From the IMG/VR virus record IMGVR_UViG_3300033145_003080, positions 85,038 through 149,037 of that record: DNA of 64,000 nt, one strand, 5' to 3'. This document shows positions 1-64,000 of the stretch, one piece after another. The stretch is from a virus. The first letter of the stretch is position 1, and every line of letters begins with the position of its first letter. A program made the translations under genes and the position numbers. The notes beneath the pieces are model-generated. The model made no database searches. It saw only the letters and a program-made list of their open reading frames with translations, and was not told the DNA's origin.

Positions 1-1
1 A

Positions 2-946
2 AATTTGCATGAAAAATCTGTTGATCTTGCTAAGTACCAAAAGGCGAAAAGAGAAGCTATATATTATGGTACTTTTGGATTTGAGATGGAAGAGCGAGCT
101 GTATCAGCCGGTCAAATGCGTACGGGTGGCCCCAGAACTGAAATGGTTGAAACGGGGGCAACGCGTCGTAGAAAAAAGAAAATAGCAAATATTCTTGGAC
201 CAGGATTTGGGCTTGGAACCACGCGACAACAGGAAGAGGCGGCAGCAGAAATAGATCGTCTAATTGCAACGATGGATAAGCCGAAACTTACTAAACTTGC
301 CCCTTGGGTATCTGAGATAGAAGGCGCCAGGCCTGAATATTTCGGCTCACCATTGTGGGAAAATAGAAAGATGAAAGAAAGGGAGGCCAGGGCAAAATAC
401 GTTGAGGCTGAGGCCCTTGATATCAGAACTGGTCAGGCTAATAAGTTTATGGACCATTTGAGGTACAATCTCTTAGCTCAACCTACTTCCAAACAACAGA
501 CGCAGATAAAAAATATTATTACCGGAAAGATTAGACCAACCGATCTTGGAGCGGGTATAGTTAGTCTTCTCGAAACGGGGGCTGGTGTTACAAAGGCGAC
601 TATAGAAGAGGAGATTGCGGCAGGTACTATTGGTACTTATTTAAGAAAAAGCGAACCTGTTATGTCGAAGCAGGAGGTTAGTGAAATTGAGAAAGCAAGA
701 GTACACTTTGTTAACGCTGAGGCTGCAAAAACCAGGGCTGACAATGTAGTAGATAGAACTATTATTGGAAGAAAAGGTAAAGAAAAGATAGCAACAAAAA
801 AGGGCCTTGAGTATTTAGTAGCAAAAGAAAAATATGAAGAGCTAACACAGGTGATGTCATACCCACAATCAACTCGAGACCCAGGATCATATACCAGTGT
901 GCAACCTCCAATATTGAATTATTGGAATAATAAATGGACACTTTAA
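2..946 (+). CDS. Unknown virion-region protein, 5' end cut by window
   Basis: The reading frame is open to the left window edge, so this is probably the C-terminal part of a longer protein; a TTG at base 5 is the first possible start inside the window. The visible ~313 residues are hydrophilic and rich in Lys, Glu and Ala, with helical stretches such as EIEKARVHFVNAEAAKTRAD, and have no signal peptide or membrane segment. A basic TRRRKKK patch lies near residue 55. The gene is 12 bases upstream of a baseplate-like gene in the same direction, so a tail or virion-internal role is likely by position only. I do not recognise the family. Confidence 0.6.
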   Translation, partial: NLHEKSVDLAKYQKAKREAIYYGTFGFEMEERAVSAGQMRTGGPRTEMVETGATRRRKKKIANILGPGFGLGTTRQQEEAAAEIDRLIATMDKPKLTKLAPWVSEIEGARPEYFGSPLWENRKMKEREARAKYVEAEALDIRTGQANKFMDHLRYNLLAQPTSKQQTQIKNIITGKIRPTDLGAGIVSLLETGAGVTKATIEEEIAAGTIGTYLRKSEPVMSKQEVSEIEKARVHFVNAEAAKTRADNVVDRTIIGRKGKEKIATKKGLEYLVAKEKYEELTQVMSYPQSTRDPGSYTSVQPPILNYWNNKWTL

Positions 947-958
947 CAAGGTTGTTCT

Positions 959-1831
959 ATGCCATTTCGTTTGCCAAATGAATTTTTAAGCTCACCGGAT
1001 GATAATAAAATACGCCCATACACTGTTGGTACAACAGAGCATGCAGGAACCGTTGCAACAATAGTCCTTTATACAACAGCGCAGGGTTTTTTGTCGGATG
1101 ATGCTCTCAAGACGAATGACTATCTTACTGATTTATCAATGAGCATTTCCGAATTAGAAGCTGGTTCAATTAGTGGAGACGAGCAGGCTCCTCCTTCAAT
1201 ACCAGGCGGCAAGATTGCTTTAATTTCTCTTGATGGCAAGCAGCCGAATAATTATTATGGTGTATTTAATAATTTTTCATTGATAAATGTTCAAGAAGCT
1301 CATGGTGAAATAGTCAAGTTGCATCAAAATTTCTCAAATGGGTGGAATGCATTTTTCTTTGGAGAAAAGCCTGCGATATACAACTTTTCTGGAATGTTCC
1401 TTGATACTCGAGAATATCCATATTACCAGGAATTCATGGTTGCGTATAATAAATATCTTCGTGGCAGAAGATGTATTGAAAACAATATGCAATTAAAAAT
1501 AATGTATGACGGCAAACTCGTAGATGGCTACATGCTCAATATCAGCACCAGTACAACTGGAGATTTGGAACAGAGCAAATCATTCACATTTTCAGTTCTT
1601 GTAAGAGCATCGCGATGGATCAGGATGAATCTTATTCCAGTTTATTCTTCTCATGACAACAGATACATAAGTGTTGATGAATTTAATAGTATGAGAAATG
1701 CTGGCAGGTTGGCTGGCGATTTCTTAAGTGGATATATCGAACATATACAAGTTGACAAGAACGATCCAAGTGGAACTGTAACACCAACGGATATTGTTTC
1801 AGCACCATCGACTAATCTGAAAGATACTTAA
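959..1831 (+). CDS. Putative tail/baseplate structural protein (290 aa)
   Basis: ATG at 959 follows an AAGG eight bases upstream. The protein has a central block (about residues 140-220) with FSGMFLDTREYPYYQEF, then YNKYLRGRR, then YDGKLVDGYMLNISTSTTG and FTFSVLVRASRW. In my recollection this pattern (an F-S-G strand, a D/N-T-R-[DE]-Y-P segment, LRG, and a GY-L strand) occurs in tail-tube- or hub-proximal proteins of contractile phages. That family link is inference from memory. The stop codon overlaps the start of the hub-like gene by one base (TAATG), which suggests translational coupling and joint assembly. Confidence 0.5.
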   Translation: MPFRLPNEFLSSPDDNKIRPYTVGTTEHAGTVATIVLYTTAQGFLSDDALKTNDYLTDLSMSISELEAGSISGDEQAPPSIPGGKIALISLDGKQPNNYYGVFNNFSLINVQEAHGEIVKLHQNFSNGWNAFFFGEKPAIYNFSGMFLDTREYPYYQEFMVAYNKYLRGRRCIENNMQLKIMYDGKLVDGYMLNISTSTTGDLEQSKSFTFSVLVRASRWIRMNLIPVYSSHDNRYISVDEFNSMRNAGRLAGDFLSGYIEHIQVDKNDPSGTVTPTDIVSAPSTNLKDT

Positions 1832-4785
1832 TGGCTGAAAAGAAAGGTTTTAGTTATTCATTTAAGATGTATATGGAGGGAATTGCCGTTCCTTTCAAGG
1901 GTGCTACTATTGTCTGTACTCCTAATGGTCAGGAGGCGAATATAAATGTATATTCTAATAAGCAACTTCTTGACATTAAGCCAAAAACCGCCGTACAAAT
2001 ATTCTATCGTGAATGGTCTACTCGAGAGAAAAGGCCTGCATGGAGATTGGCGTTTGATGGATTCTTTTCGTGCTTCTATAAAGTAGATCAAGCAACTGAA
2101 GGGCGTGGATTGGGAATGGTATGTCGTGACTTTCGAATGGATATTCGAAGGGCGCCCGCTGCAATAGCCTGGGAAGCGGCTGATGCTTTAACCACTCGCA
2201 ATTTTTATAATTCGATGGGGATATTTCAGACATTTGTCATAAAAGGAAAAACGCAAAAACAAGGTACTGATATCAGGGTATTTGACAATACAGGACTAGC
2301 ACCTTTGTCCTATACTCTTGGCCTTATTGCCGGCAGCGCAGGATACAGCCGCACATCAAACAAGATGAAAGGGACGAAGAAGAGTACGAACACTATTGCT
2401 GATGAGGGGAGCTTCGATCAACAGATTGGTAAAATACAAAAAGATGAGAAAGCAAATAAGACACAGCAGGATGGTGAAGATGCTTATTCTGCTGAGTTTG
2501 CCAGTGCAACACCATCAGATAATGGGGTGGCAAATTGCGGATTCTATCTGGATGCATTAATTAGGGGTATGTGGCTAGAAGCTGTCGGTGGTACGGCAGT
2601 AGGAACATTCCTTAATAAGCGTATACGGCTTGATAAACGTTTTCTTGTACCGGTAAATAAAGCGGGATATAACTTTTGGAGCAAACAGAGTGGAAGTGTG
2701 CATATTGGTTCTCACCTGATGGGCAATTCACGTTTCTCGAGTCTCGAGGCGGCCATAATGAGATTGGCCGGCGCATTTTCTACTCGAGTGTATTCATGCA
2801 GCACGCCATCATTAATACCAATAGGCAACAAGGCTGATGGAAAACCGTATGATGCAGTTGAGTATGTTATGGATTCAAAGGTAAGGAAGTTTCTCGTAGA
2901 CAGGGCATCTGCCGAATTCGGTGGTAAATATATATTAAATGAATCAATGCTTTTGCCTCCACTCGAGTTTACAGCCCCACCGAATTGTAATCTTCTTTTT
3001 CCACCAATGTATGACAGGGTTGAATGGCAATATGATATTGATGCCGATGTTACTCGAGGGTATTTTGATCAAGTCCACATGCTTTCGTCGCCAGGTGGAA
3101 ACGCCCTTGCATCACCCAGCGTACAGGTTCCGAACGCTTTGTTTAATTTGATGAATAGTGATGGTGATCGGGCAAAAGATATGACAAAATCGAAAGGTAC
3201 CGTTGACGGTACTGATCCGTCTAACAAGAAAGTTGCCAATGCTACAAAAGCTAATGTGACAGAGAATAAAAAGAAAAAACAAAATGCAGCCAGTAAATCA
3301 GTTAAGACAAAAGGGACAGATAGATATGGAAGAATAAAACCGCCACTTACACTTGAGGAAAGGTATAAAGGAATTAATGTCATATTTGGTAGCGTGTCTC
3401 ATGAACTGGCAATGAATGATGCAATCAATGTTGTTAAGGATAGGCAGGCGAATAAGAAGGCCAGGGACAAACTTGATAGTGAGATAGCAAAACTGGAAGA
3501 TGTTAGAGATAAAGCGTTAGGAGCTCTTGAAATATCACCTGAAAACACAGGGTTTGCTGCTGAAAAAGCAGATGCTGTAAGAAATAAAATTAAAGAAAAA
3601 CGTGCTGCCAGAGATAAGCTTAAAGGTCATAGGGGTATAAATAATAAAACTAAAAATGCCCTAAAACATCATGCGCTTTTAAAGTTTCTGAACAGAAAGT
3701 ATGCAGGGCGAGTTGTGACGGTTGATATGGCTTTTAATCCATATATCATGTGTGGTTTCCCCGGGGTAGTAATAGCTGACGACATGGGGTATGGCGAAGA
3801 GTCGATGAAGACTATTCTTGGAATGGTGCAGCAGGTAAAACATACTTTATATATTACACCACAAAGTGCAGAGGCGAATACATCTATTGTTATGAATAAT
3901 GCTCGGTTCGAAGACGAGCCAACTGATATGAACGAACATGGCTCTCCGATGTACATGAAAGCAACTGTTCCGTCAGATGCTGAGATAGACATTGATACAC
4001 TCGAGTACAAAAACAACTACTTTATCCCTGAGCCGAAAGCTCCGGTCAAACGTATTCTTAATTCGGATTATTATGATTTGAATGATGAGAGCCAGCTACA
4101 TAGTGAATATGTATACGCAAAAGATTTACTTAGCTTAACAGCACAGGATATTGCTAATGGAGAACGTAATCAAATTTATATTGACGAAGGGTATGAGCCA
4201 ACACGAATAGCAAAGTTCTATCGTGATGTGTTTGGCCATAAAAAGCAGCATTTTATGATAGGAAGCGCTGTTGACCCGAATAATGAAACAGAACGAATAA
4301 ATTTTATGCATGACACGGTCCATGAAGCCTTACAGTATTTACGTGATTCAAAACCTGAGTTGCTTCAGAATTATGAGGATTGTCTTGATTTTATAAAAAG
4401 AAATGTTTGTTCTGCCGATGCTTTCTATCAGGGAATATTAGGTTTATCTATTAGTGATAAGGTTGCTGATGATGAGGGCAATCAAATATATGAGTATGTG
4501 AACTATCCGGCTTTGGGAGATGAGCTTGGAACTGAGATTCTTTTTAATGACCACATAATTCACAATCGGTATTATGGTGTAACGACCACTGATTGGGATA
4601 GTGGAAATTTGGATGGTTTGAAGCAGAAAAATGGTGGTACGATGTATGAACCAGGTCAATTCAGCAGCATCCGTGAGCACATGCCGGTTACTGCCTTTAT
4701 TCAAGAGCGCAGAGACGCTGTTGAGATATATGTGTCTAAAGTTCTGCAGCGGGTAAGTGGAACACAGTATGCACCGGTTTATTAG
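1831..4785 (+). CDS. Putative baseplate hub-like protein (984 aa)
   Basis: The start codon overlaps the previous stop. The N-terminal part (residues 1-110) has alternating beta strands (AVQIFYREW, WRLAFDGFFSCFY, GRGLGMVCRDF) typical of a hub or tube-like beta domain. A long lysine/alanine-rich insertion (about residues 440-620) separates it from a C-terminal beta-rich part with VTVDMAFNPYIMCGFPGVVI, the kind of P-x2-x-CGFPG-x2-I strand seen in tail hub or gp27-like proteins. The protein is much longer than T4 gp27 because of the helical insertion. The hub assignment is moderate and rests on strand patterns and on the position next to the other baseplate-like gene. Confidence 0.5.
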   Translation: MAEKKGFSYSFKMYMEGIAVPFKGATIVCTPNGQEANINVYSNKQLLDIKPKTAVQIFYREWSTREKRPAWRLAFDGFFSCFYKVDQATEGRGLGMVCRDFRMDIRRAPAAIAWEAADALTTRNFYNSMGIFQTFVIKGKTQKQGTDIRVFDNTGLAPLSYTLGLIAGSAGYSRTSNKMKGTKKSTNTIADEGSFDQQIGKIQKDEKANKTQQDGEDAYSAEFASATPSDNGVANCGFYLDALIRGMWLEAVGGTAVGTFLNKRIRLDKRFLVPVNKAGYNFWSKQSGSVHIGSHLMGNSRFSSLEAAIMRLAGAFSTRVYSCSTPSLIPIGNKADGKPYDAVEYVMDSKVRKFLVDRASAEFGGKYILNESMLLPPLEFTAPPNCNLLFPPMYDRVEWQYDIDADVTRGYFDQVHMLSSPGGNALASPSVQVPNALFNLMNSDGDRAKDMTKSKGTVDGTDPSNKKVANATKANVTENKKKKQNAASKSVKTKGTDRYGRIKPPLTLEERYKGINVIFGSVSHELAMNDAINVVKDRQANKKARDKLDSEIAKLEDVRDKALGALEISPENTGFAAEKADAVRNKIKEKRAARDKLKGHRGINNKTKNALKHHALLKFLNRKYAGRVVTVDMAFNPYIMCGFPGVVIADDMGYGEESMKTILGMVQQVKHTLYITPQSAEANTSIVMNNARFEDEPTDMNEHGSPMYMKATVPSDAEIDIDTLEYKNNYFIPEPKAPVKRILNSDYYDLNDESQLHSEYVYAKDLLSLTAQDIANGERNQIYIDEGYEPTRIAKFYRDVFGHKKQHFMIGSAVDPNNETERINFMHDTVHEALQYLRDSKPELLQNYEDCLDFIKRNVCSADAFYQGILGLSISDKVADDEGNQIYEYVNYPALGDELGTEILFNDHIIHNRYYGVTTTDWDSGNLDGLKQKNGGTMYEPGQFSSIREHMPVTAFIQERRDAVEIYVSKVLQRVSGTQYAPVY

Positions 4786-4793
4786 GAAATAAC

Positions 4794-5486
4794 ATGCCAA
4801 CCGACCAAGAGAACATACTGCAATGGCAGAGGACGAAAGATCCGCGGTTGTTTGCTGATCTTATTATTCGTTATCAGCCTGTGGTTAATAAGGTTGTTGG
4901 GCAATACCGCACTGTCGGCGTTTCCCCTGCCACGTTGCGTGCAGAGGCGACTACCCAACTCATTAAATCCTTCAAGTCTTATGATCCGAAGCATGGTACC
5001 CAGCCGACTACGCACGTATGGAATAATTTGAAAAAGGTACAGCGTGTAGCATCTGAATCTCTTATGTCAGGCCATATCCCTGAGAATAGAGCATTAAAGC
5101 GATCTACTTTTACCATTGTCAAAGATAATCTCGAGGATCGCCTCGGTCGGGAGCCGAGTACTTCTGAAATTGCTGATGAGATAGGATGGAATAAAAAAGA
5201 AGTTGCTCGTATGGAGCATGAACTTGGAGGGGAAGCAACTGCATCGAAAGCTTCTTTTGATTTTTATGGCAATGCGATAACTAAAGAACATCCTGATAAA
5301 GCGCTTGCTGATTATATGTATTATGAATTGGCTGGTCCGGACAAAGTTATTTTTGAACACACTTTTGGCTATGGTGGAAAGCGGATATTGAATAACAAAG
5401 AAATTGCGGGAAAGCTTCATAAAAATGAAATGTGGGTACATCGAGCGAAGAAGCGATTGTCGCAGAAAATTCAATCATATAGATAA
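4794..5486 (+). CDS. RNA polymerase sigma-70-family factor
   Basis: The 230-residue protein has the layout of a small alternative sigma factor. A region 2-like helix bundle spans residues ~12-90 (LFADLIIRYQPVVNKVVGQY and an aromatic/basic TTHVWNNLKKVQR end). A region 3-like segment at ~98-142 includes LEDRLGREPSTSEIADEIGW, a sigma signature. A region 4-like helix-turn-helix lies at ~178-228 (NNKEIAGKLHKNEMWVHRAKKRL). It should bind host core RNA polymerase and redirect it to phage promoters. It lies between a hub-like gene and a small Gly-rich gene rather than in an early block. A partial copy of its 3' end recurs at 6066-6115. Confidence 0.85.
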   Translation: MPTDQENILQWQRTKDPRLFADLIIRYQPVVNKVVGQYRTVGVSPATLRAEATTQLIKSFKSYDPKHGTQPTTHVWNNLKKVQRVASESLMSGHIPENRALKRSTFTIVKDNLEDRLGREPSTSEIADEIGWNKKEVARMEHELGGEATASKASFDFYGNAITKEHPDKALADYMYYELAGPDKVIFEHTFGYGGKRILNNKEIAGKLHKNEMWVHRAKKRLSQKIQSYR

Positions 5487-5495
5487 GGAGAAAAT

Positions 5496-6038
5496 ATGTT
5501 AGCGCCTGAAGTTTTAAAATCATTCAGTAACCATGTAGACATGGATAAGGTTGCGTACGGTGTGCAGAGTTATTATGCACATAAGGGTGGTGAGGTTGGG
5601 TCTTATGCGTCTCAAACCTATCCAGGGAAAGGGTTTAAGAAGAATGTTGAGATGGGAGTTGACAGGTATGGTAGGAGTGTTTATGACAGGTGGTCACCAT
5701 ACAGCAAAGGGTCTTCTGATTATAATACTGCTGTAGAAAATTTAAAAGGGTCAAAGTATGGCAGGCGCTCTTTGCGGCGTGCTGGGGTTATTAAAAGAGA
5801 ACCACTTTCAGGCGGATATGCAAAACCTGCCATTGCTGGTGCGGCTGTTGGTGGCACGGTTGGAGCGGTCGCTGGAGCCCACGGTGCTCTCCGTGCTGCA
5901 CATCGTATATATAGAAAAACAGGCGTTCTTCCGATGCGAGCCGCAGGAAGAGTCGCTAGAAGGGTTGGTGTTGGCGGTGCCGTGCTTGGTGCTGGCATTG
6001 GACTGGCATCGAGATTTATAAGTAACAGAACTGCATAA
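5496..6038 (+). CDS. Small Gly/Ala-rich protein with glycine-zipper segments
   Basis: A good AAGGAG site sits just upstream of the ATG. The N-terminal half is polar, with Tyr/Gly/Ser (SYASQTYPGKGFKKNVEMG). The C-terminal half has two stretches of small residues with regular glycines (AIAGAAVGGTVGAVAGAHGA at ~112-131 and GVGGAVLGAGIGLASRF at ~158-174) separated by an Arg-rich link. Such glycine zippers are common in membrane-inserting or pore-forming peptides of virion-ejected proteins, so a membrane-active virion protein is possible. That is inference; no family was recognised. Confidence 0.5.
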   Translation: MLAPEVLKSFSNHVDMDKVAYGVQSYYAHKGGEVGSYASQTYPGKGFKKNVEMGVDRYGRSVYDRWSPYSKGSSDYNTAVENLKGSKYGRRSLRRAGVIKREPLSGGYAKPAIAGAAVGGTVGAVAGAHGALRAAHRIYRKTGVLPMRAAGRVARRVGVGGAVLGAGIGLASRFISNRTA

Positions 6039-6048
6039 AGGATATTAA

Positions 6049-6115
6049 ATGCCTCCTCCAAAACAGGTACATCGGGCAAAGAAACGGTTGTCATAGAAGA
6101 TTCAAACTTATCGAT
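6049..6115 (+). pseudogene. Recombination scar: start of the 688-aa gene joined to the sigma 3' end
   Basis: A 15-codon frame (6049-6096) reads MPPPKQVHRAKKRLS. The first six residues equal the start of the 688-residue protein at 8234 (MPPPKQAC), including the wording of the codons. The rest equals the C-terminal helix of the sigma factor (residues 215-223, VHRAKKRLS). At DNA level bases 6066-6115 align with 5435-5488 with scattered, mostly third-position, differences. It is too short to be functional and looks like the leftover join of an insertion event that brought in the helicase gene. Confidence 0.75.
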
Positions 6116-6124
6116 AGGGTTGAT

Positions 6125-8221
6125 ATGCATATTGCAGATATATACAACACGGCGTTTGTAGATGAGCTTATGAAAGTGGCGAAATTTAAGGGAACGTTGT
6201 TGCCACATCAAGTTGAAGCGCTTGAGAAGTTCAACAAAGAAGACGCTATTCTTCTTTTGCATCATTTGGGATCTGGTAAAACAATAACATCAATTGCCGG
6301 CACTGAAGATGGAGGTTCTGTTGATGTGGTTGTCCCAGCTTCTCTCAGAGAAAATTATAAAAAGGAATTGGCTAAATTTACAACACCCGGCGGTACAAAA
6401 AGAAATGTTATTTCTTATAATAAATATGTAAAAGAAGGACCGACGCCGGGAGCTAAAGCTGCTGTGTTTGATGAGCCTCAAAGGATTGGTAGGCATGGCA
6501 CATTAACATCCCAAACTGTAGTTGGTTCTGCGCTATTGTACCCAAAAAGGATGCTTTTAACAGGAACTCCAGCGACAAATTATCCTTATGAACTTGCTCC
6601 TATTATAAGGACATTAACGCCTGAAGCAAAAAACATACCACTTGATCCAATTGCGTTTAAAAGTAAATTTCTCGGAGAAAAAAAGATTCGATTGTCACCA
6701 CTTAAATATTTAATGGGGATGAAGCCTGGTGTTGAATTTTATCCGCGTAATGTTGAGGAGATCAAAGGCGCCATTAAGGGGAAGGTTCATTATTACAAAC
6801 CTGATGAGGAGGGTTACCCAGAGCGTATTGATGAGGTTAAAAGTGTAGAAGCGTCCCCAGAACAGGTAAAGTATTATAAATATGTTACCAAGCGAGCCAA
6901 TCCGGTTGTTGCTTTAAAAGTGCGCATGAACATGCCTTTGTCTAAAAAGGAATCAAAGGAGTTAAACGCATTCATGACTGCCGCGAGACAAGTCTCAAAT
7001 ACAACAAAGCCATATGGTGGTAAAGAGCAATTGTCTCCAAAGTTAAAGACTGTTATTGACGATTTTGAGGAAAGTGTTAATAAAAATAAAAAACACAAAG
7101 GTATTATATATTCTAATTATCTTGGGGCAGGTGTCGATATTATTGCTGAAGAAATGGAAAAGCGTGGCATTCCTTACACACGTTTTACTGGAAAATTAAA
7201 TGATAAACAAAAAAAAGAATCTGTTGATAAATACAACAAAGGCGAAGTAAAGGCAATACTTGTAAGTGGGGCAGGGTCTGAAGGGCTTGATTTAAAAAAT
7301 ACTCGTTCTATACAAATAATTGAGCCACACTGGAATCAATCGAGAATAGAACAGGTTGTCGGAAGGGGTATTAGGTACAAGTCGCATGAGGGACTTCCTA
7401 AGTCTGAAAGAAAAGTTGATGTAATAAAATACCAAACAACGATTCCAAAAAAAATTATGCAAAAGATTTTTAAGAAAAAATCTGATACATCGGCAGATCA
7501 ATATCTTGAAACTTTAAGTAAAGACAAACAGAGGCTTTTAGACAAATTCCTTGATATTTTTAAAGAAGAAGGAGTGCAGAAATCGGCTTTCGACATGATG
7601 TGTGAAAAAAAATACCAAGCAGTTTTTAAAGATGAGCTTGAAAAAATAGCTGCTGTTAATCCTGAAAATTATTTATATCATTATTTTTCTCCAAAAAGCA
7701 TTAATAAAATGGTTAGTTCCGGCGGAATAGTGGCAACCCCAAGAAAAGCTTTTGGTGGTAAGAAAGTAACTGGTATTAGTACTACTAGAGACCCAAAGGC
7801 CACATTTTTTAAATCTCTTCCCACAAAAGGTGATGTGGGTTTCTTAAGGTTTAAATTATCAAAAGATATAATAAATAAAAATTATAAAATAAAACCTTTT
7901 GACGACATTGGGCTAAGAAGCATCGGAAAGTCTGAAGCTGAAGAATTAATTATTTTAAAAAAAATAAAAGGCAAGCAATCAGTTGTACCTTTTTCAAAAA
8001 TAAAATCAATTGAAGTTGCCGATCCTAGCGGGTTAAAAAATTATTTAAGAAGTGGCTCTATTGATGTAAATAAAATCCCGCAGATTGATTTTTCAAAAAT
8101 GGAAATATCAGGTGAAAATATGGAAAATATTATGGGGGCGCTTAAGCCGAAAGGGTCCTCAAAACAAAGAATTAAAAATATACGAAAAATATTTAACGTT
8201 ATGAAAAAATTAAAAAAATAA
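6125..8221 (+). CDS. Superfamily 2 helicase fused to an ADP-ribosyltransferase-like domain
   Basis: Residues ~22-420 form an SNF2/DEAD-like ATPase: Walker A LGSGKT (48-53), a Walker B variant VFDEPQR (114-120), motif III-like LLTGTPATN (144-152), and a C-terminal RecA-like lobe with IEPHWNQSRIEQVVGRGIRY (~398-417). From ~491 a second unit starts with two Met codons and contains YLYHYFSP (~515), ISTTRDP (~549) and SEAEELI (~603). These match the order of the H, S-T and E-x-E positions of the R-S-E class of ADP-ribosyltransferases. A short tag, NTAFVDELMKVA (8-19), recurs as AVFKDELEKIA (~499-509) in front of the second unit, as if two separately tagged proteins were fused. The gene is AT-rich and follows a recombination scar, which suggests recent acquisition. 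The helicase call is firm; the transferase call is tentative. Confidence 0.75.
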   Translation: MHIADIYNTAFVDELMKVAKFKGTLLPHQVEALEKFNKEDAILLLHHLGSGKTITSIAGTEDGGSVDVVVPASLRENYKKELAKFTTPGGTKRNVISYNKYVKEGPTPGAKAAVFDEPQRIGRHGTLTSQTVVGSALLYPKRMLLTGTPATNYPYELAPIIRTLTPEAKNIPLDPIAFKSKFLGEKKIRLSPLKYLMGMKPGVEFYPRNVEEIKGAIKGKVHYYKPDEEGYPERIDEVKSVEASPEQVKYYKYVTKRANPVVALKVRMNMPLSKKESKELNAFMTAARQVSNTTKPYGGKEQLSPKLKTVIDDFEESVNKNKKHKGIIYSNYLGAGVDIIAEEMEKRGIPYTRFTGKLNDKQKKESVDKYNKGEVKAILVSGAGSEGLDLKNTRSIQIIEPHWNQSRIEQVVGRGIRYKSHEGLPKSERKVDVIKYQTTIPKKIMQKIFKKKSDTSADQYLETLSKDKQRLLDKFLDIFKEEGVQKSAFDMMCEKKYQAVFKDELEKIAAVNPENYLYHYFSPKSINKMVSSGGIVATPRKAFGGKKVTGISTTRDPKATFFKSLPTKGDVGFLRFKLSKDIINKNYKIKPFDDIGLRSIGKSEAEELIILKKIKGKQSVVPFSKIKSIEVADPSGLKNYLRSGSIDVNKIPQIDFSKMEISGENMENIMGALKPKGSSKQRIKNIRKIFNVMKKLKK

Positions 8222-8233
8222 TAGGAAAAACCA

Positions 8234-10300
8234 ATGCCTCCCCCAAAACAAGCATGTGAAACTATACTTAACACGCAAATGGCTGTGGTTAAGATTATTA
8301 AGCGTGTGCGTGAGATTTCTCAGAAACTTCGCACGCTACTCGAGAATAAATCTAAATTAAAATACGGCATTATTAATCTGCTGGATGTGATAGGGGCAGA
8401 GACGCTCACCGCTATTACTTCAGTAGCAGCATCGGCAGCAAAAGCTATACTTGGTGCAATGTCGGGTATGGCCAGCACGCTGCTCGAGTCAATTCTATCC
8501 AGCCTTCTTAAGATATTGCTTGCAAATCCAACTGCTATATTTTCTCTTGTTGCTATCCCCCATAGCCAGGCAATTAAAGCCGTTACTGAAGAGAGGCTTT
8601 TGCTTCAACGCGCACGAAGGAATATGCGAACTATTTTATATATTATTCTTAAATGGACACAAGGGGTAAGCGGTGCCCGGTATTATAAACAGTTAAAGGC
8701 CGCTCTTCCTTATATCCAGAAAGCAATAGCATTATCAGTTGATATCATCCATGATTTGGAAGGAGAGCCGACAAAAGATAGTGAGGTAAGGAATGCCAAA
8801 TTTAATGAGTCAAAATACATAGTAATGCAATGGAATCTCGAAATGGCAATTGATATAACAAAGCCTGATTCAATTGTTGATACTCGATTTCAAATTACAA
8901 AGAAAGTTGAACAAAACCGGAATAGACGGTATAGGCAACTTGCCGAAAAGATAGAGGATAATTATAAAAAAAGACGAAAAGAGCTTGCTCGGTGGTATAG
9001 TAAACAGATATCACAAATTGACCATGAGAGCGAAAATTTATCAACCGCATTAAAGATGGAGCGGATACGACATGAATATGCATTTAAAAGAAAGATAATA
9101 GAAACTGAGCGCAAAGAAAAGCTCCATGCGGCTGAATTACAAGCGGCTTCAGAGTCTCTTGTTGACAAAAGTGCATATTTAAATGCTATTGGTGGGATTG
9201 CCGCAGAGTTTTCGAATGATATGATAAATCTCGCTGCTAATCTGGCTGAGTTTGTTGATAATGTGAAAGATGCGTATACAACATACCGGCGTAGTCAAAA
9301 TTTGTGCAATGCTATTTATAGAATCAGAAATCTTATTACCAATCTGATTAATGAGATTGTTGATATATTACGCAGAACTTCGAATGCATCAGCATCTGCG
9401 GCGATCAAATCTCTCGAGACAGCGCAGTCGATAATGGAGGTGGTGGAAGAGGATTTTATAGATTCAACAGGAAGGTATGAAAATACCTCTGAGAAAATAA
9501 GTTCTTCTGAACTGGCCGGCGCAGTTATTTCAGGCTATGGTTTATTATCTTCAGCAGATGCGCTTCTTGACAGTACTATAACCAAAAGCCTTATCGATTT
9601 AGTAAATTCTGATGATGTACTTCAGACTGCAAACGAAGATTTTGAAGCATTTCATCAGGCTTTAACTCAGATTCCGGACTGGGATGGTCAACTAAATGTG
9701 TGGGCTGTAACCCCCACTGACAGTGCATTCAGTCCATATATACAGATGATAGCTGATTCAATATCTGTTTTGGCAAAAGTTCCTGTACTCGCCATGTCAA
9801 ACGATGAAGATGCCAGAATTGAGGTTACCAGAATATTAAAAGATATTAATAATACTTTTAGGGCTCTGTTTAATCATAATGCAATAGTAAGTAACACGCT
9901 CAATTCTTATGTGCCATATATGTCGTCTGAAGCTGGTAATTTGACGAGAATTTTGGCAAATGCAGGATTACTCGAGGAATTCGCAACTGGAATGAGTATT
10001 GCAGCAATGACTGCAGATATTGTAACATCTATAATAAAAGGTGGTCTCGATGATACTATGCCGACATATGCCAATTGCCGTTCAGCTTATCCTGAGTTGT
10101 ATGATAATGCTGACGCTGCAGAGGCTGCTGCGCTTGGTAACGCGAGCATTACTCCGGCGGAAGTAGATTTAAATTATATATCGAAAGTTGAAGATAAAGA
10201 AGTGCAGCGGCTTGGTGGTGATTCTTTTGCGAGGAACTGGGATATGAACAGTTCTCTAACAGATGATAGTTTTGCTCGACCGGGCTCTGATGAGGGATAG
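8234..10300 (+). CDS. Large coiled-coil virion protein (688 aa), unknown
   Basis: ATG follows AGGA by seven bases. Residues ~40-115 are hydrophobic and Ala/Ser/Leu-rich (ITSVAASAAKAILGAMSG, TLLESILSSLLKILLANPTA), possibly two or three amphipathic or membrane-associated helices. A long charged coiled coil follows (~215-310: KKRRKELARWYSKQISQI and ERKEKLHAAELQAA). The C-terminal part is acidic and helical. Position between sigma/helicase and baseplate genes implies a structural or ejected virion protein. I do not recognise the family; it could be an injected internal protein or a helical tail component. Confidence 0.5.
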   Translation: MPPPKQACETILNTQMAVVKIIKRVREISQKLRTLLENKSKLKYGIINLLDVIGAETLTAITSVAASAAKAILGAMSGMASTLLESILSSLLKILLANPTAIFSLVAIPHSQAIKAVTEERLLLQRARRNMRTILYIILKWTQGVSGARYYKQLKAALPYIQKAIALSVDIIHDLEGEPTKDSEVRNAKFNESKYIVMQWNLEMAIDITKPDSIVDTRFQITKKVEQNRNRRYRQLAEKIEDNYKKRRKELARWYSKQISQIDHESENLSTALKMERIRHEYAFKRKIIETERKEKLHAAELQAASESLVDKSAYLNAIGGIAAEFSNDMINLAANLAEFVDNVKDAYTTYRRSQNLCNAIYRIRNLITNLINEIVDILRRTSNASASAAIKSLETAQSIMEVVEEDFIDSTGRYENTSEKISSSELAGAVISGYGLLSSADALLDSTITKSLIDLVNSDDVLQTANEDFEAFHQALTQIPDWDGQLNVWAVTPTDSAFSPYIQMIADSISVLAKVPVLAMSNDEDARIEVTRILKDINNTFRALFNHNAIVSNTLNSYVPYMSSEAGNLTRILANAGLLEEFATGMSIAAMTADIVTSIIKGGLDDTMPTYANCRSAYPELYDNADAAEAAALGNASITPAEVDLNYISKVEDKEVQRLGGDSFARNWDMNSSLTDDSFARPGSDEG

Positions 10301-10427
10301 AAAGATTAATCGATAGCGTTATAATGTTTTAATTACTATTTTAATATTGTTACTGGCCACAAAACATATTTGCGGTTTGAAAACGGCATTTCAATGCAAA
10401 CAGTGACTAGCACAAGAGAAGTTCAAA

Positions 10428-11615
10428 ATGAACAATATCTACGACGATAAACAGCTACAAGAACGGAATCAGAGTGCTCCCACAGCTCTGCCCACTTCGG
10501 GGATTGCCGATCCTGATGTGTCTTTTGATACTAAGCTGAATTGTCATGTGCGAGTGGGTAATACTGGTTATAGTACCAGGCCGAATGTCGGTAAACATAC
10601 TATATTTGTTTTAAATGTTAATGGTAAGCCATTAACCCCAACAACACCAGCAAAAGCAAGAAAGTTATTAAAAGGAGGTAAAGCAAAAAAATACTGGAGT
10701 AAGTTTAACACATTTGGTATTCAACTTGTTGATAAAACAAGAGAAGAAATACAGAAAACTGTACTTGGATATGATCCAGGTAGTAAATTTGAAGGCGTTT
10801 CTGTGGTTTGTGGTGATGAGAATAATTTGTCTGTAAAATTAAATTTACCTAATAAAACAAATATTGTTAATAAATTAAAAGAGCGCAGACAAATCAGAAG
10901 GAATAGAAGATATAGAAAATGTCGTAGAAGAAAAGCAAGGTTTTCAAATAGAAAAAGGAATGGTTTTATCGCCCCATCTCAATTAGTTATAGTGAATTCA
11001 AGATTAAAAATTTTAAAAGAATTTTGCAATATTTACCCAATATGCAATGTAGCTATGGAAAATATAAAGTTTAACCATCTAAAATATAGATGGGGTAAGA
11101 ATTTTTCAACAATGGAAATTGGCAAACAAAAAATAAGAATTTTTTTCAAAAATAGAAATATTGAAATATTTGAATATGATGGTTTTAAAACATCTAAAAT
11201 AAGAAAAAAATATGGATATAAAAAGACATTTATAAAAAGTGCAGATCATTTTACATCACATTGCTCTGATTCATTATCCCTTGCTATTGAGATAAGCTGT
11301 AAAAAAAGAATACATGAAGGATTGTTTCTTATAGTTGATGACACTTATCGTTGTGTAAAAAGGAAACTTCATGACAGACAACCATCAATAGGTGGGATAA
11401 GAGAAAAATATTCTCATGGAAATGTAAATGGTGTTAAAAAAAGTATAATTATTGGCGCAAAAAACGGCAATATAGGACAATTGTGTGGCGAAACGAATGG
11501 TCGTTTTAGATATTATGATTTGGATGGTAAACGAAAAATAACAAAAACAATATCTTGGATAAATAACCAATTTAAAACAAATACAATAAAAGAAGAACAA
11601 TTTTACGCGGCATAA
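10428..11615 (+). CDS. isrB: IsrB-like RNA-guided nuclease (RuvC only)
   Basis: The protein has the IscB/IsrB order of parts. A PLMP-type N-terminal motif lies at ~59-87 (IFVLNVNGKPLTPTTPAKAR, then KLLKGGKAK). RuvC-I is GYDPGSKFEG with Asp116. An Arg-rich bridge helix runs 152-176 (ERRQIRRNRRYRKCRRRKAR). RuvC-II is VAMENIKF with Glu211. RuvC-III is SHCSDSLSLA with Asp281. No HNH domain lies between RuvC-II and III, which separates IsrB from IscB. At 395 residues it is of IsrB size. It would be expected to nick DNA guided by its omega RNA. Residues 1-57 probably overlap the RNA; GTG at 10548 or 10554 could be the true start. All RuvC acidic residues are present, so it may be active. Confidence 0.85.
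   Translation: MNNIYDDKQLQERNQSAPTALPTSGIADPDVSFDTKLNCHVRVGNTGYSTRPNVGKHTIFVLNVNGKPLTPTTPAKARKLLKGGKAKKYWSKFNTFGIQLVDKTREEIQKTVLGYDPGSKFEGVSVVCGDENNLSVKLNLPNKTNIVNKLKERRQIRRNRRYRKCRRRKARFSNRKRNGFIAPSQLVIVNSRLKILKEFCNIYPICNVAMENIKFNHLKYRWGKNFSTMEIGKQKIRIFFKNRNIEIFEYDGFKTSKIRKKYGYKKTFIKSADHFTSHCSDSLSLAIEISCKKRIHEGLFLIVDDTYRCVKRKLHDRQPSIGGIREKYSHGNVNGVKKSIIIGAKNGNIGQLCGETNGRFRYYDLDGKRKITKTISWINNQFKTNTIKEEQFYAA
10440..10602 (+). ncRNA. Candidate omega RNA scaffold overlapping the 5' end of isrB
   Basis: This stretch can fold into a string of short hairpins: CAGAG/CTCTG (10470-10474 with 10486-10490), CCC/GGG (10491-10493 with 10500-10502), an alternative GGAT/ATCC (10501-10504 with 10510-10513), CTGGT/ACCAG (10564-10568 with 10575-10579) and CCGA/TCGG (10581-10584 with 10588-10591). 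IscB/IsrB genes are known to be preceded by a structured guide RNA (the HEARO or omega RNA) whose 3' end abuts or overlaps the gene. The predicted first ~55 residues of the protein do not look like the nuclease, which fits an RNA read through by chance. The guide would lie at its 5' end, roughly 10330-10440. The hairpins were read by eye only. Confidence 0.45.
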
Positions 11616-11640
11616 AATAATATCAATTAAATTATCAGTT

Positions 11641-12084
11641 ATGGATATTGATTTTTTCACAGACTTAAGAAGCCAGTTTAAAATTAGCATTGGTGATAAT
11701 CCTCAAGGTGTTGAGGGAAACCGTGCGCTGTTAAACCGGTTTGAGATAACATTTTTGACAAAAACAAAGATGTTTCTATTTGATGGTAAATTAATTACAG
11801 ATGATTATGCTGGTGATGCTGAAAAATATATTAATAAACCTCAAGTGCTAAACGACCCACAGAGCATAGCAGGAGGAGTTTCGGTATCTATTGACCAGAC
11901 AGTGGCGTCTATGAAAAGTGATGAGCCGCCAGGAGTTCCAAATACTGAAAAAATTGAAAGTGCAGAGCTTATTGATATAGAAATTATTGATGACATTGTT
12001 TTTGCAAAAATACAGGTACACCCTGTAGAAGTTGAACTTTATCAGGATCTTATGTTTAATTTGCCAATCATCAAAAAGGATTAG
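11641..12084 (+). CDS. Small baseplate-region structural protein (147 aa)
   Basis: A compact acidic protein with SIGDNPQGVEGNRALLNRFE near residue 17 and a beta-rich middle (ITFLTKTKMFLFDGKLI). The C-terminal half has IDIEIIDDIVFAKIQVHP strands. The position directly before the wedge-like gene (interrupted only by a TnpB) suggests a baseplate wedge component. The size is near that of T4 gp25, but I cannot see the gp25 lysozyme-like motif. It is flanked on both sides by mobile nuclease genes, and neither has broken it. A role in the wedge is inference from position. Confidence 0.5.
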   Translation: MDIDFFTDLRSQFKISIGDNPQGVEGNRALLNRFEITFLTKTKMFLFDGKLITDDYAGDAEKYINKPQVLNDPQSIAGGVSVSIDQTVASMKSDEPPGVPNTEKIESAELIDIEIIDDIVFAKIQVHPVEVELYQDLMFNLPIIKKD

Positions 12085-12121
12085 AAATAATCATTTAATA
12101 TTTCTATATAAAATAAAAAAA

Positions 12122-13300
12122 ATGATACAGAAAAAGTCGTATAAATTTAGAATTTATCCAAATGACACTCAAAAGATTTTGTTGAATAAAACGTTTGGTT
12201 GCGTGAGATACATGTGGAACCAAATGGTGGAATCATTTAAAAAAAAAGAAAACCATAAATCGGCAACTATTTTACGCAATGAAATTGAATGGTTAAAAGA
12301 AGTGTCTGCAGCATCAATTCAACAAAAAGAAATTGATTTTAGAGAGTTTAAAAAACAATTCTTTTCTAAAAATAGAAAAAGAAATATTGGGAAACCTTCA
12401 TTTAAAAAGAAGTATCAAAAGCAGTCGTATAGACTTCCCAATCAGAAATTTGTTTTAGATCAAGGAGAATCAAAAATTAGGTTGGAGAAAATAGGTTGGA
12501 TAAAAATAATATTAGATAGAAAAATACCTAAACATATATATTATTTATCGGTTACCATTTTGAAAGATAAGGTTGGTGATTATTATGCGTCTATTCTTGT
12601 TAATGAAGAAATTAAAGAACTTCCTAAAACAAATAGGGTGGTTGGTGTTGATTTAGGAATAAAAGACCTTATTACCACCTCTGATGGATTGCAGGTAAAA
12701 ATGTTTGATGAAAGCGAGAGCCAAGCTAGGATTAAACGTTTATCTAAACATTTATCAAGGAAAGTGGTGGGGTCTTTGAGGTTTAATAAACTTAAAAATA
12801 AAATAGCAAAAACTCACAGAAAGATTGGTAGAAAGCGCAATTGGTTACATCACAATATTTCTTTATTTTTGATTAAAAATTATGATGAAATAATTTTAGA
12901 AGATTTGAATGTATCTGGGATGATGAAAAACCGCCAATTAGCAGGATTTATTCATAGACAAGGATGGTCATCTTTAGTAAACCAGATCAATTATAAATCA
13001 AGATGGTATGGTAGAAAGAGCAAAAAACTTGATCGATGGTTTCCTTCTTCTAAAACATGTTGTGAATGTGGCACTGTTAAAAAAGGTTTAAAATTGTCAG
13101 AGAGAGTCTACGAGTGTGAATGTGGTAACAAAATTAACAGAGACTTTAATGCATCTCTAAATATTAAATCCGCAGGAGTTACTACGGATCAACGGTCGTT
13201 GATGGAATGTGAGACTTTTAATCCTAAAAAGCAATCTTTAGAGTTAAAAGCAATTCCAAGTGAAATGATTAATCTAATAGAAAAGAATAAAATTCTATAA
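12122..13300 (+). CDS. tnpB: TnpB RNA-guided endonuclease (IS605 OrfB family)
   Basis: ATG at 12122 gives the classic TnpB start (MIQKKSYKFRIYPNDTQK) and 392 residues. The RuvC-I motif GVDLGIKD has Asp177, RuvC-II IILEDLNVSGM has Glu260, and RuvC-III NRDFNASLNI has Asp341. Between II and III lies the OrfB zinc ribbon with TCCECG (~312-317) and ECECG (~331-335). A basic helix (RKVVGSLRFNKLKNKIAKTH) lies near 213-232. All catalytic residues are intact. TnpB uses a right-end RNA to cut DNA at a TAM-flanked target, which helps the element persist. The frame stays open upstream to 12032, but those residues do not look like TnpB. Confidence 0.93.
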   Translation: MIQKKSYKFRIYPNDTQKILLNKTFGCVRYMWNQMVESFKKKENHKSATILRNEIEWLKEVSAASIQQKEIDFREFKKQFFSKNRKRNIGKPSFKKKYQKQSYRLPNQKFVLDQGESKIRLEKIGWIKIILDRKIPKHIYYLSVTILKDKVGDYYASILVNEEIKELPKTNRVVGVDLGIKDLITTSDGLQVKMFDESESQARIKRLSKHLSRKVVGSLRFNKLKNKIAKTHRKIGRKRNWLHHNISLFLIKNYDEIILEDLNVSGMMKNRQLAGFIHRQGWSSLVNQINYKSRWYGRKSKKLDRWFPSSKTCCECGTVKKGLKLSERVYECECGNKINRDFNASLNIKSAGVTTDQRSLMECETFNPKKQSLELKAIPSEMINLIEKNKIL

Positions 13301-13311
13301 AGGATGTAACT
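13150..13311 (+). ncRNA. Candidate reRNA at the 3' end of tnpB element 1
   Basis: TnpB guide RNAs normally come from the 3' end of the gene and run past it into the flank. Here the last ~150 bases contain a perfect six-pair hairpin, ATCAAC-GGTC-GTTGAT (13188-13203). The right boundary and guide are unknown because the element end was not found. The call rests on family knowledge plus one hairpin. Confidence 0.3.
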
Positions 13312-16300
13312 ATGTTTGATTTTTGGGCTTTTTTGAGAAAGAAATGGTCTGAATATTCGAAGTCTAGGGGCCAGAAGGGTACTATGATTGATGACCTTGC
13401 TGTAAAACCGGCCGGGCTGATCTTGGCTAATTTCTACAACGCCCTTGCTGGACAGAGAAGGGTTAATAACATCTCGCTTTGGAAAACAATGACCGATGAA
13501 GAGCTAAACTTTTTTGGGAATAAATTTTTTACTAAGAGGATAATGGGTGATTTCTCTATTGGATCGGTGCGTGTTTACTTCAATGAGAAAAAAAATATCG
13601 AACTTTCTACTATAGCCCGGTTTGTCTCAAATCGAGGTTTGCAGTACCGCCCTATTCAGCCTGGAAAGATAGCAGGTAGCTCATTTAGCAGTTCAACAGA
13701 TAGGATAGCACTTTATCATATCGACATACCAATTATTGCAGTGTCAAAAGGTGATGAGTACAACACTGATGCGAATGAAATAGTCCAACTTATTAATATC
13801 GACTTTACTTATCATTCAGCAACAAATCCTGAAGATATAATTCGCGGATCAAAATATGAGACAAATGAAGAATATTTCAATCGTCTTGTTTATACTGTGA
13901 ATGACCGCAGTATGATGAATAAGAAGAGTATGATGGTTCTTCTTCCCGAATTTTTTCCAGTTATTAATGCAATGTATATAGCAGGTGCTGGTGACCGATA
14001 TATGCAAAGAGATTTAATTGCCGGCGTTGACCTGTCCCTTCCTTATAAAGAAGCAACCTATCTTGGCAAGTTAAAAGGTGAGAATATAGTTAAACATATT
14101 GGTTTTTATGGTATATTCCCACCGAATGTAGGAAGCCTTCAGTCGAACAGGTACTGGGGGCCACATTCAGCGGTATCAGAATACCGCTATCCCCTAACTA
14201 TAGAACAATCATCATCTGCATTCAGCCCTGAACAGACAGATCCGCGGCTAAACGATCCTGCATTCCTTGGGTTTCCACTTGACCAGGAGTGTGTCGATAA
14301 TATGTATAAAGGTCTTTACTTTAACGATTATAAACGATTTATGGAAGTAAGAACTGAAGATCTGTTTAATATTGTTGATGAAGAGGTTGGGTTTACACCA
14401 GTGCTACCAGATGTAACATGGAAGTTTGGTGCGCATGGACTTATGCCGGGTAATGTTGGCAGGCTTGCTGACAATGTGCAGAATATAAATGTGGTTAGTT
14501 TTTATGACACTGAAATCAGACTTGCCGGTGGTGCGTATAATTCAATTTCTGTCGGCAAGGACATTCTCAAACGTACCGGGGTAAAATTAACCGGTTCTTT
14601 TATTTGTCCCGAACCTGCTGATGAAAATTCTCCAATACTGAATAGCAATCTGCAAATTATGATTGGTGGTATAAATGATTTAAATCTTGTTGATGGATAT
14701 ACTGGTGTCGGGTTTGGCATTAGAATGACTGATATATATGATGAAGGTGATATTGATGTGCCGAATGCAGTTATATATTTTGCCCATAATGAAAAGTATG
14801 GGACCGCCCAGGTTTATGCGACTGATTATGATATCAGTGACCATATTTCAGTTTCAGATATAGGAGCCCTTGCCGAAAAAGAATTTAGAATTCAGCCGAA
14901 TATCGAATACGAATTTGAGTTTATTATTTATGATGATTTAAGATTATCGCTTTATTTCAACAAGACAAGTGAAAAGCAACCGTCAGATCCATATGAAAAA
15001 GAGAATGAATTTCATTTCGAATTGCCTCGTAAAGTTTTGGGAATATTTTCTGACGAAAGCAGACAGGGTTTATTGTCAACGAGCAATATACGATATGGTA
15101 CAACAATGAAGGCGACACTTGACACAGAGTCTCTCGTTTCAGAGGATATATGGCGAATAAATGACTTAAAAGCTTTTGATATGAATCCATCGAAAGCAAT
15201 GGCGTTATATGCTATAAATATGGATGATATAGAAAGCCCCATATCTGTCTTTCTTCGAGCATTTGGTTCGAGTGCTATCGATAATGCCCAGGCTGATGGC
15301 TACCAGGTGTTCTTATGGGATAAGGAGGTTCAGACAATAGCCTCTGGGTCGTCAGAGCTTACTCGAGGAGGTTGGGCTGAAGCAAACGGTATATCCAACC
15401 CAGATAGTTCAAAAAGTTCTGCCCTTGGTCTTTTAAGGCATGACATACAAAACATGGATCGGTACCTGGTTGATAGTAAGTTCGGCAAAAACATTTTTAT
15501 CATGATATTAACCACAGGTGTTTCGAAAGGGTCAATACGATATAATAGAGATATTCGAGATGATGTCCATTCTTTTCTCCGTGTTGATTATATAAAAGCT
15601 GAGAGTATGAATATAGCATCTTATCACGCAAATAATAAAGCAGACATACACCTTGCAACCCTTAATAATTCGGAAGAGTATGAAGTCGTTACTACAACTC
15701 TCACCAAACAACCTAATGATACTTATTTTGAAATGAGTCTCGAGAATAAATGTAAAATGCCTGTGGTTGAGATGGTGTCTGTAACTATAGGTACCACTGT
15801 TAGTGACACTGAAACTCTTGCAGAAACTGAATATTCTATGATTGACTCAGACGTTTTATTGCTTAATTCCTCAAAAGAAAAGAAGCATATAACTTTGAAT
15901 GAATCTGATGCTGATACAATAACAGTCGAATATAGAACGTATCCGGAAATTGAACGTATTCAGGACTTTTTTGAAAGCTCTATATATCAAAAAATTTATG
16001 GCGACTTTCTCATTAAACACAAAATGCCATGCGATCTTGATTTTACAATTTTTTATACCGGAGATATCAACGATGATCAATTGATAACGGAAATAAGAAA
16101 ATATGTTGATGATAATATTGATGGGGTGTTTTCTATACGGAATTTTATCAGCTATCTCTATAATGAGGAGCTGGTTAACAATATCAAGGAACCTGTCGAG
16201 ATATCGTATACTAAATGGAACGATGAGTGGGAGCAAGAAACGGGAACCTTTACCGATAAGCTCCCAATAAGGCCAATCGGTTTTTTTAGGATTGTAAGCC

Positions 16301-16320
16301 TAAACGTGCAGAAGTTATAA
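13312..16320 (+). CDS. Baseplate wedge-like protein (gp6/baseplate J-like), 1002 aa
   Basis: Downstream of an AAAGGATG site. Residues ~1-290 resemble the N-terminal half of wedge proteins: TMIDDLAVKPAGLILANFYN, then a beta segment with IDIPIIAVSKGDEYNTDANE, and a helix-rich block (ETNEEYFNRLVYTVNDRSMM, then VLLPEFFPVINAMYIAGAGD). A beta-sandwich-like insertion (~390-590, GVKLTGSFICPEPADENSPI) looks like a concanavalin-type domain. The C-terminal part returns to a wedge-like end (INDDQLITEIRKYVDDNIDG). It should form the inner wedge ring with the adjacent 147-residue protein. The family call is moderate. Confidence 0.6.
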   Translation: MFDFWAFLRKKWSEYSKSRGQKGTMIDDLAVKPAGLILANFYNALAGQRRVNNISLWKTMTDEELNFFGNKFFTKRIMGDFSIGSVRVYFNEKKNIELSTIARFVSNRGLQYRPIQPGKIAGSSFSSSTDRIALYHIDIPIIAVSKGDEYNTDANEIVQLINIDFTYHSATNPEDIIRGSKYETNEEYFNRLVYTVNDRSMMNKKSMMVLLPEFFPVINAMYIAGAGDRYMQRDLIAGVDLSLPYKEATYLGKLKGENIVKHIGFYGIFPPNVGSLQSNRYWGPHSAVSEYRYPLTIEQSSSAFSPEQTDPRLNDPAFLGFPLDQECVDNMYKGLYFNDYKRFMEVRTEDLFNIVDEEVGFTPVLPDVTWKFGAHGLMPGNVGRLADNVQNINVVSFYDTEIRLAGGAYNSISVGKDILKRTGVKLTGSFICPEPADENSPILNSNLQIMIGGINDLNLVDGYTGVGFGIRMTDIYDEGDIDVPNAVIYFAHNEKYGTAQVYATDYDISDHISVSDIGALAEKEFRIQPNIEYEFEFIIYDDLRLSLYFNKTSEKQPSDPYEKENEFHFELPRKVLGIFSDESRQGLLSTSNIRYGTTMKATLDTESLVSEDIWRINDLKAFDMNPSKAMALYAINMDDIESPISVFLRAFGSSAIDNAQADGYQVFLWDKEVQTIASGSSELTRGGWAEANGISNPDSSKSSALGLLRHDIQNMDRYLVDSKFGKNIFIMILTTGVSKGSIRYNRDIRDDVHSFLRVDYIKAESMNIASYHANNKADIHLATLNNSEEYEVVTTTLTKQPNDTYFEMSLENKCKMPVVEMVSVTIGTTVSDTETLAETEYSMIDSDVLLLNSSKEKKHITLNESDADTITVEYRTYPEIERIQDFFESSIYQKIYGDFLIKHKMPCDLDFTIFYTGDINDDQLITEIRKYVDDNIDGVFSIRNFISYLYNEELVNNIKEPVEISYTKWNDEWEQETGTFTDKLPIRPIGFFRIVSLNVQKL

Positions 16321-16338
16321 ATCAGCAAGGAGTTGGGT

Positions 16339-19300
16339 ATGAGTTTTATGTATAAAGATTTTGACCTGAATGATGACGAAACGCCAAAGCCATGGGCTCC
16401 GCGTGAAACGCTGGCATTGGTTGACATTATTAATACACTAGTCGGTGATACGCTTACCGGTTTAAAAGAGGCTGGTGGACACAAACACAACAAGCTGTAC
16501 AGTTCTGTCGGAGTCGCTGGGGTAGAGATTGGGGCCGCTGGCGATACTAAGATATTGAACCTTACCGTTGCTGGAGTCGTAACAAATCTTGCAACCGGTG
16601 CTCTTGAAACTGTTCAACAAATCCCTATTGGTTATGGTGGAACGAATAGTGGTACTGCGCTGAATAATGATCGGGTTATTGTTAGTTCGGGTGGAGCTAT
16701 TGTTGAGAGCGTGCAAATAACAGTTGCAGAACTTGGGTTGCTTGATGGGATGACTTCTGTAGTTCTTGGTACTGCCAATAATGATAAATTGGTAAGTCAA
16801 GGATATGTTGATGATGCGGTCGGTGGCGGATGGTGGACCCGTGATTCCGGAAATGGCTATATACACCCTACCAATGTAAACGATATCCTTGGAATAGGAA
16901 CAGTAGAACCATTTCAAAATATCGGTACGACATCAGGAGATATCGATGCGAATAAGCTTGGTGCGCATATCAAATCGGTTAATGACCAGAGTTCTATTCT
17001 TGTAATTGAAGGCTGGCAAATTCCTGGTGGCTCCGGTGATGAAGAGGCTGCTGCGATAATACTTGCTGATAACGATGGTGATGCTGATGATAAAATGATC
17101 GCATTTCAAGTTGGTGGCGGAATAGCAAAGTTCAGCTCTCTACTTGATGATCAGGCTACAGAAGATTATTTGCAAAAAAATGTGGATGATATTCTTGTGA
17201 TAGATTTGGGTACTGGGCATATTGGTATTAAAGCTCCACCAGGAGATTGGCATTCTAAGGTTCAGAATGTTATTCAGTTTGATTCCACAGTGACTGATTG
17301 TGATGCTGCAATTTATCAGATGTTTAATGAATTTGGAATGGTAAATAATATTATTTATGATGCAACTGATGATCAATGGGAATGGTTGACTACCGGTCCT
17401 TTTGCCCATAAAATCAGCATTCTTGCTTCAGGAATTAATTTGCAAGCATACCAGTCTACTCATTCTGCGGGTGATGTTGTAGCTTGGAGTGAATCAAATT
17501 ATTTCACAGTAGATACGGGGTCGAGTATTGGTACTGTGGTGAACTTCTTTCAGAAGGATTATGATTTTAGTGTACATGCTGATGGGATCATTAATGCTTT
17601 TCATGTAGATGGTGCAACAGGAAATTGGGGATGGAGGAATATTCCTAATGCAGATTGGCAAACTACAGGAACTACATATCATGTAATTCAATTTCCAGAT
17701 TATGTTTCAGGAGAAGATATTTATACAGCAGCCCAGTACCATGTTAATACGGAATATGGATTTGTACAAAATGCTTATTATTCTGAAACTGATAGTAGAT
17801 GGAATTCTACTATAGATGGGGGAGGAGGCAAATCTGTCCTCAGGCATCGTTCCCTTGCAAATTCATGGCAGTGGGAAGTAGCACTGGCACCAACGAATGC
17901 AGGTGATGAAGTTGATTGGGACAGTATAGCTAACAGAATTTATTTCTCAACTTTAAAAGGACAAGGAATAGTTTTTAATTTCAATCAGTTAGATTTTAAT
18001 TTTATTATTGCGTCAATAGCCGATTTCAATTCTTTTGTAGTAGATGGAGCATCGGGTAATATAGGAATAAGAACAGTTCCTAATAGTGATTGGATTTCTA
18101 ATTTCAGGGTCATTGAATTTGAAAAAAGTGGAGGAGCTTACGGAGGTGCATTATATGAGGCTGGCTCACAATTTGGTTTAGTTTCAAATGCTTTTTATAG
18201 TCAAGCTGATAGTAGATGGAATTATAAAACAACAGGTAACTATGCACTTCGGTTCGAAGAAAAAGCCTCAAGTGTTAATTTTGCAGCAATAATGGGAGGA
18301 ACGGCGGGGGATGAAGTTCCTTGGGTAAACGCTAATACTTTTATAGTTGATGCTGCTTTGGGTACTATTGCTAATTTTACATCTAAAGATCATAATTTTA
18401 CTGTTCGTGCTCTTGGGATATCAAAAGCTTTTTATGTAGATGGAGCAAAAGGTAATATAGGAATTCATTATGAACCTGGTGATTGGCATTCTGACTGGGT
18501 ATCGCTCTCAATAGGAGACCCCGGAGCTAATCCTTTTAAATCTAGTTTGTACCAAAGTAAAATAGGAATGGAATGTGGATTAGTTAATTATGCAGGAATA
18601 TATGATGCAACTGATGATAGATGGGAAGCAACTGTAGATGGTACCGTTCCAGGAAAAATGATTTTAGGAGCTCAGTCATGGGGATGGTATATATCTGAAG
18701 CTACAGTAGATACTGGAGATCCTATTGTCTGGGAAGAAGTTATTAGATGTCAACAAGGATTGTTTTTAAATTATGCTAACGGCGCAACTCATGAAAGATT
18801 GTCAAATGATACAAGTGGTATGAATTTATCCTTGACTCATGTAAGACATGTAGGTGGACTTTTTAGTGGCGCAGAATTAGCAGGAGTGGCAAATGATGAT
18901 ATATTTACAATTTATGGAACGAGTAGGAACGATGCTGGAACTCCTGAGGTGATACATTATGGAGAATTTACATGTAAGATTAATAGCCCTACTGATGGTG
19001 CTGAATCTGGCAGTTATGCCATATCACTTTTTGATGATGGGGCATCAGAAGAACAAATGAGACTTGAAAAAAGTGATATGTATTTATTCAATGACAGGGA
19101 TGATGCTACTGGTTATGAAATTTTTATACGCAAATCAAGAGATGGAGGTGATATATCTACTGGTAATGATGATATAGGCGCCATAATATGGGAAGGAAGG
19201 CAGAGCTCATCATGGGTTGAGTTTGCTAAAATACTTGTCGCGGATGCTCCTGCATCTTCATCGGTTATGATTATATCACTGGATAGTGTAGATATTCTGA

Positions 19301-19500
19301 GTATGTCAAGTTCAACAATTAATATTCTTCAAGAAACTCATTTTGGTGCCGGTGAAGAAATTCATATTGATGGGGGGACAGGAGATATTTTTTGCCAGCG
19401 AGACGCTATAAAGGTTGGTGAGGACGAACATAATAGTAGCGATATGTTTTTAAGGTGTGATGGAACGACTGGAAAGATTTACGGTGAAGCACCACAATAA
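16339..19500 (+). CDS. Tail fibre-like protein with tandem ~140-aa repeats (1053 aa)
   Basis: ATG at 16339 is preferred because AAGGAG lies six bases upstream; a TTG six bases earlier is too close. The N-terminus (residues 1-170) has a collar-like start and GIGYGGTNSGTALNN-type phrases common in fibres. Residues ~290-850 hold four related modules of about 140 residues, each with a VDGA-GN-G strand, a DW segment, an EFG/EYG-x-V-x-N turn, a D(S/D)(R/Q)W strand and a G(D)EV-W strand. The C-terminal ~200 residues are beta-rich and different. It is likely a trimeric fibre or baseplate appendage that contacts the host. It has no visible chaperone or enzyme motif. Confidence 0.6.
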   Translation: MSFMYKDFDLNDDETPKPWAPRETLALVDIINTLVGDTLTGLKEAGGHKHNKLYSSVGVAGVEIGAAGDTKILNLTVAGVVTNLATGALETVQQIPIGYGGTNSGTALNNDRVIVSSGGAIVESVQITVAELGLLDGMTSVVLGTANNDKLVSQGYVDDAVGGGWWTRDSGNGYIHPTNVNDILGIGTVEPFQNIGTTSGDIDANKLGAHIKSVNDQSSILVIEGWQIPGGSGDEEAAAIILADNDGDADDKMIAFQVGGGIAKFSSLLDDQATEDYLQKNVDDILVIDLGTGHIGIKAPPGDWHSKVQNVIQFDSTVTDCDAAIYQMFNEFGMVNNIIYDATDDQWEWLTTGPFAHKISILASGINLQAYQSTHSAGDVVAWSESNYFTVDTGSSIGTVVNFFQKDYDFSVHADGIINAFHVDGATGNWGWRNIPNADWQTTGTTYHVIQFPDYVSGEDIYTAAQYHVNTEYGFVQNAYYSETDSRWNSTIDGGGGKSVLRHRSLANSWQWEVALAPTNAGDEVDWDSIANRIYFSTLKGQGIVFNFNQLDFNFIIASIADFNSFVVDGASGNIGIRTVPNSDWISNFRVIEFEKSGGAYGGALYEAGSQFGLVSNAFYSQADSRWNYKTTGNYALRFEEKASSVNFAAIMGGTAGDEVPWVNANTFIVDAALGTIANFTSKDHNFTVRALGISKAFYVDGAKGNIGIHYEPGDWHSDWVSLSIGDPGANPFKSSLYQSKIGMECGLVNYAGIYDATDDRWEATVDGTVPGKMILGAQSWGWYISEATVDTGDPIVWEEVIRCQQGLFLNYANGATHERLSNDTSGMNLSLTHVRHVGGLFSGAELAGVANDDIFTIYGTSRNDAGTPEVIHYGEFTCKINSPTDGAESGSYAISLFDDGASEEQMRLEKSDMYLFNDRDDATGYEIFIRKSRDGGDISTGNDDIGAIIWEGRQSSSWVEFAKILVADAPASSSVMIISLDSVDILSMSSSTINILQETHFGAGEEIHIDGGTGDIFCQRDAIKVGEDEHNSSDMFLRCDGTTGKIYGEAPQ

Positions 19501-19531
19501 TTTTTAATTAACAAAAAAAAGGGTGGCTCAT

Positions 19532-20059
19532 ATGTTAAAGAAAAATGTAAAGAAGCTCGATATTATTGAGCTTAAAACAGCGATTAATTTCGCTATCCAG
19601 ATTGACGAGAAGGAGGAATTCGATGCCGGTTTTAAATTTGCCCTTCTGATGAATGATGAGGCTCTTCAACCGATTGTTAAAAAGGTCCATGATATAGTGA
19701 GCAAAAAATCTCAGGCGCTCGTTGACGAGTATAAGGAATTGTACCAGAAATACAAACAGAGCCAATTGAAAGAAGATGGCAAAGATGGCGAGACGGAAGA
19801 TTTAATCGTACGCTATAAGATTGTTTTCGGACTATTAACGTTTGCTGTTCCTGACTTTGCGAATGCTCCTGACATGGAAGAGGAATATAACGACGCATAT
19901 GCTGAGTTAGAAAAGGTTCATGAAAAAGTAATTAAAGAGCTTGACACCCTTGTTAATGAAGCAATGAATATAAATCTCGAAGTTGTTCATGTTGATAAGG
20001 TTTCACGGCTTGTTGGTTATTCAGTAATGAAGCGCCTTAAGCTGATGCTCAAAAGCTAA
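19532..20059 (+). CDS. Small helical protein, unknown (175 aa)
   Basis: ATG at 19532 is chosen over an in-frame GTG at 19523, because the GGGTGG stretch then gives a normal spacing. The protein is helical and acidic (IDEKEEFDAGFKFALLMNDE, then ALVDEYKELYQKYKQS), without membrane segments. Its size, its helix layout and the neighbouring gene of similar style (20085) suggest two distant relatives; both vaguely recall the DUF1617-like small phage proteins. That link is weak. It lies between fibre-like genes, so an assembly or chaperone role is possible. Confidence 0.5.
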   Translation: MLKKNVKKLDIIELKTAINFAIQIDEKEEFDAGFKFALLMNDEALQPIVKKVHDIVSKKSQALVDEYKELYQKYKQSQLKEDGKDGETEDLIVRYKIVFGLLTFAVPDFANAPDMEEEYNDAYAELEKVHEKVIKELDTLVNEAMNINLEVVHVDKVSRLVGYSVMKRLKLMLKS

Positions 20060-20084
20060 TATTTAATAAATAGAAGGGGGTTTA

Positions 20085-20603
20085 GTGCATACGACTAAAG
20101 CTGTACGGCTTTACAACGAGATTTGTGTTCTCCAGGGTATTAAAAAAACACTCTGGGAATTCAATCATATGATGATTGAGATCAAAAAAGTCATCAGGCC
20201 TATAATAGACAACTATAGCGAAGAACTCGAAAGGCTTCAGGAAAAGATAGCAATCCTTAGAGTTGAATACTGCAAAAAAGATGACAAAGGAAAGGCGGTT
20301 ATAGCACGCCGTTATAGCAGGGATGAAGATGGAGGGCTTATTATCACCGAAGAACAATATGTTGGCCTTGTCAGGGGTGAGCAGCCTGAATTTGATGCAA
20401 AGTTAAAAAGCTTGAACGAAGCAATAAAAAGTCTTGGAAACGCTGACGTTAAACACAACAACAAAGAGAAGTCAATTGAAGAAAGGCTTGCAGAAATTAA
20501 GCCAATAAAACGTAGTAAGGTACCAACAGATTGGAATGGGTTACGTGAAGAAATCTTTTGGGACTTTATTGAAGAAAATAGAAAAAAAGAAGCCACGAAA
20601 TAA
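20085..20603 (+). CDS. Small helical protein, unknown (172 aa), possible paralogue
   Basis: Starts at GTG with an AAGGGGG site. Helical and charged (FNHMMIEIKKVIRPIIDNYS, then SEELERLQEKIAILRVEY). It contains the phrase VPTDWNGLREEIFWDF near the C-terminus. In layout it resembles the preceding 175-residue protein: an N-terminal helix pair, a central Lys/Glu coil, then a short C-terminal helix. No enzymatic motif is seen. It may be a fibre assembly factor; this is from position only. Confidence 0.5.
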   Translation: MHTTKAVRLYNEICVLQGIKKTLWEFNHMMIEIKKVIRPIIDNYSEELERLQEKIAILRVEYCKKDDKGKAVIARRYSRDEDGGLIITEEQYVGLVRGEQPEFDAKLKSLNEAIKSLGNADVKHNNKEKSIEERLAEIKPIKRSKVPTDWNGLREEIFWDFIEENRKKEATK

Positions 20604-20622
20604 TAAAATGTAGGATAAATGC

Positions 20623-21315
20623 ATGGCCCAATTCGGAAATAATTATGACTACGGCCAATCCCCTTATTACAAGGACGAAGACGGCCCGTTTACACCGGGC
20701 GATTACTATTTCGATTTTGATCGAGTAGCAATAGGCATAGGATCGGCGAGCGATCCGTGCAATTGTGAGCAGTTCGTTAATTATTTCGATCCTGCTGACG
20801 GAACTCCGTGTAATTTAGCACCGACATTCGGTGATATATTAAACGTAAAAGGCGTAGCTAAATTAATTAGCAGAACGCACCTCATTAATATAAACAATAC
20901 CATAGAAGGATTAGTTACGATCAGACCATGGAGCTTGACTCAGCATGGTGTCTGGTTTATAGAAACTCGTGACCTTGATTCGAGTTCGATAACATTCATT
21001 AAGAATGAATCTGATAATTATATTAATAATTTGGTGGTGGAGGGTTTTGGGTTGTTACAAAACAACCCAGGCCTTGCCACCATTAAAATGACTGATATTG
21101 CATATAGTGGAGCGGGCCCGGTTATATCTATGAAAAATTGTATGATATATTGCCGGGATGGGAATGTAGACCTGGCGGCGAATGCCAATTGTGCTAGTAA
21201 ATATTATGGCTATTCTATTTGGGCCAACGAAGTTGATTTCGGTTCGGTAACTGGAAATCTTTTATATTTGGATGATGGTTCAATCAAAGCAAACCTTTTA
21301 ATTGATGCGGCATAA
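20623..21315 (+). CDS. Beta-rich appendage protein (230 aa)
   Basis: The start region is Tyr/Gly/Asp-rich (NNYDYGQSPYYKDEDGPFTP), then a beta-helix-like run with regular hydrophobic strands and Asn/Gly turns (RTHLININNTIEGLVTIRPW, then ATIKMTDIAYSGAGPVISMK). This pattern fits a short right-handed parallel beta helix, as in fibre-associated proteins. It ends three bases before the next gene. No catalytic residues typical of pectate lyase are apparent. Unknown function, likely virion. Confidence 0.45.
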   Translation: MAQFGNNYDYGQSPYYKDEDGPFTPGDYYFDFDRVAIGIGSASDPCNCEQFVNYFDPADGTPCNLAPTFGDILNVKGVAKLISRTHLININNTIEGLVTIRPWSLTQHGVWFIETRDLDSSSITFIKNESDNYINNLVVEGFGLLQNNPGLATIKMTDIAYSGAGPVISMKNCMIYCRDGNVDLAANANCASKYYGYSIWANEVDFGSVTGNLLYLDDGSIKANLLIDAA

Positions 21316-21317
21316 TT

Positions 21318-23963
21318 GTGACAATTGTAATTAATAATCTCGAAACGAATAGGCCTGCGTCTGATCTCGATAATGCCACTGTAGTAAACAGTACATTTGA
21401 GGCAGAGGCTCCAGATAATGTTCCGGAACCTTTTTATGCTACTGAATACAATAAATTCAATTTTGTATATGATGATTTTGGGTTTGTAAATCCAAGTCGT
21501 GGATCGTCATACCAATCAGCAAATGGGTATTCGACTGGAATAGGCGGCGCCTCAAGATATGGCGTAGGTGCTTTTTACTTTTTCATACCAGTGCCAAATC
21601 CTGTAGTAGCACCTCGCCAACCAGTCATTTTGTGTGAAGAGCCGGAGACGCCAAGGCGGGTATTTTGGGATTACCTTTCTACATTTTGGAACTATCTTGA
21701 TACTACTGACAGGGAGTCCTTTGAAGAATTCTGGCATGGATTATGCCAAGCTGGTAATGATTTGATTAAAAGGGCTCAGCGACTGTTCGAGGCGACTGCT
21801 CCAGAGAATGCAAGAACGTGTGTACTCGAAGATTATTATGATATTCTAATAGGACCATTGCATTCAAAGCCAATAGGCCTTGATCCATCTATAAAATCAC
21901 CAAATTATACCATCAAACCTATTGAAGTAAAACTTTTCGAACCAACTTACGATGTAAATAGTAATCCGGTGTATCGTGACATGTTCCAGATTTCGGCAAT
22001 TGATTATTACAGAGTTCGCAATGCTGGCCTCAACAATTACGTTGTTGTAAAGATAAAAAAAGAAGGCGTTTCAGACAGGTATTTTAAAGTACACAATCTT
22101 TTTTCTTCAGAAGAAAAAACAGATAGATCGGCATTTGCTGAAATTACTGAAGATATTAATTTCGAAGAAAACCCTGATGTGGGTAGAATAGGAATAAAGG
22201 CAAAAGATCATACTGAAGATGTGTCTGAATATGACGTTCTTGTTACAGCAGACGATGGGAGTGGAACCAGTGTAACATGGACTGCTGACAGCATTCATAT
22301 CAAAGTCGACAGGACTGCGGCAGAAACTATCGACCAAATACTTGTCATAGTGAATGCGGGTCCTGCTGCATGGGCTGTTGTTACGAACAGGTCTCCAAAA
22401 GGAACAACTGATTTTCCAATTACATCAGAATCGGGCACAATGCCTGATGATGCTATTAAATTTAAAGATCTTCCAAATTATATTTACAGAGAAGAGGGTG
22501 AAGGTAGATATTATCCACCAGAAGGAAAGAAATGGGAATGGTTTGAAGGATATTCATCATCCGATGGTGATGTTGGGGATTCTGCGCTTGGCGAGTGGGT
22601 TGATTCATTTTCGGCATTTAATTATATGATAGAGATTGAGGGGGATTTATCATATATAGATGAAAAGTCATTTACAATCTATTTTACTACTGGAAGAACA
22701 TATGATGTATTAAGCCATATAGACATGCTTCCATCTCTTCAGAATTTTATTGATGAGCGGTTGGGGGTACCTTTTTATGTTGACCAGGATTATCGATTTT
22801 ACAACAATACTGTAGAATTTTTTAACGATATATTTGCTAATGGGCAGGCCATCCCTGATACCTATTTATACTGTCCGGAAGCGCATGCTATTGAACATAT
22901 GCTTTTTGAAATATATGGTACAGTCGTGAATACTCCAAGATGGCAGGACTATAATTACAAAAACATATCTGGAAAAGCCGGAATTAACTCTCTTATGAAG
23001 TCATTACAAAATTCCAGCAACAGAGAAGATTATGAAAGAGCTTTGAATGTTTATTACGGCCTGCCCGTATCTCCGGAAAGGGCTGATGTTCTTGGTCTAT
23101 ATGAATCATATGGATACAAAGTAATAGGCCTTGCTGGTAATGATGTTACTTTGGAATTGCCTGAAAACGAAGAGCTTCATCCATTTATTCAGTCAGGTGG
23201 AAGGTTTCTTGTTGAAGGAAAAACAGAAATAAAAATATCAATAGTTGTTGACAGGCCAAATGGAATTATAACTCTTGAAGACGCTTCGTCAATAGGTATA
23301 AATGATATACTTTATGTTAAACTCAATAATCGATTCTTTGTTAAGAATTTTTATGCTGAAAATATTTCAACATCCACACCGGGGTATATTGATGTATATA
23401 TTCCGGAGGGGGCAGGGGCTATTCAACATGCAATCGATGTTGTGCAGACGCTTTCAGAAGGGGAGCGATATCCTGAAATACTTATATATGGAACTGAGAA
23501 GCTTGGGTGGAATTACAATGGAATATACCATGTAACCCAGGCTGATGAGGCCGGTGGGACAGTTAGGCTTACTGTTTATGAAAGAAACGATGCAGATGAT
23601 ACTGTTTACAATGATTTTATAGGAGAAACTACAGAGAGCGTGAGGGCTGGATTTGCCCATTTTTCATGGCCCACTCACAAATTTCTCTATTTATATCTTG
23701 CTACACAAAAGTACTTTAAAGCGTATCTTGATTCGCCAATCGATACCATTTATGACGCAGGGGATATTTTAAATAAGTATGAAATTGTTGCGCGGAATGT
23801 ATCAGTGGCAGATAAAACTATTTTCCCGGGCTGGGCACATTTTGATCATTTTAGAAGATACAATGGAATAAATCTTGAATCTGATATTTTAGAAATTACA
23901 TATATTGTTCCCGATGCGACTTTCGGTAAATATTTTCCGAGTGCGTGCGCGAGCCTCTTATAG
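21318..23963 (+). CDS. Baseplate/tail structural protein (881 aa)
   Basis: Starts at GTG two bases after the previous stop, so it is probably translationally coupled. A helical N-terminal part (VFWDYLSTFWNYLDTTDRES, then FEEFWHGLCQAGNDLIKRAQ) resembles the F-W-x-x-L-F-x-D segment seen near the start of many baseplate-associated proteins of contractile phages. A central part is beta-rich. At ~520-600 there is a second helical block (YGTVVNTPRWQDYNYKNISG, then YERALNVYYGLPVSPERADV). The combination suggests a wedge or gp7-like linker between baseplate and fibres. This is inference from motif memory. Confidence 0.5.
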   Translation: MTIVINNLETNRPASDLDNATVVNSTFEAEAPDNVPEPFYATEYNKFNFVYDDFGFVNPSRGSSYQSANGYSTGIGGASRYGVGAFYFFIPVPNPVVAPRQPVILCEEPETPRRVFWDYLSTFWNYLDTTDRESFEEFWHGLCQAGNDLIKRAQRLFEATAPENARTCVLEDYYDILIGPLHSKPIGLDPSIKSPNYTIKPIEVKLFEPTYDVNSNPVYRDMFQISAIDYYRVRNAGLNNYVVVKIKKEGVSDRYFKVHNLFSSEEKTDRSAFAEITEDINFEENPDVGRIGIKAKDHTEDVSEYDVLVTADDGSGTSVTWTADSIHIKVDRTAAETIDQILVIVNAGPAAWAVVTNRSPKGTTDFPITSESGTMPDDAIKFKDLPNYIYREEGEGRYYPPEGKKWEWFEGYSSSDGDVGDSALGEWVDSFSAFNYMIEIEGDLSYIDEKSFTIYFTTGRTYDVLSHIDMLPSLQNFIDERLGVPFYVDQDYRFYNNTVEFFNDIFANGQAIPDTYLYCPEAHAIEHMLFEIYGTVVNTPRWQDYNYKNISGKAGINSLMKSLQNSSNREDYERALNVYYGLPVSPERADVLGLYESYGYKVIGLAGNDVTLELPENEELHPFIQSGGRFLVEGKTEIKISIVVDRPNGIITLEDASSIGINDILYVKLNNRFFVKNFYAENISTSTPGYIDVYIPEGAGAIQHAIDVVQTLSEGERYPEILIYGTEKLGWNYNGIYHVTQADEAGGTVRLTVYERNDADDTVYNDFIGETTESVRAGFAHFSWPTHKFLYLYLATQKYFKAYLDSPIDTIYDAGDILNKYEIVARNVSVADKTIFPGWAHFDHFRRYNGINLESDILEITYIVPDATFGKYFPSACASLL

Positions 23964-23991
23964 TATATTAAAGTTAATAAAGGATTTCAAC

Positions 23992-24393
23992 ATGCAGGTA
24001 ATATTATCAGTAAGACAAGAGCAGCTTGATGTTATTAAAACGGCTATTGAGGCTGGTTCTATGGTAATAGTATTTAAAGAAGGTGCTACTGTACTTGCTG
24101 AAATGCAATTTAAAGAATTAATAGATATTGCTGGTGATGCGAAATACGTATTTAAAGCTTTTGATGATACAACATCTTTAAAAGCGACTGTGATACAAAG
24201 CGGTAGAGTTGAAGAATTTTCAATCGATGGCGAAGAGCCACCTGGAGGCGGTCCGGTTGTTGGCATTTTAACAGGAAGTGTTGGCGCATTGAACTCCAAT
24301 TCTGATATAAGATTTAACAGAAGGGATTGGAGCGAAACCGGCGTTGTTACACTAAACAATTTGACACTTATATTATTACAAGGTCAAACGTAG
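23992..24393 (+). CDS. Small beta-rich protein (133 aa)
   Basis: ATG at 23992 follows AAAGGATTTCAAC. An in-frame start further upstream would lie inside the preceding gene and is not supported. The N-terminal half is a helix-strand repeat (VRQEQLDVIKTAIEAGSMVI). A Pro/Gly hinge (EEPPGGGPVVG) at ~83-93 separates it from a short beta segment. The hinge resembles those linking an attachment domain to a fibre shaft, so it may be a small fibre adaptor. Function unknown. Confidence 0.45.
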   Translation: MQVILSVRQEQLDVIKTAIEAGSMVIVFKEGATVLAEMQFKELIDIAGDAKYVFKAFDDTTSLKATVIQSGRVEEFSIDGEEPPGGGPVVGILTGSVGALNSNSDIRFNRRDWSETGVVTLNNLTLILLQGQT

Positions 24394-24403
24394 GGGTATT
24401 TAT

Positions 24404-26071
24404 ATGAATACTTTTGTTGTGAGAGACATTCTTGATAAGTCGATATCTGGTGATAAAATATTTGGTGGTGAGATAGATTGGGTTGATGGTCTTTATACTG
24501 ACCATTTTGCAGTTCCTCACGATGCTGGCGCCGGCGGCACCGGATCGATAGATGGGAGTGCATTTACAATAGGTATAACTGACAGGATAGCGTTGGTTGA
24601 TTCTTCTGTTGTTTTGGGTGGAAGCATTGGCGTATGGGCCAGCGATTTTAGCGGCTATGCTGCTCAATTAATTCCAACAGCAACACAATATGGAACTTTA
24701 TATCTTAATGATACAACTGGTCCAATTGTTCAATTAACAGCCAACCAATCTAATTACAGTTATCATTTACCAAAATTGATCATTGGCGCTACAACACCCA
24801 AGCAGTCTTGGTATAAATTTGAAGTTCATGGATCGTCATATCTTAATATTTTAGATTCCATAATGGCAAATTTTACAAATGCATACGCTGACAATTTTTA
24901 CTTTCTTGACCACCTTGCGTCATGGGCCCCTATTACGTATTATACTCAATTGATAGATTATCTTGCAACAAATACTCTTGCTGGTGGCATTGGTCCGCTT
25001 CTGGTTGATTCGCTTCAGGAAGCAGCTGATAATATCACAGGCTGGCAAATGTCACAGATTGCAAACATAAATGATCTAATTACAACTAGCGATTGGTACC
25101 ATCTTTCAGAGATGGATCAGCTCGTTTCCATTGGGTCTAGTGTTGTTTTTGGGACTATTGATGGTTCTGACATTACTGCGACTGGTGACATCGATGGTGG
25201 CACTGTTACAGGTGATAAGGTAATTGAGGATGGCACGGGATTAATATTAGTAAGTACAATGCATGGTGATATACACGGTCTTCATTTAGATTGGCTTTAT
25301 CCTCCCCAAACGGCAACTGCAACAAGGATAGTAGTAGAAGAAGGTACATGCTTAAATAGTTCGAAAGCTGATAGAATAACGCTGGCATCAAATATGACTA
25401 AAAGAATTGATTTGGCCTGGGCTGCTGGAACAGATAATGGCGGAATGCCGTCACCGCTTACTGTACAACCGTCAACGGATTATTGGGTATTTGTTATATG
25501 GAATGGCAGTTCGGCCGACGTCGGTTTTGATACCTCTGCAAGTGCTGCTAACTTATTATCAGATTCGGGATATACACAATACCGAACGCTTGGAAGAGTA
25601 CATACTGATACAACAAGTAAAATCGACCTGTTTGAAGATATCACTATGTATTGTTCGGCTTACAGGTCAGTTAGATCTGGATTCAAATTGAATGTAAGTA
25701 ATAGTTATGTCAGCGTCCCTTTTGATGTTTATGGCGGGGCAGAAAGACTTGGAAGAACAATACAGTGTTGGATTTCAGACGGAACTGGTAACTCAAATTC
25801 TACTGATCTTGAATATGCGTTTTACCCTAACGCCAGACCGACTTCTTTAAACACAGATTCTCCAACGGTCGCTGCTTGTAATTTTTTAAATGGAGCGGCT
25901 TCTCCATTATTATTACCAGGTGAGATACGATTAATGGCGCTTAGCGATGTGTTTGAGTGTCTAGTTTTTGATGGTTCTAGGATTCATGATGATGGATTTG
26001 TAAATGGAGCATCACTTAAGGGCATACAGCAACCAATTGCTTTTACTTTTAATATTTTTAAAGCTACATAA
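24404..26071 (+). CDS. Fibre-like protein (555 aa)
   Basis: An AGGGGT site precedes ATG at 24404. The N-terminal 130 residues contain Gly/Ser/Thr-rich strands (SIDGSAFTIGITDRIALVDS), the centre has a helical segment (FLDHLASWAPITYYTQLIDY), and ~245-275 holds the fibre-like phrase GTIDGSDITATGDIDGGTVT. The C-terminal ~250 residues form a beta-rich head (PSTDYWVFVIWNGSSADVGF). This fits a fibre or fibre-tip protein, possibly with a carbohydrate-binding head. No family was recognised. Confidence 0.5.
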   Translation: MNTFVVRDILDKSISGDKIFGGEIDWVDGLYTDHFAVPHDAGAGGTGSIDGSAFTIGITDRIALVDSSVVLGGSIGVWASDFSGYAAQLIPTATQYGTLYLNDTTGPIVQLTANQSNYSYHLPKLIIGATTPKQSWYKFEVHGSSYLNILDSIMANFTNAYADNFYFLDHLASWAPITYYTQLIDYLATNTLAGGIGPLLVDSLQEAADNITGWQMSQIANINDLITTSDWYHLSEMDQLVSIGSSVVFGTIDGSDITATGDIDGGTVTGDKVIEDGTGLILVSTMHGDIHGLHLDWLYPPQTATATRIVVEEGTCLNSSKADRITLASNMTKRIDLAWAAGTDNGGMPSPLTVQPSTDYWVFVIWNGSSADVGFDTSASAANLLSDSGYTQYRTLGRVHTDTTSKIDLFEDITMYCSAYRSVRSGFKLNVSNSYVSVPFDVYGGAERLGRTIQCWISDGTGNSNSTDLEYAFYPNARPTSLNTDSPTVAACNFLNGAASPLLLPGEIRLMALSDVFECLVFDGSRIHDDGFVNGASLKGIQQPIAFTFNIFKAT

Positions 26072-26080
26072 GGAGATTTT

Positions 26081-26638
26081 ATGAAACATGCTCAAGTAAT
26101 AAATCTTGATGAAGATAGCGTTATGGCCTTTATAGGTAATGACGTTATTGAAGATGGTACGCAAATACCAATACATACACTTCCGGTAACAACACTCTTG
26201 GTTGATATGAAACTGTGGGATTTAATAAGCAATGCGCCAATAGTAGTTGAAGGTCTTACAATGCTATATGATTCTGATTCTGGATATTGGCTACTTGACA
26301 TTGATGATGTAGAGGGTGTTTTGGATGATCGGCATAAGTATGTCGGCACAATTTATGCAAACACTGCTGAATCTGAGGATCTAAAATCATTTCAGATTAC
26401 TGAATTTGCTGTAGATAATGAATCTCTTGATGCAATATTGATGAGAATGTCATACGAAATAGTAATAGATGGTGGCCAGGCATGGTTTTTTTGGTACGCG
26501 GATGGTCACCATGGAGACGAGGCATACAGAAGATTTGCAGCCCCAGCGTATGAAGGGGGTGTTGGAACAACTTATGCAACTGATCCGAGCCGTGTGACTC
26601 ATAGGGGTGCTATAGAAGCATATTACGCTGGTCCATAA
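26081..26638 (+). CDS. Small structural protein (185 aa), unknown
   Basis: A strong AAGGAG site precedes ATG. The protein is acidic and beta-rich (VIEDGTQIPIHTLPVTTLLV, then YDSDSGYWLLDIDDVEGVLD). The C-terminus has an aromatic/His segment (WFFWYADGHHGDEAYRRF). There is no membrane segment. It sits between a fibre-like protein and the small gene before the giant fibre, so it may be a fibre partner or cap. No family recognised. Confidence 0.45.
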   Translation: MKHAQVINLDEDSVMAFIGNDVIEDGTQIPIHTLPVTTLLVDMKLWDLISNAPIVVEGLTMLYDSDSGYWLLDIDDVEGVLDDRHKYVGTIYANTAESEDLKSFQITEFAVDNESLDAILMRMSYEIVIDGGQAWFFWYADGHHGDEAYRRFAAPAYEGGVGTTYATDPSRVTHRGAIEAYYAGP

Positions 26639-26648
26639 TCAACTAATT

Positions 26649-27005
26649 ATGAACATAATAAATAAAAGCATTGATGATTTTATTGATCGAAAAACGTCCA
26701 AGATTACTTTGCTGGGCAAAGAACTGAACTGCACTTTCTCAGCGATACCGGCCAAGGATAAGTTCGACAATGATATTTTCGAAGTGGATAGAGAAATAGT
26801 AAAAGCCTACTACCCAGAGTTTAAGACATTTGCTAAACAGGTATTTGGTATTGAAAAAGATAATGGGTTTACTGATACGGAGGGCGTATTTCACCCAGGT
26901 ACTGGTGAGGACATTATTCCTTATGACTCAATGTACCTTGCTGATGAAAGACTTTATACACGAGACTATATGATCAAAAATATAATGAAACAGAGGGCTG
27001 AATAA
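26649..27005 (+). CDS. Small acidic protein (118 aa), unknown
   Basis: No clear ribosome site; it starts 10 bases after the previous stop. Mixed alpha/beta with an Asp/Lys-rich middle and a helical, basic C-terminus (RLYTRDYMIKNIMKQRAE). Its stop overlaps the start of the 3196-residue gene by one base (TAATG), which implies coupled translation and perhaps a chaperone or adaptor role for the giant fibre. Function unknown. Confidence 0.45.
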   Translation: MNIINKSIDDFIDRKTSKITLLGKELNCTFSAIPAKDKFDNDIFEVDREIVKAYYPEFKTFAKQVFGIEKDNGFTDTEGVFHPGTGEDIIPYDSMYLADERLYTRDYMIKNIMKQRAE

Positions 27006-30000
27006 TGCCTTCAATAAGAAATTGGGATACTGCTAATCTTGTTATGTCAATTGCTCCAAATGCATTAAAGCTCGGTGATAACCCCGTACCATTTAATAGT
27101 GGTACGTTTCCTGTTTATCAAGGTGGGAGTGCCGGAAGTAAGATAACGGGAATCTTGACAAATATGTTAAGTGGATATGGGTATGCGGATGGAAAGATAA
27201 AATTTGATAAAGTTGATGACCGCATTGCAGAAGATAAAAACATACCTATAACAGATGCTAGTAAATTTACTGTAGAGGTCTGGTTAGATTATATCAGTGG
27301 TGGTGGGGCAGGAACATTTTACAGTGAGGGTGATGACGGAAATAATTTTATTGAATTTTTACATGGTGTTGGCAATGATAAAATTTGGATAAGATATTGC
27401 GTTGGGGGTACAATTAAAGAAGCAATTAGTACACAACGAATAAATGTACCAGGTTTATGGCACATAGCTGCCCGCAAGGACGGTGCAACACTACAACTTT
27501 TTATTAATGGCGTTGAGGTTTCTGGGTATGATGCTCAAGATACCTATAATTTAGGGAGTAAAACTTTTTTAGGTGGTGCAAATATCGGAAGTGCCAAAAG
27601 GGGAGCGGTGGCACAAAATTTTTATGGTGGTGGGATGTACCAAGTAAATATATACGACGACGCTATTTCAGATGCTCGTATCTTAGCTAACTACAATGCA
27701 GGTAAGTGGAATGATGGAATACGTGGTGTTGACAATGAAGACGATACAATAACTCTCACAGACCCAGCTAATTTAGTTCCACCGCCAGCTAGTGTAACTA
27801 AATTTAGTGATTCAAAATATGCAAAACTTCTTGGTGTCAGAGAACAAATGGTGGCAAATAATGATACATTTATACCACTTTACATAAACGAACACCATAT
27901 AAACGATGATAGTGGTTTCTTTACAAATGTAAAAAATGCCAATGGTTCTGATATAATACCAACTACTATTGAAGGTATCGAAATACCAATGGAGCTTATA
28001 TCGTTTAATAAAGCTGGTGAAACTATAACTGCCGTAATTCAAGTTCCCTCTGTTTTGGCATCAAGTAATTTTGTAATAGCTTTACAATATGGTGGTGACA
28101 CCGCGGCAAGAACCAAAGCATCTACTTTAGTATGGTCTGATTGTTATGGTGGAAGTATTGATTATGCCTTAGTTGCTCATGGAGAAGAAACAGAGGCCGA
28201 CTTAACAGATGCGAGTGGGAATTATACTGCCACTGATGCGGACATTACTTATGCTCAAAACGGAAAAATTTTAAAGGCGCCAAAAGGAAATGGTACTAAT
28301 TCTATTTCGGATTGGGGAAATGTCACAGAACTTAATTCTGTTACGAAATTTACAACAATGTTATGGGCTACGTATGAAATAGTGAACGAGCATGTCGATT
28401 TATGGGCAAAATATATCAATGGTTCTAATCAATTACGCTTTTTTTCATTTACTGATGGAAAAACTTACTTTGTTATAAAAAATGCAGGTACTTCCAGTTC
28501 GTATTATACAACATCATTAAATACAACCTTAAAAAATGTTGTGTGTGTATATGATGGAGACGGTGTATCGGATGCTGATAAAACCAAGGTGTATACAAAC
28601 GGTCTGGCGGAAACACTGACGTTTACCGGAGAAGCACAGCCAGCATCTACACCAGATTTATCAGCGACGACTTTTGCGTTGATGAACATTCCAGTTGGCT
28701 TTCCACCCGAGCCCCTAACAGCAGCCCCTGAAGGGATTTTAGATGAGTTTCGTTTGATAGCAGGAGCTCTTTCAGCTAACCAGATTTCTTTACATTATGA
28801 TAATGAATCTACTTATGAAGTAAATGGGCTTTGGGACTTTGGTCCAAAAAAGGATTTATTTGATCAGTTTATAGAGTTAAAAGCCTCAACAATCACGTTT
28901 TCAGTTGGCACAGCTGCTGCGAGCGCCGATGAATATGTGACCAAAACTATATCGGGCGCAATGCCAACGGCTGTTATCCAAAATGGCGTGCTTACCTTTT
29001 CTGTTCCACAGATAAATCCATATATTGGCGTAGGCGATAAGGTTGAGTTAGATGATGGATCCCCGTTCTATATATATCTTAATGAAAAAATAGACACCAG
29101 ACAGTGGAAGGTGCATGATGCTTTTGGGGATTTTCCGGACGATAAAACGACACCTCTGCCGGTAACTACTATTGACAAAACATTCAACGATGTTCGTGCA
29201 GCAATTAATGGTGATACGTCTGGTGCTTATGCTCTTATGGGTAATCAACACGATTTGATTTCTAAAAGAGCGATGCTTCGAATAGCATGTTATGAGATGT
29301 ATGATGATATGGGTGCGAATACACTTTCTATTTCAAATTTATGGGTTGTTGACGACAAATACAGAGTGAAAATATATACACCACGAAATATTTCCATTGA
29401 ATGCAATAAAAGTCAAAAACACATTAGGGGGAGGGCCGACCTTGGGGGTTATCGAGTAGCATCATCTTCAAATGTTATTAATATGGCTGGCAGCAGGGTA
29501 ATTATTGACGGGTTGGGCGTTGGGGATAATGGTTATAGCCCCGGATATGCAATCAGGATTGACAGTAACAACGAGCGGTGTCAGGTGATTAATAATGTGG
29601 TGTTTAAATCTACTAATGGTATCGAGGTCATTGCCACAGCTCCGGAAGAATATACAATCGCCAACAATATCGTAAGAGACTGTAGCAAAGGAATTATCCT
29701 TAACCCATCGTCAACAATAGGTGGCGCCTGTTTTGATAATGATGTCGTAAATTGCTCGATTGCCGGTATCGAATATAGCGGAAACAACCTTACTGAGATA
29801 GCCAATAATATTGTTCAGGATTGTGGAACTGATATTGAAGATAATAGCGTAGGGCTTTCTAATGTGAGTAACTGTATTACGAGTGACGCTTCATGTGCTG
29901 GTGGGGTTAATTGCCACCCAAGCACTTCCCTTAAATTTGAAGATAAGGTGAATTATGATTACCGCCCTCATATAAGCGACACAGTAGCCTACACTGGTGG

Positions 30001-33000
30001 TGCTGGTCTTGATTTATCAACAAATTCAAAATACGGGTTTGTCAAAGACATTGATGGCGAAGAGATTGATAGTACCTGGTGCATTGGCGCTTTTCATAAA
30101 ACGCCAGAAGTAACATTCAGTGTTGGTCCAGACACTGACATAAAAGTAGCAGCTAATTACTCAATTGCTGACGCAATTATGACATTCAGCGCCGCGCAGA
30201 CGCATGAACTATTAAGTGCAGGATGTGTAGTTACCGATGCTGGTACCAGTCATCTTCTTAAGCGGAAGATATCTAATACCAAATGGGAAGTAACTGATTT
30301 TGACGGAACTCCGGCTTCTGATGCTGCAGGTCCAGTTACTATAATAACCATAAAACACCATACAACAAATCTGTATGATCTGATAACTGATTCTGCAGAA
30401 GTAACTCACATCTTTAATCGATTAGGGTCAATTAATTTAGCAGCAACTGATATAAACGTTAAAGTGGCCTGTGTGGCCGGCGTTTCATCCAGGACATCTA
30501 AAGTTGATGATTATACTTGTGATAGGCATAGGCATGTTGATATATTTGCTCCAGACCTTTCAAACGCCGATTATCTCGAGTCAAATCAGAATCGAAAACA
30601 CAATGGCAAATGGGGAGAGCTTTCTTATATTTCGAGCACAACAGATTTCCCTGCAAACCAACCTCATGAAATATACGGTGACCGGGGTGGCTACGGTATA
30701 ATTTTTAATAGCGGGGCTGACTTCTGCACTGTCAAAGGGGTTCAACTCTCTTCTTCTATTGATGGCGTTTTGATCGACGGTGCTAAAAACATTATTGTTG
30801 AAGACAACATTGTAAAGGATTGTAAAGGTAATGGAATTACGGTAACCGGTAAGGAAAAGTCGAATGAAAACCTGATAGCAAAAAATATTATTTACCAGTG
30901 TGGTGGAAGTGGAATAGAAATTCAACATGGTGCAGCATTCGAAACTTATTATGAAGCAAAATTTGGAACTCCTGCTGATAATGGTTTTATCATAACATCA
31001 ATATTCGGACATTCTCATATTTTTAAAAAATATACTGTTACTGTAACTTTCGGCGTTGAAAATGAAATAGATTGGTATCCCGGGCGAATTGTTATTACTG
31101 TTGATCCTGGTTCAACTTTTGATGATATCCTGACAAGTGGAAATATATTTGGTACACCATGGGCCACATTGGCAGCTGATGGAACAAATCCGGTAAATTC
31201 ATTATCAGAAACACGAATGGAAGACGCCGTAACCTTGCTTGAGTATCATGAAGACGGTTTAGGTATTAGCCATTATATTTATAATAATACAATATCAAAA
31301 TGTCAACGCGGCATTTATATAGAAACGCTGGCTACCCAGGACTGGATGACAAATGTTGCGGTTCTTAGGAATAATGCCATTTCTGAATGTGATTTTCAGA
31401 ATTATTATTCTACTCATGTGTTTCCCATTACAATACTTGCCGAAAACAATTGGTCTGATGACCAATCAATATATAACTTTTATGGATCAGGTAATAGTGA
31501 TACTCTTATTTCTATATTTGTTAATCCTTTTGCAGAAGATTATCGTATATCATTATATGATTTAGAGAGAATGGAAGGTATAAATCTTGTTGCCGATGAA
31601 AATTTTCAGATAGAGCATGATAATGTTGGGATTAAATATGCAACATATCCTCGATGGGCTATTGGTGCAAATACATGGAAATTTCGGAAGAAATCTATTC
31701 ATTGTTCAGTTGGGGCTGAAGGTGGAAATCTTGATGAGTTTCCAAGTGGTCGAGAAATAACTATTGAAAATGGGATAGCTCAATTTAATGAGAACAATGA
31801 TATAGGTGCTGACATTGGTATTGGTGACAGAATTCAATATGATGATGGAGGTCCTGAATATTGCTATCTTGCTGAGAAAGGTGCTCAGCACAGGTGGTGT
31901 GTGGTTGATGGGAGTGGAAATCAGATAATAAGCCTTGCCACCAAAGATGTAACAGATTTTACTCGAGTGTCAAATAGTCTTGAAGACGCCTTTAATACAG
32001 ACATTACTGCCGAGTTCCCTGATATAAATAACAAAGATATTGTTTCTGATGCTGTTGATTTATGTGTATGGTGTTGCGATGATAATGATACCATAGATGA
32101 TGTCGATGAGGTTGTAATAAACGATTGGGACACAAGTCCATTTTACAGAATATATGTACAAACGCCTTGGGATATTCGAACTCAATGCATGTCGCAGCAG
32201 AGAAATACTGGTGTGTGGGATGGGTATCGTATTAGATCGACACAGGCTCCAAATGGCTTTTCGGGGATAGTCATCAATATTGTTAATACAAATCATGTTG
32301 TAATCGAAGGTCTTTCTGTAGAGCCACACAATACGTTAGGAGTCGGCATAGGTACCAACTCCAATAGAGATGGTATCATAATTAGTAAGAATGTGATCAA
32401 AAATGGTAACATCGGTATCGAAATTTTAGGAACTGAGGGACGCGGAAACCGGGTATATGGTAATATTCTTTATGATCAAATACAGACTAATATCTCAACT
32501 GATGGTGGTAGTGTAATTAACAATACTGCTGTTGGCACATCTGTTAATGGTATTTTGGTGGAGAACGCTTTAGATGAAAGTGTAAACAATATTTGTCAAG
32601 ACCAAACAGCGATATGTTTTGGTGGATTTGGAAAAATACGCGCTTGTGTAAGTAGTGATGGTTCTGCTGGAAGTGATGATGGCTGTATATCAAATGCAAC
32701 ATTAAATTTTGTTGACAAACCAGGTAAAGATTTTCATCTTCATAGAGGTGATTGGCATGCGCTTAATCGTGGTACAAAAAGAGGTTTTCTTTTCCAATTC
32801 AAACTTGACACAAGTGCATATACTGACTATTCATTTTACCGTGATATTGATAATGAGTCAATGAATAATGATGAGTGGTCTATCGGAGCGGACTCAATGA
32901 TAGACCTTGAAACTATTGACTTATATTTTTCAGCCTCTCGAGACACAACTGATTTTAAACAAGGCGCCAGCCCATATCTTGAAATACTAAATGGCATAAT

Positions 33001-36000
33001 GACATTTTCAGAATCTCAAGATCACCAAAAAATTGGCATTGGGGATAAAGTTGATTATGATATTGGCAATAAAATTTGTTATTTATATCAGAAGATTTCA
33101 GATACAATGTGGGAAGTGCGTGATAAATTTGGAATTGCCCCGCTTAATACAAGTGGTCCTGTTGATTTGAATGCAATCAATAAGGCGTTCACAGTTTCTA
33201 CTCATTATATTTTTGATGAAACTGATTCAGAAAGCATTCAGCAGTTTCTTGGTGACAGCAACAATCCATTTCTCCATTTAAGATCAGCGCGATATAGGCT
33301 GCACCTTTCAATGTATAAGCATAATGTAGACCAGGAATATACCACATTAAGATATTTCGATACTAATGAAAGCAATTATTTAAGATTATTTGCTCCAAAA
33401 GATATTAGAAATCAATGTAATGTTTCTCAGGCTCATAATGGCAGCACATATTCAGGGGCTCAAAGAATTAATATACAGGCGGATACCCATCACGCCCTCA
33501 GCATTTATGTACCTCATGTTTGGATTGATGGTATTCTTGTCAGTGGAGACAATGCTAATGACACAGACTCGATAAGGTTGTATAATTCAAGAAATTGCAA
33601 AATAGTTAATAACATGTTAATGAGTGGTCCTAATGGTATCAAGCCGATTGATATGGGACATGATGATTTTACCGGTGATCATTTTGAAGGTTCAATCAGA
33701 ACTGATATATGGCATACGAATTTTTATAGCAATTGGGAATTAAGAAATGTTCCCGGTATTGGATATGTAGCAATACCTGAATGGGCTCAGATTAGTGTTA
33801 AAGATAATTTAACAGATCCTGGGACTTTAAAGGTAGGTGATTTTGATTATGAACTCGGAATGGTATTGGGTTCTGATGATTCTGTTGGTCAAAAACTTCG
33901 TTTTATTTTAGAAGACGGTGGTGGAATAAAAGCAGAATGTAATTGGGAAAATGGAGTTCTCAGCTTTGGTGGATCAACGCTCAATTTCCCATGGAAATTC
34001 AATCGTGAATATAAAATGCGCCTTGTCCGAGGTGGCACGATAACTTCTGATGGTTTATACGAGGATGATGCTGGCGAAGACAGCACTACTTCTCTTTATT
34101 ATCTTGATAATTTTAACGAAGGGGATGGCGAAGGCACCGAGAAATGGATTAAACATCCTGGAACATACACCTCATGGTCAGGAAGCCATTGGATTGAAGT
34201 AGAAGGACCGAAGGCTCATGGGTTCAGCTATATTGATCTTTGGGTTGCATCTGAACCTCTTCCTGGTGGTACAAAGCTTGTTGGGAGAAACGCAAATAAT
34301 ATAATTGTTAACAATGTTGCTTTCGATAAAGAAGAGAATGGAATTATAACATCAAATACAGATATTCTTTATAATAATACTGTTGATGACTGTGTTGAGT
34401 ATTGTTATCATAATGAAACAACTGATGTGTTAATTAATAATATTGGGCAAAGGGGTGGAACTAATGATTTTTATAATGGTGATACTGCTGAATTCTGTAT
34501 TGCAAGCGACACATCTCTTGTGGTTACTGGCGAAAATAGAAATATAAATAGTCTCATACTCACATTTGTTGATAAGATCAGCACGCCGGAAGAGCGCGAT
34601 TATCATTTAGAACTTACTTCCGATGATAGTGCAATATGGTCTGCAAAAATGCTGACTGGAAATCCTGATTATCCGTTTGATTTTGATGGTGGTGGCGTTC
34701 CACGTCTTAGAAAATGGGATCGTGGTGCATTGGAATACCAAACCAAAAGGGTTGTTTATGCTATTGGCGATAACGGCATAGACCATCAGACAAAACCGTC
34801 AATCGGAAGTGTAACATATGTAATCGAAGAAAATGCTGGAAAAAGTTATATAACTTTTTCTACACCCCAAACCAATCAAAGCATGGGTATCGGCAGTCAA
34901 GTAGTAGATATTGGAAGTCCATTTTCAAATGGGTGTCTTATTATAGAGAAAATAGATGAGTCGAAATGGTTAGTTGCTGATTATATTGGTGACAACGTTT
35001 CAGATAAATCCGGTTCTGTTTATAGTATTTATAGAGTTTTTAATACATTGTGGAGCGCTTTAGACACTTCTGGATTTATTAGTTCTATTTATTTAAATTC
35101 TTCTTCTTTTCAGGCTGTTGGGGTTCGTGTTGAATTAATTTGTTATAATGAGGGTCGTGGCAGGTCGGTTGAACAAGCGTTGAATGTGGACTATATTGGG
35201 TGTGATAAACATCATAATTTAAGAATCAAAACTCCTTCTGATACAATTACCGAATGCAATTCTTCACAAAGACATGATGGGTTGTATGATGAGGGTTATA
35301 AATTTGAGCCGGAAATATTTGAAGATAGCATTGCTTCGATGTATTTCTTTCAGACTACATATATTGAAATAGAAGGCATTCTTCTTAATGCCGATGAGCA
35401 GTTTAAAGATGGTATCAATTTATTTGATTGTCGTGATGCATACGTCGGATACAATGTGGTAAAGGATTGTGGTGGGAATGGAATTGTACTCCAACCATCT
35501 GTTAATCCGGAAGATGTTGTATTCAACAATCTCGTATATGATTGTGTTCGTGATGGTATTGTTGTAATAGCTGAATATAGTGCATTCTTTTCGATACTAA
35601 TCAGAATAAATAATAATACGGTTGTGAATTGCAGAAGAGCTTTTTATCTTGAAAAATTTGATGAAGAGTATGGTGCGGGGTTGTCAATTGAATTAAGAAA
35701 CAATATTGCTCAAGATTCGAAGTATCAAGATTATGTATCAACTTATGAAAATCATTTTGGAAGATTCGCGTTATATAATTGTATAAGCAGCGATTTATCA
35801 TCATGGCTATTCCCCGGGACTGGGAATATAAAAAATCAATATGTAAGATTTATTGGTAGACCAAATAATTTTAATTTACACAAAGTTAGTGATGGCTTCG
35901 CTGTAGATAATGCACTTGATTTAAGTACTGATTGGCTCCTTCCCTTCTTCGATGACATTGGTGGCAGGGAAAGAGATCCGAATGAATATGACATTGGTGC

Positions 36001-36595
36001 TTTTGAAATGGTTGATATAATAGGTTCTGGTGATTTAATTACTGGACCTGTAGCAATTGATGGGGCTGGGTCAGAATCGATGGAATTCCCGATAATGACA
36101 TTATATCTTCGTGAGACGGAAGGCGACTACCTTCCTCATGTTGATCCGAGATGGCAATTCACAGATATAGAAGGTGCTGATCCAGATTATGATATAAATG
36201 CATTCCTTGCTTTACAGTCAACTGCAGACAATGTTATTATTTATGTACAGGGTGGAAAGGTGTTTCAGGGAACTTTTGAACTTCAAGACAGAAACCCGCG
36301 AGAAGTTCTTATTAAGACTTATCCGCTTGAAGCGTATCTTGGTCCTGCTTCTCATATATATGTCGGTCCTATTGTTGATGATGCCAGTGATCAGAAATTT
36401 TTGACATACGATGGCATGAAAGTATATAGTGATGATGCTGCCGCACAAGATTATCTTATTAATAATACCGCGGCAACTAAAGCACTTAAATTTATAAATT
36501 CCATTGTACAGGTAAATATGGACAGTGTAATTGATAATGTTACCGACGCAACAGTTGGTGTTACTCATTCGATAATCATATATAGAAACGGATAA
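27005..36595 (+). CDS. Giant modular fibre/adhesin with LamG-like and repeated beta-helix modules (3196 aa)
   Basis: Residues ~85-235 form a LamG/concanavalin-like fold (FTVEVWLDY, PGLWHIAARKDGATLQLFI). A DUF2341-like segment follows (~290-390, FIPLYINEHHINDDSGFFTN) and a second LamG-like domain (~450-590). From ~628 to ~3010 there are five modules. Each opens with a short beta sandwich (SVG/AIG ... ITFS-x-Q ... IGIGD-x-V ... KW-V-D) and continues with a right-handed parallel beta helix full of N-N-I/V rungs (ANNIVRDCSKGI). Each closes with a choice-of-anchor-Q-like end (D-x-DG...W-x-IGAfE). Module starts are near residues 628, 1035, 1565, 1972 and 2584. A unique C-terminal part follows. No signal peptide. 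It is probably a long tail fibre or appendage that binds, and may cleave, a surface polysaccharide. Confidence 0.7.
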   Translation: MPSIRNWDTANLVMSIAPNALKLGDNPVPFNSGTFPVYQGGSAGSKITGILTNMLSGYGYADGKIKFDKVDDRIAEDKNIPITDASKFTVEVWLDYISGGGAGTFYSEGDDGNNFIEFLHGVGNDKIWIRYCVGGTIKEAISTQRINVPGLWHIAARKDGATLQLFINGVEVSGYDAQDTYNLGSKTFLGGANIGSAKRGAVAQNFYGGGMYQVNIYDDAISDARILANYNAGKWNDGIRGVDNEDDTITLTDPANLVPPPASVTKFSDSKYAKLLGVREQMVANNDTFIPLYINEHHINDDSGFFTNVKNANGSDIIPTTIEGIEIPMELISFNKAGETITAVIQVPSVLASSNFVIALQYGGDTAARTKASTLVWSDCYGGSIDYALVAHGEETEADLTDASGNYTATDADITYAQNGKILKAPKGNGTNSISDWGNVTELNSVTKFTTMLWATYEIVNEHVDLWAKYINGSNQLRFFSFTDGKTYFVIKNAGTSSSYYTTSLNTTLKNVVCVYDGDGVSDADKTKVYTNGLAETLTFTGEAQPASTPDLSATTFALMNIPVGFPPEPLTAAPEGILDEFRLIAGALSANQISLHYDNESTYEVNGLWDFGPKKDLFDQFIELKASTITFSVGTAAASADEYVTKTISGAMPTAVIQNGVLTFSVPQINPYIGVGDKVELDDGSPFYIYLNEKIDTRQWKVHDAFGDFPDDKTTPLPVTTIDKTFNDVRAAINGDTSGAYALMGNQHDLISKRAMLRIACYEMYDDMGANTLSISNLWVVDDKYRVKIYTPRNISIECNKSQKHIRGRADLGGYRVASSSNVINMAGSRVIIDGLGVGDNGYSPGYAIRIDSNNERCQVINNVVFKSTNGIEVIATAPEEYTIANNIVRDCSKGIILNPSSTIGGACFDNDVVNCSIAGIEYSGNNLTEIANNIVQDCGTDIEDNSVGLSNVSNCITSDASCAGGVNCHPSTSLKFEDKVNYDYRPHISDTVAYTGGAGLDLSTNSKYGFVKDIDGEEIDSTWCIGAFHKTPEVTFSVGPDTDIKVAANYSIADAIMTFSAAQTHELLSAGCVVTDAGTSHLLKRKISNTKWEVTDFDGTPASDAAGPVTIITIKHHTTNLYDLITDSAEVTHIFNRLGSINLAATDINVKVACVAGVSSRTSKVDDYTCDRHRHVDIFAPDLSNADYLESNQNRKHNGKWGELSYISSTTDFPANQPHEIYGDRGGYGIIFNSGADFCTVKGVQLSSSIDGVLIDGAKNIIVEDNIVKDCKGNGITVTGKEKSNENLIAKNIIYQCGGSGIEIQHGAAFETYYEAKFGTPADNGFIITSIFGHSHIFKKYTVTVTFGVENEIDWYPGRIVITVDPGSTFDDILTSGNIFGTPWATLAADGTNPVNSLSETRMEDAVTLLEYHEDGLGISHYIYNNTISKCQRGIYIETLATQDWMTNVAVLRNNAISECDFQNYYSTHVFPITILAENNWSDDQSIYNFYGSGNSDTLISIFVNPFAEDYRISLYDLERMEGINLVADENFQIEHDNVGIKYATYPRWAIGANTWKFRKKSIHCSVGAEGGNLDEFPSGREITIENGIAQFNENNDIGADIGIGDRIQYDDGGPEYCYLAEKGAQHRWCVVDGSGNQIISLATKDVTDFTRVSNSLEDAFNTDITAEFPDINNKDIVSDAVDLCVWCCDDNDTIDDVDEVVINDWDTSPFYRIYVQTPWDIRTQCMSQQRNTGVWDGYRIRSTQAPNGFSGIVINIVNTNHVVIEGLSVEPHNTLGVGIGTNSNRDGIIISKNVIKNGNIGIEILGTEGRGNRVYGNILYDQIQTNISTDGGSVINNTAVGTSVNGILVENALDESVNNICQDQTAICFGGFGKIRACVSSDGSAGSDDGCISNATLNFVDKPGKDFHLHRGDWHALNRGTKRGFLFQFKLDTSAYTDYSFYRDIDNESMNNDEWSIGADSMIDLETIDLYFSASRDTTDFKQGASPYLEILNGIMTFSESQDHQKIGIGDKVDYDIGNKICYLYQKISDTMWEVRDKFGIAPLNTSGPVDLNAINKAFTVSTHYIFDETDSESIQQFLGDSNNPFLHLRSARYRLHLSMYKHNVDQEYTTLRYFDTNESNYLRLFAPKDIRNQCNVSQAHNGSTYSGAQRINIQADTHHALSIYVPHVWIDGILVSGDNANDTDSIRLYNSRNCKIVNNMLMSGPNGIKPIDMGHDDFTGDHFEGSIRTDIWHTNFYSNWELRNVPGIGYVAIPEWAQISVKDNLTDPGTLKVGDFDYELGMVLGSDDSVGQKLRFILEDGGGIKAECNWENGVLSFGGSTLNFPWKFNREYKMRLVRGGTITSDGLYEDDAGEDSTTSLYYLDNFNEGDGEGTEKWIKHPGTYTSWSGSHWIEVEGPKAHGFSYIDLWVASEPLPGGTKLVGRNANNIIVNNVAFDKEENGIITSNTDILYNNTVDDCVEYCYHNETTDVLINNIGQRGGTNDFYNGDTAEFCIASDTSLVVTGENRNINSLILTFVDKISTPEERDYHLELTSDDSAIWSAKMLTGNPDYPFDFDGGGVPRLRKWDRGALEYQTKRVVYAIGDNGIDHQTKPSIGSVTYVIEENAGKSYITFSTPQTNQSMGIGSQVVDIGSPFSNGCLIIEKIDESKWLVADYIGDNVSDKSGSVYSIYRVFNTLWSALDTSGFISSIYLNSSSFQAVGVRVELICYNEGRGRSVEQALNVDYIGCDKHHNLRIKTPSDTITECNSSQRHDGLYDEGYKFEPEIFEDSIASMYFFQTTYIEIEGILLNADEQFKDGINLFDCRDAYVGYNVVKDCGGNGIVLQPSVNPEDVVFNNLVYDCVRDGIVVIAEYSAFFSILIRINNNTVVNCRRAFYLEKFDEEYGAGLSIELRNNIAQDSKYQDYVSTYENHFGRFALYNCISSDLSSWLFPGTGNIKNQYVRFIGRPNNFNLHKVSDGFAVDNALDLSTDWLLPFFDDIGGRERDPNEYDIGAFEMVDIIGSGDLITGPVAIDGAGSESMEFPIMTLYLRETEGDYLPHVDPRWQFTDIEGADPDYDINAFLALQSTADNVIIYVQGGKVFQGTFELQDRNPREVLIKTYPLEAYLGPASHIYVGPIVDDASDQKFLTYDGMKVYSDDAAAQDYLINNTAATKALKFINSIVQVNMDSVIDNVTDATVGVTHSIIIYRNG
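28885..35990 (+). repeat. Five tandem protein-level modules in the giant fibre gene
   Basis: Modules of about 400-610 codons begin near 28890, 30110, 31700, 32920 and 34755. They share order (beta sandwich, beta helix, D-x-DG...IGAfE end) but have low identity, so they are old duplications. Module 4 contains an extra beta-sandwich insertion (about residues 2220-2450). Confidence 0.6.
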
Positions 36596-36610
36596 TAAAA
36601 GGGGTATATC

Positions 36611-37129
36611 ATGCCACAAAAAATATTTAGAAAATATGGAGTCTCAACAACTATTGATTTTACGCTATCGGATCCTACAGGAATAGATATTATTACTACC
36701 GCAGTGCATGTTTCTGGTGACACAAATATATCTATAGACGGTGCTGCAGAAAAGGTAACTGTAAATGGATTTATTAATGTTGACCAAGGGTATAGAATAA
36801 CTCTTGAGGCATCAGAAATGATTGGAAAAAGTATTAGAGTTCCAACAGTTGATCAAACCGCTTCTAAAATTTGGAAAGACGAAACGTTAATTATTGAAAC
36901 ATATGGGCACATAGATGCGCAACATCAAATCCCTGACCTTTTAACGTTGATTGATGGTGTGACTGTTGAGCATATCAATGAGTTGTTAATGGCAATGGTT
37001 AACGGCCAATTTGAAAAAAATGTTCCGGCGGATGGGGATATAACCTTTTTCAAACGTGACAACACAACACCATTAACAGTTATTCATGTTGATGAAGATG
37101 ATGGTATAAGAACCAGAATTTCTCCGTAA
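36611..37129 (+). CDS. Fibre-associated protein (172 aa)
   Basis: AAAAGGGGT precedes ATG. The N-terminus KYGVSTTIDFTLSDPTGIDI and the phrase ETYGHIDAQH (~95-104) resemble small fibre-attached proteins that carry a beta domain with a G-x-D-A-Q-H end. The C-terminus (NGQFEKNVPADGDITFFKRD, then NTTPLTVIHVDEDDG) is like the N-F-K-x-D-G-T phrase of fibre partners. Likely a fibre adaptor or attachment protein. The resemblance is from memory. Confidence 0.45.
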   Translation: MPQKIFRKYGVSTTIDFTLSDPTGIDIITTAVHVSGDTNISIDGAAEKVTVNGFINVDQGYRITLEASEMIGKSIRVPTVDQTASKIWKDETLIIETYGHIDAQHQIPDLLTLIDGVTVEHINELLMAMVNGQFEKNVPADGDITFFKRDNTTPLTVIHVDEDDGIRTRISP

Positions 37130-37145
37130 CAATAAGAGGTAATTA

Positions 37146-38048
37146 GTGGCTGATTTGCATCTTGTAAAAAACGGAAACAATGGAAATGCTATCGAGAATT
37201 CCATTGTAATTTCCTATGATAGTGGTGATTTAGATTTTGCTACTACTGATACTCCAGTAGGAGATATGGTCTATAATCTCATGACTTATAATTATGGTGT
37301 TGGCGATTTAAGTATAACAAATCCAGTATCTAATGTTATTGCATCTTTACCAAATACCGATCCACTATTTACTGAGGCTGAATTGACCGAACAATTGTTC
37401 AATATATCAGAAGTTATGGAAAAAACGTTTCTTCCATTGAAAGAGTCCCCTGTTTTAGATAAGGGTGACAACCAGTTTGCCACAGATATACCAGTTGATA
37501 TAGTGGGGAATCGTCGTATCTATATTTCAGGAATTGTTGATATCGGGCCATATGAGCTTGAAGTTCATCAGCTTCATTTTGCATCAGAGCAGATCAAATC
37601 TGTTTTTCAGGATAAGCTTCGTATCGACCATTCAGAACATCGATTTACTCCAGTTTCTACTGATGATATTTACGAAGATTTGTGGGATCAGTTTGTGACG
37701 AATGTTGAATATAGAGAAGAATTTGTCAGGGAAGCAAAAGTTATTATAAAAATGAAAACCATAGAATCTGAATTTAAGATATCTACTGATAAAAATGATA
37801 TTCCACTGGCAGAATATGAAGCTTATTATGATAAAGGAAAAAGATCTATTGTAATATCAAAGACCGATGATTTTTATGGCAATATGTTAAATAGTATTTT
37901 TGATGACGGAAGGTATGTGTTTTTCTTTAGTGAAATTAATAGCAAACTTTTTGTATATATAAATCCAACCTATAATAAAGGCAAATCTGGAAAAGGAAAT
38001 GTAGTTAACGAGGTTAGGGCCGGCGGTTTATCCATAATGAATAGATAA
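37146..38048 (+). CDS. Beta-helix end module fused to an attachment domain (300 aa)
   Basis: GTG start with AGAGGT six bases upstream. Residues ~75-140 match the closing part of a beta-helix module as in the giant fibre: an N-T-D-P-L-F turn, ESPVLDKGDNQF, then DIVGNRRIYISGIVDIGPYE. The rest (~145-300) is a separate mixed domain (EFVREAKVIIKMKTIESEFK, then RYVFFFSEINSKLFVYINPT). It looks like a detached last module of the giant fibre fused to a new attachment domain. Likely a fibre partner protein. Confidence 0.5.
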   Translation: MADLHLVKNGNNGNAIENSIVISYDSGDLDFATTDTPVGDMVYNLMTYNYGVGDLSITNPVSNVIASLPNTDPLFTEAELTEQLFNISEVMEKTFLPLKESPVLDKGDNQFATDIPVDIVGNRRIYISGIVDIGPYELEVHQLHFASEQIKSVFQDKLRIDHSEHRFTPVSTDDIYEDLWDQFVTNVEYREEFVREAKVIIKMKTIESEFKISTDKNDIPLAEYEAYYDKGKRSIVISKTDDFYGNMLNSIFDDGRYVFFFSEINSKLFVYINPTYNKGKSGKGNVVNEVRAGGLSIMNR

Positions 38049-38050
38049 TT

Positions 38051-41000
38051 ATGATAAGATTAATAAATTCTCAAAGATCAACATACCACCACACTGCTAT
38101 AACTGAATTTTCTGATATAAGCAGCTTGATAGTAACAGGTGTAGCAAAGGGTTATGCGTCAAATAAATACTCGTGGGTTTCTGATTTTCTTTCGAAACAT
38201 TCTGGGAATTTATCGATTAATCCCCATATTGGGCATGTTGCTTTTTATAGCGAAAGGGATATTTTTCAGCAAAGTTATGGTAATATTGAAAGGCTACATA
38301 ATCATTATCCATTTCTTAGTGATTACAATTTTTCGATTTTTCCCAAGTATTACGAAGAGCTGTCAACAAAACAATATTTTAAAGTTGGCCAAAAGTTTTC
38401 TGAATATGATATTGTTCAATATGTAAATATTTCTGAACTTTACACTTTAACTTTGCGTTCGCTAGATCCAGATTATCATTGGAATAGGGTCAATTTTAAT
38501 ATCAAGCACGAATATTATAGAGCACCTGCTTTCTATACTTCTGGTTATAAAGTTGATATGGAATATGAAGAGGAGCCGGGATATAAATACTTTGACAGAT
38601 ACATGTGGGCGCTCCCCAAATCGATTTCACCAAACAGAAGTGTATATAAAGACTATATAGTTAATGAACACGGCTTTGACATAACACTATTACCTATGTT
38701 TGCTGATTATTTTGGTGATAGCGATATACCTGACATTATAGACCCTTATACTCAGCCAAATTTAGTTAAGAGACTTTTTGATTATAAAGTTTTAGTTGAC
38801 AATCCTGAATATCATTATTTTCATAATGATACTAATAATTGGATTATAAATCATAAAAATTTAAATGCTGGGTCTAATAAGTATTATCCATATATTAATT
38901 TTGTTCAATGTTTTCTTGAAGACTGGAGTTTTATTACACCGTATTACGAATATTATTCAGCAACTCCACCATGGCCGCCACCAACACCAGTTCCTGGTTA
39001 TATACGATTCTATCCAGAAATTACACAAAATGGGGTTCTCGAACCTGGAAAAACTATTGTTGATTGGGGCAATTCAAGAAGTGGCGGTCAGCCAATAACA
39101 CGTATGGGTGTTTGTGCAATAAATCCCGGAAACCATCTTGGTCACCCTGACGACCAATCAAGAATAGTATATAATATTTGTAAACACATGACTCAATGGG
39201 ACGGAACTCGATTTGTAATTCATAAAGAAGATTTTGCAGAAAATGATGTTCTTATCGGCTTGGATTTAGACACAGAGCGAAATAGGCGCAATTCTGCAGT
39301 TGTAATGACAGAACCATATTTCACTGTGAAGCCTATTGCTAATGGCCAAGTTGCACAAATATCTTTTGTTGATTATAAAAGAGACTCGATACAGCATGAA
39401 AGTGTGGATGGTTTCCTCACTGATCCGTCGATGTATTTAAAAATAAAAGCGCCTCTTACTTTTATAAAGGAACTTGACCGGTATCTCGTACTTGAAGAAG
39501 TTAACACAGACATAATTGATACACTTATTATAAAAAATCCTCGAGATAATTATGGCATGTTTAATTCTGATCCGGCGTTTCTATATGACAATTTTGGTGA
39601 AGACAATGAGACACTTTTGTATCGCCAGGAGTTTTGTCTTGACGATCTAGTTGAGGGTAGGGTTGGCACTGGCCAGCATAGAAAGTTTTATATTTCAGCT
39701 ATTGGTCCTCGAGCAGATAAGTATAGTGATGATGAAATGAAAGTATCCGGTATGGGATTTGTCTGTAAAACTATTATTAACCAGGCTGGTGAAATTCAAT
39801 CAGGCCATAATGAATATTTGCATATATACTGTAACAATCATTGGTTTACTAACACCCCAGCCCATGCAACAGTAACGCCACCATTGCCAAATGTTGATAT
39901 TGAAATTTTAACTGATACATCTATTGTTACTCGAATACAACAGTATGAAAAATTCAGGCCTATGATCAAGCTGCCTGGTGTGAATGGTTATGTTAAAATA
40001 TTGGGAAGGAATCCACATTTTAAGATACAGCGTGTGCACGATGGTGAATATGAAGTAATATATAATGTCGAATTCCCTTTCTGCCCTGGTTCTGCTTATG
40101 AACGATTTGCGATGAATTATAATGATGAGCATCCATATTTACCAAGCCAGGTGTTTTATAAGGCTGATTATATAAATGCCGGTTCATGGGAAATGTCTGA
40201 GGTTGATTCTGATGAAAGATATGATTCAACAAACAATCGGCATGCTCCGTATGGTGATGATTCCTTTACTCGCCATGAACTTTTTCGACAGGTCGCAGTT
40301 TCTGATGCTTTTAATGATATTGGTGGATTTATTCATTATTATTATGATTACACATCTACATTAGAAAATATTGACAAGTCTGAATACCATAGCGAAGTCA
40401 TAAAATATCCCACTCACCTAATATGGGAACAGCTCGATTGGAATTTTTTAAGTCTTATTAAATCACAAATTGAAGAATTCAAAAGATACGGCACATATGA
40501 TGTAAGTGTTACTCAGACTCGTGTTGAGTTTGATATTGAACAGTATTTGCCATATTTTACAAGCGATTTAAAGTTAATTGCACTGGCTGACAATAGGCAA
40601 TGGAATTTTGATAAAGATAAATATATATCATTTATTGGAAGAGAGAATCCAGCCTATGTTTGCGAAATGGATATATCAACTTTATTTGAAGATTTTCAAT
40701 CATTCCAAATAAAAAATGGTGCAATTCCTGATGTTAAAAGATGGCTTTATGGATATTTTTCAGGATTTGCCCACATGATTGCCACATCAACAGAATCAGA
40801 AACGAGAGACGAAAGAGCTACACCTGGTTTGGATACATCGTTAACCACACAAGATGCTCAATCTAATATTATTATTGAGGTATGGGATTCTGCTTCTGAT
40901 ATTGGAAATGATAAGCTTGGAAACTGGAGACCATTATCATTAATTTCTTCTGATACCGAAAAGGTCGCTGGTGAATTAATTTTGGATAAATTATTTATTT

Positions 41001-41764
41001 TTGATGATAGTGAAACCCCGAGTGCTCCAATAACAAACGAATTCGAAGATGTATGGTCGTTTTATCTGGGCTACGCTGATATTGATTCTTTTCCATATTA
41101 TCCTCCAGAATTTGATCCAACAATAACAACAGAGCCTTCTAAATTTGATTTGATTAATGAGCAATCAAATTTAGTTTTATCCGACTTTTATGGTCTAAAA
41201 AATTATCATATTATATATACAAAATGGGCTGGACAAATTGATGGGGTTAGTGCTTTTAAGGTGTGGGTTCGATATGATGAAACACAAAGTGATTTGTTTG
41301 TAAAGGATTATACCCTTATTGATGTAACTAATATCCCTACTACCTGGGGCGTATTGTCAATACATAAACCTGAGAAATATCTAAGCAAGAATTCTAATTT
41401 TGTTTTAAAAACTAATAAACCGTCTCCGGAAAGCTTAATTGAATCAGTTACTAGATATATTGATATTAAATCTCAGGAAGGTACCGGTGGGATTCCTGAT
41501 TTCGACAGATATCTCAGTAATGAAAATAAAATCTTTTTTAGAATAAGGGTGCGTAAAAACAATGATTATCCAGTAAATTATATAGACGAAGATACCAGTG
41601 ACATACAATACCTTGGGAGTGGCATAGAAACTGGTGATGATTGGGTAAATTTTCCATGGGAAGATAGTGGTGTATTTGATGCGGCATTCGATTGGGGTAA
41701 GATTACTACGCTTGAGCGAGTGAGAAGACTTGGTCTTACTTATTTTAAATGTGCTTCCCAGTGA
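38051..41764 (+). CDS. Large structural protein (1237 aa), unknown
   Basis: Begins two bases after the previous stop with a weak ribosome site. Rich in Tyr, Asp and Asn (HNHYPFLSDYNFSIFPKYYE), beta-dominant, with a Pro-rich bend (ATPPWPPPTPVPGYIRF at ~307-323) that separates two large parts. No membrane segment, signal or catalytic motif recognised. Being next to fibre genes and very long, it is likely another baseplate or appendage protein. The WPPP segment may be a flexible joint. Confidence 0.45.
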   Translation: MIRLINSQRSTYHHTAITEFSDISSLIVTGVAKGYASNKYSWVSDFLSKHSGNLSINPHIGHVAFYSERDIFQQSYGNIERLHNHYPFLSDYNFSIFPKYYEELSTKQYFKVGQKFSEYDIVQYVNISELYTLTLRSLDPDYHWNRVNFNIKHEYYRAPAFYTSGYKVDMEYEEEPGYKYFDRYMWALPKSISPNRSVYKDYIVNEHGFDITLLPMFADYFGDSDIPDIIDPYTQPNLVKRLFDYKVLVDNPEYHYFHNDTNNWIINHKNLNAGSNKYYPYINFVQCFLEDWSFITPYYEYYSATPPWPPPTPVPGYIRFYPEITQNGVLEPGKTIVDWGNSRSGGQPITRMGVCAINPGNHLGHPDDQSRIVYNICKHMTQWDGTRFVIHKEDFAENDVLIGLDLDTERNRRNSAVVMTEPYFTVKPIANGQVAQISFVDYKRDSIQHESVDGFLTDPSMYLKIKAPLTFIKELDRYLVLEEVNTDIIDTLIIKNPRDNYGMFNSDPAFLYDNFGEDNETLLYRQEFCLDDLVEGRVGTGQHRKFYISAIGPRADKYSDDEMKVSGMGFVCKTIINQAGEIQSGHNEYLHIYCNNHWFTNTPAHATVTPPLPNVDIEILTDTSIVTRIQQYEKFRPMIKLPGVNGYVKILGRNPHFKIQRVHDGEYEVIYNVEFPFCPGSAYERFAMNYNDEHPYLPSQVFYKADYINAGSWEMSEVDSDERYDSTNNRHAPYGDDSFTRHELFRQVAVSDAFNDIGGFIHYYYDYTSTLENIDKSEYHSEVIKYPTHLIWEQLDWNFLSLIKSQIEEFKRYGTYDVSVTQTRVEFDIEQYLPYFTSDLKLIALADNRQWNFDKDKYISFIGRENPAYVCEMDISTLFEDFQSFQIKNGAIPDVKRWLYGYFSGFAHMIATSTESETRDERATPGLDTSLTTQDAQSNIIIEVWDSASDIGNDKLGNWRPLSLISSDTEKVAGELILDKLFIFDDSETPSAPITNEFEDVWSFYLGYADIDSFPYYPPEFDPTITTEPSKFDLINEQSNLVLSDFYGLKNYHIIYTKWAGQIDGVSAFKVWVRYDETQSDLFVKDYTLIDVTNIPTTWGVLSIHKPEKYLSKNSNFVLKTNKPSPESLIESVTRYIDIKSQEGTGGIPDFDRYLSNENKIFFRIRVRKNNDYPVNYIDEDTSDIQYLGSGIETGDDWVNFPWEDSGVFDAAFDWGKITTLERVRRLGLTYFKCASQ

Positions 41765-41812
41765 TTGATTGATTACAACAAATATTGTATATTGAATGTA
41801 TGGGGGTTTTTG

Positions 41813-42946
41813 ATGTCTTCTAATTTACGCTCAAAACCGATTGAGGGACATGTTACTGATAGTGCCGGTAATGTTCTGAGAAATTCTCAGATAATAATAA
41901 AACAGGCGGCGCCGTCTGGCAGTATCACGATGGGCTCTGTTATGTCTGATGATGATGGATATTTCCAGTCGAAACCATTGCCGAATGGTCTTTATGACAT
42001 TTATGAATCAGGCATAAGCATAGCAAGGATAGTACATACTGCTGACAGAAATTCTATCCAATGCTTTAAACCAGCCGTTGATAACTATGACATTTCATTA
42101 ATAGGCAATTTTGTCAGTCTTGCTGAAGCTGATAACCCAATTCTGAATAGTTTCAAATGGTTTCTTCAAATCGAACCGGAAGAACTTGACGTCTCTGTAT
42201 ATGGTAGTACTTTTCCTATTTATAATATAAACATTTCAGGCATTACTGATGTTAATAATGAGTATTATAATATGGCTCAATTCTTTAACCTCACTGTTGA
42301 TTCGAGGATAACAACCACACGATTTGATATTGAATATTTTGCGCCATTAACTGCACTTTCTAATTTTTATAAACGAATAAGGTGGGCTGGTGTCCCTGGG
42401 ATTCGTTTTAATAAAGATTCAAAACTGATTGTTCCTCTCGATTACTTTTCTATTGTGGCAAGTCTACCGAAAATTACTACTAATTATTTAATTGGTGATA
42501 GCGTAAGTATTGTAGAGGGATCTGCTGAAAAACTGGTGAATTTTTATGCCACAGGATCTAATGATTTTACAAACCACGTTAACAATATGATGATTGGTGA
42601 TGTTGTGAAATTAACTGTGAAGGGTGATAATGTCGGTGGGGATCCTATTGGTCCATTTTATCATTATGGAATCATAGTTCATGTTGATAGAGCATCACCA
42701 TTAACAGTTACGTTAGAAAAATGGTTATCATCACGATTTCTTACTGATCTTGATCTTGACGACGTTTATGACGCGTACATAGAAAAAATTGAATCGTTCG
42801 ATGGTATATTTCAGGGGATATCAGATATCAATGATGAGATAAATGAAAGATTTACTTTGGTTGAAAATATAAACGCTCAAGATTATATTCCTGAGCTTTA
42901 TAATTATAATAATCAGGGGCAGTTGGAAGAACCACCGGCCTCTTAG
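41813..42946 (+). CDS. Structural protein with N-terminal carboxypeptidase-regulatory-like domain (377 aa)
   Basis: ATG at 41813 is preferred; an in-frame TTG at 41765 gives 16 extra residues but has no ribosome site, whereas GGGGG lies before this ATG. Residues ~9-80 follow the Ig-like CarboxypepD_reg pattern: PIEGHVTDSAGNVLRNSQII, then SDDDGYFQSKPLPNGLYDIY. This domain often serves as a decorating or adhesive beta-sandwich on phage structural proteins. The remainder is beta-rich with no known motif (SIVEGSAEKLVNFYATGSND). Likely virion decoration. Confidence 0.55.
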   Translation: MSSNLRSKPIEGHVTDSAGNVLRNSQIIIKQAAPSGSITMGSVMSDDDGYFQSKPLPNGLYDIYESGISIARIVHTADRNSIQCFKPAVDNYDISLIGNFVSLAEADNPILNSFKWFLQIEPEELDVSVYGSTFPIYNINISGITDVNNEYYNMAQFFNLTVDSRITTTRFDIEYFAPLTALSNFYKRIRWAGVPGIRFNKDSKLIVPLDYFSIVASLPKITTNYLIGDSVSIVEGSAEKLVNFYATGSNDFTNHVNNMMIGDVVKLTVKGDNVGGDPIGPFYHYGIIVHVDRASPLTVTLEKWLSSRFLTDLDLDDVYDAYIEKIESFDGIFQGISDINDEINERFTLVENINAQDYIPELYNYNNQGQLEEPPAS

Positions 42947-42963
42947 TCTTTTAAGGAGGGTTG

Positions 42964-43377
42964 ATGGACAAGGCAATTCTTGAAAACCTTACCCCGGAAC
43001 AGCGGGGTAAAATGGCCGTTGCTTATCTTATGCGAAATAAAGATGAGCGACCGGAAGAGCTCAGAAAGTTTTTTGACAAGCTCGATGTATATGAGAAATC
43101 TGCAGCGGCTACCAATGTTGCTATTAGCAGAGCAAGCGAGGCTGTAACTCAGCTTCAAACAAAATTTTATAGCCTTCTCGGTTCTATTGATACGATAACA
43201 GACCTGATTGCAGATGGGTTAGAAAATATTACTGAGGATGAAATTATGAAATGGTGTGAAAAGTATCAGCCACCTGACATGATACCGAACATACCACGAG
43301 GCGTTGATATGTCCGGGCATCCTAATATTCCCGCTGGCAATATTGATATGGCTGGAAAAACTACGCACCAACAATAG
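42964..43377 (+). CDS. Small helical protein (137 aa), unknown
   Basis: A very strong AAGGAGGG lies five bases from the ATG; a TTG three bases earlier would be too close. Helical N-terminus (LTPEQRGKMAVAYLMRNKDE), then a coiled-coil-like helix (SRASEAVTQLQTKFYSLLGS), then a Pro/Gly/Met tail (MIPNIPRGVDMSGHPNIPAG). It is probably an assembly factor or internal virion protein. No family recognised. Confidence 0.45.
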   Translation: MDKAILENLTPEQRGKMAVAYLMRNKDERPEELRKFFDKLDVYEKSAAATNVAISRASEAVTQLQTKFYSLLGSIDTITDLIADGLENITEDEIMKWCEKYQPPDMIPNIPRGVDMSGHPNIPAGNIDMAGKTTHQQ

Positions 43378-43389
43378 TCGGAGTTAAAT

Positions 43390-44241
43390 ATGAAAAGGGT
43401 AAATATAAGATACGGCCTTAAACAAAGAATGAATGAAATCCTTGGAACCGACTCTGGTGTAGAGGGTGATGTTCCTGGCATAACAGCCTGGTCTGTTCAA
43501 GCTGCCATGTTAGACAATTTAAGGAGAATAGCAGCCGCTCTTACTGGAGATTCTCAAGGCCGCCCTATGAGGGGATTGTGGCTTACTAAGAACGCGGCCC
43601 TGTCGATTGCAATATCTGCCGGATACGGCTTTACCCCAACTGGTGATGTTGTTATTCTTAATACCGGTATTGTTTCAAGTATAGACGGTACTGATGGAAC
43701 GAAATATATCTATCTACGCCATAGAATGGCTGCCATTGATGGCGATACCTATGATGATGGGAAAAAAACCGGTTTTATAGGAAAGGCCGGCACTCAAGAT
43801 ATAGCCTATGATGATTTTGCTGCATCTAAAAAAGATGCTATTCAAACATTTGTCGCAGACATATTGACAATTAGCTCGACATTAATCACTGGCGATCCTG
43901 ACCTTGTGTATGTAGGAAGTGTCATTGTTGCCACCGGTGATATAACCACAGTAACCAATTCGACCGCTCGTGGCCTGGCACCAAACGATGCTTCAGGCAG
44001 GTATAGGTTGCCTGGAATACATGTTAATGGCGATTCTACATTTGAGAATCAGGTTGATTTGCTCGCAGCTGTTGTTATGCAGACAACACTTCTCATCCAT
44101 GGTAAAGCTACATTTAATGGTGGTATAGTTGCTGATGGCAGCGATGGGGTTACAGACCTTTCTGTTACTGTAAGAGACGCTGCCGGAACTGGGACTATAG
44201 ATTTGCAATTCAAAAACGGTATCTTTATAGGTATTGCATAA
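43390..44241 (+). CDS. Fibre-like/virion protein (283 aa)
   Basis: CGGAG precedes ATG. A short N-terminal helix (IRYGLKQRMNEILGTDSGVE) is followed by helix AMLDNLRRIAAALTGDSQGR and long beta-rich repeats. Phrases such as GVVIL, GTKYIYLRHR and the C-terminal IHGKATFNGGIVADGSDGVT are typical of phage fibre shafts and heads. It may be a fibre tied to the neck or portal region because it is close to the portal gene. Family unknown. Confidence 0.45.
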   Translation: MKRVNIRYGLKQRMNEILGTDSGVEGDVPGITAWSVQAAMLDNLRRIAAALTGDSQGRPMRGLWLTKNAALSIAISAGYGFTPTGDVVILNTGIVSSIDGTDGTKYIYLRHRMAAIDGDTYDDGKKTGFIGKAGTQDIAYDDFAASKKDAIQTFVADILTISSTLITGDPDLVYVGSVIVATGDITTVTNSTARGLAPNDASGRYRLPGIHVNGDSTFENQVDLLAAVVMQTTLLIHGKATFNGGIVADGSDGVTDLSVTVRDAAGTGTIDLQFKNGIFIGIA

Positions 44242-44261
44242 ATTAAAAATAGGAGTGTACT

Positions 44262-44930
44262 ATGCATTTCGCATTAAGGGGCAAATACCCCATCGAAACG
44301 GAAAAGCACATAAAAACTGCGGTGGATTATTTTGATAAGCATCTCAGCAGATTCAGCCCTATGGATAGAGCTGCTGCTGCCACAAATATCGAAAAACGCG
44401 CCGAGGCTCTTAGTGCTGATATAAGCAGGGATTGGATCACAAATTATTCCCGGATGCTTAAAAGGGAAGCGGCCATATCCCCTGACTTTGATCGCAATAT
44501 TCAATTAAGAAAAGAAGCCTGTATCAAAGATAAGATTAAAGTCAATGTTGGCGGCAAAGAGATTAATGCTGTAGAATTGCTGGATAAAATCGCATCGATT
44601 AAAGAAGGTGTTCATGGTATAGCGATTGTTAAAACACTTGATGCGTTCGATAAGCTGGCGAATCTTCAGTATCGCTATGATGATGATATCGTCGACCCGG
44701 TCTTAACCGTTTTCGGAAGCTTAAGAGCTCCTGAATACGATGCTGAAAAAATTGCTGGTAACAAAACGAATTATGATCTGATTAGGATGTCAAGAAAAGA
44801 AGAAGTAATCGAAAAAGTTGCTGGAGCTTTCAGCGCTGAAGTTGCTGAGAATTTTAAAAAGCAACCGGTTAAAACTTTCAAAGCGATGACTCCGCCTGAA
44901 CAAAGTCTATTTGAAGAGGCCGTAGCATAA
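44262..44930 (+). CDS. Conserved-looking small virion protein (222 aa), unknown
   Basis: A good AGGAG site precedes ATG. Helical; starts with LRGKYPIETEKHIKTAVDYF, then DKHLSRFSPMDRAAAATNIE, and has KKQPVKTFKAMTPPEQSLFE near the C-terminus. I have a general memory of this PIET-EH-KxA-xYFD-x-RFSP pattern in uncharacterised phage proteins near head genes. There is no signal peptide. Possibly a head-associated or scaffold protein. Function unknown. Confidence 0.5.
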   Translation: MHFALRGKYPIETEKHIKTAVDYFDKHLSRFSPMDRAAAATNIEKRAEALSADISRDWITNYSRMLKREAAISPDFDRNIQLRKEACIKDKIKVNVGGKEINAVELLDKIASIKEGVHGIAIVKTLDAFDKLANLQYRYDDDIVDPVLTVFGSLRAPEYDAEKIAGNKTNYDLIRMSRKEEVIEKVAGAFSAEVAENFKKQPVKTFKAMTPPEQSLFEEAVA

Positions 44931-44933
44931 AAA

Positions 44934-45665
44934 GTGAACAAGTTGTCTGAACAACTCAAGGATGCCTACCTCCTCGATAAACCCGAGGAGGTAAAACGCA
45001 TCCAGAAGGAGATCGAGCTAAAGAAAATTGCTCGTCAGGAACCTATTACGCCCACAAAGATAAACACCCTACTCAATGATGAGTCAGCTTCAGCAATTAA
45101 GATATATGACTTTTTGAACCGATCTTTTAGTGAGGATTGGTGGGAATGGGAGATAGAAACTCTTGAGCGCCTCTTGTGGATTAAGTATGGGACAGCCCTT
45201 GAGGATATTAACCGTGACAAAATATTTGCCATACGACACCTGTGTCGAAGCGATGGGGCGTTTTCCGATTGGTATGAATTCAACCAATTGGCTTTATCTT
45301 TTTCAGGTAGTATTGCGGATTTTGAATTTTTAAGAAGCCCATCCCCAGGAATGGTTGTTAATACTGTAAAAACAATGAATTATATAAGGCCAGACCGGGA
45401 ATCTGATTTTAGTATTGATGTTGTTAAATATATGTGTATCGTTTTATTAAATGAAGGTGTATATACTCCGCCACCTTCTCTGATATACATAATTAAAAAT
45501 AAAATGAAAGAAATGGTATCATCTCAAACATCTGAAAATTGGCTATCTATATTGAAAAGGTATAACCAATTTGTTAATAAAAAAAATATTGATATTAAAG
45601 AAGATGTCATTGACATTCAAGCAAAAAGGGTGCTTAAAGCAGAAGGTTCTGCATTAGTATATTAG
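44934..45665 (+). CDS. Unknown protein upstream of portal (243 aa)
   Basis: GTG start three bases after the previous stop, with no clear ribosome site, so coupled translation is likely. The N-terminal 40 residues form a charged helix (LSEQLKDAYLLDKPEEVKRI). The rest is helical, with SEDWWEWEIETLERLLWIKY and a hydrophobic VVKYMCIVLLNEGVYTPPPS. It precedes the portal gene by 34 bases, in the usual place for a small terminase-linked or head-completion protein, but it does not look like either. Function unknown. Confidence 0.45.
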   Translation: MNKLSEQLKDAYLLDKPEEVKRIQKEIELKKIARQEPITPTKINTLLNDESASAIKIYDFLNRSFSEDWWEWEIETLERLLWIKYGTALEDINRDKIFAIRHLCRSDGAFSDWYEFNQLALSFSGSIADFEFLRSPSPGMVVNTVKTMNYIRPDRESDFSIDVVKYMCIVLLNEGVYTPPPSLIYIIKNKMKEMVSSQTSENWLSILKRYNQFVNKKNIDIKEDVIDIQAKRVLKAEGSALVY

Positions 45666-45699
45666 TTAATAATCGTTCTATATAAAAGGATTAAGTAAT

Positions 45700-47784
45700 A
45701 TGGCACATGAAGGAATGACAGGTCCGGGAACTCCTTCGGGGGCGAGTGGTAGTGGAAGTAATCTTAAAATTGCTTTTACTCGAGGATCTTTAAAATATGA
45801 TAGTCCATTTATGGACATGACCAGTACATTTATTCCTAAAAGTATAAAAGGGCTTCTCAAATTTATAGCTGCAAATGTTTTCAGTGATGGGTTTGTCTCC
45901 CAATGCATTACTAAACTGTCAGAATATCCAATTACCGATTTGATTTATGATGAAGAGCGTCAGTCTGAAATCAAAGATGATAAAAAAATCGATAAATGGA
46001 AAAAAATACTCGAAAAACATCTTAAAATAATCAGGTCAATGAAACAGGCTGGTATGGATTTTTATGCATATGGCAATGCTATTATATCTATAAATTACCC
46101 ATTCAAAAGATTCTTTACATGCCCAAAGTGTGATAATGAATTTGCTGCAGACTCAATCAAATGGATATTTAAAAATTACAAATTTCAAGGTGAATGTCCA
46201 AAATGCCATAGTGAAGAAAGGTTAAAAGCCCGTGATAAAAATACAAAAGAACTTGATAAATTCAATCTTATCCATTGGGATTTGATATACATAGATATTA
46301 AATACAACACTATTAGCGGTGACCATTTCTATTTTTATCGAATACCACCACAAATGGAGCTTGCCATAAAACGTGGCGACAGAGATATAATAAATACAAC
46401 CAGGTTAGAAGTTATTGATGCTGTAAAGAAAAAGAAGCCACTTAAATTGATGGCAGATAATGTATTTCATCTTAAAAGGTCTGGCCCACAATATATCATA
46501 TCTTCAGAACGTGGTTGGGGTATCCCTGCAATCATGCCTGTTATGAAAGATATCTTCCACACGAAGATACTTAAAAAAGGCAATGAGATGATAGCATTTG
46601 ATCACATTGTTCCTTTGAGGATTTTGTTTCCTGTGGGGACTGGCGATATAAGTCCCCATGCTACGGTTAACCTGTCTGGGTGGAAAACTAAAATTGAGGA
46701 TGAGATTAGAAAATGGAAAGCTGATCCGAATTATATCTCAGTTGTGCCACTTCCGTTGGGGAATGTTAATTTTAGCGGAGATTCTAAGATTTTAAGCGTT
46801 ACCCCTGAAATAAAAGCCACCGAAGATTCAATAATGACCGGTATAGGAATTATACCGGAAATTATAAGAGGTGGAGCATCATGGTCTGGAAGTAATGTTT
46901 CTCTTAGGGTTGTTGAAAACAGTTTTTTAAACCATCGTAATGACATGCATGACTATCTCGAATTTGTTGTAGATAATATATCAAGATATCTTGATATGCC
47001 AAAGATAGATGTTAGAATGTCTGATTTTAAAATGGCTGATGATTTGGCAAAAAAGAAAATGGTTGTTGAGGCGGCTATGGGCACCCCTTCAAAATCATTA
47101 ATATCAAAGTCGACTGTTATAAAAGAACTTGGTTTTGATCCAGAGCTCGAGTATGAATCAAAGCTAAAAGAACTGAAGAGAAATATTGAACTTATGATTG
47201 AAGAAATGGAGGGTGCTTCTACAGCCCATGGGGCAGCATCAGTTGTTAATGCGATGTATCAGGCTGATGCTGAAGCGGCAAACAGAGATAGGCTCGAAAC
47301 GCACGACAGAGAGTCTCAGGGCAAGAAGGAGGAGATAGACATGCAAATACATGAAGAAAATGCTACTGAGATAAAAAATGAAGTTGCAATGCTTGCTCAA
47401 AAGAAGGGTGTGGATGCTGACCAAATAGCGACTCCTACTCTTATTTTAATGTTTACGCAACGATTTGCCGTTCTTGCAACGACCAATAAAGATGAATTTA
47501 AAATGCGTATGTTAATAATGAAGAATGTCATGCCCGCACTTTATCAGGAAGTGTATAATAATCTTAAGGAATTAAATCTTATTGAAGCTGATTTACAACC
47601 AAATCTCGAAGTTACTCAAAAAATGACTCCGGGAGAAATACCTGTATATTCACAAGGCGAGATAGGGGCAGACACCCCACCATCCATATCTGAAGTGGGA
47701 GCTGAACCAAAAGGTATAAATAAAGATTACAACAAACAACTTCCTGATGCAAAACCTCCAGTTTCGCAGAATGCTCCAATTTAA
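45700..47784 (+). CDS. Portal protein with a zinc-ribbon insertion (694 aa)
   Basis: ATG follows AAAGGATTAAGTA. The phage portal fold is suggested by MKQAGMDFYAYGNAIISINY (~105-124), the central stem segment (KATEDSIMTGIGIIPEIIRG, then GASWSGSNVSLRVVENSFLN) typical of portal clip/stem regions, and the C-terminal helical crown and charged tail. A zinc-ribbon-like insertion (C-P-K-C about 22 residues before C-P-K-C-H) lies at ~141-169. The portal is the dodecameric DNA entry channel of the head. No terminase or capsid gene follows in this window; they may lie elsewhere. I am fairly confident of the portal call, from general portal features. Confidence 0.75.
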   Translation: MAHEGMTGPGTPSGASGSGSNLKIAFTRGSLKYDSPFMDMTSTFIPKSIKGLLKFIAANVFSDGFVSQCITKLSEYPITDLIYDEERQSEIKDDKKIDKWKKILEKHLKIIRSMKQAGMDFYAYGNAIISINYPFKRFFTCPKCDNEFAADSIKWIFKNYKFQGECPKCHSEERLKARDKNTKELDKFNLIHWDLIYIDIKYNTISGDHFYFYRIPPQMELAIKRGDRDIINTTRLEVIDAVKKKKPLKLMADNVFHLKRSGPQYIISSERGWGIPAIMPVMKDIFHTKILKKGNEMIAFDHIVPLRILFPVGTGDISPHATVNLSGWKTKIEDEIRKWKADPNYISVVPLPLGNVNFSGDSKILSVTPEIKATEDSIMTGIGIIPEIIRGGASWSGSNVSLRVVENSFLNHRNDMHDYLEFVVDNISRYLDMPKIDVRMSDFKMADDLAKKKMVVEAAMGTPSKSLISKSTVIKELGFDPELEYESKLKELKRNIELMIEEMEGASTAHGAASVVNAMYQADAEAANRDRLETHDRESQGKKEEIDMQIHEENATEIKNEVAMLAQKKGVDADQIATPTLILMFTQRFAVLATTNKDEFKMRMLIMKNVMPALYQEVYNNLKELNLIEADLQPNLEVTQKMTPGEIPVYSQGEIGADTPPSISEVGAEPKGINKDYNKQLPDAKPPVSQNAPI

Positions 47785-47825
47785 GGTCGCTAGGTTTGAG
47801 CCACCCTGACCCTCACCTAGAGACC
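47785..47825 (+). other. Strong stem-loop after the portal stop
   Basis: GGTC-g-CTAGGT (47785-47795) pairs with ACCTAG-a-GACC (47815-47825) around a 19-base loop, giving ten pairs with one mismatch. It begins directly after the portal stop codon. It may protect the 3' end of the structural mRNA or be part of a termination region. No known RNA family was recognised. Confidence 0.45.
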
Positions 47826-47831
47826 CGCCTT

Positions 47832-47852
47832 GCCCGATCTTTATGATCGGGC
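47832..47852 (+). terminator. Hairpin after portal, probable terminator
   Basis: A perfect eight-pair stem, GCCCGATC-TTTAT-GATCGGGC, lies 47 bases after the portal stop. The run after it is only TTGTG, not a full U tract, so termination may be partial. Together with the upstream stem-loop it marks the end of the virion operon. Confidence 0.5.
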
Positions 47853-47899
47853 TTGTGCGTGATAGCTAAAAAAAACGTTCATGAATTTTTTATGCAAGG

Positions 47900-47923
47900 A
47901 AACTACCGGCTTTGTGCCGGTGG
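47900..47923 (+). repeat. Left-end hairpin of TnpB element 2
   Basis: Stem ACCGGC (47905-47910) with GCCGGT (47916-47921), loop TTTGT. A direct copy sits at the right end. Confidence 0.6.
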
Positions 47924-47948
47924 ATGAATTGTGCCTTTTTTTAACCGT

Positions 47949-47977
47949 TTGACATTTCAATACAATTATACTATATT
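47949..47977 (+). promoter_or_regulatory. Sigma-70-type promoter of tnpB element 2
   Basis: TTGACA (47949-47954) is a perfect -35 and TATATT (47972-47977) a near-perfect -10, with a 17-base spacer. Transcription would start about 47984, almost on the GTG start codon at 47985, so the mRNA could be leaderless. Confidence 0.65.
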
Positions 47978-47984
47978 AAATACC

Positions 47985-49097
47985 GTGAAAACAATAAGAA
48001 CCATAAAACTTAAATTTAATGGAAAGCATAAGGCCAATAATATTCTTCCAAATTGGATTAATGCTTGCAACTGGCTCTCTGAGATAGTTTTTGATTCCAA
48101 AGAAATTAATTCTAATCGACTTTCTCAAGCTTATTACAAAATTGTTCGTGAAAAATTTAAACTTCCATCACAATTGACTTGTACGCTTTTTCGTACAGTA
48201 TCAGCTACATATAAAACTCAAAAAGCTCAAAAAATGTGGAACCTTTGCATATACAAAAGGAAGTCTATCCCAATTGTTTGGAAAAGAGATTTTGCTCGAA
48301 CCAAAAAAGGTGTCACTCTTTGGGGTGATATTATTATTTTTGACGACTCAAGAGCAATTCCAGATCGCTGGAAAGACTCTAAAATATCCCTTAAAGATGG
48401 ACAGTGGTTTTTTAATCTTTCTTATGAAATTGATATTCCGGAACCAAAAATAAAAGGAACAATAATTGGAGTAGACCAGGGAATAAAAAGACTTTTTGTA
48501 GCTTCTGAATCTAATGGTGATAAACTGTTTTACAAATCTAACCACCTTAATCATAAACTTGCTAATATCAGAAATCATAGATCTAAAATACAAGCGGTTG
48601 GAACCCGTTCTTCAAAAAGACTTCTCAAAAGAATGTCTAAACACGAGGCTTCCGTAACCGAGCATGCAGTGCATGTTGCTTCTAAAAGACTTGTATTTTG
48701 GGCTAATTTTATAGGAGCAAGGAAAATTGTTTTTGAGGATTTGTCTAATATACGAAAATCTTCTTTGAGTAAAGGAAAGCAACTTCGCAGTAAAGTTAAT
48801 TGCTGGCCTTATGGCATGTTTACATATTTTGTAACATACAAAGCTGCTGCTTTTGGTATTGCTACTGAAAAAGTTTCTCCAAAGAATACTTCTCGTATGT
48901 GTCATAAGTGTGGACATATTGACAAATCCAATCGAAATGGTTTTACCTTTAAATGTCTTTCTTGCGGTTATACCGCAGATTCAGATTGGAACGCCAGTAA
49001 GAATATTGCTGGCCGATCAATGTCTATCGGGTTAAACTCAATAGACACAGGGAGTTATAAATCCCCTGAAAAACAGACTATTTTTAGCCATGTTTAA
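47985..49097 (+). CDS. tnpB: TnpB RNA-guided endonuclease (IS605 OrfB family)
   Basis: GTG at 47985 gives a typical start (VKTIRTIKLKFNGKHK) and 370 residues; upstream residues back to 47931 would cross the promoter and are unlikely. RuvC-I is IGVDQGIKRL (Asp164), RuvC-II is IVFEDLSNI, the zinc ribbon has MCHKCGH and FKCLSCGYTADSD, and RuvC-III is SDWNASKNIA. All catalytic residues are present. It is only distantly similar to the other TnpB in the window (different zinc ribbon and N-terminus), so the two were acquired separately. The 3' end and right hairpin probably encode part of the guide RNA. Confidence 0.93.
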   Translation: MKTIRTIKLKFNGKHKANNILPNWINACNWLSEIVFDSKEINSNRLSQAYYKIVREKFKLPSQLTCTLFRTVSATYKTQKAQKMWNLCIYKRKSIPIVWKRDFARTKKGVTLWGDIIIFDDSRAIPDRWKDSKISLKDGQWFFNLSYEIDIPEPKIKGTIIGVDQGIKRLFVASESNGDKLFYKSNHLNHKLANIRNHRSKIQAVGTRSSKRLLKRMSKHEASVTEHAVHVASKRLVFWANFIGARKIVFEDLSNIRKSSLSKGKQLRSKVNCWPYGMFTYFVTYKAAAFGIATEKVSPKNTSRMCHKCGHIDKSNRNGFTFKCLSCGYTADSDWNASKNIAGRSMSIGLNSIDTGSYKSPEKQTIFSHV

Positions 49098-49120
49098 AAC
49101 TACTAGCCTTGTGCTGGTGG
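49097..49120 (+). repeat. Right-end hairpin of TnpB element 2
   Basis: Stem ACTAGC (49102-49107) with GCTGGT (49113-49118), loop CTTGT. A near copy of the left-end hairpin, and probably also the 3' part of the guide RNA. Confidence 0.6.
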
Positions 49121-49140
49121 TAACTTATAGCTAAAACAAC

Positions 49141-49156
49141 GGGGCCAAACGGCCCC
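49141..49156. terminator. Bidirectional terminator between convergent blocks
   Basis: GGGGCC-AAAC-GGCCCC is followed on the + strand by ATTTAATTTT; on the - strand it is followed by GTTGTTTT. It sits two bases from the end of the last - strand gene, so it can stop transcription from both sides. Confidence 0.65.
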
Positions 49157-49158
49157 AT

Positions 49159-49539
49159 TTAATTTTCATGATTTTCATCCATGCCTTTGACAGGTTGCCC
49201 AGGCATTTCTCCTTTTCCAGTTACATACTTCAAAAACCACTCTTCATTTTCAGGAAACTCTTTATAGGCAATATATAATTTTGCGAGTTGTTCAGCACTT
49301 TCCGTGGAATACGGATTTTTGAACATAGGTAGATTAACAAATATGAACATCGTTTTCTCTTTCATATCAATATTAATCCTGTTTCCCGATTTTGTATCAA
49401 TTTCAACATACCCCACTTTTGGGGGCTCAATGCTTGAATCATCATGAAAGCATCGTAAGATATCGATATCAGACATATCAATAAAAGACTCTACTTTCTG
49501 ACTTTGATGCATACTAATAACGCGCAACATTGCTCCCAT
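49159..49539 (-). CDS. Unknown small acidic protein after the Ub-like cassette (126 aa)
   Basis: Last gene of the - strand block. ATG at 49539 follows AAAGGA by 12 bases; a later Met is possible. Mixed alpha/beta with HDDSSIEPPKVGYVEIDTKS, IDMKEKTMFIFVNLPMF and a helical ESAEQLAKLYIAYKEF, and a flexible Gly/Pro/His tail. A hairpin at 49569-49587 separates it from the ubiquitin-like gene, so it may be expressed less. No family recognised; a link to the cassette is only by position. Confidence 0.5.
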   Translation of the reverse strand: MGAMLRVISMHQSQKVESFIDMSDIDILRCFHDDSSIEPPKVGYVEIDTKSGNRINIDMKEKTMFIFVNLPMFKNPYSTESAEQLAKLYIAYKEFPENEEWFLKYVTGKGEMPGQPVKGMDENHEN

Positions 49540-49568
49540 TAAGTTTTTAATTCCTTTCTAAACAGCAA

Positions 49569-49587
49569 ACGGGGATAAAATCCCCGT
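49569..49587 (-). terminator. Hairpin between Ub-like gene and last gene
   Basis: ACGGGGAT-(TTT)-ATCCCCGT, eight pairs, followed on the - strand by TTGCTGTTTAG. It could be a terminator or an attenuator that reduces expression of the gene at 49159-49539. Confidence 0.5.
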
Positions 49588-49622
49588 CGCCATTCTATCA
49601 AAAGTTAATATACAGCTTAAAG

Positions 49623-50090
49623 CTAATTGCCTTTTACCTTTTGAGAAAGAATAATCCTTAACACATCACCGGTCGGACGTTCAAGCTTTTCAGAAAGCTC
49701 AACCTTGCGAGTTCCGATACGGTATTCATATGCAGGGCTACCGTCAGCATGGGTAAAAGTTTTTTTCTTATCCATGTCAAGTTGGTCAACAACTTCCTGG
49801 ATCGTCATACCAGGAGTAGCGGGTAATTTCTCAATTCCACCGCCTGCACCCATCCGAATAAGTTGCACTTCGAATGGTTCATCGTTTCCTTTGGTCTTTG
49901 TTCCAAGAAAGACCTTCTCATTATTATAAAGCCGGGTCGTTTTTTGTACCTCTACACCATTACGGGTTATGGTGTAATTTTCAGGAAGCGTGACGTTAGC
50001 AGCGTCAAACAGCCCCTGAACAGTTGGGTTGTCAGAAATCTCAAGGTCTTTGATCTCTTTGCCCATCTGAATGAGTTTTACGCAAATCAT
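49623..50090 (-). CDS. Tandem beta-grasp ubiquitin-like protein (155 aa)
   Basis: ATG at 50090 is chosen; a TTG at 50099 lies too close to AAGGG. Two similar units of the beta-grasp (Ub/MoaD/ThiS-like) type are seen. Unit 1 (1-69) has VKLIQMGKEIKDLEIS, a helix TVQGLFDAANVTL, then YTITRNGVEV and YNNEKVFLGTKTKGN. Unit 2 (73-155) has VQLIRMGAGGGIEKL, a helix TIQEVVDQLDM, YEYRIGTRKVEL and GDVLRIILSQKVKGN. Each unit ends in K-x-K-G-N (65-69 and 151-155). In Ub-like modifiers a C-terminal Gly is adenylated by E1; here a one-residue Asn follows it and would need trimming by the JAMM peptidase nearby. It is the expected modifier of the cassette. The beta-grasp call is from pattern, not search. Confidence 0.7.
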   Translation of the reverse strand: MICVKLIQMGKEIKDLEISDNPTVQGLFDAANVTLPENYTITRNGVEVQKTTRLYNNEKVFLGTKTKGNDEPFEVQLIRMGAGGGIEKLPATPGMTIQEVVDQLDMDKKKTFTHADGSPAYEYRIGTRKVELSEKLERPTGDVLRIILSQKVKGN

Positions 50091-50130
50091 ATATAGCAAA
50101 AGCCCTTTCGTAAATTAATTGTTAATTGAA

Positions 50131-50892
50131 TTAATTTTGCTGAACTATGTACTGAGGTTCTGCCCCGTCGAAAGTTCTATAATAAAATGATTCAGGGTAC
50201 AACGAAAAGTGAACCTCATTCCACATTTTCGACTGATTTGCTTTTGTATCTTTTTCATCAGTCCCGTACTTTCTTTCGAAATGCTCCAAAAGCCTTCCGC
50301 ATGCTAAGCTTGCAAGAAATGTAGTGGTCGTAATTATTGATGCGCTCGCCCCACATGCACTGACATTTGCTTCTTCATCGCTATACAGTGTCTTCTTCCA
50401 CTCTTCAACTTGGTCTCCATCGTGAGGATTAAATGCGTAAACCCGACCGTCACGCAGTCCCATCCGTGTCTCGATTACCAAATCTGTATTAAATGAAAAT
50501 TTTAAACATTTATCAAATATTTCTTTTCTTGACGCCATTGTATCGGTAAGAATGAAAACGTAAGTTGATTGAACACTTTTCTGATCGGTCACTATCTCTT
50601 TGTGGGTTTCAATCTCAAAATTACACTTGCGTTTTATAATCTCATTTAAAGCAACAACCTTTGGTTTTCCAACATGAGCAGGCTCATATATTTGATTACA
50701 AAGATTGTGCTCTTCGATAATATCGTCATCAAATGCTTTTAATACTCCTTGTTCCTGTGCAGTATTGCCCCAACCAAGCTGGGATAAATACAATGCGACA
50801 TGGCTTCCAGTAGCTCCGACCCCAATAACGGAGACGCTTTTATTTTTAATATTTTTTGGATTTATAAGACCCAATTGACGTATATAATCCAT
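50131..50892 (-). CDS. E1/ThiF-like adenylating enzyme (253 aa)
   Basis: ATG at 50892 begins one base after the JAMM gene stop with GGAAG upstream. The Rossmann nucleotide loop is VIGVGATGSHVALYLSQLG (G24, G26, G29). Then come FDDDIIEEHNLCNQIY (D55-D57, N63) and GKPKVVAL, the usual E1 order of D-x-D, N-L-x-R-Q and G-x-x-K-A. D-x4-R appears as DTMASR (D117, R122). Cys180 in SACGASASIITTTTFLASLA sits where ThiF/MoeB enzymes carry a loop and helix after the active cysteine. The R of N-L-x-R-Q is Asn here. The enzyme should use ATP to adenylate the Gly end of the Ub-like partner. It resembles the ThiF-related proteins of PRTRC-type cassettes in its F-D-D-D segment. Confidence 0.88.
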   Translation of the reverse strand: MDYIRQLGLINPKNIKNKSVSVIGVGATGSHVALYLSQLGWGNTAQEQGVLKAFDDDIIEEHNLCNQIYEPAHVGKPKVVALNEIIKRKCNFEIETHKEIVTDQKSVQSTYVFILTDTMASRKEIFDKCLKFSFNTDLVIETRMGLRDGRVYAFNPHDGDQVEEWKKTLYSDEEANVSACGASASIITTTTFLASLACGRLLEHFERKYGTDEKDTKANQSKMWNEVHFSLYPESFYYRTFDGAEPQYIVQQN

Positions 50893-50893
50893 A

Positions 50894-51877
50894 TTATTCT
50901 TCCCACATATCACCATGGGCAAACTGACCAAACTGACCAAATTGATAAATTTCCTGATCTATATCATCCAATAAAGAGGCGACCTCTTCGGCATTAAGTA
51001 TTTCATTATCATCAGTTCGCACATCGGTTTGTTTAGTATCATTTGGGTTTAAAAAGCTCAATTGCTTTACACCCCCCGTTTTCCTTTTGTTAGTAACTGT
51101 AAAACCCCTCTTGTCACTAACCGAATAGCCCTTCTTGTTATTAGCTGAATAGCCCTCTCGGCCGTAATACGGTGGCTTTTCCTTGGGTATATTTACTTCT
51201 TTCAGTTCTCTGACTTTGGCTATTATATTTTCCATTTCTTCGTCTATTGACATTATTGTCATAACATCAATCATACGACGTTTGGCAGTTTCTTCAGTAT
51301 ATCCTAAAGCAAGGATTTCCTGAATTCGATCTAATTTTGTAACCATAATAGAAGCAACATCGTCTTCTTCAACTTCCCAATTGAGATTGTCGAATCGAAG
51401 CTGGCTATTATAATCAAAAAACGATACGCTTATCTCATCACCACTACAAATAGCTCTTATTAAATATGAATTTGTAGAGTTCATTCTTTCAATTGCTTGA
51501 GCCTCATCCTGTCCTGATGGAGAGGTGCTTCCGTGAGGGTGTTTATGTCCCCAAAACCTTATTTTAGCAATATCATCGACTCTATTTTTTTCTATCAGCC
51601 AATTCATTATTGCCGTTTCACCTTCTGGGGATATCTCGCATGTTCCCGATGTAGCAAGGTCATGCATTGGATAGAACACTTCACGGATGAAATGTTCCAT
51701 TGCCTCACCCTCCCCTCTCTCATCGACTATCGCATAAAACCCAACCTCTGTATCATGCTCCCCCATCAACGCCCTAATCCATTTAAGCGCTGTTGATCCG
51801 AACACCACTTTCGGGGGCTTCTTGTGCACATTGGTTAGCATTCTATAAGTTGGTTTTCGTTTATCAGGTTTGAACAT
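50894..51877 (-). CDS. JAMM/MPN metallopeptidase (JAB-like), 327 aa
   Basis: ATG at 51877 is seven bases after the previous stop; an in-frame TTG at 51904 overlaps the upstream gene and is not preferred. The JAMM motif is complete: Glu44 in TEVGFYAI, then GHKHPHGSTSPSGQDE with H111-x-H113-x7-S121-x2-D124. Such zinc peptidases remove or mature ubiquitin-like proteins. The rest (~150-327) is helical with three short repeats of GYSxxxKKG-like phrases (GREGYSANNKKGYSVSDKRG) and an acidic C-terminus. It sits between the E2-like and E1-like genes. I am confident in the catalytic domain; the Ub-like target is inferred from context. Confidence 0.88.
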   Translation of the reverse strand: MFKPDKRKPTYRMLTNVHKKPPKVVFGSTALKWIRALMGEHDTEVGFYAIVDERGEGEAMEHFIREVFYPMHDLATSGTCEISPEGETAIMNWLIEKNRVDDIAKIRFWGHKHPHGSTSPSGQDEAQAIERMNSTNSYLIRAICSGDEISVSFFDYNSQLRFDNLNWEVEEDDVASIMVTKLDRIQEILALGYTEETAKRRMIDVMTIMSIDEEMENIIAKVRELKEVNIPKEKPPYYGREGYSANNKKGYSVSDKRGFTVTNKRKTGGVKQLSFLNPNDTKQTDVRTDDNEILNAEEVASLLDDIDQEIYQFGQFGQFAHGDMWEE

Positions 51878-51884
51878 ATTTATA

Positions 51885-53009
51885 TTACCCTTCAGTAGGT
51901 GCAACCGGCCAAAATTTCAAATGACTGCCCCACGAGTCTTCGGGATTCGGAGATTTAATAAATCTGATTAAAGATTCGGTTATGTATGAAAGGTCTCTTG
52001 AAACTATCGCATCAAAAATATGCTCAAAAGCTGTTCCATAACAAGAATTACCATTACTTTTGATATGACCACATTCCCAAATCCGACCGGAATTTGAAGC
52101 ATATCGATGTGTAAGATTTCTTATCGATATTGCCCCTTTGTCTTTAGTTGGGTTAGGGGAAAATAAAGCTTCAAGACGCACACCAAGCCTCATGCTCCCT
52201 ATAAACCTACGATGGCCATCCCAATTATCATCAGTTACCAATGGGTGGGTAACAATAACGACTTCAACATCTGTAAAGTAAACACGTTCAACAGGTTCGA
52301 ATTCGTCTGCCAATCTGTTCGCCTGATCAACAATATTAATAATAGCAGGACTGTTCTCAGAAAGTTGTTGAGTTGCTTCCTCAATTTTTCTTTTCAAAGC
52401 TGTCGCAGTATTGAAATGGTTATTAAACTGCCTGATAGATTCATCAAGCTGTTTTGTGATATTTATACTTTCATCGCCGACAATTTGTGCCACTGTAGAA
52501 TACACATTATTATTATTTTCGATTACAGTTTCCTGTACTTCTGCCGGCCCAATCATAATGTTATGAGGTGGTGGTTCTTGCACTACTTGGGGTTCCTGTG
52601 TTTCTTGTGCCTCTTCTCGAGGCCGCTGTGGTATCTCCTCCGCTTGACGAGGCTCTTCATCAGCAATTTCTGCAGCTCCGTCTTCCATTAGGGCTGCTTC
52701 ATCCTCATGAGTATTGTCAAGATTTATGCCATCATGTCCGGCTTCAGCTTCGACAGGCGCATCCCCGGGTTCCGCCGTCTCTTCTTCGCCGACATCAACA
52801 ACAACTGAACTGCCTGTTGTTATGAAATTAACAACTCCATCATATCTCTCTGACAATATCTCACGAGCTTCTTCAAGTCTGGGTTCATCTATGCCGACTT
52901 GAATCGTATGATCAGTACCTTCATTGATTTCGTTCATGATATTGAACAGCGCTTCTGGTATAGTATCCATAGTGAAGCCCAATGCAGGTTTAATGAACAA
53001 TGTTAACAA
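51885..53009 (-). CDS. E2-like conjugating protein B (374 aa)
   Basis: A TTG at 53009 has AGGAGG seven bases upstream and is preferred; ATG at 52970 is an alternative. Residues ~75-155 are a low-complexity acidic/Pro linker. From ~185 a helical part leads into an E2-like domain: TDVEVVIVTHPLVTDD, then HIKSNGNSCYG with His315 and Cys323, then RDLSYITESLIRFIKSPNPE and SWGSHLKFWP. The H-x3-[DN]-G-x2-C-x-G motif and the following 46 residues align without gaps to the E2-like protein A. The motif resembles the HPN...G-x-C of ubiquitin E2 enzymes. It should carry the Ub-like protein as a thioester at Cys323. The E2 call is from motif spacing. Confidence 0.65.
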   Translation of the reverse strand: MLTLFIKPALGFTMDTIPEALFNIMNEINEGTDHTIQVGIDEPRLEEAREILSERYDGVVNFITTGSSVVVDVGEEETAEPGDAPVEAEAGHDGINLDNTHEDEAALMEDGAAEIADEEPRQAEEIPQRPREEAQETQEPQVVQEPPPHNIMIGPAEVQETVIENNNNVYSTVAQIVGDESINITKQLDESIRQFNNHFNTATALKRKIEEATQQLSENSPAIINIVDQANRLADEFEPVERVYFTDVEVVIVTHPLVTDDNWDGHRRFIGSMRLGVRLEALFSPNPTKDKGAISIRNLTHRYASNSGRIWECGHIKSNGNSCYGTAFEHIFDAIVSRDLSYITESLIRFIKSPNPEDSWGSHLKFWPVAPTEG

Positions 53010-53026
53010 ATAAACCCTCCTATTAA

Positions 53027-54970
53027 TTAAATGTGAACTGGTATCGCTTCTGCAAGCGTTTTATCAAACTTCTCTTCTGCTTTAGCAATCTGATGCATCA
53101 CTTCATACAAAGCATTGTCATTATTATTTTGGCTCAATGCAACTTCTTCAGAAACTTCAGGCCACTTATTAACTTTTTCACCTGCCGAGTCTGACGTATT
53201 TGCTGATTCCAAAAATAATAATATTTGATATATTAATTCAAACAAATTGCGTCTTTTGTACGCATCTGTCATACCGCTCGCAAGATTTCCATGACAAATA
53301 TGGCCATCCTGCCATGCATGTGGCGCATTCATTATTGAACCGTTTGAAGAAGTTTTTATTTGATGTTTGGTATTTTTTATATTCACAGTCTGCTCTTGAT
53401 TGTAAGAGTTGTTATGCATCCCAAGGGTAATATGGAACGTTCCTATATCATGCCAGTGGCTGGTTCTTTCGTCCTGCGCGTATATATTATGAGTATATAC
53501 ATGGACAATATTGTCTTTGACAGTTACCATACTTATTTTATCAAGAGCTAATGTTTCATCGTAATTTTTATTTGCCTTCTCACGCTCATCAATAAGAAAT
53601 TTCTCTTCATTAAAATATTGTATCTGGTCATGGAAGCGTTGAAACATTTTGGCATGCTCAAGTGCCTGTTCGAGATGCTCTTTATATTTTTTTTGATGCT
53701 CATCACGCTTATCTTTTATTTGGTCGGTTATTACTTTTGAGCTACTTATGGCAAAATTAATATATTCCTCTCTATTGTTTTCATGTCTTTTTTCTGTATA
53801 TTTAGCATCAATTTTAACAAGTTCTGTATATGGTAAAGAGTTTCCAAACCTTTTGATAAATTCTTCATAGGCAATTTTATAAAAAGTCTTATTTTTTCCT
53901 GTAGAATAAGGAACAAGAAAATAAATCATACATCGGTCTTTTACTGCCCATATTACATTGGTAATAGTATCTTTATAAATACCATCATATTTGTATATAG
54001 GAGAATTTTTTCGGTTATTTATAACCTCATCAATTTTAAGCCTTTTTGCCTCTGGGTTTAATTCAAGGTCTCTCCTAATTTTATTTATTATATCATTCTC
54101 ATGACACGAGCCAGTAATACAATATATCTCATCAATTTCGTAACCAAAACATGATGCTTTTGCGTTCTCAGTGAGATTAAAAGTAGAGCCTGGCAATGCG
54201 TGTATAAAAAAGAGAACATCTTTTGACAAACCAGCCATATTAAATTTATTTTTCAGAGCAGTGATTAAATTTGTTGTATGGTCCACATTGTTAATATAGA
54301 ATATGCTTTTGCCGATTGATTTTGCAATATTGGCAATTTCTTCAAACTGCTGTTCGCTAAAATTGATATCATATATTACAACTCTGACCTCTTCTTCTTC
54401 ATAAACAGCATCCTGTGTAATATTTGTGTAGGTTCCATAATGCTCTTTCAAATCTTCGAACAAGGCATTAACCATAGCGAGTTTTTGTGAAACTTTCTTT
54501 TCTTCTTCAATTGGCACCTCAATTGGAACCGCTTCTTCTTCTATAGCCGCATCGTCACTATCGACAGTTACCGGAGTTGCTTCAGCCGGCGCATTACACT
54601 CATTTAAAATAGCAGCTTCGATATCTGCAAGAACAAACCTTACACCACTTGGGCCTATTGCGAATATATTTAGATATGTATCTGTTGCTTTTGCAACTTC
54701 TCCTGTAAGGTCGTTTAACAAATTGTCATCAACCCAATATCGATGAATTGCTATTTTCATACCATGAACAGTCGAATCTTGTATGTTAGGCTTAAGGGCT
54801 TCATCTTTATCAAGATTTTGCCATAGATCAAAAACGGTATTAAATGCTATGTTGAATCCATCCTGATCAACAGCAGCGACGACAGAACCGTTCTCTAAAC
54901 CATATTCAAAAAATTCGATCTTGATAAGTTTGGCGAGCCAAATTTCAACAAAACCATAAGTTTGATTCAT
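53027..54970 (-). CDS. E2-like conjugating protein A (647 aa)
   Basis: A strong AAGGAGGA site precedes the ATG. The N-terminal ~100 residues are mixed alpha/beta. A Glu-rich linker (about 130-160) and a long middle domain (~185-420, VRVVIYDINFSEQQFEEIAN) follow, then a coiled coil (KDKRDEHQKKYKEHLEQALE). The C-terminal domain has NIVHVYTHNIYAQDE and HAWQDGHICHGN with His551 and Cys559, then RNLFELIYQILLFLESANTS and SAGEKVNKWPEV. The E2-like motif H-x3-D-G-x2-C-x-G matches protein B with the same downstream spacing. The middle domain, of unknown fold, could select the target. It is the first gene of the cassette after a candidate promoter. Confidence 0.65.
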   Translation of the reverse strand: MNQTYGFVEIWLAKLIKIEFFEYGLENGSVVAAVDQDGFNIAFNTVFDLWQNLDKDEALKPNIQDSTVHGMKIAIHRYWVDDNLLNDLTGEVAKATDTYLNIFAIGPSGVRFVLADIEAAILNECNAPAEATPVTVDSDDAAIEEEAVPIEVPIEEEKKVSQKLAMVNALFEDLKEHYGTYTNITQDAVYEEEEVRVVIYDINFSEQQFEEIANIAKSIGKSIFYINNVDHTTNLITALKNKFNMAGLSKDVLFFIHALPGSTFNLTENAKASCFGYEIDEIYCITGSCHENDIINKIRRDLELNPEAKRLKIDEVINNRKNSPIYKYDGIYKDTITNVIWAVKDRCMIYFLVPYSTGKNKTFYKIAYEEFIKRFGNSLPYTELVKIDAKYTEKRHENNREEYINFAISSSKVITDQIKDKRDEHQKKYKEHLEQALEHAKMFQRFHDQIQYFNEEKFLIDEREKANKNYDETLALDKISMVTVKDNIVHVYTHNIYAQDERTSHWHDIGTFHITLGMHNNSYNQEQTVNIKNTKHQIKTSSNGSIMNAPHAWQDGHICHGNLASGMTDAYKRRNLFELIYQILLFLESANTSDSAGEKVNKWPEVSEEVALSQNNNDNALYEVMHQIAKAEEKFDKTLAEAIPVHI

Positions 54971-54984
54971 TTTAGTATTATCCT

Positions 54985-55014
54985 CCTTAAATAAAGAATA
55001 CTGTTTACATTATA
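54985..55014 (-). promoter_or_regulatory. Candidate promoter of the Ub-like cassette
   Basis: TATAAT on the - strand (55014-55009) lies ~39 bases before the ATG of E2-like A. No good TTGACA is found 17 bases upstream, so it may need a phage factor. The AAGGAGGA ribosome site follows. Confidence 0.35.
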
Positions 55015-55015
55015 G

Positions 55016-55342
55016 TTATTCCATATTGTGTGCGTGGATAACATTCTCTTTTGTTAAACCAAGCTTATGTTTGACTTCGCACCACCCTTCCCATGATTTG
55101 CATATAAATGTCCTAGTGCCACATTTATTCAGCTTTTCTATTTTTATTAATTGAATCCTGCGAGCATTGCCTTCAAGTCTTTTACATTCTATAAGCACAC
55201 CACCGGTGAGTGCAGTTGTGAAAAACACGTCAGGCTCACCGATGTCACTTGCTTTCATTATTTTGAAGCATTCACAATACCTTCCCAGGGATCGCAGGTC
55301 ATTTAAGATTTGAGTTTGTACTTTTTTTTCATTCTTTGCCAT
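55016..55342 (-). CDS. VRR-NUC-type nuclease (108 aa)
   Basis: AGGGATG precedes ATG. The protein has the VRR-NUC/Hjc-like PD-(D/E)XK core: GEPDVFF (Asp38), then GGVLIECKRLEGNARRIQL (Glu52, Lys54, Gln64), then a helix and a final strand TRTFICKS. At ~108 residues it is of the typical stand-alone size in phages, where such enzymes act on branched DNA or in DNA turnover. It sits just before the Ub-like cassette. Confidence is good. Confidence 0.85.
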   Translation of the reverse strand: MAKNEKKVQTQILNDLRSLGRYCECFKIMKASDIGEPDVFFTTALTGGVLIECKRLEGNARRIQLIKIEKLNKCGTRTFICKSWEGWCEVKHKLGLTKENVIHAHNME

Positions 55343-55424
55343 ATTGACATCCCTGCTTTAAATATTTTTACGGCTAGGTAGTAAGTACGATACCTGCCAA
55401 CTTTATCCCTTGGTTGTTTTATTC

Positions 55425-56021
55425 TCATAATACTGCCGTATGCACCGCAGTCCCTTCATGGTCGTTCACAGTAATTTCAAATCGTTTAGCGATATATGTA
55501 TGTAATTTCTTAAGATCTTTTGCATCATCTAAAGCGATATGGATGGTCGAGTTTAACTCTGAACACAAACCCAAGCCAGTTGGAATTCCAGGTCGTCCAC
55601 AAATGTCTAATAGCATTTGAAAATCCCTGAAATACATTGGAAAGTTCTTAGGAAGGTCTATCAATCTTCCAAAACACCTGACAAATGCAACCCAGTCATA
55701 TGCACCATAATCAACCCAAAAAACTGGAGTTTGATCATCCCCGATAAATTTTATAACAGCAAGCATTATTTTATGCATTGGCATCCAATTATGAAGTGGA
55801 TTGCAATATTTGTTATCACATACAATGTCTTTGTTTTCATTAATACTTACACCTGGAAGATACTGAAGAACGTGTTGTTTGACCCAATTGTCGGCTCTCA
55901 TAAGGCGTGCACCTGAATTGAGAACATATAACTCCCTATCATCTTCTGAAACAATAGCAAGGCTAATAAGATCAAGGATGGTTCCATCCTCAATAAATTC
56001 GGTATCTAAAAAATAATTCAT
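55425..56021 (-). CDS. DEDDh 3'-5' exoribonuclease-like protein (198 aa)
   Basis: ATG overlaps the stop of the upstream gene by ATGA, so translation is coupled. MNYFLDTEFIEDG has Asp6 and Glu8 (Exo I), FWVDYGAYDW has Asp104/109 (Exo II), and HIALDDAKDL has His161 and Asp165/166 (Exo III). The EFIEDG start and about 200-residue size fit the small Rv2179c-like/DUF5051 exoribonuclease group. It may act in RNA turnover after takeover. Confidence is good for the fold, less for the substrate. Confidence 0.8.
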   Translation of the reverse strand: MNYFLDTEFIEDGTILDLISLAIVSEDDRELYVLNSGARLMRADNWVKQHVLQYLPGVSINENKDIVCDNKYCNPLHNWMPMHKIMLAVIKFIGDDQTPVFWVDYGAYDWVAFVRCFGRLIDLPKNFPMYFRDFQMLLDICGRPGIPTGLGLCSELNSTIHIALDDAKDLKKLHTYIAKRFEITVNDHEGTAVHTAVL

Positions 56022-56437
56022 TGAACAGTTCCTTTGATAATTGATAAAAATTCATCATTATAAGGTATAAATGACGAGCTGCATGGTGGTATTGCAGATT
56101 GCCATATCCAACCACCAGGTACTCGAGTCACTACTGTATTCTTATTTATATTAATCGCCTCACCAAGTTTTAATTTATAAAATAAAATTGCGGAAGTGAT
56201 AGTTTTCTCATCTATTTCAATTTTTTCTGATTGACCAAGTGGTTTGAATTTAAATTCTACACTTTCTATCCATGTTTTAATTCTATCTTCAACCCAGTCC
56301 TCAGCCGTTTCGAATTCCTCGCCCGGCCCTATTACAGCATCTTCCATTTCAGGATCAATAACCTCAAATTGATATATTTCTTTAGCCGCCTGTTCAAGTG
56401 CGAGTTGTAAAATAGTAGGATTAATTATTGTTTTCAT
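56018..56437 (-). CDS. Unknown protein (139 aa)
   Basis: Starts within the upstream gene (17-base overlap) and ends by ATGA overlap with the exonuclease gene, so it is coupled on both sides. Acidic helical N-terminus (LQLALEQAAKEIYQFEVIDP), then beta strands (VEFKFKPLGQSEKIEIDEKT) and GGWIWQSAIPPCSSSFIPYN. No motif known. It may help or control the exonuclease; this is only from the tight coupling. Confidence 0.5.
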   Translation of the reverse strand: MKTIINPTILQLALEQAAKEIYQFEVIDPEMEDAVIGPGEEFETAEDWVEDRIKTWIESVEFKFKPLGQSEKIEIDEKTITSAILFYKLKLGEAININKNTVVTRVPGGWIWQSAIPPCSSSFIPYNDEFLSIIKGTVQ

Positions 56438-56708
56438 TATTATCTTCTTTCAGTATTCTAATTATCTGCCTCTGTGATAAATCAAATTTTTCTGCCAATT
56501 CCCATATGAGCCATCCTGCTTTTCTGAATCTTATTATTTTACTGTTTCGATTATTGATGGTTCTTTTGTACGGATTAACCTCAAGGGCTTTCCTTTGTCG
56601 TTGTATATTCTGGCGCGATACACCTAAAACGTCTGCTATTTTTTGATCAGAACCATATTTACAGACCAAGGTTTTCATTTGATTAGTTGTAAATCTTTTT
56701 GATGCCAT
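56421..56708 (-). CDS. Small DNA-binding protein with two helix-turn-helix motifs (95 aa)
   Basis: CAGGAG precedes ATG. An HTH lies at ~20-43 (SDQKIADVLGVSRQNIQRQR) and a second at ~67-88 (LIWELAEKFDLSQRQIIRIL), joined by a basic link. It is probably a regulator of the block or a recombination helper. Two HTHs in 95 residues fit a small phage repressor or excision-type protein. Confidence 0.7.
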   Translation of the reverse strand: MASKRFTTNQMKTLVCKYGSDQKIADVLGVSRQNIQRQRKALEVNPYKRTINNRNSKIIRFRKAGWLIWELAEKFDLSQRQIIRILKEDNNENNN

Positions 56709-56726
56709 TTGATCTCCTGAAAATGA

Positions 56727-56748
56727 GGTAGGGCGCTAAGGCCCTACC
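56727..56748 (-). terminator. Hairpin between regulator and 204-aa gene
   Basis: GGTAGGGC-N6-GCCCTACC, eight pairs, between the stop at 56774 and the HTH gene start at 56708. It marks the end of the upstream transcription unit and is followed by TCATTTTC on the - strand. Confidence 0.6.
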
Positions 56749-56773
56749 TTTATTGAAATAGATGAAAAATTTA

Positions 56774-57388
56774 TTATTCACGATGTAAAAATTGATCGCG
56801 GATTCCATCAGTATTATCCTTGATCTCTCTATAAACCATTGACCGCACTACCCATGCCCGTACAGCCTCTGAAACTCTTTTCCGCTCGGGGGAGTCGGAC
56901 CTGTCGAGTCTGGCAGCAGCTGTGTTCCAGGCGAGACATTCATGCTGCATCTGCCTGAGACGAGGATACATCCATCTTGCGGCACGATTCATAGTAAGTG
57001 CTCGTTCGACAACATAACCAAGGCCTGTTGCACCATATACTGCACCATGTATTGTCTCAGGGGCATGGTTCTTATTAAGCCATGTTTTAATTCTGCTAAT
57101 GACGGCAAGGTTCATAGAGAATTCATCCAACCTGTTGCGAATAAGTTTTTTGTACAGCTTTCTTTTTTCAGAAAAAGTTCTACACCTATAAATCACCATT
57201 TGCTCTTCAAGCGTAAGTGTTTTTCCAACTTTATTACTGAAAAAGAAAACTACCCTTCCAGGATCTTCCTGAATTAAATTTTCAATTATTTCTCTAGCCC
57301 CAATTTCAGGATGATTAATAATTTCCTGGTAAACTCTTAATCGCAACTCCTTGGTTATTTTAGGTCTTATTGTAGGAGTGTCTGTCAT
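56774..57388 (-). CDS. Unknown helical protein (204 aa)
   Basis: Starts three bases after the previous stop, without a clear ribosome site. Basic and helical: TKELRLRVYQEIINHPEIGA, then REIIENLIQEDPGRVVFFFS. The C-terminal half has RAARWMYPRLRQMQHECLAW. No signal, membrane or catalytic motif. A nucleic-acid-binding role would fit the charge. Unknown. Confidence 0.45.
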   Translation of the reverse strand: MTDTPTIRPKITKELRLRVYQEIINHPEIGAREIIENLIQEDPGRVVFFFSNKVGKTLTLEEQMVIYRCRTFSEKRKLYKKLIRNRLDEFSMNLAVISRIKTWLNKNHAPETIHGAVYGATGLGYVVERALTMNRAARWMYPRLRQMQHECLAWNTAAARLDRSDSPERKRVSEAVRAWVVRSMVYREIKDNTDGIRDQFLHRE

Positions 57389-57391
57389 ATA

Positions 57392-57958
57392 TTAAGCTTG
57401 TGCTCCAATCTGTTGGGTTATGGTTTCTGCTAATCTTTCTTTATGATCGGCATGTAAATCCCACATACCACCCTTCATCCGCTCGACATTATATCGAAGC
57501 TCATTAACTACTATTTTCATTTCCTCCATTGCATTGAGGTTGTCTTCGAGAGCTTTTAATATGCTGGTATTATCAGATATACCAAGCGCCTTTGCTATTG
57601 CGCTCAATGTTTGTTTGTCGAGCAAGTCATTTATATCTAATTTTTCTTTTGACAGGGTTTGCTTCGGAGTATTGGTTTTTTTAGAAGCCTTAAGATAATT
57701 TTTACTTATAACACGAGCATCATCCAATACGGCCTTTGCTAGTTTTAAATTAACCGCAAGACCATTCCACCTGACAATACCGTTCTTACTTATGTGAACA
57801 GCATTGTGCTGAAGAAGCGCCCTGGTAAAATGCGAACTTTTTAAATACTTACAAGTCGCATTGTGAACTGATGTTTCTTGACCTTTGTCGATATGGACTT
57901 TAAGCCGCTTTATTCGTGTCAATATTTTCTCAGCGGTCATTTTTGTAATTGCACCCAC
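57392..57958 (-). CDS. Unknown coiled-coil protein (188 aa)
   Basis: GTG at 57958 is chosen because AAAGGAG lies five bases upstream; a longer frame back to 58003 would cross the terminator. Helical: MTAEKILTRIKRLKVHIDKG, a Lys-rich middle, then a coiled coil (SILKALEDNLNAMEEMKIVV). There is a possible HTH (TLSAIAKALGISDNTSILKA, ~115-134). It may be a DNA-binding accessory protein. Unknown. Confidence 0.45.
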   Translation of the reverse strand: MGAITKMTAEKILTRIKRLKVHIDKGQETSVHNATCKYLKSSHFTRALLQHNAVHISKNGIVRWNGLAVNLKLAKAVLDDARVISKNYLKASKKTNTPKQTLSKEKLDINDLLDKQTLSAIAKALGISDNTSILKALEDNLNAMEEMKIVVNELRYNVERMKGGMWDLHADHKERLAETITQQIGAQA

Positions 57959-57983
57959 TTGTGCTCCTTTGTTAAATGAAAAA

Positions 57984-58010
57984 AGGTTGCCAAAAATCAG
58001 CAACCCTTTT
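57984..58010 (-). terminator. Intrinsic terminator after the SNF2-type helicase
   Basis: On the - strand, GGTTGC-N9-GCAACC is followed by TTTTTTC; this is a classic hairpin plus U-run. It ends the transcription unit of the helicase at 58034. The + strand is also followed by a short T run. Confidence 0.75.
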
Positions 58011-58033
58011 ACGATTTACATTTATTTTAACAA

Positions 58034-59815
58034 TTATAACTCTAATGCATCAGGCCCTTTCTTAAGCACTCTCGCCCATTGTTCAAGAGTGAGTGACAAG
58101 TCAACCTTTTTATCCAAAGCTTTTAGTACCACCTCATCAATGGTAAACCTTGCCATTACATCTATTACTGTTACAGATAATTTTTGACCTTCTCGGTATT
58201 GTCTCCCTTCCGCCTGGTCTCGCTTGATATATGAGTATGGATTACAAAAAAATACCTGATAGTTAGAGAACTGAATATTATACCCGTGAGCCATTTTCGA
58301 TTGATTACCAATCATAAATCTGTATTGGGGGTCTTTGAATTTTTGAACTTGTTCATATGCATCTTGCTTTAAATAACATGTAAGATATTTATCTTCACCA
58401 AAAGCTTTACCAATCGCCCTTTTTATCAAATTGATCGCATGGACATAATGACTCCATACAATCACCTTTCTGTCAGGCGGAATATTATTCAACACCTGAA
58501 TAAGCAGTCGTATTTTTGGATTCTCTTCCAAAGTGATAATGCTTTTGTCTTTGATTTCTTTTCCATCGGCAGACATAGTTGTTCTTGAATTGATATAAAA
58601 CCCAGAAGCTATCTGCTGTAATTTGGTCGTCAGAACTAAAACGTTCTTGGCGGTGAACGTTTGCTCACATGACATGTCACACTTCCCCTTTTTGTTGCAT
58701 AATTTGCACATGTCTTCAATAATCGCAACGCAATCTTTTTTCATTTGATTATAAAGATTTGCCTGTTGCGGACCCATATCGCATAAAAACTTTTCATGTA
58801 CGATAGGTGGAAGATTTAAACAATCTTCCTTTTTAAATGCCACTGATATGCTACCAATAATTTTTGAAACTATTTCTTCAGCATTCTCATTAGGAATCCA
58901 TATATGGCCGTCAGGATCAACAGAATGCATGTATTGACCACGGAACTCGCCGTATTTAGCATAGGGCACTGTGTCCGGACCAAGAAACCTGAAAGGCATG
59001 TAGAATGACATCAGATTGTTCGATGTCAATGTTGCTGTTAGTATGAATTTATATTTGCAATGTTCAAAGAATTTTACTATCTTTTTAGTTTGTGTTGAAG
59101 TTGGGCTTCCTACCCGATGCGCCTCATCAAGAACAACCATATCAAAATACCCATCAGGTATAACCTTAACCAATGAAAACATCGATTCATAATTTGCTAT
59201 ATAGATATCATAATCAACATTCTTCCCTTTTATCTTATAGGTTTTATTAATGATGTTTGATGATTGGATTCTATTTTTAAGAACCACGCCTTTAAGGTGC
59301 GGAACTTGAATCTCCATTTCTGCCAGAACATTTTTTTTCAAGTCAGACATCGTAATAACGAGTGCTTTTCTGACTTGCCCTTTTTGCATTCTCTTATCAA
59401 TAGCCCATAAATATGGACCGGTTTTACATGTTCCGGTATCGGCGATTATTGATGATACATCTGGATACGTCATCATGTTAAATAGAATCTTTTGATGCTC
59501 CATTGGGTCATATATACCTTGGTAGTCGTATTCGAATTTAATCTCACCGCCGTATTGCGATTTTATTTTAGCTATGATTTCTTTTCGTTTTTTTATATTT
59601 ACTAATATTGAATTAACCAAAAGCTGTGCACCAGGCCCCCAATCAATACCATATTTTTTAAATCGGTATATTTTTGGTCCTGATTTTAAAGGTATAATAA
59701 TTCTATTATACCCTCTCACCTTCCTGCCATTCATTATTCCCTGCAATTTTCCCAATAATACACGGTCATTGCAGCCGACGATAAATTGATTTTGACTATG
59801 GATATCTATTTGCAT
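58034..59815 (-). CDS. SNF2-type superfamily 2 helicase/ATPase (593 aa)
   Basis: The start overlaps closely with the preceding gene (GGGTG site). Motifs: an N-terminal beta segment, then Walker A IIADTGTCKTGP (~121-132), VVLDEAHRVG (~225-234), FILTATLTSNN (~252-262), and motif VI with SYIKRDQAEGRQYREGQ. A Cys cluster (CKLCNKKGKCDMSC, ~368-381) is inserted between lobes and may bind zinc. The Cys in the Walker loop (G-T-C-K-T) is unusual. It is likely a replication or repair ATPase that moves along DNA. Confidence 0.85.
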   Translation of the reverse strand: MQIDIHSQNQFIVGCNDRVLLGKLQGIMNGRKVRGYNRIIIPLKSGPKIYRFKKYGIDWGPGAQLLVNSILVNIKKRKEIIAKIKSQYGGEIKFEYDYQGIYDPMEHQKILFNMMTYPDVSSIIADTGTCKTGPYLWAIDKRMQKGQVRKALVITMSDLKKNVLAEMEIQVPHLKGVVLKNRIQSSNIINKTYKIKGKNVDYDIYIANYESMFSLVKVIPDGYFDMVVLDEAHRVGSPTSTQTKKIVKFFEHCKYKFILTATLTSNNLMSFYMPFRFLGPDTVPYAKYGEFRGQYMHSVDPDGHIWIPNENAEEIVSKIIGSISVAFKKEDCLNLPPIVHEKFLCDMGPQQANLYNQMKKDCVAIIEDMCKLCNKKGKCDMSCEQTFTAKNVLVLTTKLQQIASGFYINSRTTMSADGKEIKDKSIITLEENPKIRLLIQVLNNIPPDRKVIVWSHYVHAINLIKRAIGKAFGEDKYLTCYLKQDAYEQVQKFKDPQYRFMIGNQSKMAHGYNIQFSNYQVFFCNPYSYIKRDQAEGRQYREGQKLSVTVIDVMARFTIDEVVLKALDKKVDLSLTLEQWARVLKKGPDALEL

Positions 59816-59816
59816 A

Positions 59817-60281
59817 TTACACCCAGTTGAAAAATCCTGTTTTTATTTTATTATTTTCTACAATAGCAACAAATCGAAGTGTTTTATCATCACTCCATTT
59901 TTTCATATCAATAGTATACCTGAATTCTTTACCTCCACCTTTCGATTCTTCTTCTTTGAAGTTGCCTTTTGATTTAGCGTTTGCAAGCATGGTAATTATA
60001 AATGATTTCATATTTGAGGCTAGTAATAATGAGTCATGCGGATCGTTTGGCTTTATCACATCTCTATAAATAACCGACTTATCCATCGCAAGACGCTCCA
60101 ACCGTTCTGCTATTTGTTTAAAAGCGTGGTCGCTAACATCTACACCATAACTTCCATCACTTTCTTCAGAACAGAGCTCTTCTTTAATTGATTGCAAAGC
60201 CCTTTTTTTATTTGAAATATCCTTTTCCAAATTAGTTAAAGAATCAAGAACCTTTGCAAAATCTAAATATTTATTATCCAT
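59817..60281 (-). CDS. Unknown helical protein (154 aa)
   Basis: ATG at 60281 follows GAGGA; it overlaps the previous gene by eight bases. Helical: LDFAKVLDSLTNLEKDISNK, then VSDHAFKQIAERLERLAMDK. The C-terminal ~40 residues are beta strands (RYTIDMKKWSDDKTLRFVAI, then VENNKIKTGFFNW). It precedes the helicase gene by one base. The SDHAF-x2-RL phrase is reminiscent of toxin-like or interferase-like phage proteins but is not enough for a call. Confidence 0.45.
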   Translation of the reverse strand: MDNKYLDFAKVLDSLTNLEKDISNKKRALQSIKEELCSEESDGSYGVDVSDHAFKQIAERLERLAMDKSVIYRDVIKPNDPHDSLLLASNMKSFIITMLANAKSKGNFKEEESKGGGKEFRYTIDMKKWSDDKTLRFVAIVENNKIKTGFFNWV

Positions 60282-61026
60282 CACACTTTCCTCCGAGGCG
60301 TTTTCCCTCAAACACCATTATTCCATATGGGCAACCATCATTAGGCATGGTCAGGACATAATTGTAATCATTAATATCTTTGCTATTATTATTTAAAAAT
60401 TCGATAAATGAATTTACTTTTTTGGTTCTAAGCCCATTTGAAAACTTTCTAAATGAATATAAATCCTTGCCAATTGCTAATCGTTTTTGGGTCGATTTAA
60501 TCATATGCACAAATATAAAACCCAGCCCCAATATACTTTTCAACGTCCTGCCAAATGATACGCTCATACTGACAAGTTTACGTTTTAATTCTCTGTTCAA
60601 ATAGAATTGTGGTATTACAAGCTCTCCACCTTTACTAAAATAAGGAAACTGAGCCATTTCATCGTTACGCATTTTTAAATGCAAATTTGTAGTTTCTATA
60701 TTGAAATTAACAGCTTGAATTCTAAATATTTCATTTTCTTGAGGATATAACCGTTCAACATAGTAACGTATCAGTTTTCCTTTATAGTCAATCAGAAATT
60801 TAGGCAATGTCATTATAGCATATTCTTCACGGACTTTTATTTTATGATAACCTTTTGCAACAGTCATTTCATTTTTAGATGGGCGTTTTGCTATTATACT
60901 AATGGCTCCATTTTTTTCTCTATGAGCATAATAATGAAGAAATTCTATTTTATTGATCTTCATCATATTAAATATTTCTTCATCACGAATAGTAAAATTT
61001 CTTGTTAAAATGTAGGTTTCTTTCAT
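60274..61026 (-). CDS. Unknown protein (250 aa)
   Basis: AAAGG precedes ATG. Mixed alpha/beta and basic (RPSKNEMTVAKGYHKIKVRE), with a C-terminal YVLTMPNDGCPYGIMVFEGK. A short hydrophobic stretch (TLKSILGLGFIFVHMI) may be a buried helix. No motif recognised. It is tightly coupled to the 154-residue gene and lies upstream of the SNF2-type helicase, so it may help DNA handling. Confidence 0.45.
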   Translation of the reverse strand: MKETYILTRNFTIRDEEIFNMMKINKIEFLHYYAHREKNGAISIIAKRPSKNEMTVAKGYHKIKVREEYAIMTLPKFLIDYKGKLIRYYVERLYPQENEIFRIQAVNFNIETTNLHLKMRNDEMAQFPYFSKGGELVIPQFYLNRELKRKLVSMSVSFGRTLKSILGLGFIFVHMIKSTQKRLAIGKDLYSFRKFSNGLRTKKVNSFIEFLNNNSKDINDYNYVLTMPNDGCPYGIMVFEGKRLGGKCDG

Positions 61027-61056
61027 ATGCTACCTTTAGAATTGTTGAAGCGCCTT

Positions 61057-61182
61057 TTAAAAGACGCTCCAACTAAATTGTTTGAATATTTTGCGTAACA
61101 GTCTGCGAAGCAGATTAAAAACAATTTTTTCGACAATTGAATTAATCATTCTAAATAATATTAATAAAAATGAAAAACGCAT
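61057..61182 (-). CDS. 41-aa basic amphipathic peptide
   Basis: A short frame with an ideal ribosome site (AAGGAGG four bases from ATG). It reads MRFSFLLILFRMINSIVEKI, then VFNLLRRLLRKIFKQFSWSVF: a hydrophobic start and a basic amphipathic helix. Its stop lies in a near-perfect palindrome (AGCGTCTTTTAAAAGGCGCT, 61049-61068). It could act on membranes or bind a host protein. Being short, it could also be chance, but the site is stronger than for most neighbours. Confidence 0.5.
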   Translation of the reverse strand: MRFSFLLILFRMINSIVEKIVFNLLRRLLRKIFKQFSWSVF

Positions 61183-61235
61183 AACTCCTCCTTTGAAACA
61201 TCATGTCTCGGGGGAGAGCAATCAGCTTCAAAAGA

Positions 61236-63311
61236 TTATGCGTTTAAAAATCCTTTATCCTTTGCCTCTTTTCTGGTAAATGCATCAAATTTAGTTTTGG
61301 TTTTTACTTTTGAGATATTATTGAGTTCATCATTGCTGAATTCAATATTGTTGTCTTCAACAAGCTCATTAAATTTTATTTCAGTAATGTTGAACTTTTT
61401 AATAATAGTTTCTATTTTAACACCTTTTTCTAGCAGTTTTTTCATAGTGGCAAGTGAAAAGAATTCTCTATTTTGTTCGGTATAGTAATCAAGATATGCA
61501 TGTTTATCGATTTTTATTTCACTTGTACATTCGTTGACAAATGTTTTGCATAATTTTGTAAACCTTGAATTTTCTGCCTTATTGGCCTCAATTCTTTTCC
61601 AGGCTGTTTCACAATCTTCCACATCCTTGATAAGGAATTGGGTTGGATCGTCAATGTTATTCATAAATTGTTTATTAAATAACGGACACTTTCCATCCTC
61701 TGCTAAATAACAAGTATGGCAATATTCATTTCTTTTCGGTTCAAACGCACCATCAGTTTTCAGTATTTCTTTTTCTATCATTTTCATAGAATCGTCAATC
61801 CATTGCTGAGCTGAATCGGCTACTGATTTTACATCAGTTATTTCGTATTCTACACACTTTCCAAATCGTACGTATTCTATACGAACTATTATTTTATTAT
61901 AACTATTTTCTGGAAGCAAATGATGTGTGAGTAATACATATATTTTCATTTGCATATCTTCCTTGAGCTGGGCAACGGTCATCATCTTTCTGGAACTTTT
62001 ATAATCAGTAATGATTACAATATTCGTTAAATAAGACAACACATCGATAATGCCTCTCATAAATGCTTTGTTCGAATAGAAATCAGATAATAAATTCCAA
62101 TCACGATCAAATGCCAATTTTTTTTCAGTGAGCATTATATCACCAGGTATTAATGAAAAATCTTTCTTTTCATAGAACCTATCCATGATGTAACCAATAT
62201 CAATAACAATATTAGCATCAGTACATTTGTTAAATGTGATAGCATTCTTGACAATTCTGTCAAAAGACACCCTATCAGGCATTGATGGTTTTTCATAACT
62301 GTTCCTATCAACAGTTTTATCGATTTCATATATCAATCCAGCAAGTCCTTTTATTCCAGAAAAATATTTATGTATTTCACCCTGATGTTTGTAAAGGTAA
62401 TATCCAAAATCACGAAATACAACATCTCTTTCTGGGATATCATTTTCTTTTGCAATAATTGGACATACTTTTTTATACAATCCAGACTTTACATCGAGGC
62501 CTTTAATGTTAGCATATACAGCAAGTTTAAGCGAAAACGTTTCACGGTAAACCCATTCCCCGCACCATTCAGCCGCTTTATGGCATATTTTTCCTGCGAC
62601 AAGATAATCGACATCAGGCTGTTTTATTTTCATAATATATTGCATATACCATTTAAATGGGCACTGATGAAAAAGATTGATTCTTGAAAAAGAATATGAT
62701 TGAGTTTCCATTAATTCTTTATCAGAGGCTGTTGGGATAATACCCATAGTTATAATTTTTTCATTCATTCGTTTCTTGGCGAACAGCGGGGCTTCTGAAT
62801 CACGAACCCTTTCTTTTTCTTCAATTTCTTTTAGTTTTATAAAAAGCTCGATGCATTTTCTAACATCATATTCGGCCCTGTGGGCGTCTTTGTCATCCCA
62901 TTTAATCCCAAGTCGTTGACATGCGGTTTTCAGCTTATTACCACCTTTATAATGATTCCTGCACATTACCAAGGTGTCTTCAGTTCTTTTTGGATTTATC
63001 TTAAGAAATTTAATATCAAAATTTATAACATTATGCCCAACAACAGTACGTGGTCCAAAAAAGTCTGCAATAATTTCGCGTATCCCATCTTTCAAATAGC
63101 TCTTCTTGTCTTTAACCATATCCCATGTAATGTTGTTTATTTTAGTCACATGTGGGGGTATAGTCCCGCTCATTGGTCTGCATAAAAACGATAAGACCTT
63201 TCCCGTTTCACCTGATAAATTAAATTCTATTGCAGTTACTTCAATAACTTCGTCGTTCTGGTGATTAAGGCCGGTTGTTTCACTATCTACACCTACATAA
63301 TCATATTGCAT
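61236..63311 (-). CDS. DnaQ-like exonuclease fused to a RecB/Cas4-type Fe-S nuclease (691 aa)
   Basis: ATG at 63311 overlaps the upstream stop by 11 bases and directly precedes the domain; a longer frame to 63359 is unlikely. Residues ~5-160 are DEDDh: VGVDSETTG (Asp9, Glu11), VVGHNVINFDIKFL and HRAEYDVRK. Residues ~200-560 resemble the PD-(D/E)XK RecB/AddB/Cas4 group: SFSRINLFHQCPFKWYMQY, GKICHKAAEW, ITDYKSSRKMM (~434), and CHTCYLAEDGKC (~532-542). With the Cys in QCPFKW (~215) this gives four Cys for a 4Fe-4S cluster. The C-terminal ~130 residues are helical. Both nuclease centres look intact. Likely phage DNA processing. Confidence 0.82.
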   Translation of the reverse strand: MQYDYVGVDSETTGLNHQNDEVIEVTAIEFNLSGETGKVLSFLCRPMSGTIPPHVTKINNITWDMVKDKKSYLKDGIREIIADFFGPRTVVGHNVINFDIKFLKINPKRTEDTLVMCRNHYKGGNKLKTACQRLGIKWDDKDAHRAEYDVRKCIELFIKLKEIEEKERVRDSEAPLFAKKRMNEKIITMGIIPTASDKELMETQSYSFSRINLFHQCPFKWYMQYIMKIKQPDVDYLVAGKICHKAAEWCGEWVYRETFSLKLAVYANIKGLDVKSGLYKKVCPIIAKENDIPERDVVFRDFGYYLYKHQGEIHKYFSGIKGLAGLIYEIDKTVDRNSYEKPSMPDRVSFDRIVKNAITFNKCTDANIVIDIGYIMDRFYEKKDFSLIPGDIMLTEKKLAFDRDWNLLSDFYSNKAFMRGIIDVLSYLTNIVIITDYKSSRKMMTVAQLKEDMQMKIYVLLTHHLLPENSYNKIIVRIEYVRFGKCVEYEITDVKSVADSAQQWIDDSMKMIEKEILKTDGAFEPKRNEYCHTCYLAEDGKCPLFNKQFMNNIDDPTQFLIKDVEDCETAWKRIEANKAENSRFTKLCKTFVNECTSEIKIDKHAYLDYYTEQNREFFSLATMKKLLEKGVKIETIIKKFNITEIKFNELVEDNNIEFSNDELNNISKVKTKTKFDAFTRKEAKDKGFLNA

Positions 63312-63777
63312 TAATTTCGTCTGCTCCTTTTTCTTCTTGAATTTCAGGCATTGTGTCAAGTATTGTTTGTAATTTTCTTATTAAAGTTATATAATATTCA
63401 GCATCTTCTATTGACGAAGAAGGGCTGTCTTTCAACAACCTTTCCACACCAGCAAGCATGGCAACATAATCCAATTTTAGTAAATTTGTATTAATAATGG
63501 TTATGTTTTTTCTAACAGAAATGCCGAATCCGGTTTCGATGGCTTTTTCTAATTCTTCAGTTCTTGATTTGTATTTTGCCTTATCTTCACTTAATTCAGT
63601 AACCAATTCAAACAATTTAGAAATTGCTAATGATTTTTGGTCGACACTTTCTGTTAGCTCCGCTACAGTGTGTATATATTGTTTTTTTAAATCTCTGTTT
63701 TGTAAATGTTGAGCAATACAATACACAATACAAATGATTATTATTGCAGTACCGATAATACTTTCAGTGATAATCAA
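63301..63777 (-). CDS. Small membrane-anchored coiled-coil protein (158 aa)
   Basis: Starts with TTG (no ATG fits) after a weak AGGT. A single N-terminal membrane helix (IIGTAIIIICIVYCIA, residues ~7-22) is followed by a Lys/Glu coiled coil (LFELVTELSEDKAKYKSRTE) and helical regions. The layout is like that of small phage anti-host or spanin-type proteins, but no lipobox or other motif is seen. It is the first gene of the block after a TATAAT. Confidence 0.5.
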   Translation of the reverse strand: MIITESIIGTAIIIICIVYCIAQHLQNRDLKKQYIHTVAELTESVDQKSLAISKLFELVTELSEDKAKYKSRTEELEKAIETGFGISVRKNITIINTNLLKLDYVAMLAGVERLLKDSPSSSIEDAEYYITLIRKLQTILDTMPEIQEEKGADEINAI

Positions 63778-64000
63778 TTAAAACCTGGTTTAGAAAACTT
63801 GGAAAAGCTTGCAAATTACCCAAATTTTCAAGGAAGCCTTTTTCTTCCTAAAAAAAATAAATTAAACCATTAAACCTTTGTAATAATTTGGTTTTATTAT
63901 AGGACACGCAAAAATTATTATCCCATTTAGTTCTCAAAGCAATAGCGCTTTTTTTCAGACTTCTTATCGAACCTATCACAACACCTCTCGTCCTATGAAT
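63778..64000 (-). promoter_or_regulatory. Upstream region of the - strand block
   Basis: TATAAT on the - strand (63901-63896) could be the promoter for this block; no good -35 is found 17 bases upstream. A weak AGGAAG/CTTCCT stem lies about 63831-63850. I see no gene of more than about 50 residues here, and the right edge may cut a further gene. Confidence 0.35.

What the first reader, a model, noticed from the sequence alone, without database searches (positions are those of the whole stretch)
49623..54970. Phage-encoded ubiquitin-like conjugation cassette: two E2-like proteins, JAMM peptidase, E1 and tandem Ub-like protein
Five neighbouring - strand genes carry the parts of a Ub-like system in one operon (gaps of 17, 7, 1 and 40 bases): E2-like A, E2-like B, a JAMM peptidase with full E and H-x-H-x7-S-x2-D, an E1/ThiF-like enzyme, and a modifier with two beta-grasp units. 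Bacterial Ub-like systems with E1, E2, JAB and Ub-like genes are known from PRTRC-type cassettes and from Bil-type anti-phage operons, mostly in bacteria and plasmids. A complete set inside a phage replication/takeover block, with two E2-like partners, is unusual. It may modify host or phage proteins, or counter a host Ub-like defence. Domain calls are from motifs seen here and family knowledge; the function is inference.
Basis: partly seen in the sequence, partly recalled or inferred. Interest (0 to 1): 0.96.

Follow-up and report, generated by a model that had tools for sequence, protein, structure and literature searches.

The report
Phage-encoded ubiquitin-like protein-tagging gene cassette
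A large phage carries a complete set of genes resembling the ubiquitin tagging machinery of our own cells (tag, activating enzyme, two transfer enzymes and trimming protease), and related sets turn up in dozens of other phages, including the gut phage crAss001 where they were annotated only as "thiamine biosynthesis", so phages may routinely tag proteins during infection, though the target is unknown.

Summary
Five minus-strand genes (gaps 17, 7, 1 and 40 bases) encode two paralogous proteins with C-terminal UBC-like (E2) domains, a JAMM peptidase with complete motif, a small E1 with a UBA5/Atg7-like cysteine, and a tandem beta-grasp modifier whose two units both end in Lys-Gly-Asn. Profiles and AlphaFold models support each part: modifier hits SAMP2, its fold hits ISG15/di-ubiquitin; JAB profile hits only JAMM proteases; E2 profile and fold hit canonical E2s, weakly but ranked first. 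Two close relatives keep the five-gene order; all genes are under purifying selection. The cassette is not a one-off: of 64 non-redundant E1 loci, nearly all from phages, 58 have JAB (55 within 100 bp), at least 43 an E2, at least 40 a Ubl; crAss001, Flavobacterium and Xanthomonas phages have versions. Half of the distinct short Ubl ends carry KGN; the two records lacking JAB have a bare Gly-Gly end, suggesting that JAB trims the modifier. By tested features it is not Bil, PRTRC or CBASS (small E1; invariant His where E2s have the HPN Asn). I found no report of it in the held library. Conjugation, target and role in infection are inferred, not shown.

The parts
53027..54970 (-). E2-like A (647 aa): N-terminal region of unknown fold, coiled-coil-like helices, C-terminal UBC-like domain about residues 434-613; motif APH551-x7-C559-H-G (Cys codon 53294-53296)
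   Evidence: E2 profile hits; AF2 pLDDT 88.5; Foldseek PDB ranks 1-9 all E2s; conserved in L007/L010
51885..53009 (-). E2-like B (374 aa), paralogue of A; UBC-like domain about residues 197-374, motif CGH315-x7-C323-Y-G (Cys codon 52041-52043)
   Evidence: homology to E2A 4e-14; E2 profile 5e-45; alignment A4
50894..51877 (-). JAB/JAMM metallopeptidase (327 aa from ATG; ORF from TTG at 51904 is 336 aa); in ORF numbering E53, H120-x-H122-x7-S130-x2-D133, motif at 51506-51547
   Evidence: alignment A6; all 45 PDB hits of the profile are JAMM/MPN+ proteases; Prok-JAB 5e-4 for the crAss001 relative
50131..50892 (-). E1-like / ThiF-fold activating enzyme (253 aa), single adenylation domain, candidate catalytic Cys180 (codon 50353-50355)
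   Evidence: Pfam ThiF 3.4e-19; PDB hits UBA5, UBA1, MoeB, ThiF, Atg7; A1 invariant C180
49623..50090 (-). Modifier (155 aa), two beta-grasp units; unit 1 ends KGN at 49884-49892, unit 2 ends KGN at 49626-49634 just before the stop
   Evidence: Ubl profile; SAMP2 6e-5; AF2 + Foldseek: ISG15, di-Ub, FAT10; DNA
49159..49539 (-). 126-aa protein of unknown function just downstream, kept in L007 and L010 (32-38% identity); possible sixth gene

Best explanation
This is a self-contained phage pathway for Ub-like protein conjugation. Inferred steps: (1) the modifier is made as a two-unit precursor whose units end in Lys-Gly-Asn; JAB trims the residues past the reactive terminus, may split the two units, and can remove the tag from targets. 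(2) The E1, probably a homodimer, adenylates the trimmed C-terminus and takes it on Cys180 as a thioester, as the small non-canonical E1s UBA5/Atg7 do. (3) E2A (Cys559) and/or E2B (Cys323) accept it, with the invariant His in the place of the HPN Asn, and transfer it to lysines of target proteins. Two E2s alongside two fused Ubl units suggest one E2 per unit or an E2 heterodimer (as in Ubc13-Mms2, but with both cysteines kept). Because the cassette lies in the DNA-metabolism gene block, and its crAss/Flavobacterium relatives lie next to primase, UDG, exonuclease and resolvase genes, the most likely targets are phage or host proteins of DNA metabolism during infection. Shown here: sequence, order, conservation and predicted fold. 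Not shown: catalysis, processing and target.
For: Order and starts; two relatives with the whole cassette and purifying selection; E1 profile hits E1s including UBA5 and Atg7, with invariant Cys; JAB profile hits only JAMM/MPN+ proteases; Ubl profile hits only SAMP2-type modifiers (6e-5) and its model's 50 best matches are all tandem ubiquitins/ISG15/FAT10-like (6e-7); the E2 profile's only PDB hits are ubiquitin E2s aligned on HPN-x7-C and Foldseek ranks 1-9 are E2s. KGN in 14 of 28 distinct short Ubl C-termini, and at both window units. Records without JAB (complete genome PhiXhv-15; 206-kb L031 contig) have Ubls ending in a bare Gly-Gly, as expected if JAB exists to trim the extension. Neighbours.
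Against: E2 matches are weak in absolute terms (profile E 0.47-1.7; Foldseek E 0.05-0.2, TM at most 0.52). The invariant Asn after Gly is unexplained if cleavage is simply after Gly, and some relatives end in NAA/DNA instead of Gly, so the terminal chemistry may be unusual. The MoeB Arg73 equivalent (NLxRQ) is Asn/Gly in these E1s. The two JAB-less lineages may be sisters, so the JAB/Gly-Gly link may be one event. The crAss-type E2 (hhalign P 0.004) and Ubl (no hit) assignments are tentative. No E3 is recognised in the window. No data on targets.
Confidence: 0.78

Rival explanations
1. Sulfur-carrier system: the Ubl is a ThiS/MoaD/SAMP2-like sulfur carrier, E1 activates it for thiolation of tRNA, nucleotides or DNA, and JAB trims the precursor (as Mec+ does for CysO); the 'E2' is an accessory protein.
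For: Closest sequence relatives of the Ubl are SAMP2, which in archaea has both roles (own knowledge); E1 is ThiF/MoeB-like; GenBank records call relatives thiamine biosynthesis proteins.
Against: An E2-like protein with invariant His and Cys lies beside E1/JAB in most loci, twice in this clade; no rhodanese, cysteine desulfurase or thiolase among annotated or family-scanned neighbours; a tandem Ubl is unknown to me among sulfur carriers.
Confidence: 0.12
2. Cargo anti-phage defence: the cassette is a Bil-like system that the phage carries against competing phages, tagging their virion proteins. (This shares the conjugation chemistry of the best explanation and differs in the target.)
For: Same set of parts as Bil: tandem Ubl, E2, JAMM, E1 (Bil as described in PMC11354881).
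Against: Lies in the conserved DNA-metabolism block, and in crAss/Flavobacterium phages keeps such neighbours, unlike typical defence cargo; no PADLOC or NCBIfam defence model above cut-off for E2, JAB or Ubl; E1 and E2 differ from BilD/BilB.
Confidence: 0.2
3. Counter-defence: the Ubl or JAB interferes with host Ub-like defences (Bil, CBASS Cap2/Cap3) as decoy or tag remover rather than running its own pathway.
For: Hosts carry such systems (own knowledge; PMC10286901); a JAB could strip host tags.
Against: A decoy needs no E1 plus two E2s with conserved catalytic residues under purifying selection.
Confidence: 0.08

Closest known systems
Bil (BilABCD, ISG15-like) anti-phage operons
   Same: Same four activities; tandem beta-grasp modifier; JAMM exposing the modifier C-terminus (per PMC11354881)
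   Different: BilD is a large E1 with inactive + active adenylation domains and a Cys domain; here one 253-aa ThiF-fold domain. BilB uses Cys138 with a downstream His (CEHH); here the invariant His lies 8 residues before the Cys, in the place of the HPN Asn. Two E2s, other gene order, borne by phages.
Iyer et al. 2006 operon type 6d (I take PRTRC-type cassettes to be of this type)
   Same: Separate Ubl, JAB, E1-like and E2-like genes (PMC1779556)
   Different: 6d E2 lacks the upstream His and has one downstream; 6d Ubl is a small standalone protein with a conserved terminal Gly; 6d has an additional alpha-helical gene and a JAB with an extra N-terminal domain. Only a weak ThiF-level match to PRTRC_ThiF (39 bits against a cut-off of 145).
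Iyer et al. 2006 type 6e (multi-Ubl; probably the Bub systems, PDB BubCD)
   Same: Ubl repeated 1-3 times in one protein, with JAB and E1
   Different: 6e mostly has JAB fused to E1 and a Cys-less RWD-like E2; here JAB and E1 are separate and both E2s keep Cys.
Type II CBASS Cap2/Cap3
   Same: E1, E2 and JAB enzymes
   Different: Cap2 is an E1-E2 fusion and the modifier is the cyclase itself; no nucleotidyltransferase among the neighbours scanned. The E1 only partly matches Cap2-type models.
Archaeal SAMP2 / desampylase JAMM1
   Same: Ubl closest by sequence (6e-5); JAMM1 among JAB hits
   Different: SAMP2 is single-domain with a GG end and its pathway has no known E2 (own knowledge).
crAss001 gp79-76, FpV4 gp53-50, PhiXhv-15 loci
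   Same: E1 homologues in phages with JAB and/or E2-like neighbours
   Different: One E2-like gene and a single Ubl-like unit (crAss/FpV4 type with long C-terminal tail; homology of those two parts tentative); PhiXhv-15 has no JAB and a GG end; annotated only as thiamine biosynthesis/metalloprotease/hypothetical.

Membership tests
Ub-like conjugation pathway (functional kind) | E1-fold activator with ATP loop and catalytic Cys | tested here: met
   (but the Arg73 equivalent of MoeB is replaced)
Ub-like conjugation pathway (functional kind) | beta-grasp modifier | tested here: met
Ub-like conjugation pathway (functional kind) | UBC-fold E2 with active-site Cys | tested here: met
   (fold and profile matches weak but ranked first; Cys invariant)
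Ub-like conjugation pathway (functional kind) | JAMM peptidase with E and HxHx7SxxD | tested here: met
Ub-like conjugation pathway (functional kind) | covalent conjugates on target proteins | not testable with these tools
   needs biochemistry / mass spectrometry
Bil system | E1 with paired adenylation domains plus Cys domain | tested here: not met
   E1 is 253 aa, one ThiF domain; Bil description from PMC11354881
Bil system | E2 with Cys and downstream catalytic His (CEHH) | tested here: not met
   the invariant His is 8 residues upstream of Cys; Bil description from PMC11354881
Bil system | ISG15-like tandem modifier | tested here: met
PRTRC / type 6d | E2 without upstream His but with conserved downstream His | tested here: not met
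PRTRC / type 6d | match to PRTRC family models over cut-off | tested here: not met
   TIGR03736 39 bits against cut-off 145; no PRTRC hit for the window's E2s, JAB or Ubl
CBASS type II | Cap2 E1-E2 fusion with a CD-NTase gene | tested here: not met
   separate genes; no cyclase among neighbours scanned
Sulfur-carrier (ThiS/ThiF) system | rhodanese/desulfurase or cofactor genes nearby | tested here: not met
   none among neighbours scanned; several neighbours match nothing, so not a full exclusion

The most novel reading that the evidence does not exclude
Tailed phages have their own, phage-specific class of Ub-like conjugation systems, spread over crAss-like, Flavobacterium and jumbo phages and hardly present in cellular genomes. 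It uses an xPH-type E2 and a modifier ending in Lys-Gly-Asn whose Asn is part of the chemistry (cleavage signal or the activated residue), and it tags proteins of the replication takeover.
Probability: 0.4. Interest if true: 0.93.

Novelty: new variant of a known kind. Interest (0 to 1): 0.83.

Why it matters
Ub-like conjugation in the prokaryotic world is known mainly as a host weapon against phages (Bil, CBASS). A class carried by phages themselves, with relatives in a cultured gut phage (crAss001) and in cultured Flavobacterium and Xanthomonas phages, would mean that phages use protein tagging offensively or for their own replication, and it can be tested at once in cultured phages. It would also correct many 'thiamine biosynthesis protein ThiF' annotations, and it supplies minimal E1/E2/JAMM/Ubl sets for studying how ubiquitin pathways evolved.

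Tried and rejected
Direct family look-ups: E2A, E2B and the Ubl match nothing credible in Pfam, PHROGs, PADLOC or NCBIfam, so single-sequence annotation does not reveal them; the HhH-GPD, ZorA and linaridin matches are sub-threshold noise. tblastn with E2A, JAB and an L013-type E2 against 50,697 phage records found nothing; only E1 is close enough. Viral-contig scans with the E2A and JAB sequences alone gave no relatives; the profile route did. hhalign of the crAss-type Ubl against the KGN-type Ubl failed, and the crAss-type E2 gave only P=0.004 with the H/C-x-G motifs aligned, so membership of crAss phages rests on E1, JAB, gene order and motifs. A terminase search of the record gave nothing, so I do not name the phage's family or host. 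A plasmid search with E1 found one distant hit, which argues against a plasmid origin. No paper in the held library describes the phage cassette; subscription papers, among them the primary Bil paper and later E1/E2 surveys, were not readable, so an earlier description cannot be excluded.
Full report
WHAT IS THERE. The window is bases 85038-149037 of a 149-kb IMG/VR virus record. Genes up to 47.8 kb, among them a baseplate wedge protein at 13312-16320, run on the + strand; from 49 kb on, a - strand block carries exonuclease/DNA polymerase-like, helicase, RNase H/exonuclease and VRR-NUC-like genes and ends in the five genes of the finding.

CONSERVATION. An E1 search of IMG/VR finds two close relatives, L007 (186-kb contig) and L008/L010 (208 kb), each with all five genes in order, preceded by the same exonuclease and VRR genes and followed by the same small gene. 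Identity: E1 83/80%, Ubl 79/75%, E2A 56-57%, E2B 59/52%, JAB 53-55%. Where it can be computed, dN/dS is about 0.1-0.2 for all five genes (synonymous sites near saturation for some) and no frame is broken. E2A and E2B are paralogues: window E2A hits the L008 E2B at 4e-14.

EACH PART. E1: ThiF family 3.4e-19; its profile finds MccB, UBA1, UBA5, MoeB, ThiF, Cap2 and Atg7 in the PDB. ATP loop, Lys78, Asp117 and Cys180 are invariant across six phage E1s. The Cys lies where UBA5/Atg7-type E1s have theirs (my reading of the motif, not a structural test). The Arg of NLxRQ (MoeB Arg73; residue list from PMC12355090) is replaced, which is odd and unexplained. JAB: E and HxHx7SxxD complete; the profile's 45 PDB hits are all JAMM proteases: AMSH, RPN11, CSN5, BRCC36, archaeal JAMM1. 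Modifier: two beta-grasp units; the family profile finds only SAMP2-type small modifiers in the PDB (6e-5); the AF2 model (pLDDT 77, placement of the units to each other unsure, pTM 0.48) matches linear di-ubiquitin, ISG15, FAT10 and similar tandem Ubls in all 50 best hits (E 6e-7). E2A/E2B: no family model matches. A profile seeded from phage E2s with HPHxxx(x)GxxCLG converges on these genes and some 50 others, nearly all beside E1/JAB. In 26 aligned domains only His, Cys and Gly of H-x7-C-x-G are invariant. The profile's only PDB hits, though not significant singly (E 0.47-1.7), are all ubiquitin E2s, with HPH-x7-C aligned on HPN-x7-C. The AF2 model (pLDDT 88.5) has helix, beta meander, Cys loop and helices, and its best nine PDB matches are all E2s (E 0.05-0.2, TM up to 0.52). 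Pfam UQ_con itself shows at 0.027 on a relative. In predicted viral structures the best matches are unnamed phage proteins.

SPREAD. Searching with the E1 profile returned 63 IMG/VR loci. Among 64 non-redundant E1 loci held (IMG/VR, GenBank phages, MAGs), 58 have a JAB, 55 of them within 100 bp of E1, 43 an E2 by profile and 40 a Ubl by profile. About ten crAss001/FpV4-type loci have, in the E2 and Ubl places, proteins with HSH...C-x-G and K-x-K-S-G motifs; their homology is probable (E2, P 0.004) or unproven (Ubl). A like search in 84,980 bacterial/archaeal genomes found four MAG contigs, all with the cassette, which may be phage sequence binned with bacteria. Both searches use a degenerate peptide pattern, so counts are lower bounds. 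The double E2 + tandem Ubl arrangement is seen only in the window, L007, L010, L011 and L012 (L031 has two E2s but one Ubl); on the E1 tree these rows fall on one side of a branch, support 81/95.

CLUES TO MECHANISM. (a) Fourteen of 28 distinct short Ubl C-termini read KGN plus 0-2 residues, and both window units end so; unit 1 is followed by a short variable linker (DE/VDE/AEE). (b) Complete phage PhiXhv-15 and the 206-kb L031 record have E1, E2 and Ubl but no JAB anywhere, and their Ubls end in bare SGG and RGG. That is what a trimming role for JAB predicts; but the two may be sister lineages, so it is perhaps one event. (c) Some lineages end NAA or DNA; the terminal chemistry may differ from the Gly rule. 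(d) Neighbours are DNA-metabolism genes here and in crAss001/FpV4, hinting at a role in replication or takeover rather than virion structure; this is inference.

COMPARISON. By tested features it is not Bil (single small E1; His before, not after, Cys), not PRTRC/6d (His position; model score 39 of 145 bits), not 6e/Bub (unfused JAB and E1, E2s keep Cys) and not CBASS (no fusion, no cyclase). It works like these: E1-E2-JAMM-Ubl. I therefore file it as a new, phage-borne variant of prokaryotic Ub-like conjugation systems. Prior description in papers I could not read is possible.

VERDICT.

Noticed in passing
window 47931-49097 +: TnpB-type RNA-guided nuclease gene (Cas12f1-like_TNB 1e-20, OrfB_IS605) between the cassette and the gene at 45700-47784; not seen at that place in relatives L007/L010.
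   Followed up: partly
window 10428-11615 +: ORF with RRXRR domain (1.5e-41), typical of IscB; so the phage carries both an IscB-like and a TnpB-like gene.
   Followed up: no
L005:6954-8291 and 19 further loci (L032, L038, L039, L041-L045, L047, L049, L051-L053, L055, L057, L059-L062): A reverse transcriptase gene lies close downstream of E1 (best PADLOC match RT_II-A 5e-38 for L005); these E1s form one clade. The conserved E2-JAB-E1-RT neighbourhood is unexplained.
   Followed up: partly
L013:5541-6965, L015:1850-3232, L001:5322-8000: E2-like proteins with Cys-rich, zinc-finger-like C-terminal tails; possibly a built-in E3-like or substrate-binding part.
   Followed up: no
L002, L048, L054, L063 (upstream of the Ubl-like gene), L003/L004 (downstream of E1): Uracil-DNA glycosylase gene next to or near the crAss/Flavobacterium-type cassette.
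   Followed up: no
L011:8804-9292, L012:8772-9263: Tandem Ubl-like proteins whose units end NAA/SAA instead of a glycine motif although JAB, E1 and two E2s are kept.
   Followed up: no
window 49159-49539 -: Small conserved gene of unknown function right after the modifier gene, 32-38% identical in L007/L010.
   Followed up: no
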